Assembly (NCBI RefSeq): GCF_003012935.1
Contig: NZ_PUDR01000005.1
Coordinates: forward strand, 186,001 to 250,000
DNA from: Pannonibacter carbonis
GTDB lineage: Bacteria; Pseudomonadota; Alphaproteobacteria; Rhizobiales; Stappiaceae
Direction: 5' to 3'
DNA length: 64,000 nt
Shown: positions 1 through 64,000 of the stretch, piece after piece
Layout of the letters: each line of letters opens with the position of its first letter
Numbering within the stretch: position 1 is the stretch's first letter
The notes under the pieces: model-generated
What the model was told of the DNA's origin: nothing
The model's database searches: none
The model's input: only the letters and a program-made list of their open reading frames with translations
Program-made: the position numbers and the translations under genes

Positions 1-141
1 CGCGGTTTCGGCCCCGACTAGTGTGCGGCGCAATCGCTGATGTGGTTCCGCCCTGCCGGAGCCCGCCGGCGAGATACGATCTCATCCCGATCGGCTCGAA
101 TGGCGGGCTGGTGAGATGGGGCTGGTGGCAGGTTGCTTGAG
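1..141. other. Upstream region of the ilvBH leader, no gene seen
   Basis: No convincing reading frame with its own start and ribosome-binding site is seen here. TACGAT at 75-80 is a possible -10 hexamer for the ilv transcript, but no good -35 lies at the right distance, so the promoter is not assigned with confidence. Confidence 0.3.
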
Positions 142-192
142 ATGGCAAGTCTGATTCTTGTAGTAGGGACGCGCGCCACCGGAACGGTTTGA
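142..192 (+). CDS. ilvBH leader peptide (16 aa, MASLILVVGTRATGTV)
   Basis: A 16-codon frame starts with ATG at 142 and stops with TGA at 190-192. Five consecutive codons, 4 to 8, read Leu-Ile-Leu-Val-Val, exactly the amino acids made by the downstream acetolactate synthase pathway. The frame runs straight into an RNA hairpin (171-216) and then a terminator hairpin (222-243), which is the classical layout of transcription attenuation. Stalling at the Leu/Ile/Val codons when charged tRNAs are scarce would be expected to change the folding and let polymerase reach ilvB. The ribosome-binding site is weak (an AGG around 130). The reading and hairpins are seen; the control mechanism is inferred. 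Confidence 0.75.
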   Translation: MASLILVVGTRATGTV

Positions 193-216
193 TCCGTTCG
201 GAACGGGTTGGCGCGC
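171..216 (+). promoter_or_regulatory. Attenuator pause/anti-terminator hairpin
   Basis: GCGCGCCA at 171-178 pairs with TGGCGCGC at 209-216, and inside it GAACGG at 182-187 pairs with CCGTTC at 194-199 around a 6-nt loop. The left arm overlaps the last leader-peptide codons, so a ribosome stalled on the Leu/Ile/Val run or finishing at the TGA would treat this fold differently. Confidence 0.6.
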
Positions 217-221
217 AGACA

Positions 222-243
222 GGGCTCCTTCGGAGCCCTTTTT
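222..243 (+). terminator. Attenuator terminator ahead of ilvB
   Basis: GGGCTCC (222-228), a three-base loop, GGAGCCC (232-238) and then TTTTT (239-243) form a compact intrinsic terminator. It lies 90 bp before the ilvB start and just behind the leader peptide, so it would cut off ilvBH transcription unless relieved. Confidence 0.75.
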
Positions 244-333
244 CGTTACAGCCCCAAGCAAAGCCCCCGCAAACCCGATCCACCAGCAAGACCCCGAGCA
301 AGACCCAAGGGCCAAACGCAAGGAAATGACGCG

Positions 334-2109
334 ATGACACGGGAGATGACCGGAGCCGAAATGGTGCTCCAGGCGCTGAAAGACCAGGGCGTTCAACATG
401 TCTTCGGCTATCCCGGCGGCGCTGTGCTGCCGATCTATGACGAGATCATCCAGCAGGACGACATCCAGCACATTCTGGTGCGCCACGAACAGGGCGCCGG
501 CCATGCGGCCGAAGGCTACGCCCGGTCCACCGGCAAGCCGGGCGTTGTTCTCGTCACCTCCGGTCCCGGTGCGACCAACATGGTCACCGCACTGACCGAT
601 GCGATGCTCGATTCCATCCCGCTCGTCTGCCTGACCGGCCAGGTTCCGACACATCTGATCGGCACGGACGCCTTCCAGGAATGCGACACCGTCGGCATCA
701 CGCGCAACTGCACCAAGCACAACTGGCTGGTTCGCGACGTCAACGACCTGCCGCGCATCCTGCACGAGGCCTTCTATGTCGCAACCTCGGGCCGGCCCGG
801 CCCGGTTGTCGTCGACATTCCGAAGGATGTGCAGTTCGCGACCGGCACATACCAGAGCCCGTCGACAACGCCGGCCGCCGCCCACAAGAGCTACCGGCCG
901 CAGGTCAAGGGTGATATCAGCGCCATCCGCCAAGCCATCGAACTGATGGCAAACGCCAAGAAGCCTGTGTTCTACACCGGCGGCGGCGTCATCAACTCGG
1001 GCCCGCAGGCCAGCATGCTGCTGCGTGAACTGGTCCAACTCACCGGCTTCCCTATCACCTCGACCCTGATGGGCCTTGGCGCCTATCCGGCGAGCGGCGA
1101 CAACTGGCTCGGCATGCTTGGCATGCACGGCACCTACGAAGCCAACATGGCGATGCATGATTGCGACGTCATGATCTGCGTCGGCGCCCGCTTTGACGAC
1201 CGCATCACCGGCCGCATCGATGCCTTCGCCCCGAACGCCCGCAAAATCCACATCGACATCGACCCGTCATCGATCAACAAGATCGTCAAGGTCGACGTGC
1301 CGATCATCGGCGACGTCGGTCATGTCCTGGAGGATCTCGTTCGCCTCTGGCGGACCTCCGGCAACAAGGCCGATCCTTCGGCGATGAAGGCCTGGTGGGG
1401 TCAGATCAACCTCTGGCGCGCGCGCAACTGCCTTGCCTACATGCCGAACAGCGATGTGATCATGCCGCAATACGCCCTGCAGCGCCTCGCCGCGCTCACC
1501 AAGGGCCGCGACACCTACATCTCCACCGAAGTCGGCCAGCACCAGATGTGGGCAGCCCAGTATCTCGGCTTTGAATCGCCGAACCACTGGCTCACCTCCG
1601 GCGGCCTTGGCACCATGGGCTACGGCCTGCCCGCCATTCTCGGCGCACAGGTCGCCCATCCGGATGCGCTCTGCGTCTGCGTGGCTGGTGACGCCTCGGT
1701 TCTGATGAACATGCAGGAAATGTCGACGGCGGTGCAGTTTGGCCTGCCGATCAAGATCTTCATCCTGAACAATCAGTACATGGGCATGGTGCGCCAGTGG
1801 CAGCAGCTGCTGCATGGCAACCGCCTGTCGCATTCCTACATGGAAAGCCTGCCGGACTTCGTGAAGCTGGCTGAGGCCTATGGCGGCGTCGGCTTCCGCG
1901 TCGACAAGCCGGGCGAACTGGATGACGCCATCCTCGAGATGATCGCGGTCAACCGTCCGGTGCTGTTCGATTGCCGCGTGGCAAACCTTGCCAACTGCTT
2001 CCCGATGATTCCGTCGGGCAAGGCGCATAACGAAATGCTGCTTCCGGATGAGGCCAACGACGAAGCCGTCGCCAACGCCATTTCCGCCGAAGGCAAGGCG
2101 CTGGTCTGA
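334..2109 (+). CDS. ilvB: Acetolactate synthase, large (catalytic) subunit
   Basis: This is the ThDP-dependent enzyme that condenses two pyruvates to 2-acetolactate (valine/leucine) or pyruvate with 2-oxobutyrate (isoleucine). The 591-residue protein has the family length and its three domains: N-terminal PYR domain with the catalytic glutamate in VRHEQGAGHAAEGYAR (Glu52), a central domain, and a C-terminal ThDP/Mg site beginning GDASVLMNMQEMSTA near residue 453. The ATG at 334 was chosen because AAGGA lies just before it and MTREMTGAEMVLQAL is the usual N-terminus; a TTG frame extension to 208 would run through the attenuator terminator. ilvH follows after 12 bp with its own Shine-Dalgarno site, so the two subunits are made together. 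Confidence 0.97.
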   Translation: MTREMTGAEMVLQALKDQGVQHVFGYPGGAVLPIYDEIIQQDDIQHILVRHEQGAGHAAEGYARSTGKPGVVLVTSGPGATNMVTALTDAMLDSIPLVCLTGQVPTHLIGTDAFQECDTVGITRNCTKHNWLVRDVNDLPRILHEAFYVATSGRPGPVVVDIPKDVQFATGTYQSPSTTPAAAHKSYRPQVKGDISAIRQAIELMANAKKPVFYTGGGVINSGPQASMLLRELVQLTGFPITSTLMGLGAYPASGDNWLGMLGMHGTYEANMAMHDCDVMICVGARFDDRITGRIDAFAPNARKIHIDIDPSSINKIVKVDVPIIGDVGHVLEDLVRLWRTSGNKADPSAMKAWWGQINLWRARNCLAYMPNSDVIMPQYALQRLAALTKGRDTYISTEVGQHQMWAAQYLGFESPNHWLTSGGLGTMGYGLPAILGAQVAHPDALCVCVAGDASVLMNMQEMSTAVQFGLPIKIFILNNQYMGMVRQWQQLLHGNRLSHSYMESLPDFVKLAEAYGGVGFRVDKPGELDDAILEMIAVNRPVLFDCRVANLANCFPMIPSGKAHNEMLLPDEANDEAVANAISAEGKALV

Positions 2110-2121
2110 GGAGCGAGATAC

Positions 2122-2694
2122 ATGAACGCACAGAACGTCAACGCGCCTTCGGCCTATTTCATGGCCGAAGTCAGCGACAAGACCGAGACCCATACCCTAT
2201 CGCTGCTGGTCGATAACGAACCCGGCGTGCTGGCCCGGGTCATCGGCCTTTTCTCGGGCCGCGGCTACAACATCGACAGCCTGACCGTCTCGGAAACCGA
2301 GCACGAGGCGCACCTGTCGCGCATCACCATCGTGACCACCGGCACGCCGATGGTAATCGAGCAGATCCGCCATCAGCTTGACCGGCTGGTCCCCGTGCAC
2401 CGCGTAACCGACCTGACGGTTCAAGCCCGCCTCAACAGCATCGACGCCCCGCTGGAGCGGGAGCTGGCGCTGGTGAAGGTTGCGGGCCATGGTGAAAAGC
2501 GTCTCGAGGCCCTGCGCCTTGCCGATGCCTTCCGCGCCACAGTGATCGATGCGACGACCGAACATTTCGTCTTCGAAATCACGGGCCGCACCTCCAAAAT
2601 CGAGCAGTTCATCCAGATCATGAAGCCGCTTGGCCTGGTGGAAGTCTCCCGCACAGGGGTGGCCGCCGTCCAGCGCGGACCGGAAAGCCTGTAA
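2122..2694 (+). CDS. ilvH: Acetolactate synthase, small regulatory subunit
   Basis: The regulatory partner of IlvB raises its activity and confers feedback inhibition by valine. The 190-residue length suits an IlvH-type subunit. It has an N-terminal ACT domain (HTLSLLVDNEPGVLARVIGLF, about residues 24-45, onward to ~98), where the effector amino acid binds, and a C-terminal domain from about residue 100. GAGGAGCGAG sits ahead of the ATG, 12 bp after ilvB. A strong terminator 37 bp downstream closes the ilvBH transcript. Confidence 0.96.
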   Translation: MNAQNVNAPSAYFMAEVSDKTETHTLSLLVDNEPGVLARVIGLFSGRGYNIDSLTVSETEHEAHLSRITIVTTGTPMVIEQIRHQLDRLVPVHRVTDLTVQARLNSIDAPLERELALVKVAGHGEKRLEALRLADAFRATVIDATTEHFVFEITGRTSKIEQFIQIMKPLGLVEVSRTGVAAVQRGPESL

Positions 2695-2731
2695 GAAAAG
2701 TCCGTCTGCTCAATGTCTTGACGCCTTTAGA

Positions 2732-2766
2732 CGCCCGCCCGCGCAGTTTTCGCAGGCGGGCGTTTT
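2732..2766 (+). terminator. Intrinsic terminator of ilvBH
   Basis: CGCCCGCC (2732-2739) pairs with GGCGGGCG (2755-2762), with further inner pairing, followed by TTTT (2763-2766). It separates ilvBH from serA; the 187 bp up to serA must carry a serA promoter, which I could not pinpoint. Confidence 0.8.
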
Positions 2767-2953
2767 CGTGACTGGCAATAGCCTGTTGCCGCCGCGCAAG
2801 CTCGTTTGCGGCATATGGTACTTCAGAACCGAAGTCCCATAGACGGATGGCGGCAGAGGCAATATAGGAAGCTCCGACTCCGGCCGGGCCCCCTCCTGCC
2901 CCCGCCGCGCCACATCCGGACGCTGACCAAAGCAGTCCCACCAGGAAGGCTAG

Positions 2954-4204
2954 ATGCCCATGAGCAACGGTTTGTCCCGCCCGAAGAACCAGATCCGCTG
3001 GCTGCTGCTGGAAGGCATCGCCTCCACGGCCAAGGACGTTCTGGACGCAAGCGGCTACGAAAACGTCGAGATGCTGACCAAGGCTCTGGACAAGGATGCC
3101 CTGATCGAGGCGCTGAAGGGCGTGCATGTGGTGGGTATCCGCTCGCGCACCCAGCTGACGCGCGACGTGATCGAGGCGGCCGGCACGCTGGTTGCCATCG
3201 GCTGCTTCTCGGTCGGCACCAACCAGGTTGATCTGGCCGCAGCGCGTGAGCGCGGCATCCCGGTGTTCAACGCCCCCTTCTCAAACACACGCTCGGTCGC
3301 AGAGCTGACAATTGCCGAAATCGTCATGCTGATGCGTGGCGTGTTTGAAAAGTCCTCCGCAGCTCACGCGGGTCGCTGGATGAAAACCGCTACCGGCTCC
3401 CGCGAAGTGCGCGGCAAGACACTCGGCATCGTCGGCTATGGCAACATCGGCTCGCAGCTGGCGGTTCTGGCCGAAGCCGTTGGCATGACGGTCATCTACT
3501 ACGACAAGACCGACAAGCTGCGGCACGGCAACGCGATGCCGGTCGACACGCTGGACGAGTTGCTGAGCCGCTCGGATGTGGTCTCGCTGCATGTCCCCGA
3601 CACGGCGGAGACGCGCAACATGATCCGCGCTGAGCAGCTGGCGAAAATGAAGCCCGGCAGTTTCCTGATCAACAATGCGCGCGGCAAGGTCATCGACATC
3701 GACGCCCTGACGGCGGCACTGAAGACCCAGCACATTGCCGGTGCCGCGATCGACGTGTTCCCGAGCGAGCCGAAGGGCAATTCGGACGAGTTCATCAGCC
3801 CGCTGCGCGGCCTGCCCAATGTCATCCTGACGCCGCATGTCGGCGGCTCCACTGAAGAGGCACAGGAGCGCATCGGCGAGGAAGTCTCCCGCCGTCTGGT
3901 CGAGTATTCCGACGTCGGCTCGACACTCGGTGCGGTCAACTTCCCGCAGGTTCAGCTGCCGCGCGGCACCGATGCGACCCGTTTCATCCAGGTGCACCGC
4001 AATGTGCCGGGCGCCATGCGCGCCCTGAACGACCTGTTCGCCCGCCACAACCTCAACATCCACGCCCAGTACATGCAGACGGTTCAGGAAACCGGCTATG
4101 TGGTGCTGGATGTCGATGGCAAGGTGGAGAACAGCGTCGAGATCCTTGAGGAAATCCGCCAGCTCCCGGGAACCGTTCGCGCCCGCCTGCTCAACCGCGT
4201 GTGA
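2954..4204 (+). CDS. serA: D-3-phosphoglycerate dehydrogenase, short (E. coli-like) form with ACT domain
   Basis: The enzyme oxidises 3-phosphoglycerate to 3-phosphohydroxypyruvate, the first step of serine synthesis. The 416 residues match the ~410-residue E. coli type. Visible are the substrate segment GCFSVGTNQVDL, the NAD-binding GYGNIG (161-166), catalytic Arg243 (NARGK), Glu272 (FPSEP) and His295 (TPHVGG), and a C-terminal ACT domain from about residue 340 ending RARLLNRV, which is the serine-sensing part in the E. coli enzyme. Many alphaproteobacteria also have a longer SerA with an extra substrate-binding domain; this is not that form. pdxJ follows on the same strand after 118 bp. Erythronate-4-phosphate dehydrogenase (PdxB) is a relative, but the ACT domain speaks for SerA. 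Confidence 0.93.
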   Translation: MPMSNGLSRPKNQIRWLLLEGIASTAKDVLDASGYENVEMLTKALDKDALIEALKGVHVVGIRSRTQLTRDVIEAAGTLVAIGCFSVGTNQVDLAAARERGIPVFNAPFSNTRSVAELTIAEIVMLMRGVFEKSSAAHAGRWMKTATGSREVRGKTLGIVGYGNIGSQLAVLAEAVGMTVIYYDKTDKLRHGNAMPVDTLDELLSRSDVVSLHVPDTAETRNMIRAEQLAKMKPGSFLINNARGKVIDIDALTAALKTQHIAGAAIDVFPSEPKGNSDEFISPLRGLPNVILTPHVGGSTEEAQERIGEEVSRRLVEYSDVGSTLGAVNFPQVQLPRGTDATRFIQVHRNVPGAMRALNDLFARHNLNIHAQYMQTVQETGYVVLDVDGKVENSVEILEEIRQLPGTVRARLLNRV

Positions 4205-4322
4205 AATTGCCTCATCGGCAAGCACAGGGAAGCGGTTGACAGCACCGGGAATTTCGTCACGCTAGGCAAAGGGGCGGTCTGTTGGCTGCCCCTTCCCGTC
4301 TTGTTTTCCGGAAATCCCGCCC

Positions 4323-5072
4323 ATGACCGCCTCGCGCCTGTCCGTGAATGTGAATGCCATCGCCATGCTGCGCAATCGCCGGGACCTGCCCTGGCCAAGC
4401 GTCACCGGCCTCGCGGCCATCGCTCTGGAGGCTGGCGCAAAGGGCATCACCGTTCATCCGCGCCCCGACGAGCGCCATATCCGCAAGACGGACGTGTTCG
4501 AGCTTGCCGAACTGATCGAGGACCGGTTCCCGCACAAGGAACTGTGCCTGGAAGGCTACCCCTCGCCTGACTTCCTCGACCTCGTCGAGAAGGCGCGGCC
4601 AGACCAGGTGCTGTTCGTGCCAGATGCGGCGGACCAGCAGACTTCCGACCACGGCTGGCGCTTTGATCCGGCCAGCAAGGCGCTGCTGAAGGAAGCCATT
4701 ACCGCTGCCCGCGACGCCTCCGTGACTGTGTCCCTTTTCCTGGATCCGGAACCGGCACTGGCCGCGGAAGCTGCTGCGATCGGCGCGGAGCGGATCGAGA
4801 TTTACACCGGCCCCTATGGCGGCTGCTACGACAATGAGGCTGCCGCCCAGCGCGAACTGGACAAGATCGTCGCGACGGCGGAAGCCGCCCGGGCTGCCGG
4901 CCTTGGTGTCAACGCCGGACATGACCTCACCGTCGAGAACATCCCCGCCCTGATCAAGCGTGCGCCCTTCATCCGCGAAATGTCGATTGGCCACGGCTTT
5001 ACCGCCGACGCCCTGATCCACGGCTTCGCCGAAAGCGTCCGCCGCTTCCGCAGGTCAATGGGCGAGATTTGA
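4323..5072 (+). CDS. pdxJ: Pyridoxine 5'-phosphate synthase
   Basis: PdxJ closes the pyridine ring, joining 1-deoxyxylulose 5-phosphate with 3-amino-2-oxopropyl phosphate in the DXP-dependent vitamin B6 route. The 249-residue TIM-barrel protein shows the family signatures RLSVNVNAIAMLRN, AGAKGITVHPRPDERHIR with the conserved His, and GLGVNAGHDLT near the C-terminus. The wording VHPRPDERHI and SDHGWRF puts it nearer a divergent branch of PdxJ (also seen in Bacteroidetes) than the common proteobacterial VHLREDRRHI type; this is from memory of the families. It follows serA on the same strand; both pathways share phosphoserine-type chemistry, so the pairing is sensible. Confidence 0.92.
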   Translation: MTASRLSVNVNAIAMLRNRRDLPWPSVTGLAAIALEAGAKGITVHPRPDERHIRKTDVFELAELIEDRFPHKELCLEGYPSPDFLDLVEKARPDQVLFVPDAADQQTSDHGWRFDPASKALLKEAITAARDASVTVSLFLDPEPALAAEAAAIGAERIEIYTGPYGGCYDNEAAAQRELDKIVATAEAARAAGLGVNAGHDLTVENIPALIKRAPFIREMSIGHGFTADALIHGFAESVRRFRRSMGEI

Positions 5073-5082
5073 TAGAGGCGAC

Positions 5083-5113
5083 AGACCATCTGGCGGAACA
5101 AGCCGGATGGTCT
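5083..5113 (+). terminator. Hairpin between convergent pdxJ and DUF4087 gene
   Basis: AGACCATC (5083-5090) pairs with GATGGTCT (5106-5113). It sits just after the pdxJ stop and just before the stop of the convergent gene. There is no clear T-run on either side, so it may be a weak or bidirectional terminator. Confidence 0.4.
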
Positions 5114-5117
5114 CATC

Positions 5118-5486
5118 TCACTCGACTGGCGGCAGGCTTTTGTCCTTGGCGCATTGGGCCAGTTTGCCCTGCTTGAAGGAATAGACCGCCGTGATGTGCC
5201 TTTGGCCGCCCGATACCTCGGTTTCGACCTTCATGCAGCCGCAGGCGTAACCATAGTTGCCGTTGACGGCCTTGTAGTCACCGGCCGAAATGTCGCCGAT
5301 GTTTTCCATGCCCAGCGCTTCCCGGTCCGAGCCCTGGGTGGCCAGGATCCAGTCGCCGTCGCGGTCGGTCAGCCACCAGTTGCCCGGCGTCGGATTGACG
5401 ACCCAACCGCAGCGGTTCTCCGGCGCGGCCTCGGCAGCTGCTAAGGCAAGGCAAAGTGGCAGGGCGGCAAGAAGCAGTCGGCGCAT
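5118..5486 (-). CDS. Small exported DUF4087-like protein
   Basis: A 122-residue protein begins with a clear signal peptide (MRRLLLAALPLCLALAAAEA) and continues with NRCGWVVNPTPGNWWLTDRDGDW, the recognisable DUF4087 opening, then a Cys-containing YACGCMKVE. Four cysteines in the mature part suggest disulphides in the periplasm. The function of the family is not known to me. It lies 16 bp after the gene at 5503-5946 and is very likely co-transcribed with it. Confidence 0.8.
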   Translation of the reverse strand: MRRLLLAALPLCLALAAAEAAPENRCGWVVNPTPGNWWLTDRDGDWILATQGSDREALGMENIGDISAGDYKAVNGNYGYACGCMKVETEVSGGQRHITAVYSFKQGKLAQCAKDKSLPPVE

Positions 5487-5502
5487 GTCAGCTCTCCGGT
5501 TT

Positions 5503-5946
5503 TCAGTTGTTCACGGACACCAGAGCCCAATGGCTCTTGCTGCAGGACTGGTTGTCACACACCGGCGCAATCCAGACCGCGCCATTGCCGATTGATACGC
5601 CGTCAGACGAGACGAACAGCTCCGTGTAGTCGGCAGACGCGACCAGCTCCTTGGTCGCCTCGGTGATCAGCCGCGCATAGTTCTTCTCGAACTCCTTGGC
5701 CGATTTGACATCAAAGGATGTGCCGTTGTTGTTCACCGGCAGCGGGAAGGCGGTCAGCTTTGCGACATCCCTGGCCGTTCCGGTCACCAGTGCCCGGCGC
5801 AGCTCGTTGAGGAACGGATCAAGCCCGGCCGCGTCGCCCAGAAGGTTCTCGACTTCGGCGTAGATCTCTTCCTCGCTCGCGGCCTGCACGGGGCCTGACA
5901 GGAGGGGAAACAGCACGACAGCAACGGCAAGCAGGAAACGCTTCAT
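5503..5946 (-). CDS. Exported hypothetical protein
   Basis: The 147-residue protein has a signal peptide (MKRFLLAVAVVLFPLLSG, cleavage probably after PVQAA) and no domain I recognise. Two cysteines near the C-terminus (PVCDNQSCSKSHW) may form a disulphide. The ATG at 5946 is preferred over a longer frame to 6057 because GGAG precedes it and a secretion signal starts right there. It is followed after 16 bp by the DUF4087 gene, so two small periplasmic proteins form one transcript. Confidence 0.75.
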   Translation of the reverse strand: MKRFLLAVAVVLFPLLSGPVQAASEEEIYAEVENLLGDAAGLDPFLNELRRALVTGTARDVAKLTAFPLPVNNNGTSFDVKSAKEFEKNYARLITEATKELVASADYTELFVSSDGVSIGNGAVWIAPVCDNQSCSKSHWALVSVNN

Positions 5947-6068
5947 CAGGGGGCTCCAGACTTCAGGATGTCTGGAACCATATCCGAGCCGCGCGATAAC
6001 CGCTTGGCGAAGTTTGGGGGCATCGGACCGCGTCCACATCGGGCTTGATGGCCCCAATCAGAGCCCGA

Positions 6069-6419
6069 TCAATGCCACCGACCGCGCTCGCCTTCGAGAA
6101 TACCGTCTGCGTCAAGGCTGGAAATCCCAACGCGCTTGTCCGCTGGAACGTCACCCGTCAACTGCAAGGCCAGATAACGGCCACAGCACACACGCAGGAA
6201 CGAGGTGAAGTTGCCAAGGTCATGTCCGGCGTCGATCGATTCGTGATGCAGGCGCGTGATCAGCTGGACCACGTTCATCCCGTCGCGTCCGGCAATTTCT
6301 TCCAGCACGGTCCAGAAGAACGCTTCCAGCCGGACACTCGTGACCATGCCGTCGATCCGCAGCGACCGCGTGGTGCTCTCCCAAAGCTGCGGGTCCGCGC
6401 TGATGAACAGCTTGCACAT
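6069..6419 (-). CDS. Ribbon-helix-helix (RHH_4-like) protein
   Basis: A 116-residue protein reading MCKLFISADPQLWESTTRS and then SVRLEAFFWTVLEEIAGRDG, the typical RHH_4 strand-helix-helix pattern, followed by a second helix (TRLHHE) and FTSFLRVCCGRYL. RHH folds usually bind DNA as dimers, but the target is unknown here. The start at 6419 is chosen for the GGAGG just before it; the extension to 6458 lacks one. A second, shorter member of this family is encoded at 34396-34620. No toxin partner is seen next to it. Confidence 0.75.
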   Translation of the reverse strand: MCKLFISADPQLWESTTRSLRIDGMVTSVRLEAFFWTVLEEIAGRDGMNVVQLITRLHHESIDAGHDLGNFTSFLRVCCGRYLALQLTGDVPADKRVGISSLDADGILEGERGRWH

Positions 6420-6548
6420 CGGTATCCTCCCCAGGATCAAAGCCGCCCCCTGCTCCACATCAGGAACGAAGGCGGACTCATTGTCGAGCCGAATGCTGCG
6501 CCAGGACGCCGGCTGGATCTGGCTGCCGAGGCCCTAAATCTTTTCCGC

Positions 6549-6763
6549 CGTCATTCCGGACAAGGTGAGCGTGAGCGAACCGCAGATCCGGGGCCTGTCC
6601 CGGGCCTGACCCGGGATCCAGCACATATGTGCGAGCATAAGCGAGCGCCTCAACTCGTCAGCTTCAAACCCAGCGCCGATTAAGTCATGTCGCGCTTCGC
6701 GCGACTGATGTCTGGATCCCGGCTCGGCGCTTCGCTGTCGCTCAGCTGGGCCGGGATGACGAC
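6549..6763. repeat. REP-like extragenic palindromic element, copy 1
   Basis: Outer arms read GTCATTCCGG at the left and CCGGGATGAC at the right, with inner segments resembling CAGATCCGGG and TGGATCCCGGCTCGGCG, so the element can fold back on itself. It fills most of the gene-free stretch 6420-6830. Related copies lie at 7554-7681 and 19329-19457 and more distantly at 49949-50386. The rest of this gap shows no gene. Confidence 0.7.
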
Positions 6764-6830
6764 CACATGACAAGGAATCGCACCGGTCAGAGGCGCACCC
6801 AATCGTGCGCCCCTCGCTGGTTCTGCCGGC

Positions 6831-7424
6831 TCAGGCTGCCTGGCGGGCCGTGTCGGCGGCCGCCATGGCCGTCATGAACTGGGCGAGCCAGGCGGGATGG
6901 GCCGGCCAGGCCGGGGCGGTGACAAGATTGCCGTCCGTCACGGCGCCATCGATGGCGATATCGGCATAGGTGCCACCGGCCAGCTCCACCTCTGGGCGGC
7001 AGGCCGGATAGGCCGAAACCGTCCGCCCTTCGATGACACGCGCGGCCGACAGAAGCTGAGCGCCATGACAGATGGCAGCCACCGGCTTGCCGGCCTCGAA
7101 GAAGTGCCGGACAGCCGCCAGCACCGCCGCATCGAGACGCAGGTATTCCGGGGCGCGGCCGCCGGGGATCACCAGCGCGTCATAGTCTTCAGGATTGATG
7201 TCGGCGAAGGTCGCGTTGAGCGCGAAGTTGTGACCGCGCTTTTCCGTGTAGGTCTGGTCGCCCTCGAAATCATGGATCGAGGTGGCCACCGTCTGTCCGG
7301 CCTTCTTGCCCGGGCATACCGCATGCACCGTATGGCCGACGGCCATCAGGGCCTGGAACGGCACCATGGTTTCGTAATCTTCCGTGAAATCGCCGGTGAT
7401 CATCAGGATCTTCTTGGCCGCCAT
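6831..7424 (-). CDS. DJ-1/PfpI family protein (class I glutamine amidotransferase-like)
   Basis: The 197-residue protein has the DJ-1/PfpI fold: [21 protein letters not shown] at the N-terminus, [12 protein letters not shown] in the middle and the nucleophile elbow AICHGAQLL with the reactive cysteine. Family members act as small-molecule glyoxalases/deglycases, amidases or chaperones; the exact substrate cannot be read from the sequence. ATG at 7424 follows GGGAGG, so the longer frame (to 7481) is rejected. The gene stands alone between two extragenic palindromes. Confidence 0.87.
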
Positions 7425-7553
7425 GCTGTCCTCCCTAGGCTGAAAGCGGTAGGCGCAAACCCTAGCAAAACCGCGCGGCACACGGGTATTATGGCGCTAC
7501 TACAGCGTCCTTTTTGATCGAACGGACAGCCGACAGACATTCCCCTCACCTGC

Positions 7554-7681
7554 GTCATCCCGGCCAAGCGCAGCGCCGAGCCGGGACCGGAGAGCCAAGG
7601 TATCGATGTGTCCATAAGCTAAAACCTGTGAGACCTTGGGTCTCCGGTCCCGGATCTCCGCTTCGCTACCTCCGGGAAGAC
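7554..7681. repeat. REP-like extragenic palindromic element, copy 2
   Basis: The left arm GTCATCCCGGCCAAGCG...GGGACCGGAGAGCC is answered by GGTCTCCGGTCCCGGATC and a decayed right end (CTCCGGGAAGAC instead of GCCGGGATGAC). It occupies the 395-bp gap between the DJ-1 gene and the TetR gene; the remainder of that gap holds the TetR promoter region. Confidence 0.7.
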
Positions 7682-7747
7682 AACCGAGGGTCTCTGAGCG
7701 GTCGAAGACGTCCTTTCAATGCCCTCTGCGTTTCGTCGCTTGCCCCC

Positions 7748-7799
7748 TTGACGAGCCCGCCTATCCTCCCCTAAAAGCATGAACCGTACGGTACGGTAC
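7748..7799 (+). promoter_or_regulatory. Candidate TetR-gene promoter with overlapping operator
   Basis: TTGACG at 7748-7753 may be a -35, with CTAAAA at 7771-7776 a poor -10 at 17-bp spacing. Just downstream, CCGTACGGTACGGTAC (7784-7799) is a self-complementary, stuttered palindrome 20 bp before the GTG of the regulator gene. TetR proteins commonly repress their own genes from such sites; this assignment is inference. Confidence 0.4.
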
Positions 7800-7819
7800 A
7801 CATTGAAGAGGAGTTCGCG

Positions 7820-8488
7820 GTGGCGCACACAGCCCTACACGACAGCTTGCCGGATGAGGCCGAGGCCTTCACCCCGCGCCAGCAGGCCGTGCTGGAATGC
7901 GCGCTGAAGCTGCTCGTTGAAGGTGGCGAAAAGGCCCTGACGACGGCAGGTCTTGCCCGCAGCGCCAACTGCTCCAAGGAAAGCCTCTACAAGTGGTTCG
8001 GCGACCGCGATGGCCTGCTGGCTGCCGTCGTCTCCTACCAGGCCAGCAAGGTGCATTTTGCCTCCGAAGGCGCGGCGACCGACGCGGTCACGTTCCGCAG
8101 CCACCTGACCGCCTTCGTGCACGAGCTTCTGGGCGTTCTGACCGGCGAGACCTCGCTGGCGCTCAACCGGCTGGCGATTGGTCAATCCAACCGCGAGGAT
8201 GCCCGCCTTGGCCGCCTGCTGCTGCTGCGTGGCAAGTACACGATTTCCACCCGCGCCCGTGCCCTGCTCGAGGCTGGCCGGTTCCGGGGTTTCCTGAAGT
8301 TTGAAGACGCGGAGGAGGCCTATCAGGTGCTCTATGGCCTGGCCGTCCGCGATCAGCATATCCGCCAGCTCCTCGGCGACAAGCCGCGCACGAAGGATCT
8401 GGACGTAGACCGTCAGGCAAGCCTGGCGGTGGACCGGTTCTACCGCCTGTTCGGCGCCGATGCGCCGCTCGCGGGCGGAGGAAAATGA
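7820..8488 (+). CDS. TetR-family transcriptional regulator
   Basis: A 222-residue one-domain regulator with an N-terminal TetR helix-turn-helix (GEKALTTAGLARSANCSKESLYKWFGDRDGL split over about residues 36-66) and a C-terminal ligand domain of unknown specificity. GTG at 7820 is preceded by GAAGAGGAG. It is 66 bp upstream of ilvC on the same strand, but nothing shows that it regulates ilvC; the self-complementary GTAC-rich site before it suggests autoregulation. Confidence 0.87.
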   Translation: MAHTALHDSLPDEAEAFTPRQQAVLECALKLLVEGGEKALTTAGLARSANCSKESLYKWFGDRDGLLAAVVSYQASKVHFASEGAATDAVTFRSHLTAFVHELLGVLTGETSLALNRLAIGQSNREDARLGRLLLLRGKYTISTRARALLEAGRFRGFLKFEDAEEAYQVLYGLAVRDQHIRQLLGDKPRTKDLDVDRQASLAVDRFYRLFGADAPLAGGGK

Positions 8489-9574
<1,086 letters not shown>

Positions 9575-9600
9575 TCGTCCTCAGCCCTTTCGGAACGCAG

Positions 9601-9627
9601 ACGGCCCGCCATTTGGCGGGCCGTTTT
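9601..9627 (+). terminator. Intrinsic terminator of ilvC
   Basis: ACGGCCCGCC (9601-9610), a four-base loop and GGCGGGCCGT (9615-9624) form a perfect 10-bp stem followed by TTT. It also lies just before the stop of the convergent peptidase gene and may serve both. Confidence 0.85.
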
Positions 9628-9650
9628 CACTTGCAGAGGCAAATATGTGC

Positions 9651-10577
9651 TTACACGCCGTCTGCGTAATAGCGCTCGATCAGATCGGTCACTTCACGGT
9701 CGCGAGCTGCCTCCGTAGCCCCGCCCATGACCACGACCATCACACGGCGACCACCCCGCTCGGCGGTCGCAACGAGATTGTAACCGGACATCGACAGATA
9801 GCCGGTTTTCAGGCCATTCACGCCGGGCACCCGGCCAATCAGCTTGTTGGTTGCCTCGAAGACACGGCCGTCATAGGCGAAGGATGTCCGGTTGAAGTAA
9901 TGCAGATATTGCGGATATCGGCTGCTAAGCGCTGCGGCAAGGCGCGCCATATCGCGCGCGGTGGTCACCTGCCGCGTATCGCTGAGACCTGAGGCATTGA
10001 CGAAGCGCGTCCGGCTCATCCCCAACGCCTGGGCCTTGGCGGTCATGCGCGCCGCGAAGACGCTTTCCGACCCTGCCACGGCTTCTGCCACGGCAACGGC
10101 CATGTCATTGGCCGAACGCACCGCCAGCGCCTGGACTGCGTCTTCGACACGGATCGTCGATCCGGCCGGCACCCCGATCCGCGCCGGTGGCCGCGAGGCG
10201 GCCCGGGCGGAGACGGGGATTTCGCTCATCATCGTCAGTTCGCCCCGGTCAATGGCCTCGAACAGAAGATAGAGCGTCATCATTTTGGTCAGCGACGCCG
10301 GATAACGCGGCGCATCTGCGTTGAAGCCGTCGATCTCCCGGCCACTGCCATCCAGCACCAGAACCGACTTTGCGCGGGCTTCCGCACTGGCTGGAGGCTG
10401 GGCAACAGCCGCGCCTGCAACAACTGGTGCCGCCACAGCGGCGGCGGACGCCACCTGATTGCCCGGGGCCGGCACTGCCCGTTGACTTGCACCACTGCTC
10501 TGGCAGGCGGCGAGCCCCCCGGCCAAGAGCAGCACAAGCAGGGGTCTGGCGAGCGTCTGGGCAGTCAGGACAGGCAC
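9651..10577 (-). CDS. D-alanyl-D-alanine carboxypeptidase (peptidase S11) lipoprotein
   Basis: This penicillin-binding protein trims the terminal D-Ala from peptidoglycan side chains in the periplasm. It has all three active-site motifs: SLTK with Ser95/Lys98, SAND, and KTGY. The N-terminus carries a lipobox (LAAC, Cys25), so it is probably a lipid-anchored form rather than one held by a C-terminal amphipathic helix. Residues ~35-65 are an Ala/Pro/Val-rich linker. GTG at 10577 is chosen because GGAG lies at good spacing; a TTG five codons upstream lacks a binding site. The ABC permease gene ends 27 bp upstream on the same strand, so the three genes may share a transcript. Confidence 0.9.
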   Translation of the reverse strand: MPVLTAQTLARPLLVLLLAGGLAACQSSGASQRAVPAPGNQVASAAAVAAPVVAGAAVAQPPASAEARAKSVLVLDGSGREIDGFNADAPRYPASLTKMMTLYLLFEAIDRGELTMMSEIPVSARAASRPPARIGVPAGSTIRVEDAVQALAVRSANDMAVAVAEAVAGSESVFAARMTAKAQALGMSRTRFVNASGLSDTRQVTTARDMARLAAALSSRYPQYLHYFNRTSFAYDGRVFEATNKLIGRVPGVNGLKTGYLSMSGYNLVATAERGGRRVMVVVMGGATEAARDREVTDLIERYYADGV

Positions 10578-10604
10578 GGGATGTCTCCGCAAAACGGCTG
10601 TGAT

Positions 10605-11362
10605 TCAAGATTTGAGGCGATAGCCGGTCTTGAAGATCCAGGCAACCACACCGAGGCTTGCGGCGAGAAACACCAGCGTCATGGCAAGACTGAGGCCGAC
10701 GCCGACATCCGCCTGGCCATAGAAGCTCCAGCGAAAACCGGAGACCAGATAGACCACCGGATTGAACAGCGTCACCGTCTGCCAGAACTCCGGCAGCATG
10801 CGGATGGAGTAGAACGAGCCGCCGAGGAAGGTCAGCGGCGTGACGATCAGCAGGGGCACGAACTGCAGTTGCTCGAAATTCTTCGCCCAGATGCCGATGA
10901 TGAAGCCGAACAGCGAAAAGGTCACCGCCGTCAGCACGAAGAACAGCACCATCCACAGCGGATGCTCGATGCGCATGTCGACGAACAGATTGGCGGTGAC
11001 GAGGATGATCACACCCACCAGCATCGCCTTCGTGGCCGCAGCCCCGACATAGCCGACCACGATCTCGAAATAGGACGCCGGCGCCGACAGGACCTCGAAG
11101 ATTGTCCCCGTGAAGCGGGGAAAGAAGATGCCGAAGGACGCGTTCGACAGGCTCTGCGTCAACAGCGACAGCATGATCAGCCCCGGCACGATGAACGCGC
11201 CATAGCTGACCCCGTCCACCTCCTGAATGCGCGAGCCGATCGCAGCGCCAAAGACGACGAAATAGAGCGAGGTGGAAATGACCGGCGAGACAATGCTCTG
11301 GAACAGGGTCCGCCAGGTGCGGGCCATCTCGAAGGCGTAGATGGCGCGGATCGCGTGGAGGT

Positions 11363-11366
<4 letters not shown>
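10605..11366 (-). CDS. ABC-2 type transport permease (YadH-like)
   Basis: The 253-residue membrane protein has about six transmembrane segments and the ABC2 membrane signature, e.g. [19 protein letters not shown] and [19 protein letters not shown]. Its start overlaps the stop of the ATPase gene by 4 bp (ATGA), showing translational coupling. With the ATPase it should form a half-transporter dimer for export across the inner membrane. The closest named pair is E. coli YadG/YadH, whose substrate is unknown. Confidence 0.9.
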
Positions 11367-12289
<923 letters not shown>

Positions 12290-12539
12290 GGGAACTCCCG
12301 TAGCGGGCCGGGAAAAGGAAAACGGAAACCGGGGCTGACACGACCTGAGCGTGCTGGCGGATAGCGCGGATCATAGAGGGATCTTCCCGGCGAAACAGCC
12401 CCGGCAGACGAAAAAGGACGAGAACAACGGCGGAGGTCTGTTTACCCAGAGTGAACACTGCGTCCGTGTCACCGCCGTTTGAGGACGGGCGAAACCGCAC
12501 TACCTTCAAGGCAACACAAGACCTGAAGGGAGACTTCCC

Positions 12540-13445
12540 ATGTCCATCCGTCCCGTCCGCCAGATCAGCGGCACAACCCCGACCCTGGAAGGTGCCGGCG
12601 TCCGCCTCGACCGCGTCTTCGGCTTCAGCGATCCGGAGCTGACCGATCCGTTCCTGATGATGGACGATTTCCGCAATGACAACCCGCGCGACTATGCCGC
12701 CGGCTTTCCCTGGCATCCGCACCGGGGCATCGAGACCATTACCTATGTCTTGGCCGGTACCGTCGACCACACCGACAGCCTCGGCAACAATGGCAGCCTC
12801 GGTGCTGGCGACGTACAGTGGATGACCGCCGGGCGCGGCATTCTGCATCAGGAAATGCCGAAGGGCGATGCGCGCGGCCGCATGCATGGCTTCCAGCTTT
12901 GGGCCAACCTGCCCTCGCAGCTGAAGATGACCGCGCCGCGCTACCAGGACGTGACGTCAAAGGACATCCCGGTGATCCAGGACGACGACGGCACCATCGT
13001 GCGCGTCATCTGCGGCGAGTTCTGGGGCAAGCGCGGCCCGGTCGACGGCATCGCCGCCGAGCCGCAATATCTCGACATCACCATTCCGCCCGGCCGCGCC
13101 AAGCGCCTGCCCGTCGACACGCGCCGCCAGGCCTTCGCCTATATCTTCGAGGGCGCCGGCAAGTTCGCCGACGCCTCCAAGCCCTTCGGCGTGCTGACGG
13201 AAAAGGAACTCGACAACGAGGAACTCTACATCCGCGACGAGACCGGCGACCGCACGCTGGTGATCTTCGGCGCGGGCGACGAGATCGTCGTGCAGGCCGG
13301 CGAACAGGGCATGCGCTTCCTCCTCGTCTCCGGCGCCCCCATCCGCGAACCCATCGCCTGGCACGGCCCCATCGTCATGAACACCCGCGAGGAACTCATC
13401 CAGGCCGTCACCGAACTGCGCAACGGAACTTTTATCAAAGGGTGA
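12540..13445 (+). CDS. Pirin family protein
   Basis: A 301-residue bicupin. The N-terminal cupin carries the metal ligands in WHPHRGIETITYVL and ILHQEMP (two His, then His and Glu), and the C-terminal pirin domain covers residues ~175-290. Bacterial pirins act as quercetinases or redox-linked regulators; which applies is not readable here. GAAGGGAGA precedes the ATG. Oddity: the last ~22 codons are present a second time at 14053-14117, after a low-GC insert, with more GC-rich third positions in that second copy. The present 3' end may therefore have been supplied by the insert. Confidence 0.92.
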   Translation: MSIRPVRQISGTTPTLEGAGVRLDRVFGFSDPELTDPFLMMDDFRNDNPRDYAAGFPWHPHRGIETITYVLAGTVDHTDSLGNNGSLGAGDVQWMTAGRGILHQEMPKGDARGRMHGFQLWANLPSQLKMTAPRYQDVTSKDIPVIQDDDGTIVRVICGEFWGKRGPVDGIAAEPQYLDITIPPGRAKRLPVDTRRQAFAYIFEGAGKFADASKPFGVLTEKELDNEELYIRDETGDRTLVIFGAGDEIVVQAGEQGMRFLLVSGAPIREPIAWHGPIVMNTREELIQAVTELRNGTFIKG

Positions 13446-13455
13446 GGGTTTGGGG
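13381..13455 (+). repeat. Direct repeat, copy 1 (pirin 3' end)
   Basis: A 75-bp segment covering the last codons, the stop and ten bases after pirin. It matches 14053-14127 with six differences counted by eye, including a block of 43 identical bases (13384-13426 against 14056-14098). Confidence 0.9.
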
Positions 13456-13541
13456 AGCCCGAACGGCCAAGTCCAGCTGCCTTTGCTCTCTGGTTAGTCC
13501 GGGGCAAGGGCGGTTGACAGTCGAATAATGTCTTTGTACGA

Positions 13542-13952
13542 CTATTGTGTACTGTTCAAAATCTCGGTCACATCGCGCCAGACGATATTGTCCGGATAGG
13601 TGGCCAGACCCAAGAATGCCGTGAATGCGTTCACAACATCATCGATAAACAAGATTTCGTCTGGGTTTACGGTTATCTGACCGCCGCCGAACACCAAGAC
13701 TTGCGGCCCTTCAAAAGGCACTTTCGGCACGTCGTAGTGCGCTCGATAGTGCTTCTGATCAGATTGGCTGCGCATTTCGAGGACACATGTGAACCGTCCC
13801 CCAGCAACCTGAATGTACGAACCATCCGGCCTCGTAACGATAGCAAAAGACTGAGAGCCATAGCTCTTCAAAGCCCTGAGAGATTTTTCAATAGCCCCAA
13901 AGTTACTCACCTCTTTAGGCGCCTTGTTCTCAACGTCTAGAATTGCCTTCAT
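13542..13952 (-). CDS. Hypothetical low-GC protein, immunity-protein-like
   Basis: A 136-residue soluble protein without signal or membrane segment. The gene has visibly lower GC content than its neighbours (about half A+T) and lies inside the segment bracketed by the duplicated pirin 3' end. The pattern SFAIVTRPDGSYIQVAGG, then HYRAHYDVP, then FGGGQITVNPDEILFIDDVVNAF and WRDVTEIL resembles immunity proteins of polymorphic toxin systems (Imm1-like arrangement); this is an impression from residue pattern, not a proven match. No toxin gene is adjacent. ATG at 13952 has no clear ribosome-binding site; a TTG lies one codon earlier. The gene is real by its codon pattern and isolation, but its function is open. 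Confidence 0.6.
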   Translation of the reverse strand: MKAILDVENKAPKEVSNFGAIEKSLRALKSYGSQSFAIVTRPDGSYIQVAGGRFTCVLEMRSQSDQKHYRAHYDVPKVPFEGPQVLVFGGGQITVNPDEILFIDDVVNAFTAFLGLATYPDNIVWRDVTEILNSTQ

Positions 13953-14052
13953 CAAAAATTCGCTGTGATGCTACCAACAAGACATCTTCACTCAACAAAA
14001 TAGCCAGTCATAGCCAGAGACGCAATTTTACTCCCAAAAACGAACCCAATTG

Positions 14053-14127
14053 ACGCCCGCGAGGAACTCATCCAGGCCGTCACCGAACTGCGCAACGGGA
14101 CGTTTACCAAGGGGTGAGGGGTTGGGG
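14053..14127 (+). repeat. Direct repeat, copy 2 (orphan pirin 3' end)
   Basis: This copy would encode AREELIQAVTELRNGTFTKG and a TGA, in the same frame as the pirin C-terminus, but it has no gene in front of it. Third positions are more GC-rich than in copy 1, so this copy looks like the original end of pirin left behind when the insert entered. Confidence 0.88.
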
Positions 14128-14144
14128 CAAAAATCCGGTCATGA

Positions 14145-14160
14145 CATCGTCAGGACGATG
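14145..14160. promoter_or_regulatory. Perfect inverted repeat upstream of tacA (operator candidate)
   Basis: CATCGTC, a 2-bp spacer, then GACGATG form a perfect palindrome 46 bp before the antitoxin start. Antitoxins of the RHH/TacA class repress their own operon by binding such sites, so this is the natural operator candidate. Confidence 0.5.
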
Positions 14161-14206
14161 AGCTAGTCTAACAGGCAAGAATTATGCGCCCGCAAAGGTT
14201 TGGCTG

Positions 14207-14479
14207 ATGTCATCGCCCGCAAGGACAGAGAAGCTGGAAATGCGCCTCTCGCCGGAAGCCAAGCGGCTTCTGCGGGAGGCAGCAGAGCTGCGCCACAAGA
14301 GCATGTCGGAGTTCGTTCTCGACAGCGCCCTGGCCGAAGCCGAGGCGACACTGTTGGATCGCCGCATCATTCAGCTGAACGACGTAGACTGGACCGCCTT
14401 TCTCGCGGCCCTGGATGGCCCACCTCGGCGCGACGACCGGCTCGAACAGCTTCTGACGTCCCCAAGTGTCTTCGACTGA
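14207..14479 (+). CDS. DUF1778 (TacA-type) antitoxin
   Basis: A 90-residue protein with an N-terminal ribbon-helix-helix (KLEMRLSPEAKRLLREAAEL, about 8-27, then SMSEFVLDSAL) and a C-terminal arm (LNDVDWTAFLAALDGPP) that in TacA-type antitoxins wraps and inhibits the acetyltransferase toxin. The toxin gene begins 3 bp after the stop. An inverted repeat upstream fits autoregulation. It follows directly after the pirin-linked insert. Confidence 0.9.
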   Translation: MSSPARTEKLEMRLSPEAKRLLREAAELRHKSMSEFVLDSALAEAEATLLDRRIIQLNDVDWTAFLAALDGPPRRDDRLEQLLTSPSVFD

Positions 14480-14482
14480 GGC

Positions 14483-14998
14483 ATGACGAGCCCGAACAAG
14501 CCCAAAATCGAGAAACTGACTGCCCTGCACGATCTTGGCAGCTTCGATTGCGGCTCGGCGGCGCTGAATAGCTTTCTCCAGAACCATGCCTTGGGCAATC
14601 AGTCTGCTGGCAGTGCCCAAACCTATCTCGCCCTGATGAACGGCAGTGTCGTGGGCTTCTACAGCCTTGCTGTCGGGCAGATCGAGACCGCAGCCGCGCC
14701 GGATCGCCTGCGTAAAGGGCTTCCACGGCATCCGGTCCCGATCATGTTGCTGGCGCGCCTCGCCATCGACCGCCGTTGGCAGGGGCAGCGTCTCGGTTCG
14801 GGCCTGCTCAAGGATGCGCTGCTCAGGACGCTGCGCGCTGCCGACATCGCAGGCATTCGCGCTATCGTGGTCCACGCCAAGGACGAACCCGCCCGCGCCT
14901 TCTACACGGCTTTCGGCTTCGTCCCGTTCGAAAGCGCGCCGTTTGTCCTCTACCGCCTCATCAAGGATATCCGGGTGTTGAGCGGCAGCGGCCACTGA
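14483..14998 (+). CDS. GNAT toxin of the TacT type
   Basis: A 171-residue GNAT acetyltransferase. TacT-family toxins acetylate the amino group of aminoacyl-tRNA and so block translation. Seen here are the opening FDCGSAALNSFLQNHA, typical of these toxins, MLLARLAIDRRWQGQRLGSGLL with the acetyl-CoA loop Q-G-Q-R-L-G, and the catalytic-region AFYTAFGFVPF with the conserved Tyr. It is paired with the DUF1778 antitoxin 3 bp upstream. All key residues seem intact, so the module is probably functional. Confidence 0.9.
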   Translation: MTSPNKPKIEKLTALHDLGSFDCGSAALNSFLQNHALGNQSAGSAQTYLALMNGSVVGFYSLAVGQIETAAAPDRLRKGLPRHPVPIMLLARLAIDRRWQGQRLGSGLLKDALLRTLRAADIAGIRAIVVHAKDEPARAFYTAFGFVPFESAPFVLYRLIKDIRVLSGSGH

Positions 14999-15074
14999 CG
15001 CCCTTGCTGACCCGGCCGTTCAAGGCTACTTCCTGTCTGCCTCCCGCCAGCCTGTCAGACTGGACCTTGCCGAT

Positions 15075-16235
15075 ATGCCTGCTGCTCCCCGCCTGCGCCC
15101 CGGGCGCATTTCTGATGCTGCTGCCCTGACGGATATCCTGCACCGGTCAAAGGGCTCCTGGGGGTATCCGGAGCCGGAGATGGCGGGGTTTCGTGCCAAC
15201 AACAGGGTGACACCGGCGATGCTGACGTCGCAGACGGTGATCGTTGCCGAACTTGATGGAAAGCCGGTGGCCTTTGCCTCCGGAGACAAGCGGGCCGATC
15301 ATTTCTATCTCGATTTCCTGTTTGTCGCCCCGGAAGCGCAAGGCATGGGGCTTGGCCGGCTGCTCATTGACGCCGTGGAAGACCACATGCGCCAAAGCGG
15401 TCACCGGCGCTTGATGCTGGAGAGCGATGCCAATGCTGTCGGCTTCTACAAGCGCCTCGGCTTTGCGGTGTTGACCGAGCGCGACAGCACGATGATCCCG
15501 GGCCTGCGCATCCCCTTGATGGAACGCGAGCTTGCGCCCAGCGTGCTGCCGTTGCAGCGCGTTGCCCTGCGCTTTGACCCCGCCGCCCGCTGGGCCTTCG
15601 AGACCGACAACGAGGCGGCCATCGCGGCCCATTGGGCAGAGGCGCTGGCGCGCAATCCGCACATGTGGAACGGGCGCATGTTGCAGACGACAGACATTGC
15701 CATCAATGCAGCGGGCACGCTGAGCGGCACCTGCGCCGAGATTGCCTTTGCCAGTTTCATCGCCTGGCGCGACTGGGGCTGTCCGGACCGCCGCGGCGCC
15801 AATGTCTTCGGCTCCGCCGTCGTGCGCGCGGCCGGTGGTGAGCTGCTGTTCGGCGTCATGGGTCCGAAGACAGCCAACAACGGCCTGATCTATCCCCCCG
15901 GCGGCAGCCTGGATCTGGGGGACCTGACCGAGGCCGGCACCGTCGATCTGGAAGGTTCGATCGCGCGGGAGCTGACGGAGGAAACCGGGCTCAAGGTGGA
16001 GGACGCGGAAGCCGGCGCGTTGTTTGCCGTGCGCGACGGACCGCGCCTGTCGGTCGCCCGCGAGCTGCGGTTCAACCGGCCGGCCCGGCAATTGCGGGAC
16101 GACATGCTGGCCCATTCCCGCGCGACAGAAGAGCAGGAACTGTCCGACATTCTTGTGCTCGAACGCCCCGGCGACTTGCCGTCCGCCAAGGTTCCGGCCT
16201 TTTCGCGGCTGATCGCGCAGCATCTTCTGGGCTGA
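15075..16235 (+). CDS. Fused GNAT acetyltransferase - Nudix hydrolase
   Basis: One 386-residue frame contains two enzyme domains. Residues ~5-150 are a GNAT with FLFVAPEAQGMGLGRLLID (acetyl-CoA loop QGMGLG) and VGFYKRLGF. Residues ~157-386 are a complete alphaproteobacterial-type Nudix protein with PPGGSLDLGDL and the Nudix core RELTEETGL; the glycine-rich half of the Nudix box is stretched, as in this subfamily. No stop or frameshift separates them. The fused enzyme might acetylate and hydrolyse related nucleotides or metabolites, but no substrate is indicated. It begins 76 bp after tacT and has only a weak binding site. Confidence 0.82.
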   Translation: MPAAPRLRPGRISDAAALTDILHRSKGSWGYPEPEMAGFRANNRVTPAMLTSQTVIVAELDGKPVAFASGDKRADHFYLDFLFVAPEAQGMGLGRLLIDAVEDHMRQSGHRRLMLESDANAVGFYKRLGFAVLTERDSTMIPGLRIPLMERELAPSVLPLQRVALRFDPAARWAFETDNEAAIAAHWAEALARNPHMWNGRMLQTTDIAINAAGTLSGTCAEIAFASFIAWRDWGCPDRRGANVFGSAVVRAAGGELLFGVMGPKTANNGLIYPPGGSLDLGDLTEAGTVDLEGSIARELTEETGLKVEDAEAGALFAVRDGPRLSVARELRFNRPARQLRDDMLAHSRATEEQELSDILVLERPGDLPSAKVPAFSRLIAQHLLG

Positions 16236-16374
16236 CAGGATCCCTTGCGGATCAACCCTTTGCTAACCACTTCGCAACAGGGCGGACTGGCAGCGCGGGC
16301 AAAACCATGCAAAAGTCCGGCCGGTCCCGCCTGATCGGGACACGCCTCTGACACGCATCCGGGAGAGACTGCCG

Positions 16375-17286
16375 ATGGGACGCCGCTACGCCGTGCTCGA
16401 CGTGTTCACCAACAAGGCCCTGGCGGGCAATCCCCTTGCCGTGGTCCAGGACGCAGAAGGGCTCGACACAGCGCAGATGCAGGCCATCGCGCGGGAGTTC
16501 AACCTGTCGGAGACCGTGTTCCTGCTGCCCCCGCGCGGCCCCGCCCATTCGGCGCAGGTGCGCATCTTTACAACAACCCGCGAGCTGCCTTTTGCCGGCC
16601 ACCCGACCGTCGGCACGGCGATTTTCCTTGCCATGGAACGGTTCGGCGAGATCAAGGGCGAGCAGAATGCCGTTGTCGTGCTGGAGGAAGAGATCGGCAC
16701 CGTGCGCTGCGGCGTGACGCTGAAGGAGAACGCCGCCGGCTTTGCCGAGTTCGACGTGCCCAAGCTGCCGCAGCCGGGCGTGCCTGCGCAGGACAAGGAG
16801 GCGATTGCCGCCGCCCTCGGGCTGATCCCCTCCGAGATCGGTTTCGAGAACCACAAGCCCTGCCTCTATGACGCTGGCGTGGCCTTCCTGTTCGTGCCGG
16901 TCGCCGACATGAGCGTCCTGTCCCGTGTCTCCCCGGTCGTGTCCCTGTGGTCCGAAGCCTTCGGTCCGGCCAAGACCCGCAGCGCCTATATCTACACGCG
17001 CCAGACCCGGTCACATGACAGCGCCTTCCACGCCCGCATGTTCGCCCCCGACCTTGGCGTGCACGAGGACCCGGCAACGGGCTCGGCGGCCGCAGCCTTT
17101 GCCGGCGTGGTGCATCACTTCGACCGCCCGACCAATGGCACGCATTTCCTGCGCATCGAGCAAGGCTTCGACATGGGCCGCCCGTCCCTGATCGACCTGG
17201 AAATCGATGTGGAAGCCGGTTCGCTGCACGCAGTGCGCATCGGCGGCCAGGCGACCCTGATCGCCCGCGGCGAGCTCTTCCTCTGA
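16375..17286 (+). CDS. PhzF family isomerase/epimerase
   Basis: A 303-residue PhzF-fold protein. It shows the family opening YAVLDVFTNKALAGNPLAVV, the catalytic glutamate in FNLSETVF, FTTTRELPFAGHPTVGTA and the C-terminal DPATGSAAAAFAG. Family members isomerise small acids such as diaminopimelate-like or phenazine precursors; no phenazine genes are nearby, so it is more likely a housekeeping member of unknown substrate. The ATG is preceded by GGGAGAG. It stands alone on the transcript. Confidence 0.88.
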   Translation: MGRRYAVLDVFTNKALAGNPLAVVQDAEGLDTAQMQAIAREFNLSETVFLLPPRGPAHSAQVRIFTTTRELPFAGHPTVGTAIFLAMERFGEIKGEQNAVVVLEEEIGTVRCGVTLKENAAGFAEFDVPKLPQPGVPAQDKEAIAAALGLIPSEIGFENHKPCLYDAGVAFLFVPVADMSVLSRVSPVVSLWSEAFGPAKTRSAYIYTRQTRSHDSAFHARMFAPDLGVHEDPATGSAAAAFAGVVHHFDRPTNGTHFLRIEQGFDMGRPSLIDLEIDVEAGSLHAVRIGGQATLIARGELFL

Positions 17287-17431
17287 TTGGCTGAGGCGCG
17301 CACGGCCCAATTTGTCTTGCGCGCCCCTCCCCCATCCGCTACAGAATTTGCCTATCGACGCGCGCCGGCCCTCAGGCCGGCATTTCAACGATCAGCCACC
17401 GGCTGATCCCAACAAAAGGCCGAAAGCCCGC

Positions 17432-17542
17432 ATGATCGCCGTTCGCGACATGATCGAAGCTTCGAACACTGCGGCTCTCCGCGGTGGCCTTTCTGCGCGC
17501 GCCCTCCTGCTTGGCAAGCTGCTGCTGCTTAGATGCCCCTGA
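17432..17542 (+). CDS. leuA leader peptide (leucine-rich, 36 aa)
   Basis: A short frame from ATG 17432 (or ATG 17450) ends in TGA at 17540-17542. Near its end it reads ALLLGKLLLLR, seven leucine codons within nine. It lies 137 bp before leuA, the first committed enzyme of leucine synthesis, so it is almost surely a ribosome-stalling sensor of leucyl-tRNA. The stop codon is inside the left arm of an 8-bp stem (17536-17579). No long T-run follows that stem, so the output may be Rho-dependent or translational rather than a simple intrinsic attenuator. Confidence 0.75.
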   Translation: MIAVRDMIEASNTAALRGGLSARALLLGKLLLLRCP

Positions 17543-17579
17543 GCGTCGGCAGGCCCATGCGTGGGCGGGCACTCAGGGG
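17536..17579 (+). promoter_or_regulatory. Branched hairpin at the end of the leuA leader
   Basis: CCCCTGAG (17536-17543) pairs perfectly with CTCAGGGG (17572-17579). Inside, GCCCA (17553-17557) pairs with TGGGC (17562-17566). The left arm includes the leader stop codon, so ribosome position should decide whether this fold forms. The rest of the 17287-17680 gap holds no other gene. Confidence 0.65.
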
Positions 17580-17679
17580 ATAGCGAACTCACCCAAGGAT
17601 TGAAGACCGCTCCCGCCTGCCGCCCTCCATGGCAATGATTGACTAGGGCCAGCGGGACTGAAGGGAAGGAAAACCACCG

Positions 17680-19254
17680 ATGACCGCGAACAGCCCGGCA
17701 GACAAGGCCAGCTCCAAGGACAAGGTATTCATTTTCGACACCACCCTGCGCGACGGTGAACAGTCGCCCGGCGCCTCCATGACCCTGGAGGAAAAGCTGC
17801 AGGTGGCCGAACTCCTCGACGACATGGGCGTCGACATCATCGAAGCCGGTTTCCCGATTGCCTCCAACGGCGACTTCGAGGCGGTGCGCGAGATTGCCAA
17901 GCGTTCGAAGAACTCGGTGATCGCCGGCCTCGCCCGTGCCATCCACGCCGACATCGACCGTTGCGGCGAAGCCGTCCGTCATGCCGACAAGGGCCGCATC
18001 CACACCTTCGTCTCCACCTCGCCGATCCATCTGAAGTTCCAGATGAACAAGTCCGAGGACGAAGTCCTGGCCATCATCGCCGACACGGTCACCCGCGCCC
18101 GCAACCTGATCGATGACGTCGAATGGTCCGCCATGGACGCCACCCGCACGCCGATCGAATATCTCTGCCGCACCGTCGAGGCCGCGATCAAGGCCGGCGC
18201 GACCACGATCAACCTGCCCGACACCGTCGGCTATGCAACGCCGGACGAGTACAAGTCGATGTTCATGGAGATCCGCAACCGGGTCCCGAATGCCGACAAG
18301 GCGATCTTCTCCGTGCACTGCCACGACGACCTCGGCCTTGCGGTCGCCAACTCGCTGGCCGGTGTGGCGGGCGGCGCGCGCCAGATCGAATGCACCATCA
18401 ACGGTCTCGGCGAGCGCGCAGGCAATGCCGCGCTGGAAGAGATCGTCATGGCGATCCGCACCCGCTCCGACGTGCTGCCCTACACCTGCGACGTCCAGCC
18501 GAAGTTCATGACCCGCGCGTCCAAGCTCGTGTCGGCCGTCTCCGGCTTCCCGGTGCAGTACAACAAGGCCATCGTCGGCAAGAACGCCTTCGCCCATGAA
18601 AGCGGCATCCACCAGGATGGCATGCTCAAGAACGCCGAAACCTACGAGATCATGCGTCCGGAAGACGTCGGCGTGAAGGCCACCTCGCTGGTCATGGGCA
18701 AGCACTCCGGCCGCCATGCCTTCAAGGACAAGCTGAAGGATCTGGGCTACGAACTGGGCGACAACGCCCTGCAGGAAGCCTTCCGCCGCTTCAAGGACCT
18801 CGCCGACCGCAAGAAGAACGTCTATGACGAGGACATCGAAGCCTTGGTCGAGGACGAGATCGCAACCGCTGGCGAAGGCGCCAAGGTGATCGCGCTCACC
18901 GTCATCGCCGGCACGGGCGGCCCGCAGAAGGCCATCCTGACGATGGACATCAACGGCCGCCACGAAACCAAGGAAGCCACCGGCGACGGTCCGGTCGATG
19001 CGCTGTTCAAGGCCATCCGCGCCATTTGCCCGCACACGGCCACCCTGTCGCTGTACCAGGTTCATGCCGTGACCGAAGGCACTGATGCGCAGGCGGAAGT
19101 CTCCGTCCGCCTTGAAGCCAACGGCCGCATCGCCACAGGCAAGGGTGCCGACACGGACACGCTGGTCGCCTCTGCCCGCGCTTATGTCGCCGCCATGAAC
19201 AAGCTCAACCTGCGCCAGCAGTCGACCAACCCGGGCGCACTGATGGCCGGCTGA
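17680..19254 (+). CDS. leuA: 2-isopropylmalate synthase
   Basis: LeuA condenses acetyl-CoA with 2-oxoisovalerate, the first step of leucine synthesis. The 524-residue protein has the catalytic barrel opening FDTTLRDGEQSPGASM (residues ~18-33), the metal-binding HCHDDLGLA, NGLGERAGNAALEE, and the C-terminal LeuA allosteric domain (from ~390) that binds leucine. AAGGGAAGG precedes the ATG. Control is expected at two levels: feedback by leucine on the protein and the leucine-rich leader peptide upstream. Confidence 0.97.
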   Translation: MTANSPADKASSKDKVFIFDTTLRDGEQSPGASMTLEEKLQVAELLDDMGVDIIEAGFPIASNGDFEAVREIAKRSKNSVIAGLARAIHADIDRCGEAVRHADKGRIHTFVSTSPIHLKFQMNKSEDEVLAIIADTVTRARNLIDDVEWSAMDATRTPIEYLCRTVEAAIKAGATTINLPDTVGYATPDEYKSMFMEIRNRVPNADKAIFSVHCHDDLGLAVANSLAGVAGGARQIECTINGLGERAGNAALEEIVMAIRTRSDVLPYTCDVQPKFMTRASKLVSAVSGFPVQYNKAIVGKNAFAHESGIHQDGMLKNAETYEIMRPEDVGVKATSLVMGKHSGRHAFKDKLKDLGYELGDNALQEAFRRFKDLADRKKNVYDEDIEALVEDEIATAGEGAKVIALTVIAGTGGPQKAILTMDINGRHETKEATGDGPVDALFKAIRAICPHTATLSLYQVHAVTEGTDAQAEVSVRLEANGRIATGKGADTDTLVASARAYVAAMNKLNLRQQSTNPGALMAG

Positions 19255-19328
19255 ACCGGCAGAGGTACTTCGTAACAATCAAGGGCCGGGCAAGTGCCCG
19301 GCCTGAGGTTGATGACAAACCCTCTATC

Positions 19329-19457
19329 GTCATCCCGGCCGCAGCGAAGCGGAGATCCGGGACCGGAGAGCCGAGATCTCTCCGGGTTTAACTGACTGAA
19401 TGATAGAGGCCTCGACTCCCCGGTCCCGGCTCGGCGCTGCGCTTGGCCGGGATGACG
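19329..19457. repeat. REP-like extragenic palindromic element, copy 3
   Basis: GTCATCCCGGCCGCAGCG...GGGACCGGAGAGCC at the left is the inverted counterpart of CCGGTCCCGGCTCGGCG...GGCCGGGATGAC at the right. It is the best-preserved copy of the family also present at 6549-6763 and 7554-7681. It fills the gap after leuA. Confidence 0.75.
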
Positions 19458-19488
19458 GCGGTGAGGTCGAGGTTTGTAAGCAGTCTGA

Positions 19489-19516
19489 GGCCGGGGGCAC
19501 AAGCCCCCGGCCTTTT
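19489..19516 (+). terminator. Strong intrinsic terminator behind the leuA region
   Basis: GGCCGGGGGC (19489-19498), loop ACAA and GCCCCCGGCC (19503-19512) form a perfect 10-bp stem followed by TTTT. A nearer hairpin, GGCCGGGCA/TGCCCGGCC at 19284-19303, lacks a T-run, so this one likely ends the leuA message. Confidence 0.8.
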
Positions 19517-19599
19517 GTGTTCGCTGCCCGCGGTTTTCCGTTGCTCTTTGGTCCGGCTTTCGGATCGTATGGATGTCGACAGCCAGCAAGGGGCCAGCC

Positions 19600-19944
19600 G
19601 TGATTGCCGTGATCTTTGAAGTCGAGCCACACGCCGAGCATGTGGCGGCCTATTTCGACCTCGCCGGCGCGCTGAAGAGCGAGCTTGTCAAGATCGACGG
19701 CTTCATCTCGGTCGAGCGCTTCGAAAGCGTGACAACGCCGGGCAAGTTCGTCTCGCTGTCGTTCTGGCGCGATGAGGCGGCACTCGCCGAGTGGCGCCGG
19801 CTGGCGCAGCACCGTTCGGCGCAAAAGGCTGGACGGGAGATGATGTTCGCAGGCTACCGGTTGCGCGTCGCCGCCGTTCTGCGGGACTATGGCCTTACCG
19901 AGCGCGACGAGGCCCCCGACGACAGCCGCAGGCTCAATGGCTGA
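19600..19944 (+). CDS. Antibiotic biosynthesis monooxygenase (ABM)-like protein
   Basis: A small ferredoxin-like barrel protein of 114 residues opening VIAVIFEVEPHAEH and containing GFISVERFESVTTPGKFVSLSFWRDEAAL, the usual ABM pattern. Members are heme-degrading or quinone-forming monooxygenases or simply of unknown role; nothing nearby specifies this one. GTG at 19600 has AAGGGG six bases upstream; an in-frame ATG at 19573 (123 aa) is possible but lacks a clear binding site. It converges on the GNAT gene, 5 bp apart. Confidence 0.82.
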   Translation: MIAVIFEVEPHAEHVAAYFDLAGALKSELVKIDGFISVERFESVTTPGKFVSLSFWRDEAALAEWRRLAQHRSAQKAGREMMFAGYRLRVAAVLRDYGLTERDEAPDDSRRLNG

Positions 19945-19949
19945 CGCTG

Positions 19950-20486
19950 TCAGCCATTGGCAACCAGCCGGCACATGGCCGGGCTCAGCACCTGATAGAT
20001 ATCCCGCGGCATGTCGCGGATGCGGCGGCGTTCGCGAAAGGTCATGCCGGCCAGTTCCAGCACTCGCCGCGCCCGCGTGTGGTCACTGCGGGCGAAGCTG
20101 ATCAGGTGGCTGTAGTAGGTGTTGTCGAAAAACCAGCGCACCAGCGCCGGTGCCAGCTCGCGCGCATAGCCCTTGCCCCAATGCTCCCGCGCGATGACGA
20201 TTTCCATCTCGATTTCAGACGTTTCCTCAAACGGCTGGAACCCGGCACGGCCGACGAATTCACCCTCGCGGGACAGGATTTTCCACATTCCGAAGCCCTG
20301 CAGCGCATGGCCGGTGACATAATCAACCAATCGGCTGGCCAGCCGCGCAGGGTCCCAGGCGGAGGCATCCCCGTCGAGGTAGCGGTTGACTTCCGGATCA
20401 CCATGCAATGCCTGGAGTGCGGGGAGATCGTTTTGTGAAAAGGCGATGGCCCGGAGCTGCCGGGACGCCAGAACAGTTTCCTGCAT
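19950..20486 (-). CDS. GNAT acetyltransferase (RimJ/RimL-like)
   Basis: A 178-residue GNAT with LRAIAFSQNDLPALQALHGDPEV at the start, the acetyl-CoA loop HWGKGYARELAPALVRW and a C-terminal RARRVLELAGMTF, the arrangement of ribosomal-protein N-acetyltransferases and many general acetyltransferases. The substrate is unknown. The start at 20486 is chosen because GAGGGG lies 7 nt upstream; longer starts are possible. Confidence 0.83.
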   Translation of the reverse strand: MQETVLASRQLRAIAFSQNDLPALQALHGDPEVNRYLDGDASAWDPARLASRLVDYVTGHALQGFGMWKILSREGEFVGRAGFQPFEETSEIEMEIVIAREHWGKGYARELAPALVRWFFDNTYYSHLISFARSDHTRARRVLELAGMTFRERRRIRDMPRDIYQVLSPAMCRLVANG

Positions 20487-20622
20487 GCCCATACCCCTCG
20501 TTTGGACGCTCGCTTGATGGCTCAAACGGCAACCTGGAGATAGCTGGGGAATGTGCGTATACAAGGGCATGCGGAAGGCAAAAGGCGGAAAAGTTTGCGG
20601 CCCGACGCTGCGACAGTTTACA

Positions 20623-21576
20623 CTACCAAGCGCTATGCGTCTGAATAAATTGTTCTTTTTCCGTCAGAACTGACGGATCAAGCCGAACCCAATCGCCAAG
20701 CTGGCCCCGGAAAAACGTCTCCTGCCGTTTCGCGTACTGCCGCGTTGCCACCACCAGTTGCTGCTTCGCCTCCTCAGGATCGAGATGCCCAGCGGCCCAG
20801 GCGCTGATCTCGCGAATGCCAATGGCCCGCATCGCAGGCAGCGTGTCTGGTAGATCCAGCGCAAGAAGCGAGCGCACTTCCTCCACGCCCTCTGGCACCA
20901 GCATCATCCGGGCGCGTTGCGCGATGCGCGCGTGGAGCCAGGCTCGGGGCGGAGCCAGCACAACGGATGCAAACGTTCCAGGTTCCAGCACTGGCGCGCC
21001 GGGCTTGTCCGCCTGCCAGCTCGCCAGCGTCCGGCCGGATGACAAAACCACCTCAAGCGCCCGGGTCAGTCGCTGCAGATCGATCAGCCGATTGGCCGCG
21101 TCAGGATCAAGCGGCAGAAGTGCAGCCTTGACCGCTTCTACGCCGCCCTCCTCCGCAAGCAGCCGGCATCGGGCGCGGACATCAGCGGCAACGTCCGGCA
21201 CCTCGGCAAACCCGTGTGTCAGCGCCCTGAAATACAATCCGGTGCCTCCCACAATGATCGGACGCAGTCCCGCTGCCTTCGCCTCGGCCAGGCATTGCGC
21301 CACACGCTTGAGCCAGGCTCCGGTGGAGAACGCCTCGGACGAAGGCAGCACACCATAGAGCCAGTGCGGAACCCGAGCCTCGTCGCTGGTATCGGGACGC
21401 GCCGTGACAAGCCGCAGTTCGCGATAGAGCTGCATGGAATCCGCATTGATGACCACGCCATTCGTCCGTTCGGCCAGCTCAATAGCCAGGGCAGACTTGC
21501 CGCTGGCGGTCGGCCCGGCTATCAGGATCGCGCCAGTCGCATCTGCTGTGCTGCTTCCGCCGAAAGGTTTGTCCAT
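20623..21576 (-). CDS. miaA: tRNA dimethylallyltransferase
   Basis: MiaA adds the dimethylallyl group to A37 of tRNAs reading UNN codons. The 317 residues contain the P-loop GPTASGKS (21-28), INADSMQLYRELR, GGTGLYFRALTHG, and the C-terminal RQYAKRQETFFRGQ tRNA-binding helix. The likely start ATG at 21576 overlaps the serB ATG at 21575 on the other strand (both in CATG); a GTG at 21612 would lengthen the overlap. A binding site for MiaA is poor. In many relatives miaA sits directly ahead of ilvB; here they are 20 kb apart. Confidence 0.95.
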   Translation of the reverse strand: MDKPFGGSSTADATGAILIAGPTASGKSALAIELAERTNGVVINADSMQLYRELRLVTARPDTSDEARVPHWLYGVLPSSEAFSTGAWLKRVAQCLAEAKAAGLRPIIVGGTGLYFRALTHGFAEVPDVAADVRARCRLLAEEGGVEAVKAALLPLDPDAANRLIDLQRLTRALEVVLSSGRTLASWQADKPGAPVLEPGTFASVVLAPPRAWLHARIAQRARMMLVPEGVEEVRSLLALDLPDTLPAMRAIGIREISAWAAGHLDPEEAKQQLVVATRQYAKRQETFFRGQLGDWVRLDPSVLTEKEQFIQTHSAW

Positions 21577-22465
21577 GTCCCTGGTTGCCACGCTCGTTTC
21601 CAATCCGGCCACGCCGGCACTTGATGATCAGGTCGTCGCCAGGGCCTCTGCCGCCGTTGGCGCACTTGCGCCGGCCAGATGGCTTGCTGCTGGCATCGCT
21701 GCCGATCTTGATGTTGATGCCGCGCTGTCCGCAACTGAGGCAGACGCACGCCTGCGCGATCTTCTGGCTGATCTGGCGATTGATGTCCATGTGCAGCCGA
21801 TTGAGGGCCGACGCAAGCGTCTGCTGATCGCCGATATGGATTCGACGATGATCGGCCAGGAATGTATCGACGAACTGGCAGCTGAGGTCGGGCTGAAGGA
21901 CCACGTTGCAGAGATCACCGAGCGGGCGATGCGCGGTGAACTGGAGTTCGAGCCAGCCCTGCGAGAGCGGGTGGCCCTCCTGAAAGACCTGCCGCTGGAC
22001 GCAGTGACCCGGGTTCTCGACACCCGCATCACCCTGACGCCGGGTGCGCGCGAACTGGTCCGGACCATGCGGGCGCACGGCGCCTACTGCGCGCTGGTCT
22101 CGGGCGGCTTCACGCTGTTCACCGGCCCCGTTGGCGAGCGGATCGGCTTCAACGAGAACCGCGCCAATATTCTGGAAGTTGCCGATGGCAAGCTGGCTGG
22201 TGTGGTGCGGGAGCCGATCCTCGGGCGCGAAGCCAAGCGGGAACGACTGGAGCAGCTCACCGAGGAACTCGGCCTGTCGATGAACGACACCTTGGCCGTC
22301 GGTGATGGGGCAAATGATCTGGCGATGATCGCCCGTGCCGGGCTCGGAGTGGCCTATCATGCCAAGCCAAAGGTCGCAGCGGAGGCTGATGCCCGGGTTG
22401 ACCACGGCGACCTGACTGCGCTGCTCTACTTCCAGGGTTATTCTGCCTCAGACTTTTCGGTCTGA
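21575..22465 (+). CDS. serB: Phosphoserine phosphatase
   Basis: SerB releases serine from phosphoserine, the last step of serine synthesis. The 296-residue HAD hydrolase shows DMDSTMIGQE with nucleophile Asp87 and Asp89, LVSGGFTLFTGP, and the Mg-binding GDGANDLAM. The ~80 N-terminal residues are the usual extra ACT-like region. AAAGG precedes the ATG at 21575. It is divergent from miaA with overlapping start codons, so each promoter must lie in the other gene's coding sequence. Confidence 0.95.
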   Translation: MSLVATLVSNPATPALDDQVVARASAAVGALAPARWLAAGIAADLDVDAALSATEADARLRDLLADLAIDVHVQPIEGRRKRLLIADMDSTMIGQECIDELAAEVGLKDHVAEITERAMRGELEFEPALRERVALLKDLPLDAVTRVLDTRITLTPGARELVRTMRAHGAYCALVSGGFTLFTGPVGERIGFNENRANILEVADGKLAGVVREPILGREAKRERLEQLTEELGLSMNDTLAVGDGANDLAMIARAGLGVAYHAKPKVAAEADARVDHGDLTALLYFQGYSASDFSV

Positions 22466-22483
22466 GGCCGGACCGCACCCTGA

Positions 22484-25400
22484 TCAGCTGCCTGCAACGA
22501 CTGGCGCTCCGAAGCTCTGGACGCTCATCCCCATGACTTCCTGCTGCATCAGAAGAGTTGTTGCCTGTTGCGCCGGCATTGGCCGGCCGGTGTAGTAGCC
22601 CTGCGCCTGGGTGCAGCCCTCGGCCTTCAAAGCGAGCAGTTGTTCTTCGCTTTCGACACCTTCGGCCGTTGTCGCGATGCCGAGGCTCGTGCAAAGACCG
22701 GTTACCGCGCGCACGACGGCAAGTTTGTCATCCCCCTTGTTGAGATCCTGGACGAAAGCGCGGTCGATCTTGACCTTGTCGAAGCGGAACTTGCGCAGAT
22801 AGCTGAGCGAAGAATAGCCCGTGCCGAAATCATCCATTGCGATGCGGACACCAAGCCGCTGCAGATCCGACAGGATCGACAGGGTAGCATCGGTATCCTG
22901 CAACAAGACACCTTCGGTGATTTCGACCTCGAGCCGGTTGGCACTCAGACCTGATGCGCCAAGTGCTGCGATGACCTCCAGAACGAGGGTTTTCGTGCGG
23001 AACTGCACCGGGGAGACATTGACCGCGACGCGAATATGGCTGGGCCACCTGGCTGCCTCCTCGCAGGCCTTTCGCAAGACCCATGTCCCGATGCCGCTGA
23101 TCAGGCCGGTTTCCTCGGCTATTGGAATGAACTCGGCAGGAGAAATGAAGCCCAGACGCGGATGCGGCCAGCGCAGCAAGGCCTCGAAGCCTTCGATCTG
23201 TCCGCCCTGCAGATTGAACAGAGGCTGGAAATGCAGCAGGAACTCGTCATTGGCAAGCGCATGGCGCAAGTCGATTTCCAGTTCCCGGCGCGCCTGGATC
23301 TCCTTGTCCATGGCCCCTTCAAAGAAGCGATGCACGTTGCGGCCATCCTGCTTCGCCCGATATAGCGCCATGTCCGCATGCTTCATCAGGAGATCCGCAT
23401 CATCCCCGTCGACAGGAGCATTTGCGATGCCGATCGAAACGCCGATGAAGATGCAATGACCACTGATGTCGTAGGGCTCGCCAATGGCCGAGATGAACCG
23501 ATCGGCAAGTTCGGCGGCTCGCGTCGGGCTCGACCGGTCAACGAGCAGGACCGCAAATTCATCACCGCCAAGCCGCGCAACATGTCCGCTATCGCCTAGC
23601 TCTTCGCGCAACCGCTCTGCAACGGCAATCAGCAGCCGATCGCCAATGGGATGTCCCAGCGTATCATTGACTGTCTTGAACTGATCAAGGTCGAGATATA
23701 GCAGGGCAGCAGCAGCACCGCTGGTCTGGCAGGCCGCGAGCGTCTCGACCAGTTGCTCACGAAACAGCACCCGGTTCGGCAGGCCAGTCAGCGCATCATG
23801 ATGAGCCAGGTAGGAGATTTTCTCTTCCTGCTTTCGCCGTTCCGTCACGTCCTCATGGACGGCGACAGTCCCGCCCTCCGGCGTAATCGCGGTCGTGACC
23901 ACGATCGTGCGCTCCCCCCTGATGCTGACGATCCGCTGGCTGCTCAGGAAGAAATGTGGATGAAGCTCCGCAGTCCGCTCATTGTCATCAGCCAGCACCA
24001 CCGCGCCATTTTGCTTGCAACGGGCAATGATCACCTGCAAGTCCGTTCCGGGCTGAACATCCTCTTCAGTCAAGCCGAAAAGTGCACGGAAATTACCGTT
24101 TGCAAGAAGGATGCGCTCGTCTGGTCCCGTCAACAGAATACCTTGCGGAATGCTCTCCACTGCCGACTTCAACCGATCGAACTGCTGGCGGACTTCAAGC
24201 CGGGATGCGGCGAGCAGATCCAGCCGGGCCTGTTCGAGTGAGCGCATCAGATTGTCAAAGGAGGTTGCAAGAGAGCCGATTTCATCCGGCCGGCTGAGAA
24301 GCCGTTCGGGCAAGTGATGCGCATAGCCACCTTCGCTGCGCAGCCGGCGGACACAAGCCGTCAGTTTCTCGATGGGCCGGGTGACCAGCGCCCCGAATGC
24401 CAGGACGGCGGCAATACAGGCAAGGGCGGCGAAAGTGGCAACGCCGATAATCGTGACCAGGCTGCTATCGATTTTCTGCGAAATCCGTTCGACAGAATCC
24501 TGATTTTCAAGCTTCGCCCAGATCGCAAGTTTCTGCAGCATTTTCGACAGGCGGTACTCGTTCAGCCGCAGCAGGCGCGTCGTCGTCAGCACCCGCTCGC
24601 CGATGTGGACGTTCTGCATCAGCACATCCCGCAGACCATTCATGCCGATGAGTTCATCGGATATCCGGGACAGGATCTCTTCCAGATGCTGCACAAACTC
24701 AGACTGGCCGCGGCTCTTGAGCCAGGGGGTGATCTTGAGGACATGACGGCGCAACGCCGTCAATTCCTCGACCTGCCCCTGAACAACCAGCGCCAGGCTC
24801 TGGCTGCTGGCAGGATAGGCATCCCCCAGCAGGCTGTCCCGCAGCTTCTGGGCATGCAGGCGCAAGTCATAGGATCCGCGCACCAAGGGCCAGTCCCCGA
24901 CAAGGATGGCTCCAAGGCGGAGAAGTTCATTGTCCATGCCCTGCGTCTGCCGGAACACGCGTTCCGCATCGTCGAGGCTGCCGCTGATCGTCTTGTCGCT
25001 CTGCTCCAGCAGTCCGGCGACAGCGATATCTAGACGCGTCAGGCTGAACCGGATCTCCTCTTCCGCTCGCAGCAGGCGTTCGCGGTTGGTTTGCCGTGCT
25101 TCGCAGACATTGATGATCTGACGCTGGATCCCGACGAGTTCGCTCTGCGCGCCGATCAGGTTGCGTCCGAGTTCGTCGAGGCGGACCTTCTCCGCATGGC
25201 TGCGGAAGGCTTCGATATCGGTGAAATCCGCATTGCGCAGCGCAAAGATGGACCGACTGACATCGGCTCCCGTCCGGTTGAAACACTCATCGATAAGGTT
25301 GCGCGACAGGGAGTTGACGTGCTGCAGAGCCGCAGAGGCCCGCAAGGCGTCCGTATAGAGCGGCCCTGTCGTCTCGTTGATCAGGCGGATGCCATGCGAG

Positions 25401-25534
25401 ACCGCAAGAATCTGCTGTGTGCTGACCACGCCAAGCGTTCCGATGAGCAGGACAAGGACAGCCCCGATGGCAGTCATGACCACCCGCAGCCTCTTCGCCC
25501 GTGGCAAGCTCAGCTTTGGCACACCAAAAAACAT
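22484..25534 (-). CDS. Membrane sensor with HAMP, PAS, GGDEF and EAL domains
   Basis: A 1016-residue c-di-GMP protein. Order: TM1 about 18-40, a ~315-residue helical periplasmic sensor, TM2 about 358-383, HAMP ~384-435, PAS ~452-565, GGDEF ~575-740 with intact GGDEF (656-660), and EAL ~750-1000 with EALLR (784-788) and DDFGTGYSSL. Both the cyclase and phosphodiesterase motifs are complete, so it could be bifunctional. The periplasmic part has no recognised ligand. GGGA lies 7 nt before the ATG. It is transcribed alone, opposite to serB. Confidence 0.93.
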   Translation of the reverse strand: MFFGVPKLSLPRAKRLRVVMTAIGAVLVLLIGTLGVVSTQQILAVSHGIRLINETTGPLYTDALRASAALQHVNSLSRNLIDECFNRTGADVSRSIFALRNADFTDIEAFRSHAEKVRLDELGRNLIGAQSELVGIQRQIINVCEARQTNRERLLRAEEEIRFSLTRLDIAVAGLLEQSDKTISGSLDDAERVFRQTQGMDNELLRLGAILVGDWPLVRGSYDLRLHAQKLRDSLLGDAYPASSQSLALVVQGQVEELTALRRHVLKITPWLKSRGQSEFVQHLEEILSRISDELIGMNGLRDVLMQNVHIGERVLTTTRLLRLNEYRLSKMLQKLAIWAKLENQDSVERISQKIDSSLVTIIGVATFAALACIAAVLAFGALVTRPIEKLTACVRRLRSEGGYAHHLPERLLSRPDEIGSLATSFDNLMRSLEQARLDLLAASRLEVRQQFDRLKSAVESIPQGILLTGPDERILLANGNFRALFGLTEEDVQPGTDLQVIIARCKQNGAVVLADDNERTAELHPHFFLSSQRIVSIRGERTIVVTTAITPEGGTVAVHEDVTERRKQEEKISYLAHHDALTGLPNRVLFREQLVETLAACQTSGAAAALLYLDLDQFKTVNDTLGHPIGDRLLIAVAERLREELGDSGHVARLGGDEFAVLLVDRSSPTRAAELADRFISAIGEPYDISGHCIFIGVSIGIANAPVDGDDADLLMKHADMALYRAKQDGRNVHRFFEGAMDKEIQARRELEIDLRHALANDEFLLHFQPLFNLQGGQIEGFEALLRWPHPRLGFISPAEFIPIAEETGLISGIGTWVLRKACEEAARWPSHIRVAVNVSPVQFRTKTLVLEVIAALGASGLSANRLEVEITEGVLLQDTDATLSILSDLQRLGVRIAMDDFGTGYSSLSYLRKFRFDKVKIDRAFVQDLNKGDDKLAVVRAVTGLCTSLGIATTAEGVESEEQLLALKAEGCTQAQGYYTGRPMPAQQATTLLMQQEVMGMSVQSFGAPVVAGS

Positions 25535-25731
25535 TCAGTCGTCCCACCATGCCATGCGCGCGCCAACTCGGATCGAGCGGGCCGCCCAGGCATTCCCTTT
25601 GGCCCTCTCCTTCGCCCGGAGAGGCATAACCAGAGGCAAGAATAGCCCGACTTGCTATAATTTCCGTAAAGGACCACCGGGAATAGTGACGATATACTTT
25701 ATTAACCCTGAGGCATAATTCGGAAAAATGT

Positions 25732-25761
25732 AATAAAAAAGAAAGAGAGCGAAGCTTTCGC
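25732..25761 (-). terminator. Terminator of the hflKC-degP operon
   Basis: Read on the minus strand, GCGAA-AGC-TTCGC (25761-25749) is followed by a pyrimidine tract ending in TTTTTT. It lies 44 bp after the degP stop. The surrounding 25535-25804 gap is AT-rich and must also hold the promoter of the GGDEF-EAL gene. Confidence 0.6.
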
Positions 25762-25804
25762 CTCGCCCTCCCAAATACCAATCAAATCAACAACGTCCCG
25801 CCGT

Positions 25805-27301
25805 TCACTTGTCCTCGATACGAACCGGCACGAAGCGAAGTTCTCCGGTCGGATTTGCCAGAAGCAGCAAGGCCGACTTACGCCCTTCCTTCTTCAGCTT
25901 TTCAATCTGGGCCAGGACATCCTGCGGTGCTTTCACTGCCTCCTGCGCGACTTCCTTGATCGTGTCACCCGCCTGTACCCGCTTTTCTTCCGCAGCACTG
26001 CCGGGCGTGACTTCAGTCACCACGACGCCTTCAACACCGGCTTCGATCTGGAACTTCTGGCGCAGTTGATCATCCAAGGTGGCCAGCTTCATGCCGAGCA
26101 CTTCGCTGACGACTGCCGGCTCGACTTTGGCCGGCTTGTCTGCATCACCCTCGGTACCAGCTTCGGCCTCTTCAAGACGGCCGAGTGTAACTTTCAGATT
26201 GACCCGCTCTCCCTTGCGCAACACGACCACATCGACAGCCTTGCCGATTGCAGTGTCCGCAACCATTCGCGGCAGGTCACGCATGCTCGGCACTTCGTTG
26301 CCGTCAAACTCGACAATCACATCACCCGGCAGGATTTCGGCAGCAGCCGCCGGACCGTTTTCGGAAACGCCGGCAACAAGCGCACCGATCGCCTTGTCCA
26401 TGCCAAGGCTTTCGGCAATTTCGTCGGTCACTTCCTGGATCCGCACGCCGAGCCAGCCGCGGCGGGTCTCACCAAACTCGCGCAATTGCGCAATAACAGC
26501 TGTGGCCGTCTTCGCCGGGATAGCAAAGCCGATCCCGATCGAGCCGCCCGACGGCGAAATGATCGCCGTGTTGATCCCGATCACATTGCCGGCCATGTCG
26601 AACAGCGGCCCGCCCGAGTTGCCCCGGTTGATCGAGGCATCGGTCTGGATGAAATTGTCATAGGGCCCGGAGTTGATGTCACGATTGCGCGCCGACACGA
26701 TACCGACAGTCACGGTTCCGCCAAGCCCGAACGGGTTGCCGATTGCCATCACCCAGTCGCCGACGCGGATCTTTTCGCTGTCGCCGAAGGCAACGGCGGT
26801 CAGTTCCTTGACCGGCGTGACTTTGAGCACGGCTAGGTCGGTCTTCTCGTCCCGGCCGATAAGCTCTGCCTTCAGCTTCGACCCGTCGTTGAAGTTCGCC
26901 GTGATTTCATCGGCCCCTTCGATGACGTGATTGTTGGTGATGATGATGCCTTCCTTGCCATCGATGACAAAGCCGGATCCCAGCGACTGAACGCGGCGCG
27001 GCTGCCCGTCGCCTTCGCCCTCACCCTGCTGCTGGCGGTTGAAAAACTCCTCGAAAAACTCCTGGAACGGCGAGCCGTCCGGCACTTTGGGCAAAGGAAT
27101 CGAGCGCTGCGCCTTCACAGTCTGCGAGGTGGAGATATTCACCACCGCATCGGCCAGTTTCTCGGCAAGATCTGCGACCGAGGCCGGCCCCTGAACCTGG
27201 GCGAATGCCGGCGGAGCGCCGGCCAGCGAGAACGCGACAATGGCCGCCATCGCGGCCCCTGCCCCACGTGCAATTTGTTTGCGAGCGAACATGAGGGCCA
27301 T
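25805..27301 (-). CDS. DegP/DegQ-type periplasmic serine protease
   Basis: HtrA-family protease that degrades misfolded envelope proteins. The 498 residues carry a signal peptide (ending PPAFA, ~34), the catalytic triad His125 (TNNHVIEGA), Asp155 (KTDLAVL) and Ser229 (NRGNSGGPL), then two PDZ domains from ~290 and ~400. A Gln/Gly/Glu-rich loop (RQQQGEGEGDG) is the usual variable LA loop. ATG at 27301 has AAGGA upstream and starts the signal peptide; longer frames to 27367 do not. It follows hflK-hflC-DUF2065, a common alphaproteobacterial order for membrane protein quality control. Confidence 0.95.
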   Translation of the reverse strand: MALMFARKQIARGAGAAMAAIVAFSLAGAPPAFAQVQGPASVADLAEKLADAVVNISTSQTVKAQRSIPLPKVPDGSPFQEFFEEFFNRQQQGEGEGDGQPRRVQSLGSGFVIDGKEGIIITNNHVIEGADEITANFNDGSKLKAELIGRDEKTDLAVLKVTPVKELTAVAFGDSEKIRVGDWVMAIGNPFGLGGTVTVGIVSARNRDINSGPYDNFIQTDASINRGNSGGPLFDMAGNVIGINTAIISPSGGSIGIGFAIPAKTATAVIAQLREFGETRRGWLGVRIQEVTDEIAESLGMDKAIGALVAGVSENGPAAAAEILPGDVIVEFDGNEVPSMRDLPRMVADTAIGKAVDVVVLRKGERVNLKVTLGRLEEAEAGTEGDADKPAKVEPAVVSEVLGMKLATLDDQLRQKFQIEAGVEGVVVTEVTPGSAAEEKRVQAGDTIKEVAQEAVKAPQDVLAQIEKLKKEGRKSALLLLANPTGELRFVPVRIEDK

Positions 27302-27414
27302 CGGCCTTTGTCCTTCCATCCCAAGAGCTCGTAGCGGCTTCAAGCCACCCGTCTGCACCACATTCATACGACAAAATGGCGGCAGTTCGACATCGCCACC
27401 GCCGCCTTAAAAAA

Positions 27415-27600
27415 TCATCCGCGCACGAACCAGACCAGCAACACACCCGCTCCAGCTGCGACGAGCCCGGCAAGCCTGAGGGTCTGGTCGGGAGCTTCCA
27501 GGACCTTGCGCATCATGGTCTTCATATTCTCTGGTGCCAGTGCATAGAGGATCCCCTCCAGCACCAGCACCAGTCCAAGTGCGACCACAAGGTCGGTCAT
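27415..27600 (-). CDS. DUF2065 small membrane protein
   Basis: A 61-residue protein with two predicted membrane helices (VVALGLVLVLEGILYAL and LAGLVAAGAGVLLVWFV), the length and look of DUF2065. Its ATG overlaps the hflC stop by 4 bp (ATGA), so it is translationally coupled to HflC. It is commonly found beside hflKC, suggesting an accessory role in the FtsH-HflKC complex; this role is inference. Confidence 0.88.
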   Translation of the reverse strand: MTDLVVALGLVLVLEGILYALAPENMKTMMRKVLEAPDQTLRLAGLVAAGAGVLLVWFVRG

Positions 27601-28496
27601 TGCGCCGGCAGGGCCTGCGCCGGCTGACCGGCCCCAGCTGGATTGTTGAAATACCGGAAGAAGCTCGAATCCGGTGACAGGATCAGGCTGGTATCGCCGG
27701 AGCGCAGCCCTGCCTCATAGGCCTGCATCGAGCGGTAGAAACCGAAGAAATCCGGATCCACCCCAAACGCCTCGGCAAAGATGCCGTTACGCAAAGCATC
27801 ACCATCACCACGGATGATTTCCGCGTCACGACGGGCCTCGGCGACCAGAACCGTTGCATCACGTTCAGCGCGCGAGCGGATACGGCGACCCTGCTCTTCA
27901 CCCTGGGCGCGGATCTCGGTTGCTTCCCGCTGACGTTCCGTCTGCATCCGGTTGAACACGGCCTGGCTGTTGGCTTCAGGCAGATCGGCGCGGCGGACCT
28001 TCACATCGACGATCTCGATGCCGAGTTCCGAGGCGCTGACGCCGACATCCCGGCGGATCTTGCCCATGATACCGGCGCGATCGTCGCGCACCACCGCAGT
28101 GAACGAGGCCTTGCCGAGTTCAGAACGCAGCGACGACTGCAGCAGCGTCGACAGCCGCTGGTTGGCAGCCGAGACGTTGTTGACGCGCTGGAAGAACAGC
28201 ACCGGATCGGAGATGCGGTAGCGTGCAAAGGCATCAACCACAAGACGCTTCTTGTCGGAGGCAATCGCTTCAAGCGGCGGCATGTTGAGGTCGAGGATCC
28301 GCTTGTCGAGATAGATCACGTTCTGGACCAGCGGCAGCTTGAAATGCAGGCCGGACTGCTGGGTGGCAGAAATTACCTTACCGAACTGCAGGACAAGCGC
28401 CTGCTGCGTCGGACTGACAATATAGATCGAGAGATAGACGGCGAAGGCAGCCAGGGCCACGACAACGCCAACGAGGCCAAGAAGACCGTTCTTCAT
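27597..28496 (-). CDS. hflC: HflC, modulator of FtsH protease
   Basis: A 299-residue SPFH/stomatin-domain protein with one N-terminal membrane helix (residues ~4-26). With HflK it forms a large periplasmic-facing cage around FtsH and restrains its degradation of membrane proteins. Family segments VSPTQQALVLQFGK, DKKRLVVDAFARYRI and EARRDAEIIRGDGDA are visible. The hflK stop overlaps its ATG (TGATG), showing coupling. Confidence 0.96.
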   Translation of the reverse strand: MKNGLLGLVGVVVALAAFAVYLSIYIVSPTQQALVLQFGKVISATQQSGLHFKLPLVQNVIYLDKRILDLNMPPLEAIASDKKRLVVDAFARYRISDPVLFFQRVNNVSAANQRLSTLLQSSLRSELGKASFTAVVRDDRAGIMGKIRRDVGVSASELGIEIVDVKVRRADLPEANSQAVFNRMQTERQREATEIRAQGEEQGRRIRSRAERDATVLVAEARRDAEIIRGDGDALRNGIFAEAFGVDPDFFGFYRSMQAYEAGLRSGDTSLILSPDSSFFRYFNNPAGAGQPAQALPAQ

Positions 28497-29695
28497 CACT
28501 GGGCTCCTACGCTGCTGCGGGCTGCCGGTGCAGAGGACTGACCCTGCGAGCGGTTCAAGAGTTCATTGAGCGGCAGGAAGGGCACAACGCCTTCGCTGTT
28601 CTGTTTCTGGTCAATGATGATCTTGGGGTTGGAACCGAGCACACGTTCAAGGGTCTCCAGGTAGAGACGCTCGCGTGTCACATCAGGAGCCTTCTTATAC
28701 TCGTCATAGATCTTGGTGAAGCGCTGCGCCTGACCGGTCGCCTCGGCGACTGTCTGGTCGCGGTAGGCGGTTGCGGCTTCGATCACGCGGGCCGATTCAC
28801 CACGGGCTTCCGGAACGATCCGGTTGGCGTAGGTCTGGGCCTCGTTCTGGATACGCTCCTGGTCGGCGCGGGCGGCCTGAACATCGCGAAAGGCATCGAT
28901 GACCTGCTGCGGCGGATCGACCTTCTGCATCTGCACATTGATGATGTCGATGCCGGCACGATAGTCATCCAGCGTCTTCTGCATCAGATCCTGCACCGCA
29001 ATCTGGATAGGAGCACGGTTTTCCGTCAGGATCGCATCAATGTCCGAAGCACCAACCACCTCGCGCATGGCACTCTCGGCAACTGCCTTTACCGTGCCTT
29101 CGGGGTTCTGGATGTTGAACAGATAGTCAGAGACGCCCTCACGGGTGTTCCGGATGCGCCACTGGACCTTGAAATCGGCATCGACGATGTTTTCATCGCC
29201 GGTCAGCATCAGGCTTTCCTCCGGGACATCACGCGAGCGCACAGTGCCACCGGTAACGAACTCTTCCATGCCGACGGTCATTTCCCGGACCTGCAGCACG
29301 CCCGGGGTCTCGACCTGGCCAATCGGATAAGGCCAGTTGTAGTTGAGGCCCGGCTGTGTCTGGTCGGTCACTTCGCCGAGCACTAGCTCGACACCAACCT
29401 GATCCGGCGCCACGGAGTAAAGTCCCGTCGCCAGCCAGACACCAACCAGAACCACGCCCACCAGCGCAATCCCTTTTGCGCCGAGGTTGCCGCCACCGCC
29501 CGGCAGCACGGTCTTCATGCGGTCCTGGGTACGCTTGAGCAATTCCTCGAGATCAGGCGGCGTATTGCCACCGCCACGATTGGGGCCACCACCCCACGGG
29601 CCGCCGCCATTTCCACCGCCGCTGCCCCAGGGACCACCGGCATTGCCGCCGCCCTTCCAGCCGCCGCCGCCACCACTCTGGTTGCTCCAAGGCAT
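28496..29695 (-). CDS. hflK: HflK, modulator of FtsH protease
   Basis: Partner of HflC, 399 residues. The first ~45 residues are Gly/Trp-rich (GGGGGWKGGGNAGGPWG), as in HflK; then a membrane helix (~80-100) and the SPFH domain (YSVAPDQVGVELVLGEV onward) and a long coiled-coil EARGESARVIEAATAYRDQ. ATG at 29695 has AAGGAAG upstream, so the 11-residue longer frame is not used. It is first in the operon hflK-hflC-DUF2065-degP. Confidence 0.95.
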   Translation of the reverse strand: MPWSNQSGGGGGWKGGGNAGGPWGSGGGNGGGPWGGGPNRGGGNTPPDLEELLKRTQDRMKTVLPGGGGNLGAKGIALVGVVLVGVWLATGLYSVAPDQVGVELVLGEVTDQTQPGLNYNWPYPIGQVETPGVLQVREMTVGMEEFVTGGTVRSRDVPEESLMLTGDENIVDADFKVQWRIRNTREGVSDYLFNIQNPEGTVKAVAESAMREVVGASDIDAILTENRAPIQIAVQDLMQKTLDDYRAGIDIINVQMQKVDPPQQVIDAFRDVQAARADQERIQNEAQTYANRIVPEARGESARVIEAATAYRDQTVAEATGQAQRFTKIYDEYKKAPDVTRERLYLETLERVLGSNPKIIIDQKQNSEGVVPFLPLNELLNRSQGQSSAPAARSSVGAQ

Positions 29696-29891
29696 AAGGT
29701 CTTCCTTCGTCGGGAAACTGTCAGACACAGCTTCCTGGTTGATCTAACGGTTTGTGCCCTGCAAGGGGTTAGGGCGAGGTTACCACTTCACTCGGGAAAT
29801 GGACCCCACAATCCAAACCGCGTCTTGCAGCCCACGCACTGCCGGAATTGGGGCTCTTCACCCCAAATTTCAAGCTTTTCAGCCCCATTCC

Positions 29892-30377
29892 TCAAGTGGT
29901 CGAAGCGTCGCGCCGCATGTGCACATGCGGTATCCCGTCCTCAAGATAGGTTTCACCATAGGGACAAAACCCATGCCCTGCATAAAACCGTTCCAGATGC
30001 GCCTGTGCCGACAGGACGATATCGGCTGACGGAAAGGCCTGCTGTGTCCGTTCGATCGCCAGTTGCATCAAGCGATCTCCCAGCCGCAGCCCGCGAAACG
30101 CCGGCGCCACAATGATACGGCCAAGCCGAACCTCGACCTCGCCCAAGGCACCAGGCGCAAAGCACCTGAGACATCCAGCGATCTGTCCGCCTGGTGTTTC
30201 CAGCAGAAGATGATCAGCTTTCGGATCAAGCCCATCGATATCGGGATAGGCACATTGCTGTTCCACAACGAATACATCCACCCGCAGTTTCAACAAGTCG
30301 TGAAGCCGATGGGCACCAAGCTCATCAAAGCGGTACCAGGTCGATGCCAGTGTGTCGCTTTGCACTTCATGTGTCAT
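29892..30377 (-). CDS. ElaA-like GNAT acetyltransferase
   Basis: A 161-residue GNAT of the ElaA type: LHDLLKLRVDVFVVEQQCAYPD and GRIIVAPAFRGLRLGDRLMQ (acetyl-CoA loop), ending FCPYGETYLEDGIPHVHMRR. The substrate is unknown. AGGAG lies about 9 nt before the ATG at 30377; a start three codons earlier is also possible. Its start overlaps the end of folA by 11 bp, placing it last in thyA-glpQ-folA. Confidence 0.88.
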   Translation of the reverse strand: MTHEVQSDTLASTWYRFDELGAHRLHDLLKLRVDVFVVEQQCAYPDIDGLDPKADHLLLETPGGQIAGCLRCFAPGALGEVEVRLGRIIVAPAFRGLRLGDRLMQLAIERTQQAFPSADIVLSAQAHLERFYAGHGFCPYGETYLEDGIPHVHMRRDASTT

Positions 30378-30945
30378 GCCGGTCATCTCCTCGCCCTGAT
30401 GTGATGAGAGAGCTGGTATCCGCAGGGCCCAATCGGCGCTCAAATGTCAGATAGGACACCTCGGCCGTATCACGCTCGTCGCGAAGGCCGGGCACAGCCG
30501 ACTTCACGGTCCAGAGTGCCGCATCAATTTCCGGAAACACCGTATCCCCTTCCGGCTCGGCATGGACACGGCTGATCTCCAGCCTGTCGGCCAGTGGCAG
30601 CGCCGCAGCATAGAGCTGGCCACCGCCAATCACCATGATTTCGTCCACTCCATCCTGCTCAGCCCGCTGCGCCGCCAATCCAAGCGCCTCTTCAAGCGAT
30701 GTTGCCCTCGCAACTCCCTCGGGCAATTGTGCCGCTCCCCGACTGACGACGATGTTGAACCGTCCCGGCAGGGGGCGGCCAAGGCTTTCGAACGTCTTCC
30801 GGCCCATGATGACCGGCCGGCCAAGGGTCAAGGCCTTGAAATGCTTGAGATCAGACGGAATATGCCAGGGCATGGTGTTGCCTGCCCCGATGATGCCATT
30901 TTCAGCAACGGCTGCCACCAGGACGATGCTCAGGCGCCTGTCCAT
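30367..30945 (-). CDS. folA: Dihydrofolate reductase
   Basis: Reduces dihydrofolate to tetrahydrofolate, replacing what thymidylate synthase oxidises. The 192 residues show LVAAVAENGIIGAGNTMPWHIPSDLKHFK split over the N-terminus, MGRKTFESLGRPLPGR and IMVIGGGQLY. The C-terminus is ~25 residues longer than usual (PADTSSLITSGRGDDRH) and reads into the elaA start region. glpQ lies 12 bp upstream and thyA beyond, so thymidylate-cycle enzymes share a transcript. Confidence 0.95.
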   Translation of the reverse strand: MDRRLSIVLVAAVAENGIIGAGNTMPWHIPSDLKHFKALTLGRPVIMGRKTFESLGRPLPGRFNIVVSRGAAQLPEGVARATSLEEALGLAAQRAEQDGVDEIMVIGGGQLYAAALPLADRLEISRVHAEPEGDTVFPEIDAALWTVKSAVPGLRDERDTAEVSYLTFERRLGPADTSSLITSGRGDDRHDT

Positions 30946-30957
30946 TGCCGACCTGCC

Positions 30958-31989
30958 TTACTTACCCAGTGCCGCACGGGCCTGATCTGGTTGATCGGTA
31001 AACAGCCCGTCGACCCCGGCTGTCTCGACAGCAAGCTGGATCAGTTCCGAAAAAGTCGCGGCAAAGGGCGGCAGTCGGTCGGCGCGGAAGGTGTAGGGAT
31101 GCACCTCAAGGCCGGCGGCCTTCGCATCCGCCACCAGCGATGTCACCTCGGCGATCCCGTCCTTGTTGTCATCGGTCAGGACCTGGGTCAACGAAGGGCC
31201 GATGCCATTGGCGACAGACGCAATTTCCTTCAGTCCTTCCGGCTTGCGCAATTGGTCATAGTCGGTTCCCGGAGCCATGTTCCAGGCGTTCTCGCCGATC
31301 AGCTGCACCAGCTTACCCTTGTAGCCAAGCTCATTCCGAACCCGCTTGATCTCGCTGAAATCAAAGGATTGCAGATAGACCGCATCGTCGGCGCTATAAC
31401 CCGCATCTTCCAGCACACGCAAAACCGCCGCAGCCAGGTCATGCCCTTCCTCGCGGTGGAAGGCGGGCGATTTCAGTTCCGGATAGATCCCGGCAACCCG
31501 GCCGGTCGACGCGTTCATGCCCCGGATGAACGCCAGTTCCTCGGCAAGCGTCGGTATGGTCAGCCCGGTCTTCTGGCGCGGAAAACGGCCCTTGAATGCC
31601 TGCTCCCCCTGCCTGTTGCCGCGCTCCAGCACATCCAGCTGCTTCAGCTCGGCGAGCAGGAAGTCGATGGCATAGAACAACCCGTCTGCCCGGGCGCGGC
31701 CTGGAAAAATCTCCGCAACATTCGTCGTCGCATTCAGCGTGATGTCATGCAGCACCACCGGAATTCCATCCTTCGACAGCACGACATCCTGCTCGATATA
31801 GTCAGCGCCCATGGCATGGGCCATCGCCTTGGCTGCCAGCGTATGTTCGGGCACATAGCCCGACGCCCCCCGATGGGCGATGACCAGCACCGCGCCTGTA
31901 TCCGCCCGGGCTGGCGCCGTCCCGAATTCAGAACAGGACAGGGCAAGCGCGGCAAGAAGCAGACAGCGGGTCCGGTGGCGCAGGGACAT
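30958..31989 (-). CDS. glpQ: Glycerophosphodiester phosphodiesterase, periplasmic
   Basis: GlpQ-type enzyme hydrolysing deacylated phospholipids to glycerol 3-phosphate and an alcohol. The 343 residues have a signal peptide (LLLAALALSCSEFGTAPARA), the catalytic IAHRGASGYVPEHT, EQDVVLSKDGIPVVLHD and YPELKSP. It sits between thyA and folA with gaps of 32 and 12 bp, an odd place for a phospholipid enzyme. No glpT or ugp transporter is nearby. Confidence 0.93.
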   Translation of the reverse strand: MSLRHRTRCLLLAALALSCSEFGTAPARADTGAVLVIAHRGASGYVPEHTLAAKAMAHAMGADYIEQDVVLSKDGIPVVLHDITLNATTNVAEIFPGRARADGLFYAIDFLLAELKQLDVLERGNRQGEQAFKGRFPRQKTGLTIPTLAEELAFIRGMNASTGRVAGIYPELKSPAFHREEGHDLAAAVLRVLEDAGYSADDAVYLQSFDFSEIKRVRNELGYKGKLVQLIGENAWNMAPGTDYDQLRKPEGLKEIASVANGIGPSLTQVLTDDNKDGIAEVTSLVADAKAAGLEVHPYTFRADRLPPFAATFSELIQLAVETAGVDGLFTDQPDQARAALGK

Positions 31990-32021
31990 GGATTTTCCTT
32001 CAGTCTCAGAGAGTTGACAGG

Positions 32022-32816
32022 TCAGACGGCAATCGGCGCCTTGATCGCCGGATGTGGATCATAGCCCACCAGCTCAAAGTCCTCGTAGCGAAACGCAAAG
32101 AGGTCTCGCACATCGGGATTGAGCTTCATCACCGGCAGGGCACGTGGCTCGCGGCTGAGCTGCAGTCTGGCCTGGTCGAAGTGATTGGCATAGAGATGCG
32201 CATCGCCCAGGCTATGGACGAAGTCGCCGGGCTCAAGGTCACAAACCTGCGCCACCATCAAGGTCAGGAGCGCATAGGACGCAATATTGAACGGCACGCC
32301 GAGGAAGACATCGGCGGAGCGCTGGTACAGCTGGCAGGACAAGCGGCCATCGGCAACATAGAACTGAAACAGGGCATGGCAGGGCGGCAAGGCCATGTTG
32401 TCCACCTCGGCCGGGTTCCACGCCGACACGATCAGCCGCCGCGAGTTGGGCGAGGTCTTTATCATCGTGAGAAGATTGGCGATCTGGTCGATCGACCGAC
32501 CGTCGGGTGCAGGCCAGGAGCGCCACTGCGCGCCATAGACAGGACCGAGATCCCCGTTGGCATCAGCCCACTCGTCCCAGATGCTGACCCCGTTGGCCTT
32601 CAGATAGGCAATGTTTGTGTCACCGGCGAGGAACCACAGAAGCTCATGGATGATCGACTTCAGATGCAGCTTCTTGGTGGTCACCACCGGGAACCCCCTG
32701 GAAAGATCAAACCGCATCTGATGACCAAAGACAGAGCGCGTGCCGGTTCCGGTCCGGTCCCCCCGGTCCGTCCCCTCCTCAAGAATGCGGCGCATCAGGT
32801 CGTGATATTGCTGCAC
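32022..32816 (-). CDS. thyA: Thymidylate synthase
   Basis: Methylates dUMP to dTMP with methylene-tetrahydrofolate. The protein has exactly 264 residues like the E. coli enzyme and shows [34 protein letters not shown], active-site [12 protein letters not shown] and the C-terminal [13 protein letters not shown]. It opens the thyA-glpQ-folA-elaA operon. Its upstream RNA includes a perfect 8-bp hairpin, CCCGCAGG/CCTGCGGG at 32838-32860. Confidence 0.97.
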
Positions 32817-32963
32817 GGCTTGCCTCGCTTTTCAGGTCCCGCAGGGGCTCATCCTGCGGGCGGTCTATCCCGGTCCGCGAACCGATGCAAACGGCGCGGA
32901 CTGATCTGCCAGGACAATACCCGCGGCAAGGCGAGTCGCTCCACAGTCCTTTTAGCCTCCCCC

Positions 32964-32992
32964 TTTCAATCCTTGTCCTCAGCTTCTATATT
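32964..32992 (+). promoter_or_regulatory. Candidate tmRNA promoter
   Basis: TATATT at 32987-32992 is a good -10; TTTCAA at 32964-32969 is a fair -35 at 17-bp spacing. Transcription would start around 32999, just where pairing with the tmRNA coding piece begins. Confidence 0.5.
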
Positions 32993-32995
32993 GAG

Positions 32996-33289
32996 CGTGC
33001 CGGCTTGCCGGCTATGGCGATAAATTGTCAGTGGAATAAGCCTTTCGGACCCGGGGGCGGTACCCGGCGCCTCCACCCAAGCCCATCTCTTCAAGGTGAG
33101 TTTCGGCGGGGGCGAAATAGGATCGACGAGGGTGTAAAGACTGGGCTTTCGCTCGGCATGGTACCACCGATATCGGACCAAATCTGTAGTTGCCAATGAC
33201 AACTATGCTCAGGACGTCGCTCTCGCCGCGTAATGCGGTGCGGGTTGTCCACTTAAAGTCCTGACGGGTAGCACCGGCAGGCGGGGTCC
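32996..33289 (+). ncRNA. ssrA: Circularly permuted (two-piece) tmRNA
   Basis: The acceptor piece comes first: T-stem CCGGG/CCCGG (33051-33067) and 3' acceptor strand CGCCTCC (33068-33074). After a ~33-nt excised spacer the coding piece starts with GGGGGCG (33108-33114), which pairs over 7 bp with that acceptor strand, followed by GAAATAGGATCGACG. The tag frame begins at GCC 33192 and reads ANDNYAQDVALAA, stopping with TAA at 33231-33233. GCTTGCCGG near 33003 pairs with CCGGCAGGC at 33274-33282, joining the two pieces. The CCA end is not encoded as such. tmRNA with SmpB rescues stalled ribosomes and tags the protein for proteolysis. The outer ends are approximate. Confidence 0.93.
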
Positions 33290-33325
33290 GGAGGCACCTG
33301 GCAACAGAAGCCTCCACTTCCTTTT
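33290..33325 (+). terminator. Terminator of the tmRNA gene
   Basis: GGAGGC (33290-33295) pairs with GCCTCC (33310-33315), followed by a T-rich tract ending CCTTTT. It marks the end of the tmRNA precursor; the next ~135 bp to sspB hold no gene and should contain the sspB promoter. Confidence 0.6.
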
Positions 33326-33460
33326 GCCGGGTTGCGCTTGTGTTTTTCGCGCTGCATTGGTGGGAAGTTGGACTACGAACCGGACGCATCTGGCTTCCCT
33401 TTTCGGGTCGCTGACGCCAAGGTGCGACGAGACTAGAGACGATTCCGGCGGACGACGACC

Positions 33461-34042
33461 ATGGCAGAAGACCTGCTCCGTTATGACATTCTCGTGCAGG
33501 ATGCCCTTCGTGGGGCAGTGAAGAAGATCCTGGCCGAAGTCGGGCGCACCGGCTTGCCGGGCGAGCATCATTTCTACATCGCGTTCGACACCAATGCGCC
33601 AGGCGTGCGGGTATCCTCGCGGCTGAAAGAGCGCTACCCGAACGAGATGACCATCGTCCTTCAGCACCAGTTCTGGGACCTCGCCATCGGCGAACACGCC
33701 TTCGAGGTCGGACTGTCCTTTGGTGGCATCCCGGAGAAATTGCTGGTTCCTTACAGTGCGATAAAGGGTTTCTTCGATCCCTCGGTCCAGTTTGCGCTCG
33801 AGTTCGAACCGGGCAAGACGGCCGAACCGATCCCGGATGACCTGCTCGAAGCCGTCGGCGAACTGACGCGGCTTGAGACGGCCACCAGTCTGGAAACCCG
33901 CTCGGACGAGAAGCCGGCAAAGACGAAGCGCGAAGCTGCCTCGAAGTCCGAGGCAAAAGCTGAGGCCAAGGACGAGCCTGGCAAGCCGGAAGACGGTGGT
34001 GCGGCCGTTGTCTCCCTTGATGCTTTCCGCAAGAAGACCTGA
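33461..34042 (+). CDS. sspB: SspB, ClpXP adaptor for ssrA-tagged proteins (alpha type)
   Basis: The 193-residue protein has the SspB substrate-binding fold (RYDILVQDALRGAVKKIL, HFYIAFDTNAPGVRVS, MTIVLQHQFWDL), a charged Lys/Glu/Ala-rich flexible linker (~145-180), and the C-terminal ClpX-docking motif VVSLDAFRKK. The core grips the ssrA tag, while the tail hands the cargo to ClpX. It lies just after the tmRNA gene that writes the tag, so maker and reader are adjacent. DUF4169 and RHH genes follow on the same strand. Confidence 0.95.
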   Translation: MAEDLLRYDILVQDALRGAVKKILAEVGRTGLPGEHHFYIAFDTNAPGVRVSSRLKERYPNEMTIVLQHQFWDLAIGEHAFEVGLSFGGIPEKLLVPYSAIKGFFDPSVQFALEFEPGKTAEPIPDDLLEAVGELTRLETATSLETRSDEKPAKTKREAASKSEAKAEAKDEPGKPEDGGAAVVSLDAFRKKT

Positions 34043-34053
34043 CAGGTCGGGCC

Positions 34054-34296
34054 ATGGCCGGTGACATCATCAATCTGCGCCAGGCCCGCAAGCAGCGGGA
34101 CCGCTCGAAAAAAGAGGCGGACGCGGCGGAAAACCGCCGAAAATTCGGCCAAACCCGGTCGGAACGCGAACTGACGCAAGCGCGGCAGGACAAGGCCCGC
34201 AAACATCTGGACGGTCACCACCTCGACGTCGGCGGTGACGCTGCCGATCCGGAAGGTGCTGCTGACAAACGTCCTGACAACTCTCCTGACACTTGA
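34054..34296 (+). CDS. DUF4169 small basic protein
   Basis: An 80-residue protein opening MAGDIINLRQARKQRDRSKKEADA and continuing NRRKFGQTRSERE, the DUF4169 pattern. It is strongly charged with a predicted N-terminal helix, and has no membrane segment. It starts 12 bp after sspB, so it is co-expressed. Function unknown. Confidence 0.87.
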   Translation: MAGDIINLRQARKQRDRSKKEADAAENRRKFGQTRSERELTQARQDKARKHLDGHHLDVGGDAADPEGAADKRPDNSPDT

Positions 34297-34395
34297 CCGG
34301 CTTTCGGCGGCCAGCAGCTGGTTCCAGCTTGCGAAGCGGACGATCCGGCTTATCCTGTGTCATGAAGACAGGACCCTGCTGAAGGTGCTGTGAGG

Positions 34396-34620
34396 ATGAC
34401 CTTCGTCAAACGCTCCCTGAGTCTCAAAGGGCATCGGACGTCACTGGCGCTGGAGCCCGAGTTCTGGCAGGTCCTCGACGAAATTACCGAGCAGGAACAA
34501 CGCTCTCTGGCGGGATTGATCGACCTGATCGACAGCCAACGTTCTCCCGATCAACCCCTGTCCTCGGCGGCGAGGGTGCATGTCATCCGGTATCTGCTGC
34601 AGCGCAAGACCGGCCAGTGA
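34396..34620 (+). CDS. RHH_4 ribbon-helix-helix protein
   Basis: A 74-residue protein with KRSLSLKGHRTSLALEPEFW followed by LDEITEQEQRSLAGLIDLID, the RHH_4 strand-helix-helix, with no further domain. It probably binds DNA as a dimer. It is third in the run sspB-DUF4169-RHH, 99 bp after DUF4169. ATG at 34396 is used; a GTG two codons earlier is equally possible. A longer relative is at 6069-6419. Confidence 0.83.
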   Translation: MTFVKRSLSLKGHRTSLALEPEFWQVLDEITEQEQRSLAGLIDLIDSQRSPDQPLSSAARVHVIRYLLQRKTGQ

Positions 34621-34762
34621 GCGGACGTATCCGCGAGACCCCTCATCCGACAATTCAGTGCCACATGCACCCCAAAGCCCACCCAAAACGCGACAAACGG
34701 CCCCCCTGCATGGACCGCTCGTCAAACAGCATGCCGGAACACTGGATCTGCAGTGCCGGACC

Positions 34763-37700
34763 TCAGTTGCGTGGTGCCGGATAGGTGATGACGAGGCCGT
34801 TCGGATCGGTCACGTAACGCGGACCGGGCTGCACCGGCGCCTGTGCTGCTTGCGCTGCCGGGCGGGGCCTCTGGGTCGCCTGCGGCACTGGCTGGGAGAC
34901 TTCCGGCGGAACCAGCCGCAAGGGGTCAGCACTCTCCAGAACCTGCTGCGGCCCCGTCAACGAACCAATTTCGCGAGCCGGCTCGAGCGGCGGGAGGACG
35001 GCGGATGAAGTTGCACGGTCACTGGCGGGGGCGTTTGCAGGAGTGCGGGCATCCAGCGTGGAACGGATGCGGCTTTCAAAATTGAGAAGATCGCCGATGG
35101 CATCGCCATTCTTCTGCGTTGCCGTTGCGGCGGGCGGCTGAGCTGTGCCTTGCCGCTGCGGGGCAGCAGGAGCCGGCGCTTCAGCAGGCGCTGCAGGCTC
35201 TGCGGGGGCAACGGGGATCAGGCTCGCCGCACGTTCTTGCTGGCGGCGCAGGGCCTCCTCGCGGAAATACTTCACTTCGCGCATCAATCGGTCCCGCTCG
35301 AGGATCTCGGCCTGAAGCCGCTCGACCCGTTCCACCTCCTGCTCGAAGGCGCGCAAGGTCAGGAAAGCTGTGAAGGGGGCAACGTCGATCCGCCGCTCTG
35401 GCTCGGACAGCGGGCCGCTGAACAACAGCGCTGCCTGCGGCTCGGCGCCTGCGACGGCGTCAAGGCCAGCCTCCACCTTCAAGGTGATGTCGCTGTCGAG
35501 CGTCCAGTCATTGAGGTTGACCAGCGCCTGACCGGACAGGCCGACGTCGTCCGCGTCAACGGCGACATTGCGCAGGGCAAGCCGGCCGCCGTTAAGAACA
35601 AGGCTGCCATCCAGACGTTTGAGGGCGAGCGATCCAGCATCCAACTGGCTGGCGAAGACCTCCCGGATCTTGTCGTCCTCAAGCGCAAGGCCAGCATCGG
35701 CAGCCCGAATGACCAGACCGAAGGCGGCCGGATTCATCGAGCGCAACTCGGCGTCGGTCAGTTGCAGGGTCCCGCCACCAGAGAGATTGGCAACAACGGC
35801 AGAGATCGAGCGTCCGGTTCCCTGAAACTCACCGGACAGATCAAGACCGCCGGTTGCCGACGCCCGTCCGGACGGACGCCAGACGAGATCTTCCAGCCGG
35901 GCACCGGCAACCTGCAGCGTACCGCTCAGCGCAGCCTCCGGCCCAGTGCGAGTGAGAGCGAACTGCCCGGTAATGCTTCCCCCTGCCAAGGTGGTTTCAA
36001 TGCCCTCCAACCGCAAGAGATCGGGCTTGAGCCGGAGTTTAGCGGTCAGCGGACCAAAAACGACATCATCGGAGACAAAGGTCTCCGTAGCGCGCAAGTC
36101 CAGCCCCAGATCCAGATGCGGCAACTGCAAGGGACCAAACGCGGCCTTCGGCCAGATCTCGCTCTCCTCAGGCTGCAGCCATTGATCCGCGCCGAGCAGC
36201 AATTCCGACAGGACCCTGAGATCCAGGGCCGAAAAATCAAGCGCTCCCGTCAGACGCCGCAGGCCGGAGGCATCGCCGGGCCGCAAATTGCCGGCCAGAC
36301 GCCCTTTGACCTCGGCTCCGGCAAACTGTCCCTTCAGATCATCCAGGGTCAGGTTGGTGCCTTCGCCAACCAGTTCGAAGGTGAAATCAGCGCCGATCTC
36401 CCCGGACAGCACCGGCAGAACCTTACCCCACAGCAAGGCGATGGGCGCCAGATCCTCCACCTTCGTCTTCACCTCCGCAGCATAACGCGGCTGCGAGCCC
36501 TCGACGAACTGAAGCTCTCCCGTGGCGTCCAGCCTGGCATTCCCTGCCCGCGCCAGCACGCTCATGGCCATGCCTTCCGAAGGACGACCATTCAGCCGTG
36601 CCTCGATTTGTCCCGCATTCAGGCTCCCCTCGGTGTCGATATCCAGGCCGATCTGCCGTACCAGGACGGCCGCATCAGGCCCTTTCAGGCGCAGGCTCGC
36701 GGCCACATCGCCGTCACGCCAGGCATCGGTCCTGCCGGCAAAGCGGGCGGACAGCTCCAATTCGGCGCCTGCGGCCTTGCCTGAAATGCGCAGATCAGTG
36801 TCGCTGCCATCAGCGGTCGCCTTCGCTTCGAGCCGTGCTGCAAGCTGCGCTGGAACCAGATGATCGGCCGCTCGCATCAGCTGGAGCGTTATGGGAGATG
36901 CCGGAGCCAGGTCTTCGGCAAGGGCAACAATGCCAGCGAGCGACCTGGCGTCCACTTCCGCCGTGATGAGCCCTGACGGCGAGGTTGAGATGTTGTCGAT
37001 CGAACCACTGGCCTCGATCCTCGCGCCGGCAAAGTCCGCCGCCGACAGACTGGAGATCGTCAGGTCATCCCCCGCGAGCGCGGCCTCAAGCGACAGGGAC
37101 TTGCCGTCAATGCCGCGTATGGACAGCTCCCGGGCTGACAGGCGGAGGGAAATGTCGGAGGACACCAGCGCGCCGGTAACTTCGGGCTGGCGAACCAGCC
37201 CGCTGAGGCTGGCAAGTTCATCAAAATCCAGCCGGTTGGCATCAAGACTGGCGGCAAAACGCCCGCGTCCTGATCCGTTGGCCTCGTAGGACATCGAACC
37301 TGTCGCGCGTGCGCCGGCCAGATCAAGGGTTGCTCCGGTGAGTGACCAGCCGCCGCGCTGGAGTGCAACCCGTCCGTCCACTCCGATCGGCCCGCCGGCT
37401 GACACGCCGGCCGCAGTCCTGTTGAGCCAGGCAACCAGCGTCTGCGGCTGCGCAGAGTTCAGCGACACCGTCCCGGCATAAGACATCTCGCGACTGGTGG
37501 TGATTTCACCCTGGGTTGCCAGTTCGGTGCGACCGGGCAATCGAGCGGCCAGCCGCGCAATCCGCCAGCCACCAACGACAGTTTCCAGATCCAGCCGCGT
37601 CGACTGGATGATCCCGCCGCCGACAACAATCGCCGGCACATCGAGTTCGATCTGACCCGGAATCGGAGCTGCCGGAATATCCGCGATAAGAGCCAGGACA

Positions 37701-38788
37701 CCGTCGCGGGCGGCAGCCAGTCCCACGGGCTTCTGCGGACCTTCGCCGAGAATACGGTCAAGGTCGACCTGCTTGGCACTGGCCCGGATTTCAAAGCGTC
37801 TCGGCGCGGCCAGTTCGACCCTGCCATCGCCCTTGAGACTGATGGCGCGATCCTCAGGCCCCATGCGCAGTTCAAACGAGGGAATCGTCAGGCCGGCAGC
37901 GCCGACGACGGCCTGCCCTTCCGCGCGCCAGACGCCGGCGTCCGTCACGCTCCCGACTGAAGCGACGGTAAACCGGCCGTCAAAGCCCGGCGCACCCGCA
38001 TCCTGTGTAACGGCCCCGTCGACGATCAATTGTAGTGGCTGGAGGGCAGGAACAAGCTCGGCCCGCAAACGCATAGGCCCGTCTGCAAGCCGCTCTCCTG
38101 TCGTGAGGCGCAGGGAATAGGGTTTGCCCTCATGCACAAGACTGCCATCAACCTTGAACGGCCCCTTGAGCGACCGGGCGCTGACAGCAACGTTGACGTT
38201 CTCGACCTTCTGGCTGGAACTGTCGCGGGCATCAAGCAAGGTGATCGAGCCGTTGTCGATTTCGATCTGGTCAAATGCGATGTTCTTCGGATCCAGCCGC
38301 GCCAGGCCGGCCGGGCGGGTGTTGTCCGTCAGCCAGTCGAGCCGGCCATATTCATCCATCGCAAGGGTCAGCTGCGGCCGTTCCAGCCGCATGTCGAGAA
38401 CCCGGATCTCGCCCTTCAACAGGGGCGGCAATTCCACCCGCATCTGGAAGCGCGAGACGATCAGCAGCGGATCCTCGGCCTCGCCGACGCGAACATCGGT
38501 GAAGGTCAGGGTCGGGGCTGGCAACAGGCTCATGTCCGCCTTGCCGAGCACGGTCACCTTGTGGCCCAGAGCCTCTTCGGCATAGGTTTCGAAGGTGGAA
38601 CGATAGGCTGTCCAGTCGACAAAGAACGGCCCGACCAGCGCCGTCAGCAGCGCCAGAATGATGACCACGCCTGCCGTGATATAGACCGAGTTCAGCTTCG
38701 TTCTCCAAGGGCTCTGCCAGGTCGGTGCCAGATGATCCGGACCGGACTGCGGGAAGGATTCGAGCCGATTGCGGCTCCAGTGCGGCAA
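34763..38788 (-). CDS. Large AsmA family protein
   Basis: A 1341-residue inner-membrane-anchored protein with an AsmA N-terminus (VGPFFVDWTAYRSTFETYA, KADMSLLPAPTLTFTDVRVG), long stretches of beta-groove sequence and an AsmA C-terminal domain (~1000-1190), ending in a Pro/Ala/Gln-rich tail. AsmA-like proteins are periplasmic lipid-bridge proteins thought to move phospholipids to the outer membrane. The annotated TTG start (38788) lacks a binding site; CTG at 38695 has GGAG seven bases upstream and begins LNSVYITAGVVIIL, where relatives usually start, so the true protein may be ~1310 residues. It is last in the group PhyH-oxidase-AsmA. Confidence 0.88.
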   Translation of the reverse strand: MPHWSRNRLESFPQSGPDHLAPTWQSPWRTKLNSVYITAGVVIILALLTALVGPFFVDWTAYRSTFETYAEEALGHKVTVLGKADMSLLPAPTLTFTDVRVGEAEDPLLIVSRFQMRVELPPLLKGEIRVLDMRLERPQLTLAMDEYGRLDWLTDNTRPAGLARLDPKNIAFDQIEIDNGSITLLDARDSSSQKVENVNVAVSARSLKGPFKVDGSLVHEGKPYSLRLTTGERLADGPMRLRAELVPALQPLQLIVDGAVTQDAGAPGFDGRFTVASVGSVTDAGVWRAEGQAVVGAAGLTIPSFELRMGPEDRAISLKGDGRVELAAPRRFEIRASAKQVDLDRILGEGPQKPVGLAAARDGVLALIADIPAAPIPGQIELDVPAIVVGGGIIQSTRLDLETVVGGWRIARLAARLPGRTELATQGEITTSREMSYAGTVSLNSAQPQTLVAWLNRTAAGVSAGGPIGVDGRVALQRGGWSLTGATLDLAGARATGSMSYEANGSGRGRFAASLDANRLDFDELASLSGLVRQPEVTGALVSSDISLRLSARELSIRGIDGKSLSLEAALAGDDLTISSLSAADFAGARIEASGSIDNISTSPSGLITAEVDARSLAGIVALAEDLAPASPITLQLMRAADHLVPAQLAARLEAKATADGSDTDLRISGKAAGAELELSARFAGRTDAWRDGDVAASLRLKGPDAAVLVRQIGLDIDTEGSLNAGQIEARLNGRPSEGMAMSVLARAGNARLDATGELQFVEGSQPRYAAEVKTKVEDLAPIALLWGKVLPVLSGEIGADFTFELVGEGTNLTLDDLKGQFAGAEVKGRLAGNLRPGDASGLRRLTGALDFSALDLRVLSELLLGADQWLQPEESEIWPKAAFGPLQLPHLDLGLDLRATETFVSDDVVFGPLTAKLRLKPDLLRLEGIETTLAGGSITGQFALTRTGPEAALSGTLQVAGARLEDLVWRPSGRASATGGLDLSGEFQGTGRSISAVVANLSGGGTLQLTDAELRSMNPAAFGLVIRAADAGLALEDDKIREVFASQLDAGSLALKRLDGSLVLNGGRLALRNVAVDADDVGLSGQALVNLNDWTLDSDITLKVEAGLDAVAGAEPQAALLFSGPLSEPERRIDVAPFTAFLTLRAFEQEVERVERLQAEILERDRLMREVKYFREEALRRQQERAASLIPVAPAEPAAPAEAPAPAAPQRQGTAQPPAATATQKNGDAIGDLLNFESRIRSTLDARTPANAPASDRATSSAVLPPLEPAREIGSLTGPQQVLESADPLRLVPPEVSQPVPQATQRPRPAAQAAQAPVQPGPRYVTDPNGLVITYPAPRN

Positions 38789-38832
38789 GGGCGCAGCCAG
38801 CTGGCGCGCCCCTGCAGATCAGATCAAGATGA

Positions 38833-40245
38833 TCAGACCGTGACGATCTTGCCCGGGTTCATGATGTTCTGCGGGTCAAGCGCCATTTTCAGCGTGCGCA
38901 TGACGTCCAGCGCCTCGCCATGTTCCTTCTTGAGGTATTTCATCTTGCCCTGACCGACGCCATGCTCGCCGGTGCAAGTGCCCTCCATGTCGATGGCGCG
39001 CCAGTTGAGACGCTCGACAAAGGCTTCAGCGGCCGCGATTTCCTTGGGCTCGTTGACATCCACCAGCACCATCACATGGAAGTTACCGTCGCCAACGTGA
39101 CCGACCAGCGGTGCCACGAGACCCGAAGCGGCAATATCCTCGGCTGTCGCCGCGACGCATTCGGCAAGGCGGGAGATGGGGACGCAGACATCCGTCGTGA
39201 CAGCCTTGCTGCCGGGGCGAAGGCCGATCCCGGCGAAATAGGCGTTGTGGCGTGCGGTCCAGAGCTTGGTCCGTTCCTCCGCCTGGGTCGACCATTTGAA
39301 GGCGCCACCGCCACAATCGGCAGCGATGGCCTCGAACAGTTCGGCCTGTTCCTTCACCCCGTTCTGGGTGCCGTGGAACTCAAGGAACAGGGTTGGTGTT
39401 TCCACAAGGCCAAGGCCGGAATAGGCGTTGCAGGCCCTGACCTGCAGCGCATCGAGCAGCTCGATGCGGGCGACCGGGATGCCCGACTGGATGGTCATGA
39501 TGACCGCGTTGCAGGCGCTTTCCACATCCGGGAACGGGCAGACGCCGCCGGAAATGGCCTCCGGCTGACCAAACAGGCGCAAGGTCAGCTCGGTGATGAT
39601 GCCGAGCGTGCCCTCGGAACCAACGAACAGGCGGGTGAGATCATAACCTGCGGAGGATTTGCGGGCACGGCCACCGGTGTGGATGATCTTGCCCTCGGCA
39701 GTCACCACGGTGAGGCCGAGGACGACATCCTTCATCGTGCCGTAGCGCACCGCATTGGTGCCGGAGGCGCGGGTGGACGCCATGCCGCCAAGGCTGGCAT
39801 CGGCACCCGGATCGATCGGGAAGAACAGGCCGGTGTCGCGCAGATAGGCATTGAGCTGGGACCGGGTGACGCCCGGCTGCACCACGCAATCCAGATCCTC
39901 GGCGTGAACGGCCAGCACCTTGTTCATGCGCGAGACGTCCACCGACACGCCCCCGCCGGGGGCATTGACGTGGCCTTCCAGCGACGAGCCCGTGCCGAAC
40001 GGAATAACCGGAACGCGGTGCTCGGCGCAGATGCGCACGATCTCGGCGACTTCCTCGGTGCTTTCGGCGAAGACGACGATGTCCGGCGCCTGATTCGGCA
40101 GCCAGGACGTGGTGTGGCCGTGCTGCTCGCGGATGGCGGAAGAACGGGCACAGCGATCCTGAAACCGGGCGGAGAGTGCCGCACCGGCGGCCTCGATTCC
40201 GGCCTCGTTGCGACGGACAAGCACCTGCATGGCTGCCAGGGACAT
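38833..40245 (-). CDS. FAD-linked oxidase (D-lactate/glycolate dehydrogenase type)
   Basis: A 470-residue FAD-binding oxidase. Visible are VPVIPFGTGSSLEGHVNAPGGGV and PGADASLGGMASTRASGTNA (FAD PP-loop domain), and the C-terminal HVGDGNFHVM and GTCTGEHGVGQGKMKYL, which mark D-2-hydroxyacid dehydrogenases such as D-lactate dehydrogenase (cytochrome) or GlcD. The exact hydroxyacid is unknown. A perfect AAGGAGG precedes ATG at 40245, so longer frames are rejected. No glcE/glcF partners are seen, which favours the stand-alone D-lactate type. Confidence 0.9.
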   Translation of the reverse strand: MSLAAMQVLVRRNEAGIEAAGAALSARFQDRCARSSAIREQHGHTTSWLPNQAPDIVVFAESTEEVAEIVRICAEHRVPVIPFGTGSSLEGHVNAPGGGVSVDVSRMNKVLAVHAEDLDCVVQPGVTRSQLNAYLRDTGLFFPIDPGADASLGGMASTRASGTNAVRYGTMKDVVLGLTVVTAEGKIIHTGGRARKSSAGYDLTRLFVGSEGTLGIITELTLRLFGQPEAISGGVCPFPDVESACNAVIMTIQSGIPVARIELLDALQVRACNAYSGLGLVETPTLFLEFHGTQNGVKEQAELFEAIAADCGGGAFKWSTQAEERTKLWTARHNAYFAGIGLRPGSKAVTTDVCVPISRLAECVAATAEDIAASGLVAPLVGHVGDGNFHVMVLVDVNEPKEIAAAEAFVERLNWRAIDMEGTCTGEHGVGQGKMKYLKKEHGEALDVMRTLKMALDPQNIMNPGKIVTV

Positions 40246-40367
40246 CGGATCCTCCTTCAGTCTTTTTGCCCCGTTTCCAGGGAACCGGGCGAACCCTAGC
40301 AAATCCCTCCGCAGCACCAAAGGCTTCATGTCAATCTGGCGTGAAAAGTCATACCGCCGCACGCGCC

Positions 40368-41402
40368 TCAGATGCGCGCCGGTTCTGCGACCCTCACCTT
40401 GCCAACATGGCGGTGTGACGTGGGTTTTCCGGTCAGTCGCTCCTTCAGGTCCATGATCTGGACATGCAACTGCCCCTGTCGTCCGGCTAGCCCTGGCAAC
40501 AACAGCGGATCGAGCCCGGTGAAAGGAAGGAACGGATTGCGCCGAAGCGAGCCGTAGACGGCGATCCGGACTGAAGGCCTGAGGCTCGCGCCGCGCGCAT
40601 GGAAGCCATGGGTGTCTGCAACGACGAGCGTGTTGCCCGGAACTGCGAAACTGACGGGTTGTGCAAAGCCGCGCAAGGACAGCTCCTCGCGCGAAATGCG
40701 AAACGAGCCACGGGCGTGCAGCCTGTCAGGATGACTGGCGGCCAGCAGGCTCTGTTGCTGTTCGAACTCGAACCGCTGCGGTGTCAGGAGATGCGAACCT
40801 GGAACATAGGTGAAGGGGCCCTCATCTTCATGGACATCCTGAAGAAAGTACCAGGCCTTGGCTGTGGGCTGGAACGTGTCGGAGTGGAAATGGGTTTGCG
40901 GATCCGGCGCTCCGACATCCGGCACGGTAAGAACAACATGCAAATAGACAATCGGGTCACCAGCCGTTGAGGCAACATATTTCAGCGTGTTTTGGAACGG
41001 CGCCCCAGTGACGAAGGCTCGAAGGTGGGGCAGATGAGTCAACACCTCCGGCGGCAGCGGAATGAACCGGGTCACGGCATTGCCCTGCCGCATTTCCCAG
41101 GCGTCGAACAGCGTCGAGTCCACCTCCGCCCGCAAGGCTGCATACCCGTCCGCAGGCAAGACATTGCCACGGACAACGAAGCCCTCTCTGGCATAGGCCG
41201 CCTGTTCGTCCGGCGAGACGAGATGAGCCAGACGCCGCCGCCGCCAGGCCGACATGCGTTGTGCCAAACGAACGCGGTTCACGTGAAGGCCACGTTCGTT
41301 GAGAACACGGCTGCCCAGGATCGGGTTGTCGATAAAGGACTTGGCACCCGTGGCCAATTCAAGCGCCCACACAGGCGCCTTGAGGACTGACATCATTCGC
41401 AT
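40368..41402 (-). CDS. PhyH-like Fe(II)/2-oxoglutarate dioxygenase
   Basis: A 344-residue protein with THFHSDTFQPTAKAW (the His-X-Asp facial iron ligands), DEGPFTYVPGSHLL, and the distal His/Arg in TLVVADTHGFHARG, typical of phytanoyl-CoA dioxygenase-like enzymes. Substrate unknown; other members act in secondary metabolism or on lipids. The start is uncertain: ATG at 41402 is used, with further methionines nearby and no strong binding site. The oxidase gene follows after 123 bp. Confidence 0.78.
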   Translation of the reverse strand: MRMMSVLKAPVWALELATGAKSFIDNPILGSRVLNERGLHVNRVRLAQRMSAWRRRRLAHLVSPDEQAAYAREGFVVRGNVLPADGYAALRAEVDSTLFDAWEMRQGNAVTRFIPLPPEVLTHLPHLRAFVTGAPFQNTLKYVASTAGDPIVYLHVVLTVPDVGAPDPQTHFHSDTFQPTAKAWYFLQDVHEDEGPFTYVPGSHLLTPQRFEFEQQQSLLAASHPDRLHARGSFRISREELSLRGFAQPVSFAVPGNTLVVADTHGFHARGASLRPSVRIAVYGSLRRNPFLPFTGLDPLLLPGLAGRQGQLHVQIMDLKERLTGKPTSHRHVGKVRVAEPARI

Positions 41403-41529
41403 GACTGCACCGGGACAGCAAAAGACATACCGGTACCAACCATTCATTCGTGACGTAAAAAAGACAAGCGGCCACCTCCAGATGCAGAAGTGGCCACGGC
41501 ATTGGTGCCTGATGTCACCCGGTCGTCAA

Positions 41530-43344
41530 TCAGACCGGCTTGGTTGCTGCCTCGAGCCAGATGCGGGTGCGGGCGTCGAGGTAGGGGCCGACCTCCTCGT
41601 TGACGCGGGCGTGGTAGCGGTTGAGCCAGTCGCGCTCCTCGGCGGTCAGGAGCGCGGGCTCGACGAGGCGGCGGTCGATGGGGGCGAGGGTCAGCGTCTC
41701 GAAACCGAGCATCGGACGTTCGCCGTGGGCGATGTCGCGCGCCTCGGTGACAAGCTCGAGATTCTCGATGCGGATGCCGTACGCGCCAGCCGGATAATAG
41801 CCGGGCTCGTTCGACAGGATCATGCCCGGGCGCAGTGGCTGGGTGCCGGTCTTGGCGATCCGCTGCGGCCCTTCATGCACGGACAGGAAGGAGCCAACGC
41901 CGTGGCCGGTGCCATGGTCATAGTCGAGACCGGCCTTCCACAAGGCGATGCGGGCAAGCGTATCGAGCTGCGCGCCGGTGGTGCCAACGGGGAAGCGGGC
42001 CGTGGCGATGCCGATATGGCCCTTCAGCACCAGCGTGAAATGCCGCTTCATCTCTGCCGTCATCTCGCCCACCGCAATGGTGCGGGTGATGTCGGTGGTG
42101 CCATCCTCATATTGGCCGCCGGAATCGATCAGGTACGGCCGGCCGACGGGGATCTTGATGTTGCTCTGCCGGTTGACCCGGTAATGGCAGATCGCGCCAT
42201 TGGCACCGGCGCCGGAGATGCTGTCGAAGGAAATGTCCTTGAGCACGCCGGTGTCGACGCGGAAGCGTTCCAGGGCTTCGGCAGCGGAGATTTCATCGAG
42301 GGTGCCGGACGGGGCGTGGTCATCCAGCCAGCACAGGAACCGGGCGAAGGCGGCAGCATCGCGCAGATGTGCAGCGCGGGCGCCAGAAATCTCGACCGGG
42401 TTCTTGATCGCCTTGGGCAGCAGGACCGGATCCGGCCCCTCGACCAGCTTGCCGCCAGCCGATGTGATGCAGGTGGCGATGGCCTCGCCGGCGAGATCCG
42501 GGTCGACCAGCACGCTCTGGCCGGCCGCACCCAGCGCCGACAGGGCGGCCAAGAAGCCGGAGGGCTCGGCGATATCCGTCAGCGTGGCCAGCGTGTCGCG
42601 GACGGTGTTGGACAGCTTGCGGCCGTCGATGAAGAGCTGTGCCTCGCCCTTGGCCGACAGCACGGCGAAGGACAGCGGGATCGGCGTGTGCATGACATCC
42701 GAGCCGCGGATGTTGAACAGCCAGGCGATGGAATCAGGCTGGGTGATGACCACGGCATCGGCGCCGGCCTTGGCGACCGCTGCGGCGATGCGGGTGATCT
42801 TGTCCCTCGCCTCCTCGCCGGCCTTGTCCATCGGCTGCAGGCTGACGCCACCGATCGGCGCGGCGGGGCGATCGGCCCAGACCGCATCGACCGGGTTGTC
42901 CGAGACCGCCACCAGTTCGGCCCCGGCGGCCGCGCAGACCTGGCGCAGGCGGCGGGTGCCGTTCCGCGTGTGAAGCATCGGATCAAAGCCAAGCTTCATG
43001 CCCGGCTTGAGACGGGCGGCGAGCCAGTCGGCCGGCGGCGCCTCGATCAGGTGATGCGGCTCGAACAGGGCGCAGTCGACCTCGTCGCGCACCTGCAGGG
43101 TGTAGCGGCCATCGATGAAGATCGCGGCCGCATCGCCGAGCACGGCCGCGACACCGGCCGAGCCGGCAAAGCCGGTCAGCCATTGCAGGCGGCAGTCGCA
43201 GGGCGGGACATACTCGCCCTGGTGCGCATCGGCGCGGGGAATGAGGAAGCCATCCAGCCCGCGGCGGGCAAGTTCGGCCTTGAGCGCAGCAAGCCGGGGG
43301 CGGCCAACGCTCGGATCGGTGGGGGTGTCAAAGGTCTGGAACAT
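41530..43344 (-). CDS. Xaa-Pro aminopeptidase (aminopeptidase P, M24B)
   Basis: Cleaves the N-terminal residue from peptides with proline in position 2. The 604 residues form the long, eukaryote-like aminopeptidase P: two creatinase N-terminal domains (to ~310) and the pita-bread M24 domain with dinuclear metal ligands Asp in DSGGQYEDGTTDITR, His in GTGHGVGSF, Glu in SNEPGYY and Glu in RIENLELV. A C-terminal extension (LNRYHARVNEEVGPYLD) is usual for this form. It stands alone. Confidence 0.93.
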   Translation of the reverse strand: MFQTFDTPTDPSVGRPRLAALKAELARRGLDGFLIPRADAHQGEYVPPCDCRLQWLTGFAGSAGVAAVLGDAAAIFIDGRYTLQVRDEVDCALFEPHHLIEAPPADWLAARLKPGMKLGFDPMLHTRNGTRRLRQVCAAAGAELVAVSDNPVDAVWADRPAAPIGGVSLQPMDKAGEEARDKITRIAAAVAKAGADAVVITQPDSIAWLFNIRGSDVMHTPIPLSFAVLSAKGEAQLFIDGRKLSNTVRDTLATLTDIAEPSGFLAALSALGAAGQSVLVDPDLAGEAIATCITSAGGKLVEGPDPVLLPKAIKNPVEISGARAAHLRDAAAFARFLCWLDDHAPSGTLDEISAAEALERFRVDTGVLKDISFDSISGAGANGAICHYRVNRQSNIKIPVGRPYLIDSGGQYEDGTTDITRTIAVGEMTAEMKRHFTLVLKGHIGIATARFPVGTTGAQLDTLARIALWKAGLDYDHGTGHGVGSFLSVHEGPQRIAKTGTQPLRPGMILSNEPGYYPAGAYGIRIENLELVTEARDIAHGERPMLGFETLTLAPIDRRLVEPALLTAEERDWLNRYHARVNEEVGPYLDARTRIWLEAATKPV

Positions 43345-43449
43345 GGCCGAAGACTAGCCAGAGGCGCCGCGCCGCGCAATCCAAATGCACAGCAGCGCGA
43401 CCGGGAAATGGTTAAGAATCAGTTCTCTGCTGCAGCGCAATGCAGCCAA

Positions 43450-43501
43450 TTCGCACATGCGAAATCCGCAGGGCAGTCATGCGAAACCGTGCCTTTTCGC
43501 A
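43450..43501 (+). promoter_or_regulatory. Double inverted repeat upstream of the DUF1127 gene
   Basis: TTCGCA-CA-TGCGAA (43450-43463) is a perfect inverted repeat. 16 bp further on, TGCGAA (43480-43485) and TTCGCA (43496-43501) form a second one with a 10-bp spacer and the half-sites turned outward. They lie 76-127 bp before the start codon, a natural place for a regulator; which one is unknown. Confidence 0.5.
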
Positions 43502-43576
43502 GAACGGGTCGAGGCGCATATTCAGGTCAACAACGGCCGGGTAATCCGGCTCCTCTTGAAAGAACGGAGTTTTACC

Positions 43577-43801
43577 ATGGCTCTCTCGACCGCTACCTCG
43601 ACTGGTCTTATCGGTGAAGGTCGCCGCCCGGCCCGTGGCCTGTTCCGTCGCGCCTTCGACCACATGATCGCTGCCCGCCAGAAGCAGGCCATGCGCCATG
43701 TCAACAGCTACCTGCTGTCGCTCGACGACGCCACGCTGGCCCATTACGGTTATGACCGTGAAGAACTGAAGCGTCAGGGCGCAGCCAGCACCCTGCTCTG
43801 A
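43577..43801 (+). CDS. DUF1127 small protein
   Basis: A 74-residue basic protein; the second half (FDHMIAARQKQAMRHVNSYLLSLDDATLAHYGYDREE) is the DUF1127 motif. Short Arg-rich DUF1127 proteins in alphaproteobacteria affect RNA turnover and phosphate or stress responses. GGAG lies 8 nt before ATG 43577; the longer frame from 43385 covers the upstream regulatory palindromes and is rejected. A near-perfect terminator follows. Confidence 0.9.
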   Translation: MALSTATSTGLIGEGRRPARGLFRRAFDHMIAARQKQAMRHVNSYLLSLDDATLAHYGYDREELKRQGAASTLL

Positions 43802-43841
43802 GGTTCACTCAGGCAATCAGTTCGGCTTGATCCGACAAAAC

Positions 43842-43878
43842 AGGCGGCATGCGGTTTTCGAACCGCAGCCGCCTTTTT
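43842..43878 (+). terminator. Terminator of the DUF1127 gene
   Basis: AGGCGGC pairs with GCCGCCT and inside it TGCGGTT pairs with AACCGCA around a TTCG tetraloop, followed by TTTTT. With 15 bp before the prmA stop on the other strand it may work in both directions. Confidence 0.9.
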
Positions 43879-43900
43879 CTTTGCCCGTGACGGGTCGACG

Positions 43901-44794
43901 TCAGTGCGCGTGGACGCCGCCGCGCACCAGGGTCAGCGTGATCCAGCCGTTCTTCTCCCAGCGCCGCGCCAGACGGAAGCCTTGAGTGCTGTAGGCAAAC
44001 AGGATGCGCGGGCCATCCTCGATGCGCAGACCTGACAGGATCAGCGTCGCATCGGCAGTCATCCGCGCCGAGATCGACTTCGCCATCTGCATCAGCGGAC
44101 GGGCGAGGATGTTGGCGATGACCAGATCAAACGGACCGAACTCGGCAAAGCGCCGGTCCTCGACGCCCGCTGCCGTGAAGGTGCGGATGAGGTGGGGGAC
44201 CTCGTTGAGGACCGCATTCTGCTGTGCTGTCTGCGTGGCGACCGGATCGATATCGGTGGCGACAACAATCTGACGGGCAAGCTTGGCGGCGGCAATCGCC
44301 AGCACGCCGGTGCCGGTGCCAAGGTCCAGGATCCGGTCGAAGCGCCAGCGGCCGACCAGCCGGTCGATCTCGCGCAGGCAGCCTTCAGTGGTGCCGTGGT
44401 GACCGGTGCCAAAGGCAAGCGCTGCCTCGATCTCGATACCGATCATGCCCGAGCGCAGCTTGTCGCGGTCATGCGCCCCGTGAATGAGGAAACGGCCAGC
44501 TGCGACGGGGGCGAGGCCCTCAAGGCTTTTCTCGACCCAGTTGAGGTCCTCCAGCACCTCCGCCTGTGGAACGGCGTCAAAGGCATCAGCCCCGACCGTC
44601 GCCAGCAGCTCGGCAATCGCCTCGTCCGGCTCCATGCCGAATATCAGGATCTCGACCGCCCAGGTCTTGCCGTCCGGGGTGAACTCATAGACCGTGACCG
44701 GGTTACCCTCGTCCTCGAAGGCCTGCTCGATCACGCCATAGATGCGCTTGGCTTCCTGTTCGTCGGCGGTGATCCGTACCCTGACCGTCTGCAT
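43901..44794 (-). CDS. prmA: Ribosomal protein L11 methyltransferase
   Basis: PrmA trimethylates several amino groups of ribosomal protein L11. The 297 residues show an N-terminal substrate-recognition domain and a SAM-binding domain with AFGTGHHGTTEGCL, ILDLGTGTGVLAIAAAKL and VIANILARPL. GAGGAC precedes ATG 44794. It is downstream of the histidine kinase by ~90 bp and may be read from the same direction. Confidence 0.94.
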   Translation of the reverse strand: MQTVRVRITADEQEAKRIYGVIEQAFEDEGNPVTVYEFTPDGKTWAVEILIFGMEPDEAIAELLATVGADAFDAVPQAEVLEDLNWVEKSLEGLAPVAAGRFLIHGAHDRDKLRSGMIGIEIEAALAFGTGHHGTTEGCLREIDRLVGRWRFDRILDLGTGTGVLAIAAAKLARQIVVATDIDPVATQTAQQNAVLNEVPHLIRTFTAAGVEDRRFAEFGPFDLVIANILARPLMQMAKSISARMTADATLILSGLRIEDGPRILFAYSTQGFRLARRWEKNGWITLTLVRGGVHAH

Positions 44795-44882
44795 TCTGTC
44801 CTCGGAGTGTAGCAAGGGAAGCGCCGATATAACCGCCCCCCTGAAAAACAGCCAGCCCAAAGCGCCGGCAGATGCAACAGCG

Positions 44883-46208
44883 TCACGCTGCCGGCAGTTG
44901 CATGCGTGCGGTCAGCCCGCCACCGGGCGTATCCAGCAGATCCAGCCGTCCGCCGTGGCCTTCGGCAATGGCCCGGGCTGTGGCAAGACCAAGGCCGAAG
45001 CCAGTGCCCTGCCCCTCTCCCATCGTGCGGGCCGCATCGCCGCGCTCGAACGGCTCGATCAGGCGGTTCATTTCCTCGCGCGTCAGGCCAGGCCCATGAT
45101 CAACGACCTCGATCACGACCAGACCGTCCTTGCCTGAGGCCTTGACGTCGAGACCGCCGGCATGACGATGGGCGTTGTCGATCAGGTTGGACACCGCCCG
45201 CACAAGCTCGCTGACCCGGCCATTGACGACGAGCCCCGATGCGCAATGCAGCCCGAGCGCGATGTCCATGTCCTCATACTGGTCCTGCACCGACAGCAGC
45301 AGGCTGGGAAGGTCAACCGGCGCCGTGCGTTCTCCGGTGCGTCCTTCGCGCAGGAACGTCAATGCCCCGTTGATCTGCCCCTCCATGACGGACAGATCGG
45401 CCAGATTTCGGCTCTTGAGGTCTCCCTCCGGCATCAGGTCGAGGCGTAAACGCAAACGCGTCAGGGGCGTGCGCAAGTCATGCCCGATCGCCGCCAGCAT
45501 CCGCGTGCGGCGCTCGATGAGATCGCGGATGCGCACCTGCATCCGGTTGAAGGCGGCGGCGGCGGCCCGGACCTCGCGGGGGCCCTTTTCCGTCAGCGCT
45601 ACCGGTTCCCCCGGCCCTTCGCCGAACACAGAGACGGCACGCTCTAGCTCCGATAGAGGACGAACCAGGGTGCGGACAGCCCAGACCAGAAGCATGGCCA
45701 GGCTGAGGGCAAGAAACAGCAGGATCTGCAGGAACGGATTGCCCAGAAGCCCTCCGCCGCGCTTGGCCAGATGATCCGCCCGGATCCGGCTGCCATCGTC
45801 CAGGGCAATCTCAACCACCAGTTCCTTTTCCTGTCCCAGCGGCTGAGCGCCGAGAAGTCGCATGCCGTTTGTCAGATCCACCGGCACCAGAGGATGAAGC
45901 AAAATGCCCTCCGGAACGCCCAGCACCGGATCTCCAGGCGGCACGAGGTCTATGTGAAAGTGCCGGTTGGCCGCATTCAACGCATCAACAAGGCCCGGCC
46001 GTTCGGCCTGAGCAGCCTCGTTCAGTGTCTGCAACGCACTCCCGAGCATCAAAAGCTCGGAAATAGACCGGGCGTGCTGGGGTACGGGCCGAAGCAAAAC
46101 AAAAAACGCAAAAACAAAGGTAGTGATCAGCACCAAGGCGGATATCATCACCAGCATGACCTGAGAGGCGATGCGATCCGGCCAGAAATACTCCTTCAGC
46201 GGCTTCAC
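44883..46208 (-). CDS. Sensor histidine kinase (OmpR-partner type)
   Basis: A 441-residue membrane kinase: TM1 ~16-39, a ~115-residue periplasmic sensor, TM2 ~158-178, HAMP ~180-232, HisKA with His243 in IGHDLRTPLTRLRLR and HATPase with NLIDNAHRHAG, VDHGPGL and GTGFGLGLA. Its ATG overlaps the regulator's stop by 4 bp. The overall look is EnvZ-like, but the ligand is unknown. Confidence 0.92.
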   Translation of the reverse strand: MKPLKEYFWPDRIASQVMLVMISALVLITTFVFAFFVLLRPVPQHARSISELLMLGSALQTLNEAAQAERPGLVDALNAANRHFHIDLVPPGDPVLGVPEGILLHPLVPVDLTNGMRLLGAQPLGQEKELVVEIALDDGSRIRADHLAKRGGGLLGNPFLQILLFLALSLAMLLVWAVRTLVRPLSELERAVSVFGEGPGEPVALTEKGPREVRAAAAAFNRMQVRIRDLIERRTRMLAAIGHDLRTPLTRLRLRLDLMPEGDLKSRNLADLSVMEGQINGALTFLREGRTGERTAPVDLPSLLLSVQDQYEDMDIALGLHCASGLVVNGRVSELVRAVSNLIDNAHRHAGGLDVKASGKDGLVVIEVVDHGPGLTREEMNRLIEPFERGDAARTMGEGQGTGFGLGLATARAIAEGHGGRLDLLDTPGGGLTARMQLPAA

Positions 46209-46966
46209 GCGACACTCACTTCGGCGACAAATTCATAACCGCCGGCCCGCACCGTCCGGATATATTGACCGCCGCTCGATGAGGGTTCGAGCTTGGAACG
46301 CAGGCGGCTGACAAGAATGTCGATGTTGCGGCCCGTCGAACTGATGTTCACACCTGTCGTCAGGTCCACCAGTTGTTCGCGGCTGAGCACGCGGCCAGGG
46401 CGCTCGCAGAACACCTGAAGCAAGGCCAGCTCGGCCGGGGTCAGGGTCACAATGGCCCCTTGCCGGTTGTGCAGGCTGTGCGCGACGCAATCGAGCACCC
46501 AGCCATCGAACCCGAGCTTTCGCGCATGCAGCGAGGGCGCAACCGAGCCGAGCTCCATCCGGCGGAACAGGGCACGGATGCGAGCGATCAGTTCACGGGG
46601 GTTGAACGGCTTGGCAAGATAGTCATCCGCGCCGACCTCAAGCCCGATCACCCTGTCGAAGTCGTCGGACTTGGCCGAGACAATGATGATCGGGATGGCA
46701 CTGGAGGCGCGCAGGCGGTGGCAGATGCTGAGGCCGTCTTCCCCCGGCAGCATCAGGTCGAGCACGACGAGGTCGACCCGGCTCGTTTCCATAAGCCGTT
46801 CCATTTCGACGCCATTGCGGGCGAGCGAGACGCGCCAGCCATGCGCCGTCAGATGCTGCTCCATCAGACAACCGATTTCGGGATCATCCTCGACGATCAG
46901 CACATGTTGACTGACCTGATGGGCCGCGCCCGACCGGGCAACCTGAAGGGAGACGGCGTCTTTCAT
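46205..46966 (-). CDS. OmpR-family response regulator
   Basis: A 253-residue regulator with a receiver domain (VLIVEDDPEIG, phospho-acceptor Asp70 in VVLDLMLPGEDG, Lys in YLAKPFNP) and a winged-helix trans_reg_C domain (RVLSREQLVDLTTG, SRLRSKLEP, YIRTVRAGGYEF). It is translated with the kinase (4-bp overlap). It starts 42 bp after the UvrD stop, so it could be read from the helicase promoter too. Confidence 0.93.
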   Translation of the reverse strand: MKDAVSLQVARSGAAHQVSQHVLIVEDDPEIGCLMEQHLTAHGWRVSLARNGVEMERLMETSRVDLVVLDLMLPGEDGLSICHRLRASSAIPIIIVSAKSDDFDRVIGLEVGADDYLAKPFNPRELIARIRALFRRMELGSVAPSLHARKLGFDGWVLDCVAHSLHNRQGAIVTLTPAELALLQVFCERPGRVLSREQLVDLTTGVNISSTGRNIDILVSRLRSKLEPSSSGGQYIRTVRAGGYEFVAEVSVA

Positions 46967-47008
46967 GCAACAGATCCAAACGTCGCCGGCGCTTCCGTCG
47001 GCCTTTGC

Positions 47009-49480
47009 TCAATGGCGCTCGACAAAACTGTCAATCACCCGCTTCTCGCCGGCCTTCTCGAAATCGATCGTGAGCTTGTTGCCCTCGATGGCCGTGATGC
47101 GACCATAGCCGAACTTGATGTGAAACACCCGCTCGCCTTTTTCAAAACTCGACGGGGTCTCGGATGTGGAGCGGGCAACCAGTTGCCCCTCGATGGTCAG
47201 AGGCCCTTGCGCCCTCGTGCGGGAAGAGCGCATGTCGGATCGGTTGCCATGGTCCTGGCTGCCCGCCTCACGCGCACGCTGCGCCCGCTGCCAGCCAGGC
47301 GTCGAGTAGGTATTCTGGAACGGATCGCGGGCATCGAAGCGGGAGACGCCATAGGCGTTGCCGCCGCCATAGCCGCCACCGCTGTAGCCACCATAGCGGG
47401 TGGAACTTTCGACCACCTCGACGTGCTTTTCAGGCAGCTCGTCCAGGAAGCGCGAGGGGATGCCGGACTGCCACGAGCCGTGGATGCGGCGGTTGGAGGC
47501 AAACCAGATCTTGGCCCGCTTGCGCGCCCGGGTGATGCCGACATAGGCCAGACGCCGCTCTTCCTCGAGGCCGGCCCTGCCGCTTTCATCCAGCGCGCGC
47601 TGATGCGGGAACAGCCCCTCCTCCCAGCCCGGCAGGAACACGGTGTCGAACTCCAGCCCCTTGGCCGAATGCAGCGTCATGATCGAGACCGCATCGGCGG
47701 CATCGGCCGAATCCCGGTCCATCACCAGCGCGATGTGTTCAAGGAAGCCCGGCAGGGACTCGAACTCCTCCATCGAGCGGACGAGTTCCTTCAGGTTGTC
47801 GAGACGGCCCGGCGCTTCGGCAGACCGGTCCAGCCGCCACATCTCGGTGTAGCCGCTCTCGTCCAGGATGATCTCGGCCAGTTCCGAGTGCTTCATGTGA
47901 ACAAGCTGCGCCCGCCAGCGGTCGAGGCTGGCAATGAGATCGGACAGCGCCTTGCGTGCCTTCGGCTTCAGCTCTTCCGTGCGGCAGAGCTGCGTGGCGG
48001 CCTCCAGCAGCGGGATGCGGCTGGCGCGGGCCAGTTCATGCACCAGCTTGAGGCTGGCCTCGCCGAGGCCACGCTTCGGCGTGTTGACGATACGCTCGAA
48101 GGCCAGATCATCCGCCGGCTGCACCACGCAGCGGAAATAGGCCATCGCATCGCGGATCTCGAGCCGTTCATAGAAGCGCGGGCCACCGATGACCCGGTAG
48201 TTGAGACCGAGCGTGACGAACCGGTCTTCGAACTCGCGCATCTGGAACGACGCGCGCACAAGAATGGCCATCTGGTTGAGCGAATGGCCCTGGTTCTGCA
48301 GCGCCTCGATCTCCTCGCCAATGGAGCGGGCTTCCTCTTCCGAATCCCAGGACGAGGCCACCGTGACCGCTTCGGCTTCCGGGTCCTTGTCGTCGGTGAA
48401 CAGCGTCTTGCCGAGACGGCCCTCGTTGTGGGCGATCAGATGCGAGGCCGCGCCCAGGATGTGGCTGGTGGAGCGGTAGTTGCGCTCGAGGCGGACCACG
48501 ACGGCGCCGGGGAAGTCGTGCTCGAAGCGCAGGATGTTGTCCACTTCCGCGCCGCGCCAGCCGTAGATCGACTGGTCGTCGTCGCCGACGCAGCAGACGT
48601 TGGAATTGCCCTGCGCCAGCAGTCGCAGCCACAGATACTGGGCGATGTTGGTGTCCTGGTACTCATCGACCAGCATGTAGCGGAAGCGGCGCTGGTAGTC
48701 CTTCAGAACGTCCGGCTGCGTCTTGAACAGCGTGATGCAATGCAGCAGCAGGTCGCCGAAATCGGCCGCGTTCAGCACCGACAGGCGGTCCTGGTATTCG
48801 GCATAGAGCTTGCGGCCCTTGCCATTGCCGAAGGCGCGCGCCTCGCCCTCCGGGATGTCTTTCGGCGTCAGGCCGCGGTTCTTCCAGCTGTCGACCACGG
48901 AGGCGAACATGCGCGCGGTCCAGCGCTTTTCGTCGAGGCCCTCGGCCTGGATCACCTGTTTCATCAGGCGCAGCTGGTCATCGGTGTCTAGGATCGAGAA
49001 GCCCGACTTGAGGCCGACCAGCTCGGCGTGGTTGCGCAGGATCTTGACGCAGATCGAATGGAACGTGCCGAGCCAGGCCATGCCCTCGACGCCCGGGCCG
49101 ATGTAATGGGCGATGCGCTCCTTCATCTCCCGCGCGGCCTTGTTGGTGAAGGTGACGGCGAGGATCTGCGACGGCCAGGCGTGCTGGGTGGCAAGGATAT
49201 GCGCGATGCGGGTGGTCAGCACCCGGGTCTTGCCGGTGCCGGCGCCAGCCAGCACCAGAACCGGGCCATCGACGGTTTCCACCGCCAGCCGCTGTTCCGG
49301 ATTGAGACCGGCAAGATAGTCAGCGGCCGCCGCCTGGGGCGTCGCCTGCCGCGCCGCGAGCGCCCGGGCAGCAATGCCGCCGCCCTGTGGCCGATGGGCG
49401 GGCGCGGGCGCTGACGGACCCTGGTCATAGGCCGCGTCGATTTCGCTCCAGTCGTCGGAAAATCCCGTGGGCACGCTCAT
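47009..49480 (-). CDS. UvrD/PcrA-type ATP-dependent DNA helicase
   Basis: An 823-residue SF1A helicase for nucleotide-excision and mismatch repair. Motifs: Walker A AGAGTGKT (~78-85), DEYQDTN, QSIYGWRGA, RNYRS, LHSAKGLEFD and YVGITRARKR. The C-terminus has a Gly/Tyr-rich linker (YGGYSGGGYGGG) and a tudor-like end (GERVFHIKFGYGRITAIEGNK), seen in PcrA/UvrD. The first ~55 residues are a low-complexity extension. Start ATG 49480 lies after a weak GGGATGG. Confidence 0.94.
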   Translation of the reverse strand: MSVPTGFSDDWSEIDAAYDQGPSAPAPAHRPQGGGIAARALAARQATPQAAAADYLAGLNPEQRLAVETVDGPVLVLAGAGTGKTRVLTTRIAHILATQHAWPSQILAVTFTNKAAREMKERIAHYIGPGVEGMAWLGTFHSICVKILRNHAELVGLKSGFSILDTDDQLRLMKQVIQAEGLDEKRWTARMFASVVDSWKNRGLTPKDIPEGEARAFGNGKGRKLYAEYQDRLSVLNAADFGDLLLHCITLFKTQPDVLKDYQRRFRYMLVDEYQDTNIAQYLWLRLLAQGNSNVCCVGDDDQSIYGWRGAEVDNILRFEHDFPGAVVVRLERNYRSTSHILGAASHLIAHNEGRLGKTLFTDDKDPEAEAVTVASSWDSEEEARSIGEEIEALQNQGHSLNQMAILVRASFQMREFEDRFVTLGLNYRVIGGPRFYERLEIRDAMAYFRCVVQPADDLAFERIVNTPKRGLGEASLKLVHELARASRIPLLEAATQLCRTEELKPKARKALSDLIASLDRWRAQLVHMKHSELAEIILDESGYTEMWRLDRSAEAPGRLDNLKELVRSMEEFESLPGFLEHIALVMDRDSADAADAVSIMTLHSAKGLEFDTVFLPGWEEGLFPHQRALDESGRAGLEEERRLAYVGITRARKRAKIWFASNRRIHGSWQSGIPSRFLDELPEKHVEVVESSTRYGGYSGGGYGGGNAYGVSRFDARDPFQNTYSTPGWQRAQRAREAGSQDHGNRSDMRSSRTRAQGPLTIEGQLVARSTSETPSSFEKGERVFHIKFGYGRITAIEGNKLTIDFEKAGEKRVIDSFVERH

Positions 49481-49653
49481 CCATCCCGCCGCATGTGGTT
49501 ACCTGTGGAGAACAATATAGCAACAATGACGGCAAGAGCGAGGCGGCTGGGTGTGTTTTCCCGTGGTGTGACGGGGGTGGTGGACTGCATGGAACGTGCA
49601 CAAACACGAAAGGCACGACAAGATTGCAGAGAGGCTATCGGCAGGGATCCGTG

Positions 49654-49938
49654 ATGTATCACGTCTACATTCTCGCCAGTCGCATGCATGGAACGCTCTA
49701 TGTCGGCGTGACGAATGATCTTCCACGCCGCGTGGACGAGCACAGGCAAGGTGTGGGCTCACGCTTCACACGGGAGCATGGCGTCTCACGGCTCGTCTTC
49801 TACGAAGGCTTCGAGGATGTGGAGGCCGCAATCGCTGCCGAAAAGCGGTTGAAGCGATGGCATCGGGCCTGGAAGGTTCAGCTGGTCGAGCGGACCAATC
49901 CGCTCTGGAAGGACCTCTCTCTTGAGCTGAACATGTAA
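49654..49938 (+). CDS. GIY-YIG nuclease-like protein
   Basis: A 94-residue stand-alone GIY-YIG domain: YHVYILASRMHGTLYVGVTN carries the Y-I-L/Y-V-G signature, the helix has the conserved Arg (LPRRVDEH), and FYEGFEDVEAAIAAEKRLKRW has the expected Glu. Single-domain members are common and mostly of unknown role. AGGGATCC precedes the ATG. It lies between uvrD and a pair of long palindromes, with no integrase around. Confidence 0.88.
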   Translation: MYHVYILASRMHGTLYVGVTNDLPRRVDEHRQGVGSRFTREHGVSRLVFYEGFEDVEAAIAAEKRLKRWHRAWKVQLVERTNPLWKDLSLELNM

Positions 49939-49948
49939 TCCACCTTCC

Positions 49949-50140
49949 GTGTCACCCCGGACGCAGCGAAGCGGAGATCCGGGGCCTACTCGTTTGCAGA
50001 GCAATGGAGACGGGCACAGTCGCGCAACAAGCTGCCGAGAGGATACGCTCTGCCGTTGCAACGCTGAAGTACACGCAGCACCGCTCTGGAAGCGAGTAGG
50101 CCCCGGCTCTCGCGTTGCTCGGCCGGGGTGACACGGAGAG
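49949..50140. repeat. ~190-bp palindromic element, copy A
   Basis: The element begins GTGTCACCCCGG and ends CCGGGGTGACAC plus GGAGAG. Inside, GGGGCCTACTCG is matched by CGAGTAGGCCCC. So the RNA or single strand could fold end to end. The sequence between the arms is shared almost exactly with copy B. It is non-coding despite long open frames. Confidence 0.85.
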
Positions 50141-50193
50141 GGTGTCGCTCCCATGCGGCATGTGCCGTCGCGCCGAGAATGCCCCTGACCGAA

Positions 50194-50386
50194 GTGTCAC
50201 CCCGGACGAGAGCGAAGCGGAGATCCGGGGCCTACTCGTTTGCAGAGCAATGGAGACGGGCACAGTCGCGCAACAAGCTACCGAGAGGATACGCTCTGCC
50301 GTTGCAACGCTGAAGTACACGCAGCACCGCTCTGGAAGCGAGTAGGCCCCGGCTCTCGCGTTGCTCGGCCGGGGTGACACGGAGAG
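50194..50386. repeat. ~190-bp palindromic element, copy B
   Basis: Near-identical to copy A in the same orientation; differences seen by eye are an inserted base pair region near the left arm (GGACGAGAGCG against GGACGCAGCG) and one change in the middle. A remnant of the right arm, GGGGTGACACGGAGAG, recurs at 50401-50416, just before ligA. The 54 bp between copies and the 44 bp after hold no gene. Confidence 0.85.
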
Positions 50387-50460
50387 GAGTTGCGCGGGCC
50401 GGGGTGACACGGAGAGCGGGATGGCCGGAGAGGCTTGAACGGCGAAGACGATCAAGTCCC

Positions 50461-54322
<3,862 letters not shown>

Positions 54323-54360
54323 GGAAGGTGCCCCGCCCCTTCAGTCCCAGACGTCCTAAA

Positions 54361-55212
54361 TCAGAACAGCTTGACGCCCTGGAACGCCTTGCTGATCCAG
54401 CTGCTGCGATTTTCTGACGGCTCATAGCCACCCTTCTGCAGCAGCGAATAGGAATCCTTGTACCACTGGCTATCGGGATAATTGTGACCGAGAATTGCAG
54501 CCGCAGTCTGCGCTTCAGTTACAACACCAAGCGCGTAATAGGACTCGGTCAAGCGGGCCAGCGCCTCCTCGACATGACGCGTGGTCTGGTAGTTGATCAC
54601 GACCGACTTGAAGCGGTTGATCGACGCAATGTAGTTGCGCTTTTCGAGATAGTAGCGCCCGACCTGCATTTCCTTGCCGGCAAGCTGGTCATAGGCAACC
54701 AGCAGCTTCGACTTGGCGTCCGCGGTGTATTCGCTGTCAGGATAGCGGGTCACCAGTTCATTAAGCGCGGACGCAGCCCGCTCTGTGATGCGCTGGTCGC
54801 GTGAGATATCCGGGATCTGGCGGTAGTAGGACTGACCGATAAGATAGAGCGCATAAGGCATATCCGCGCTGCCAGGATAGAGCGTGTTGAACCGCTCGGC
54901 GGCTGTGATCGCTTCCGGGTAACGGCCCAGCGAGAAGTTGATGAAAGCCAGGTTCATCAGCGATTTCTTGGCGAACTCGGAATAGGGATAAAGCTTGTCG
55001 AGTTCGGTAAACTTCTTGCCGGCATCCGACAGGCGGCCAGCATTGCGCAAGGCAAGGCCTTCGTTGAACAGGACCTCGGCCGGCGTGTCATCAAGGGCCA
55101 GGTCATCGTCATCTTTCGATGCACAGGCCGTCAGCACCAGGGCGGTGGCCAACAGCAGGGAGTGGAGGAGGATCGTCTTCCTGCGCGGACGCTTGCCTGT
55201 CCCGGTCGCCAT
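54361..55212 (-). CDS. bamD: Outer-membrane assembly lipoprotein BamD
   Basis: Essential Bam-complex lipoprotein that helps fold beta-barrel proteins into the outer membrane. The 283 residues show a lipobox (VLTAC, Cys30) after a long signal sequence with an Arg/Lys-rich n-region, then five TPR-like repeats, including PAEVLFNEGLALRNAGRLSDA and GRYPEAITAAERFNTLYPGS. The start is not sharp: ATG 55212 is used; GTG 55224 and TTG 55233 are possible. Upstream is the unusual 249-bp tandem array, not the usual short lpxC-bamD spacer. Confidence 0.94.
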   Translation of the reverse strand: MATGTGKRPRRKTILLHSLLLATALVLTACASKDDDDLALDDTPAEVLFNEGLALRNAGRLSDAGKKFTELDKLYPYSEFAKKSLMNLAFINFSLGRYPEAITAAERFNTLYPGSADMPYALYLIGQSYYRQIPDISRDQRITERAASALNELVTRYPDSEYTADAKSKLLVAYDQLAGKEMQVGRYYLEKRNYIASINRFKSVVINYQTTRHVEEALARLTESYYALGVVTEAQTAAAILGHNYPDSQWYKDSYSLLQKGGYEPSENRSSWISKAFQGVKLF

Positions 55213-55554
55213 GTTGTCCAGCACGCCTTCCAACTCCTTGCCCAGGACCCCGCCCGCGAACCGGCCACATTGACCGGACTGGAACGGCTCCGTCGTATTG
55301 ATGCGTGATCGATTGCCGATCAGGTGCCAGCACCGGAGCGGAAATCGATCTGGCAGATTTCATCTCGCCAGTCAGGCAAGGCTTAAGCTGCCGCGTGGCA
55401 AATGCCAACCCTTTTCCAAGGCAAGGCTTTTACCGGATCACGACGGGACCTGCCACGCCATGTGTTCAATTTTTGAAGCTTTTTTGTGGCGAACGGGCAG
55501 CGCGGGCCGATTTGCCCGATTGCGGGGCCGGACGCAGGCCCGCGTTCCCCCGGT
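55213..55554. other. bamD upstream region
   Basis: No gene is seen. An AT-rich patch around 55465-55490 (TTCAATTTTTGAAGC then TTTTTT) is the best place for a bamD promoter on the minus strand, since the tandem array separates bamD from lpxC. Confidence 0.35.
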
Positions 55555-56198
55555 CGTCATGCCATGACTTGATCATGGCATCCAGGCCGTTGCGTGAATG
55601 CGCGGGGAGCCTAACGAGGCGGGCTGCAGGAGCAACCGGGCGAAGCTGATCGTGTGGAGACGGCACGGCATGGATGCCATGGCCCGGCCATGGCATGACG
55701 AAGGATGGGGTGTTGCTGGGGGCTCAGCTTGCGGAGCCTTGCAGGCTGGGTGTGCTGGGCGGATCGGCGTCCGGGGGCGGATGGGGACCCGTGTTCCCTC
55801 CGTCGTCAAGCCATGACTTGATCATGGCATCAATGCCGTTGCCTGAATGCACGGGGAGCCTAACGAGGCGGGCTGCAGGAGCAACTGGGCGAAGCCGATC
55901 GTGTGGAGAGTGCACGGCATGGATACCATGGCCAGGCCATGGCATGACGAAGGATGGGGTGTTGCTGGGGGCTCAGCTTGCGGAGCCTTGCAGGCTGGGT
56001 GTGCTGGGCGGATCGGCGTCCGGGGGCGGATGGGGACCCGTGTTCCCTCCGTCGTCAAGCCATGACTTGATCATGGCATCAATGCCGTTGCCTGAATGCA
56101 CGGGGAGCCTAACGAGGCGGGCTGCAGGAGCAACTGGGCGAAGCCGATCGTGTGGAGAGGACACGGCATGGATGCCATGGCCAGGCCATGGCATGACG
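55555..56198. repeat. 249-bp tandem array with three 146-bp palindromic elements
   Basis: Three elements, 55555-55700, 55804-55949 and 56053-56198, each start near CGTCATGCCATG or CGTCAAGCCATG and end CATGGCATGACG, so the ends are inverted repeats. Inner pairs include CCATGA/TCATGG and ATGGCATCCA/TGGATGCCAT. A 103-bp spacer repeats between them, giving a period of exactly 249 bp. Units 55701-55949 and 55950-56198 differ by only three bases by eye. Because 249 is divisible by three, open frames run through the array, but their repeats look non-coding. It sits between lpxC and bamD, inside the region transcribed toward bamD. Confidence 0.92.
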
Positions 56199-56220
56199 GC
56201 GGAGGGGGCTGGTCAGTCGA

Positions 56221-57174
56221 TCAGGAGACGTCGGGGCCGAAGGCGGCGGCGGCGAGGGCCGGGCGGCCGGCGGACTGGCTGTTGTCGCGCCAGACCGGGG
56301 CTTCGACGATCTCGAAACTGTCCTTGGGCGCGCGCGTGAACAGTTCTTCCAGGATGGCGTGGTTCATCTTGTGGCCGCCCTTGAAGGAGCGGTAGATGCC
56401 AAGAATCGGCAGGCCGGCAAGGGCGAGGTCACCCACGGCATCCAGCGCCTTGTGGCGGACGAATTCGTCCGGCCAGCGGGTGCCTTCCGGGTTGAGCACG
56501 CGGTCTTCGGCGATAGCGACTGAATTCTCCAGCGACGAGCCAAGGGCAAAGCCCATGGCCCAGAGCTTCTCGACATCCTTGACCTGGCCAAAAGTGCGCG
56601 CACGGGCCAGTTCCTTGCGGAAAACGTCCGGGGTGAGATCGCGGGCAAAGGTCTGGCGACCGATCAGGGCGCCGTCGAATTCGATGGTGACTTCAAAGCG
56701 GGTGCCGTCGTAGGGCAGCAACTCGCACCAGGCCGAACCGGCGTCGATCCGCACCGGCTTCTTGATCCGCAGATAGCGGCGGCCGCGATCAAGGCGCTTC
56801 AGACCGACCTGGTCAATGGCCTCGACAAACGGAGCGCTGCTGCCGTCCATGATCGGCATTTCCGGGCCGTCCATCTCGACCACCACGTTGTCAACGCCGA
56901 GCGCGATGAGCGCAGCCATCAGATGCTCGACCGTGGAGACGCCGTTGCGGGCCGGATCGGCGATCACGGTGCACAGCGCCGTGGCCGTCACCTGGTCCCA
57001 GCGGGCGGGAATGGCCCGGGCACTGTCCTGCGCATCGCAGCGGGTGAAGACAATCCCGGTTCCCGCATCTGCAGGAAGGAGGGTGACACTCGCCGGCTTG
57101 CCAGAATGGACACCAACCCCGGTAAGGGTGACCTGATCGGCCAGGGTCGTCTGGAAGTCGGTGCGGTGGGTCAT
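56221..57174 (-). CDS. lpxC: UDP-3-O-acyl-N-acetylglucosamine deacetylase
   Basis: LpxC is the zinc-dependent committed step of lipid A synthesis. The 317 residues show GVGVHSGKPASVTLLPA, the zinc ligand His in STVEHLMAAL, the DGSSAPFVEAI segment and FKGGHKMNHAILEEL with further zinc/catalytic His. It ends 22 bp before the 249-bp array; ftsZ is upstream on the same strand. Confidence 0.96.
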   Translation of the reverse strand: MTHRTDFQTTLADQVTLTGVGVHSGKPASVTLLPADAGTGIVFTRCDAQDSARAIPARWDQVTATALCTVIADPARNGVSTVEHLMAALIALGVDNVVVEMDGPEMPIMDGSSAPFVEAIDQVGLKRLDRGRRYLRIKKPVRIDAGSAWCELLPYDGTRFEVTIEFDGALIGRQTFARDLTPDVFRKELARARTFGQVKDVEKLWAMGFALGSSLENSVAIAEDRVLNPEGTRWPDEFVRHKALDAVGDLALAGLPILGIYRSFKGGHKMNHAILEELFTRAPKDSFEIVEAPVWRDNSQSAGRPALAAAAFGPDVS

Positions 57175-57292
57175 GAACGATGCCTTGCTTCGGTCCGGCG
57201 CCTCAAGAACCGCAAGCTTTACGCAAGCTTGATAGGGTCTGTTAACGCTCTGCGATCTGGCCGAACAATAGACCCGGGCGATCTATGACCGA

Positions 57293-57385
57293 AATAAAGC
57301 TTTATTACGCTTTGTAACGCCCTTCACCAACATAAGACATTGATATCGTTGCGATACCGTGAGCGGCTTGCCGCAATGTTACAAA
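57293..57385. promoter_or_regulatory. lpxC upstream region with palindromes
   Basis: AATAAAGCTTTATT (57293-57306) is a perfect 14-bp palindrome, and TTTGTAAC (57311-57318) and GTTACAAA (57378-57385) are mirror half-sites 59 bp apart. The stretch is AT-rich and lies between the ftsZ stop and the lpxC start, so it likely holds the lpxC promoter and perhaps a regulator site. Confidence 0.4.
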
Positions 57386-57394
57386 CGGAAACGA

Positions 57395-57412
57395 CCCGGT
57401 GAAACCACCGGG
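57395..57412 (-). terminator. Hairpin after ftsZ
   Basis: CCCGGTG/CACCGGG with a GTTT loop on the minus strand, followed by TCGTTTCCGTTTG. The T-run is broken, so termination is probably partial, allowing some read-through to lpxC. Confidence 0.5.
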
Positions 57413-57452
57413 CCGCTCCGAAGGGAAGAGTGTCAGCGCTGGTCTGGACGAC

Positions 57453-59216
57453 TCAGTTCGACTGGCGGCGCAGGAACGCCGGGATCTCGAGCTGGTCTTC
57501 CTCGCTGTGGGCCTGCGGACGGGCCGGGGCCCGGCCGGTGGCATCCAGCTGACCGGCAGCACCCATCTGCGGACGGGGAGCCGGAGCCATCTGCGGCATG
57601 CGCGGAGCCGGACGCATCTGCGGCTGCTGAGCGACCGGAGCGGCCGCACGCGGCTGCACCTGCGGCTCGGGAGCGACGTCTTCGTGCTCGACGTGACGCG
57701 ACAGGCCGGAGGCCAGCCGGCGCAGCAGACCCATCGGACGGCGGTCGTCACCGTGATCGTCCTCAACTGCATGCTGGACCGGTGCGGCCTGCGGGACGAC
57801 GTCCTCGGTCCGGGCCGCCTGGGCGCGCATTTCACGCTGGGCGATCGGCGGGAAGTCTTCCATGCGCGGCATGCGCGGGTTGGCGACCGGCTGTTCGGCG
57901 ACCGGCGGGATGTACGGACGGCTGACCGGGCCTTCGGCGGCCAGCGGCACCTGGACCGGCTCGCCGAGATCGGCGGCAGGAACCTTGGTGGTCATCAGGT
58001 CGGGTGCCGGGCGAAAGGCCTTGATCTGGACATCAGGATCCGTTGCGGCGGCAACCGCGACCGGCTCGGGGATCGACAGTTCACGTTCAAGGCTGGCCAG
58101 AGCGCGGGAAGCGGCATCCTGCTGGAAGGAACTGACCGGCGCGGCGGGACGCGTGTCAGCCGGGCGGGCTGCCTGCGTGACGACCGGCTTCTGCACGCTG
58201 TCCACCCGCTGGGTCAGCATGACGTTCATGTCAGCGTTTCCCAGGGTCTGTTCCTTGTCGATGCCGGTGGCAACGACCGACACCCGGATGATGCCGTTGA
58301 GGCTTTCGTCGAAGGTCGCGCCGAGAATGATGTTGGCGTCCGAATCCACTTCCTCGCGGATGCGGGTGGCGGCTTCATCGACTTCGAACAGGGTCAGGTC
58401 CGTGCCGCCGGTGATCGAGATCAGGAGGCCCTTGGCGCCCTTCATCGAGGTCTCGTCGAGCAGCGGATTGGCAATGGCGGCTTCTGCAGCCTGCTGGGCG
58501 CGCTTGTCGCCGGAGGCTTCGCCCGTGCCCATCATCGCTTTGCCCATGCCGCGCATGATCGAGCGCACGTCGGCGAAGTCGAGGTTGATGAGGCCTTCCT
58601 TGACCATCAGGTCGGTGATGCAGGCCACGCCCGAATACAGCACCTGGTCGGCCATCGCGAAGGCATCGGCGAAGGTGGTCTGGGCATTGGCGATGCGGAA
58701 CAGGTTCTGGTTCGGAATGACGATGAGCGTATCGACGTTCCGCTGCAGTTCCTGGATACCGGCTTCAGCGATCCGCATGCGGCGCGAGCCTTCGAACTGG
58801 AACGGTTTGGTCACCACACCTACCGTCAGTATACCTTGCTGGCGGGCCGCCCGTGCAATAACGGGGGCAGCGCCCGTGCCGGTGCCACCGCCCATGCCGG
58901 CGGTGATGAACACCATGTGCGAGCCAGACAGGTGATCGTTGATCTCGTCGATCACTTCCTCGGCGGCCGCAGAGCCGACTTCCGGCTGCGATCCGGCCCC
59001 AAGGCCCTCGGTCACGGCAACGCCCATCTGGATCAGGCGCTCGGCGTGGTTCATGGCGAGAGCTTGCGCGTCGGTGTTGGCCACCACGAAATCGCAGCCC
59101 TGGAGGCCGGCCGAGATCATGTTGTTGACGGCATTGCCGCCAGCACCGCCGACGCCGAAGACCGTGATTCTCGGCTTCAGCTCCTGAATGTCAGGCATCT
59201 TCAGGTTGATGGTCAT
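57453..59216 (-). CDS. ftsZ: Cell division protein FtsZ
   Basis: Tubulin-like GTPase forming the Z ring. The 587 residues are long for FtsZ because of a ~230-residue Pro/Gln/Ala-rich linker (about 345-570), as in Hyphomicrobiales. The GTPase motif GGGTGTG is at 109-115, with the T7 loop NLDFADVR; the C-terminal peptide [10 protein letters not shown], which binds FtsA and others, is present. GAGGAAC precedes ATG 59216. It follows ftsA by 102 bp. Confidence 0.97.
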
Positions 59217-59318
59217 AAGTTCCTCGCGACCCTCTAAGGGCACCCGATTCTCGGGGGCCCAGTTCTTCCCTTGTGTGTGCGCCGTTGCCGGCATTTCAGT
59301 CCGACGCGGCGTCCCGCG

Positions 59319-60641
59319 TCAGAAGCTTTCCCTGATCCATTGGCCCATCCGGGCGAGATATCCCTGATTGCCACCCCAGCCGGAGCGCTTGTACTTCGGC
59401 TGGAATTGCTCGATCTGGGACACTTGCGGATAGATGAGAAGGCCAACGGAGGCGGCAAACGCCGGTCCCTTGGCCGCCTCTGGCAGTCCCGCCACACCGA
59501 GCGGCCTGCCCAGTCTGACGTTCCGGCCGATCACCCGGCGTGCCACTTCGCTGAGACCGGTGAGCTGGCTCGCTCCGCCGGTCAGAACGATCTGCTTGCC
59601 GACACGTCCGGCAAATCCGGACGCCGTCAGCCGGTCCCGCACCAGCTCGAGGATTTCCTCGACGCGGGGGCGGATCACGCGGGTCAGGGCCGACCGGGGG
59701 ATCTGGTTCGGCAGATCGCCCTCGCCCTCGACGGGCGGAATGGTCAGCATGTCCCGGTCATCAACACTGGTGGCCAGCGCCGACCCGTGCAGGGTCTTCA
59801 GCCGCTCGGCATCGGTGAGCCGGGTGGCAAAGGCACGGGCGATGTCGGTGGTGACATGCTGCCCGCCCACGGCGATGGCATCCAGATGGACCATCTGGCC
59901 CTCAACGAACACGGACAGCGTGGTTGTGCCACCGCCCATGTCGATGCAGGCCACGCCCAGTTCCGCCTCGTCGTCCACAATGGTCGAGAGGCCGCTGGCG
60001 AAGGGCGTCGCCACCAGCGTTTCCACCTGGAGATGCCCGCGATTGATGCAGAGCTCCAGATTGCGGACGGGAGGAACTTCCGTCGTCACCACCTGCATGT
60101 CGACCCCGAGCTTGAGGCCCATCATGCCGCGCGGATCGCGGATGCCGCGGTTGCCGTCCAGCGAATAGGAAATCGGCAGCGCATGCGTCACGGCCCGGCC
60201 ATCCGTAGCGGAATGGGACGACCCGGCCACCAGCACGCGCTGGATGTCTGCCTCTGTGACAGATTCGCCGGCTAAAGGCACGGTGGCGCTGAAGATTTCG
60301 CTCTGCAGTCGGCCGCAGGACACATTGGCGATCACCGATTCAACCGTCACGCCGGCCATCCGCTCGGCCGCATCCACGGCAAGGCGGATCGCCTGCTCGG
60401 CCGCATCCATGTCAACGATGACGCCGGACTTGATGCCGCGCGAACGCTGGTAGCCATAGCCCAGCACTTCCACGGCATGCGAGCGGCCGGCCAGCACATC
60501 GGAGCCCTCGCGCGGGGTCAGCTTGGCGATCAGGCAGCAGATCTTGGTCGAGCCGACATCAAGGACGGACATGACGACGGCGCGGCGTCCCGGCAGGGGG
60601 CGCATGCGCGGCAAGTACAGGGCTGTGCCGTTACGGCTCAT
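59319..60641 (-). CDS. ftsA: Cell division protein FtsA
   Basis: Actin-like protein tethering FtsZ to the membrane. The 440 residues show VLDVGSTKICCLIAKL, the SHS2/1C domain (~105-190), CIDMGGGTTTLSVF and VLTGGASQLTGL nucleotide motifs, and a C-terminal amphipathic helix (GYLARMGQWIRESF) for membrane binding. Its ATG overlaps the ftsQ stop by 4 bp (ATGA). Confidence 0.96.
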   Translation of the reverse strand: MSRNGTALYLPRMRPLPGRRAVVMSVLDVGSTKICCLIAKLTPREGSDVLAGRSHAVEVLGYGYQRSRGIKSGVIVDMDAAEQAIRLAVDAAERMAGVTVESVIANVSCGRLQSEIFSATVPLAGESVTEADIQRVLVAGSSHSATDGRAVTHALPISYSLDGNRGIRDPRGMMGLKLGVDMQVVTTEVPPVRNLELCINRGHLQVETLVATPFASGLSTIVDDEAELGVACIDMGGGTTTLSVFVEGQMVHLDAIAVGGQHVTTDIARAFATRLTDAERLKTLHGSALATSVDDRDMLTIPPVEGEGDLPNQIPRSALTRVIRPRVEEILELVRDRLTASGFAGRVGKQIVLTGGASQLTGLSEVARRVIGRNVRLGRPLGVAGLPEAAKGPAFAASVGLLIYPQVSQIEQFQPKYKRSGWGGNQGYLARMGQWIRESF

Positions 60642-61552
60642 GTGTTCGCCCCCCGTTTCGCGACCTTGTCGCGTCCCTTGGGGGCGTCCTCACGCCGCTT
60701 TACCGCCTCGTCAGTCAAGCGCACCACGACCCGGTCGGGCAGGCGCATATCGACTGCGGAGATGTCACGGGTCAGCAGCGCGTTGTCGGCATCCATACGC
60801 AAAAGCTCGACCATCGCTGCAGACATGCCGTTTTCCGGCAAGCGAACGGTAATACCGTTCTCCAGCATCAGATCCCAGCGGCGATGGCCGACGAGGAAGG
60901 CCGCCCGGACGCGCGGACGCAGCGAGGGCACCTCTTCCAGCGCCGAAATGATCTCACCTGCCCGCTTCTGCGCGCCATCGTTGACCACCAGCAACAGGTT
61001 GGCATAACGGCCGTCAACTTCGCGGGTAATGATGTCACCCTGCTCGTTGATGATCGAGACGACATCGCCGTCCTGCCACAGCGCAAACGGAATTCGCTCC
61101 TCGACCGTCACCTTCAAGGTATTCGGGTAAAGCTTCATCACCGAGGCATTCTTGATCCAGGCAATCGAGGTCAGCCGTTCCCGCGCACCGTCCACATCAA
61201 ACAAGGACAGGGAGGTCCCCTCCTCGATGCCGAGCGCAGACAGGATCTGGTAGTCGGAGGTCTCGCGCTGGCCGGAGAGCTTGACGGTCTCGATGCCGAA
61301 GCCGGCAGCGCTGATCAGAGACTCCGACACCATCCGTCCGTAGCCGCCGAGAATGACGCCATAGGTGATCGTCGCCGCCAGAAAGGCCACGGCCGCAACA
61401 GATCCCGTTCCGCGCGGCAGCTCGGCGAGCCGCCCCGCCTGGCGCCAGAGCGGGCGCTGATGCAGGCGTGCGACACCACGCCCGCGCGGTGCGAGCTCCG
61501 CTTCCAGCGGAAAGGCGGTCTCTTCCTTGGCCTTGCGTCTCAGCGAGAGCAA
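60638..61552 (-). CDS. ftsQ: Cell division protein FtsQ
   Basis: Bitopic divisome protein of 304 residues: a cytoplasmic N-terminus of ~50 residues, one membrane helix ([17 protein letters not shown]), a POTRA domain ([20 protein letters not shown]) and the FtsQ/DivIB domain. TTG at 61552 has GGAGG seven bases upstream and overlaps the ddl end by 13 bp, so TTG is the likely start. Confidence 0.93.
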
Positions 61553-62466
61553 CTTGCGTCCTCCACCATCCAGGTGACGAGATCTCCGAAACTCGTGCCC
61601 TCGTGGGCGGCGAGTTCCGGGACCAGAGAGGTCGGTGTCATTCCGGGTTGTGTATTCACTTCCAGGCAGATCAGCGTCCCGGTGCCGTCGGGCTTTTCGT
61701 CAAAACGGAAATCCGCCCGCGAAACACCCCGGCACCCGAGAGACTGATGCGACATCAGGGTAAGTTTCTGTACTTCTTGGTAAACAAAGGATGAAAGATT
61801 TGCAGGAAGGATGTGGTCAGACCCACCTTTCGCGTATTTGGCATCAAAATCATAAAAGCCGTGCCCTTTTGGCACGATGTCGATAACGCCAAGCACCCGG
61901 TCACCCATAACCGCGCAGGTCAGTTCGCGGCCCGGAATATAGGTTTCGCACATCAGGACGTCGGAATAGGGCCAGTCCGCCCGGTAAAGCTCCTGCGGCG
62001 GATGGGCGGCATCCTCCTTCACGATCAGGACGCCAAAGCTGGAGCCTTCGTTGATCGGCTTCAGCACATAAGGCGGCGGCAGCGGATGATCGCGGCCGAT
62101 TTCGTGACGGTTGACCACCACATGGCGCGTCACCGGAACGCCGGCGGCGGCCATCACGGCCTTGGCCTTGACCTTGTTCATGGCCAGCGCCGACGCCATC
62201 ACGCCGGAGTGGGTGTAGGGAATGCCGAGGATTTCCAGAACGCCCTGGATACAGCCATCCTCGCCGAACGGGCCATGCAGGGCATTGAAGGCGACATCAG
62301 GACGCAGTTCAGCCAGGCGCGCAGCGATATTGCGGTCAACATCCACCCGGGAAACCTGAAAGCCCCGTGCCTCAAGGGCATCAGCGCATTCCTTGCCGGT
62401 GGACAGGCTCACGGGCCGCTCATGCGCCCACCCACCCATCAGCACCGCTACATGTTTACCCGTCAT
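61540..62466 (-). CDS. ddl: D-alanine--D-alanine ligase
   Basis: ATP-grasp ligase making the D-Ala-D-Ala of peptidoglycan. The 308 residues show [45 protein letters not shown] and the C-terminal [16 protein letters not shown]. Its end overlaps ftsQ. A CtrA-like TTAA pair lies upstream. The murB gene is 466 bp further upstream, separated by short hairpin repeats. Confidence 0.96.
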
Positions 62467-62529
62467 TGCCGCGACTCACCCGAACACGTGTTTCCCGCCG
62501 ACAATGCGCAGCAATTTGGTAAAGAATCG

Positions 62530-62545
62530 TTAACCAAGGCGTTAA
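62530..62545. promoter_or_regulatory. CtrA-box-like site upstream of ddl
   Basis: TTAACCAAGGCGTTAA has the TTAACC half-site followed by a second TTAA at 8 bp, one base more than the usual CtrA spacing. It is 64 bp before the ddl start. CtrA controls ftsQA/ftsZ in Caulobacter, so the location makes sense, but the match is not perfect. Confidence 0.4.
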
Positions 62546-62663
62546 GGATTGTGTTTACGAATGGGCGGGGCGGAGTGTTGCCGCGGCGCAACATTTTTTA
62601 AGCCTGCGGTATGGAACAGGTGTCGTTCAGGTCGTGTGGATTGCTGTTCGTGCGCCGCATCTG

Positions 62664-62912
62664 GCCGCCTCGGTTACTGGGCTCCTGCCTATGCAGGAGC
62701 GACGAAGGAGGGGTGGCGGTGGGAGCAGAGAAGATGCACTGGCAGCAAACTAACTCTCGTCGCTCCTGCGCAGGCAAGAGCCCAGTAGCCCCTGTGTGGA
62801 TTGGTAATGCCAGCAAGTGTTTCTGCGTCCAGTACAGCGCGGGTTACCGACCGTGCGCGGAATCTGCCCGCCTCGGTTACTGGGCCCCTGCCTGCGCAGG
62901 GGCGACGAGGGG
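62664..62912. repeat. Three short hairpin repeats between murB and ddl
   Basis: CGCCTCGGTTACTGGGCTCCTGC... at ~62668, an inverted copy at ~62756-62790 and a third at ~62870-62912 share the text GGTTACTGGG followed by a perfect stem. The stem is GCTCCTGC/GCAGGAGC in the first and GCCCCTGC/GCAGGGGC in the third, so both sides changed together. The 62467-62932 gap has no gene. Confidence 0.8.
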
Positions 62913-62932
62913 AACGAACGCGGGCATATCCT

Positions 62933-63886
62933 TCAATCCAGGAACGGCGTGATGGCCTGGCCGGGGGTGAAGTCGCCGAGGCGTTTGATTTCCCATTCGA
63001 GGAGGATGCCGGAGGTTTCGCGGACGCGGCGGCGGACGGTTTCGCCGAGGAGCTCCAGATCGTGGGCGGTGGCGGTGCCTGTGTTGATCATGAAGTTGCA
63101 GTGCATCTCGGACATCTGTGCACCGCCGATGGTGAGGCCACGGCAGCCGGCGGCATCGATCACTTTCCAGGCGGAGGTGCCGTCCGGGTTCTTGAAGGTG
63201 GAGCCACCGGTCTTCTCGCGGATCGGCTGCGCCTTCTCGCGGTGGGCCGTGACGTCCGCCATCTCGGTGCGGATCTGCTCGACCGGGGCCGGGATGCCCT
63301 CGAACAGGGCGGAGGTGAAGATCAGGTCCTTCGGAGCACTGCAGTGGCGATAGGCATAGCCGAGATCAGCATTGCTGAGCACATGGCGTTCGCCCTTGCG
63401 GTCAAGCGCCGTGACCTCGACGACCCGGTCGCGGGTCTCGGCGCCATGAGCACCGGCGTTCATGCGCAGCGCGCCGCCGATGGCACCGGGAATGCCGGCG
63501 TAGAAGGCAAAGCCGCCGAGCCCGGCTTCAGCTGCAAATTCGGCCAGGCGCTTGTCAGGAACAGCCGCACCGGCCCGAATGCCCGTCTCGCCAACACGGT
63601 CGATGGCACCGAAGCCCTTGCCGGTGAGGCGGATGACAACGCCGTCAAAGCCGCCGTCGCGGATGAGGAGATTGGAGCCAAGGCCAATGACGAGCACCGG
63701 CACATCCGCCGGCAGCTGCTGCAGGAAGCTGGCAAGGTCGGCCTCATCGGCCGGCTGGAACAGCACGCTGGCCGGGCCGCCCGCGCGCAGCCAGGTGACG
63801 GCAGACAGCGGTGCATCGCTGGATACCCGGCCACGAATGCCGTGGATCGAGGCGCCGAGGCGGATCAGGAGATTATCCGAACTCAC
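62933..63886 (-). CDS. murB: UDP-N-acetylenolpyruvoylglucosamine reductase
   Basis: FAD enzyme that reduces the enolpyruvyl group in peptidoglycan precursor synthesis. The 317 residues show [35 protein letters not shown], the catalytic [21 protein letters not shown] and [17 protein letters not shown] at 63886 overlaps the murC stop (GTGA), marking translational coupling; the longer start upstream would sit within murC. Confidence 0.96.
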
Positions 63887-64000
63887 GCCTTGGCCCCCTG
63901 CCCCAGCGCCGCAAGCTGGCCCGGCAGCGCATGCGCCCACTGGGTGATGTTGCCCGCGCCCAGGCAGACAACATAATCGCCCGGCTGGGCAATGCCACCA
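63883..64000 (-). CDS. murC: UDP-N-acetylmuramate--L-alanine ligase, C-terminal fragment (cut by the window edge)
   Basis: Reading inward from the edge on the minus strand gives [21 protein letters not shown] and a few more residues before TGA at 63885-63883. This is the MurC C-terminus (the G-A-G-N-I motif). Only 38 codons are present; the rest lies outside the window. Its stop overlaps the murB start. Confidence 0.85.

Follow-up and report, generated by a model that had tools for sequence, protein, structure and literature searches.

A foreign segment of about 0.6 kb carrying a single gene lies inserted in the 3′ end of a pirin gene in the Pannonibacter carbonis DNA analysed here, a conclusion well supported by empty sites in related genomes and by the make-up of the two gene ends that bracket the segment. 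Its arrival by a mobile process is what we tentatively propose. The stretch under study (the window; 64,000 nucleotides) belongs to the 322,666-bp contig C29 of a 4.78 Mb genome assembled in 33 contigs. The pirin gene (12540..13445, plus strand) is intact, codes for 301 amino acids (Pfam Pirin, E 2.2e-34; Pirin_C, E 3.1e-24) and has a foreign 3′ end. This end falls within a 75-nt sequence present twice in direct orientation. The left, attL-like copy (13381..13455, plus strand) completes pirin, while the right, attR-like orphan copy (14053..14127, plus strand), whose right side is the native end, starts 672 nt further on. The copies are identical at 69 of 75 positions (92%), including an uninterrupted stretch of 43 nt (13384..13426, plus strand), and their six differences occupy positions 13383/14055, 13427/14099, 13430/14102, 13435/14107, 13439/14111 and 13449/14121. 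The GC content is 0.573 in the pirin copy and 0.653 in the orphan copy. The 597 bp of the insert (13456..14052) have a GC content of 0.491 versus 0.634 for the whole contig, a value as low being found in 0.17% of the contig windows of 598 bp, and contain one plausible gene, encoded by the minus strand at 13542-13955. A sequence-only reading of the window had described a 75-bp repeat with six differences at a distance of 672 bp, a lower-GC segment of ~600 bp with one reverse-strand gene, and an AT-richer end on the intact gene with the GC-richer orphan left behind; all of this was borne out, the repeat at its exact coordinates. The genes coding for a TacA-like antitoxin (14207-14479, plus strand) and a GNAT acetyltransferase (14483-14998, plus strand) follow outside the insert.

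Comparison with four congeners (G001-G004), a check proposed in the earlier reading, revealed an empty site in two of them. In G003 and G004 a single copy of the pirin end is followed by the sequence that flanks the orphan copy in the window, and the TacA-like and GNAT genes lie directly 3′ of pirin. Identity to the window is 97.6% on both sides of the site in G003, and 92% and 86% on the two sides in G004. The insert is absent from both genomes. In the other two congeners, G001 and G002, the end of pirin is present once and the insert protein is lacking. The arrangement is thus not fixed in all relatives, which the earlier reading had named as an outcome contrary to its interpretation. At positions 13427, 13430, 13439 and 13449 the pirin copy differs from both G003 and G004 while the orphan copy matches both; these four changes lie in the last 29 nt of the left copy. 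At 14055 and 14107 it is the orphan copy that differs from the pirin copy, G003 and G004. Of the changes in the pirin copy three are coding, and all three are synonymous, affecting the third base of Gly, Thr and Lys codons. The agreement of the orphan copy with G003 and G004 at the four sites, together with the synonymous nature of the coding changes, indicates that the functional pirin has a carried end and that the native end was displaced. The tail of the left copy has 4 changes in 32 nt relative to G003 against about 4 in 421 nt upstream (p 0.0012, from counts entered by hand), and 12 nt of 3′ flank within it are characteristic of this allele group alone.

Insertion in the lineage of the window requires one event, whereas an ancestral presence requires loss in both G003 and G004. 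Recombination between the repeats of an ancestral insert would leave exactly the single-copy site observed. Such a history is nevertheless highly improbable, as the loss would be needed in both genomes although the window and G003 are the closest pair (97.6% on both sides, as compared to 92% and 86% for G004), and as the protein is also absent from G001 and G002. A simple tandem duplication was rejected: the insert resembles nothing in the flanks of the empty site and its composition is foreign. The second outcome that would have spoken against the sequence-only reading, a local duplication around an insert of native composition, is therefore not what is found.

The divergence of G004 from the window is uneven around the site. 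It amounts to 1-10 differences per 100 bp across pirin and the TacA/GNAT genes (window ~12540-14990; about 12.6 to 14.9 kb) and to 13-36 per 100 bp outside this tract, which, judged from these values, appears to be exchanged between species as a unit. The TacA-like/GNAT pair is found right after pirin in the genome under study, G003 and G004, and was not found after pirin in G001 and G002.

The gene in the insert (13542..13955, minus strand; 137 amino acids from TTG at 13955 or 136 from ATG at 13952) probably encodes an orphan immunity protein whose target would be a toxin of contact-dependent (filamentous-haemagglutinin-type) systems, as suggested by homologues next to toxins and by its predicted fold. 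Its relatives are found directly after a toxin domain in 18 of 47 loci, and structure prediction gives a DddI-like fold for the window protein. The identity to the DddI immunity protein (PDB 6u08) is 10%. The partner of DddI is the DddA deaminase, whereas the toxins linked to the present family end, in our reading and with no profile match, in a PD-(D/E)xK nuclease-like domain. The ORF has no match in Pfam, PADLOC, NCBIfam or PHROGs; Imm1 (PF14430) does not rise above the cut-off for the window protein and is listed by Pfam for two of seven alignment members (best E 0.02). The protein would bind and block the toxin of an attacking neighbour. No cognate toxin was found in the five genomes of the genus by a search run without a positive control. 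A possible vestige of the last codons of a toxin precedes the immunity gene (13952..13981, minus strand; LVGSITANF* against VVGNITIYLP, in the register found in homologues). With the register fixed, a test run after the match had been seen, 39, 21, 28 and 70 of 20000 shuffles were as good for 9, 10, 12 and 14 codons; with the register free the match is not significant (396 of 1000 shuffles as good). The vestige is thus suggestive only. The insert has the look of a piece cut from a toxin-immunity locus, not of a unit with ends of its own.

In ten of the 47 loci with immunity homologues a pair of direct repeats lies no more than 2.5 kb away. None of the ten pairs is a pirin end; among them are palindromic repeats in Pseudomonas as well as coding or intergenic stretches that occur twice. 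In three Pseudomonas loci (L141, L143, L144) the homologues are flanked on both sides by palindromic repeats such as AAATAGGGGTCAGACCACG...GGTCTGACCCC, with several copies in L144; these are possible repeat-borne immunity cassettes. Flanking direct repeats of 50-500 nt accompany the homologues in L134, L136, L146, L167 and L132.

The duplicated pirin end stands alone on its contig. A scan of C29 for repeats of at least 35 nt with at least 80% identity and a spacing of 200-6000 gave 16 entries. Among the short pairs inspected in detail no copied gene end was found other than that of pirin, which was also the sole match of a stricter scan for gene ends. The pairs 27603/31766, 248649/248852 and 310758/311691 were discarded as G-rich intergenic repeats or paralogous ATP-binding motifs. 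No tRNA or Rfam feature was found at the insertion site. Where pirin and the immunity gene converge lies an imperfect inverted repeat (13471..13518), perhaps a terminator, which is not better than shuffles (z -1.48). A promoter scan of the site found none, and detected one terminator-like site, fewer than in shuffled sequences. Folding of the DNA of the two copies and of both insert flanks gave nothing better than shuffles.

The search for integrases, made with PF00589 (Phage_integrase), supported the earlier statement that no integrase is present at the site. This profile has no match on contig C29; its five matches in the genome are on contigs C9, C11, C28, C32 and C33. Nothing pointed to an insertion sequence or transposon: neither a transposase match nor an inverted repeat pair at the two ends of the insert was found. 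The insert occurs once in its own genome and was not found in plasmids; among 201 relatives, matches to its DNA outside that genome are only partial or very short. The insert protein was not found in phage records or viral contigs. The claim that a minimal cassette entered at the 3′ end of a gene and supplied a replacement end stands, then, in what concerns the foreign insert, the empty site and the hybrid gene end, while the mobility of the cassette is putative.

A search for other cassettes bounded by duplicated pirin ends, also advocated in the sequence-only reading, identified one more, in a genome of another genus (G063) and with a different cargo. Among 87 genomes of the family (Stappiaceae), 62 have a match to the 105-bp pirin end. 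A degenerate pattern of it is present in 57 of the 87, twice only in the genome under study and in G063; in an order-wide sample, to which G063 does not belong, it is found in 27 of 397 genomes, twice only in the one under study. In G063 the repeated part of the pirin end measures 48 bp; its second copy is 94% identical and lies 665 bp further downstream. The two copies delimit an insert of 617 bp that codes for a 96-amino acid GIY-YIG protein (E 1.1e-17) on the reverse strand, as in the window. The two inserts have neither sequence nor cargo in common; since that of G063 carries a different gene, what recurs is the site and the architecture and not the same cassette. No close empty site was found for G063 (the nearest pirin has 83.5% identity) and its left copy has no foreign signature. 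Forty of the 61 other pirin loci of the family were inspected, over 13 kb downstream where the contig allowed. A scan of these loci and contig C29 (868,406 bp) for gene-end copies 250-3000 bp away gave two cases, both at pirin (the window and G063). When the index case is left out, one of 40 other pirin loci stands against none of the other genes (p ~0.05, assuming ~1 gene/kb), so that the support for pirin as a preferred insertion site is borderline. Other large insertions in the interval from pirin to GNAT/NUDIX were seen in G046, G068 and G031 (loci L081, L077 and L066): a 1160-amino acid helicase-like gene, an 8.6-kb segment and a 317-amino acid gene.

Our tentative preference, a reading with somewhat less than an even chance, is that a circle joined the chromosome through one crossover in a pirin-end sequence that it carried, in the manner of a CIME (cis-mobilizable element) whose recombinase was lost or resides elsewhere. 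The circle would bear the immunity gene and a pirin-end-like sequence, and would recombine once with the chromosome within the 43 nt shared by both copies. The left copy would become a hybrid, native on its 5′ side and carried on its 3′ side, with the reading frame kept, and the right copy would have a carried 5′ side and a native 3′ side; the recombinase would then have been lost, or was supplied from elsewhere. One crossover with a circle leaves the features seen here: 43 nt of identity, a tail that has diverged without changing the encoded residues, and an abrupt edge on the left. Integrative elements at gene ends behave in this way. Several results weigh against this proposal. Besides the missing integrase at the site, none was found downstream of pirin in the 40 family loci, by a custom profile that was built on 21 integrases of the genus and whose sensitivity was uncontrolled, and the exact pirin-end pattern has no match in viral contigs. 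The lack of any relation between the two inserts and the resemblance of the present one to a slice of a toxin-immunity locus also count against it, an ancestral insert with recombination between its repeats could give the empty sites as well, and the 43-nt identity fits ordinary homologous recombination too.

This last point is the core of a possible, though rather unlikely, alternative: that illegitimate joining in a relative outside the sample gave rise to the arrangement a single time, and that RecA recombination through the pirin ends brought it here, with no dedicated mobility. Perfect identity over 43 nt suffices for RecA exchange, and recombination with such a relative would give the same junctions as a crossover with a circle. 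The pirin-TacA/GNAT tract has already moved between species, as judged from the drop in G004 divergence, and the 12 nt of group-specific 3′ flank in the left tail also favour a homologous origin. Against it stand G063, an independent case from another genus at that gene end, and the divergence from G003, which is not raised immediately 5′ of the repeat.

Local duplication at a break is, by contrast to the circle, quite improbable. The pirin end would have been copied twice by fill-in or template switching with capture of a stray foreign fragment, and the copies would have diverged later. This accounts for a repeat without an enzyme on the insert and for an insert that looks like a fragment of a toxin-immunity locus. 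The copies should, however, start identical, whereas the tail of the selected copy has its 4 changes in 32 nt against about 1% upstream, and the recurrence at the same gene in G063 is not explained. Ku end joining is unlikely because Ku (PF02735) is absent from all five genomes of the genus (the control search was positive in one of 14 genomes, Bacillus subtilis).

The cargo of G063 raises a further option, that pirin is cut at its 3′ end by a site-specific nuclease and repaired by copying in a donor segment that brings a replacement end. The nuclease would be encoded within the insert in G063, while in the window it would act in trans or have been lost, the immunity gene riding instead. The GIY-YIG domain of the G063 insert argues for this model, as does an anatomy like that of hybrid genes in Glomus and Allomyces mitochondria (excerpts of PMC3630166), which indicate that a nuclease can produce it. 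We give the model a low probability: the insert of the window encodes no nuclease, GIY-YIG genes lie 3′ of pirin without duplication in G065 and G041, their 2-8 copies per genome elsewhere mean that G063 may be a coincidence, and G063 itself offers neither a foreign signature nor a close empty site. It is also doubtful that the pirin 3′ end is, in this family, a recurrent landing site for ~0.6-kb single-gene cassettes that lack a recombinase and bring their own replacement end, like the fungal mitochondrial hybrids, with an immunity gene here and in G063 a GIY-YIG nuclease that may open the site.

Small GIY-YIG genes show features of their own. One is present in the window (49654-49932, plus strand; PF01541, E 1.4e-16). 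Flanking repeat pairs were found in 19 of 28 loci with such genes (L217-L245; L071 5650-5937) versus 2 of 200 random stretches, and CGTC-tagged hairpins on both sides in 7 of 28 versus 21 of 1000 and 20 of about 1000. REPs with the CGTC tag have no dedicated transposase according to the excerpt of PMC3733652, which makes the small GIY-YIG nuclease a candidate for this role.

The finding bears on the question of how orphan immunity genes spread singly, in the absence of their toxins; the mechanism by which rAID (recombinase-associated acquired interbacterial defence) systems arise is an area of active research according to PMC12247911. In the window an immunity gene is caught at a gene end whose empty site is known to the base, so that the junctions are directly testable, and with G063 as another example at pirin the idea of a site-specific process can be tested as well. 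Should pirin ends be a shared landing site, they would be a marker for such cassettes and for the enzyme that moves them; should homologous capture apply, the window would still be a clean example of an immunity gene gained without harm to the target gene.

Among the matches listed, the arrangement was not found in the literature on pirin with immunity protein, direct repeats and horizontal transfer. As an integrase site, pirin is known from PhiC31, which integrates into the Streptomyces homologue SCO3798 (excerpts of PMC5937489). As in the window, a pirin gene is the target, here of site-specific integration, but PhiC31 uses a serine integrase and inactivates its target, with no gene-end repair. 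The CDI transposon, moved by IS2-like elements according to the portion of PMC6350997 at hand, is unlike the arrangement in the window. The window shares with rAID, as partly documented in PMC12247911, a toxin-less orphan immunity gene 30-60% identical to toxin-linked relatives. It differs by its single gene, with no co-oriented array and no adjacent tyrosine recombinase (no PF00589 match on C29), and by its occurrence in Alphaproteobacteria and not in Bacteroidales. The fungal hybrids with mobile endonuclease ORFs, reported for atp6 of Allomyces and for atp6, atp9, cox2 and nad3 of Glomus, share a foreign C-terminal end in frame, mostly synonymous changes, a native end displaced downstream and a small ORF in between (same excerpts of PMC3630166). 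The window differs in being bacterial chromosome with an immunity gene as its ORF; only G063 has an endonuclease ORF. CIMEs, defined in the consulted extract of PMC5704250 by att-like sites on both flanks and the lack of genes for integration or transfer, are akin, like integrative elements at gene 3′ ends, in their flanking direct repeats and in the working end supplied by the element. No ICE, IME or integrase using the pirin site was found in the 40 of 61 other family loci (by the uncontrolled profile) or, as an exact pattern, in viral contigs. The insert in the window is far smaller than a CIME, at 0.6 kb, yet related att-like direct repeats stand at its two ends, one of them completing pirin, and it carries no integration or transfer genes.
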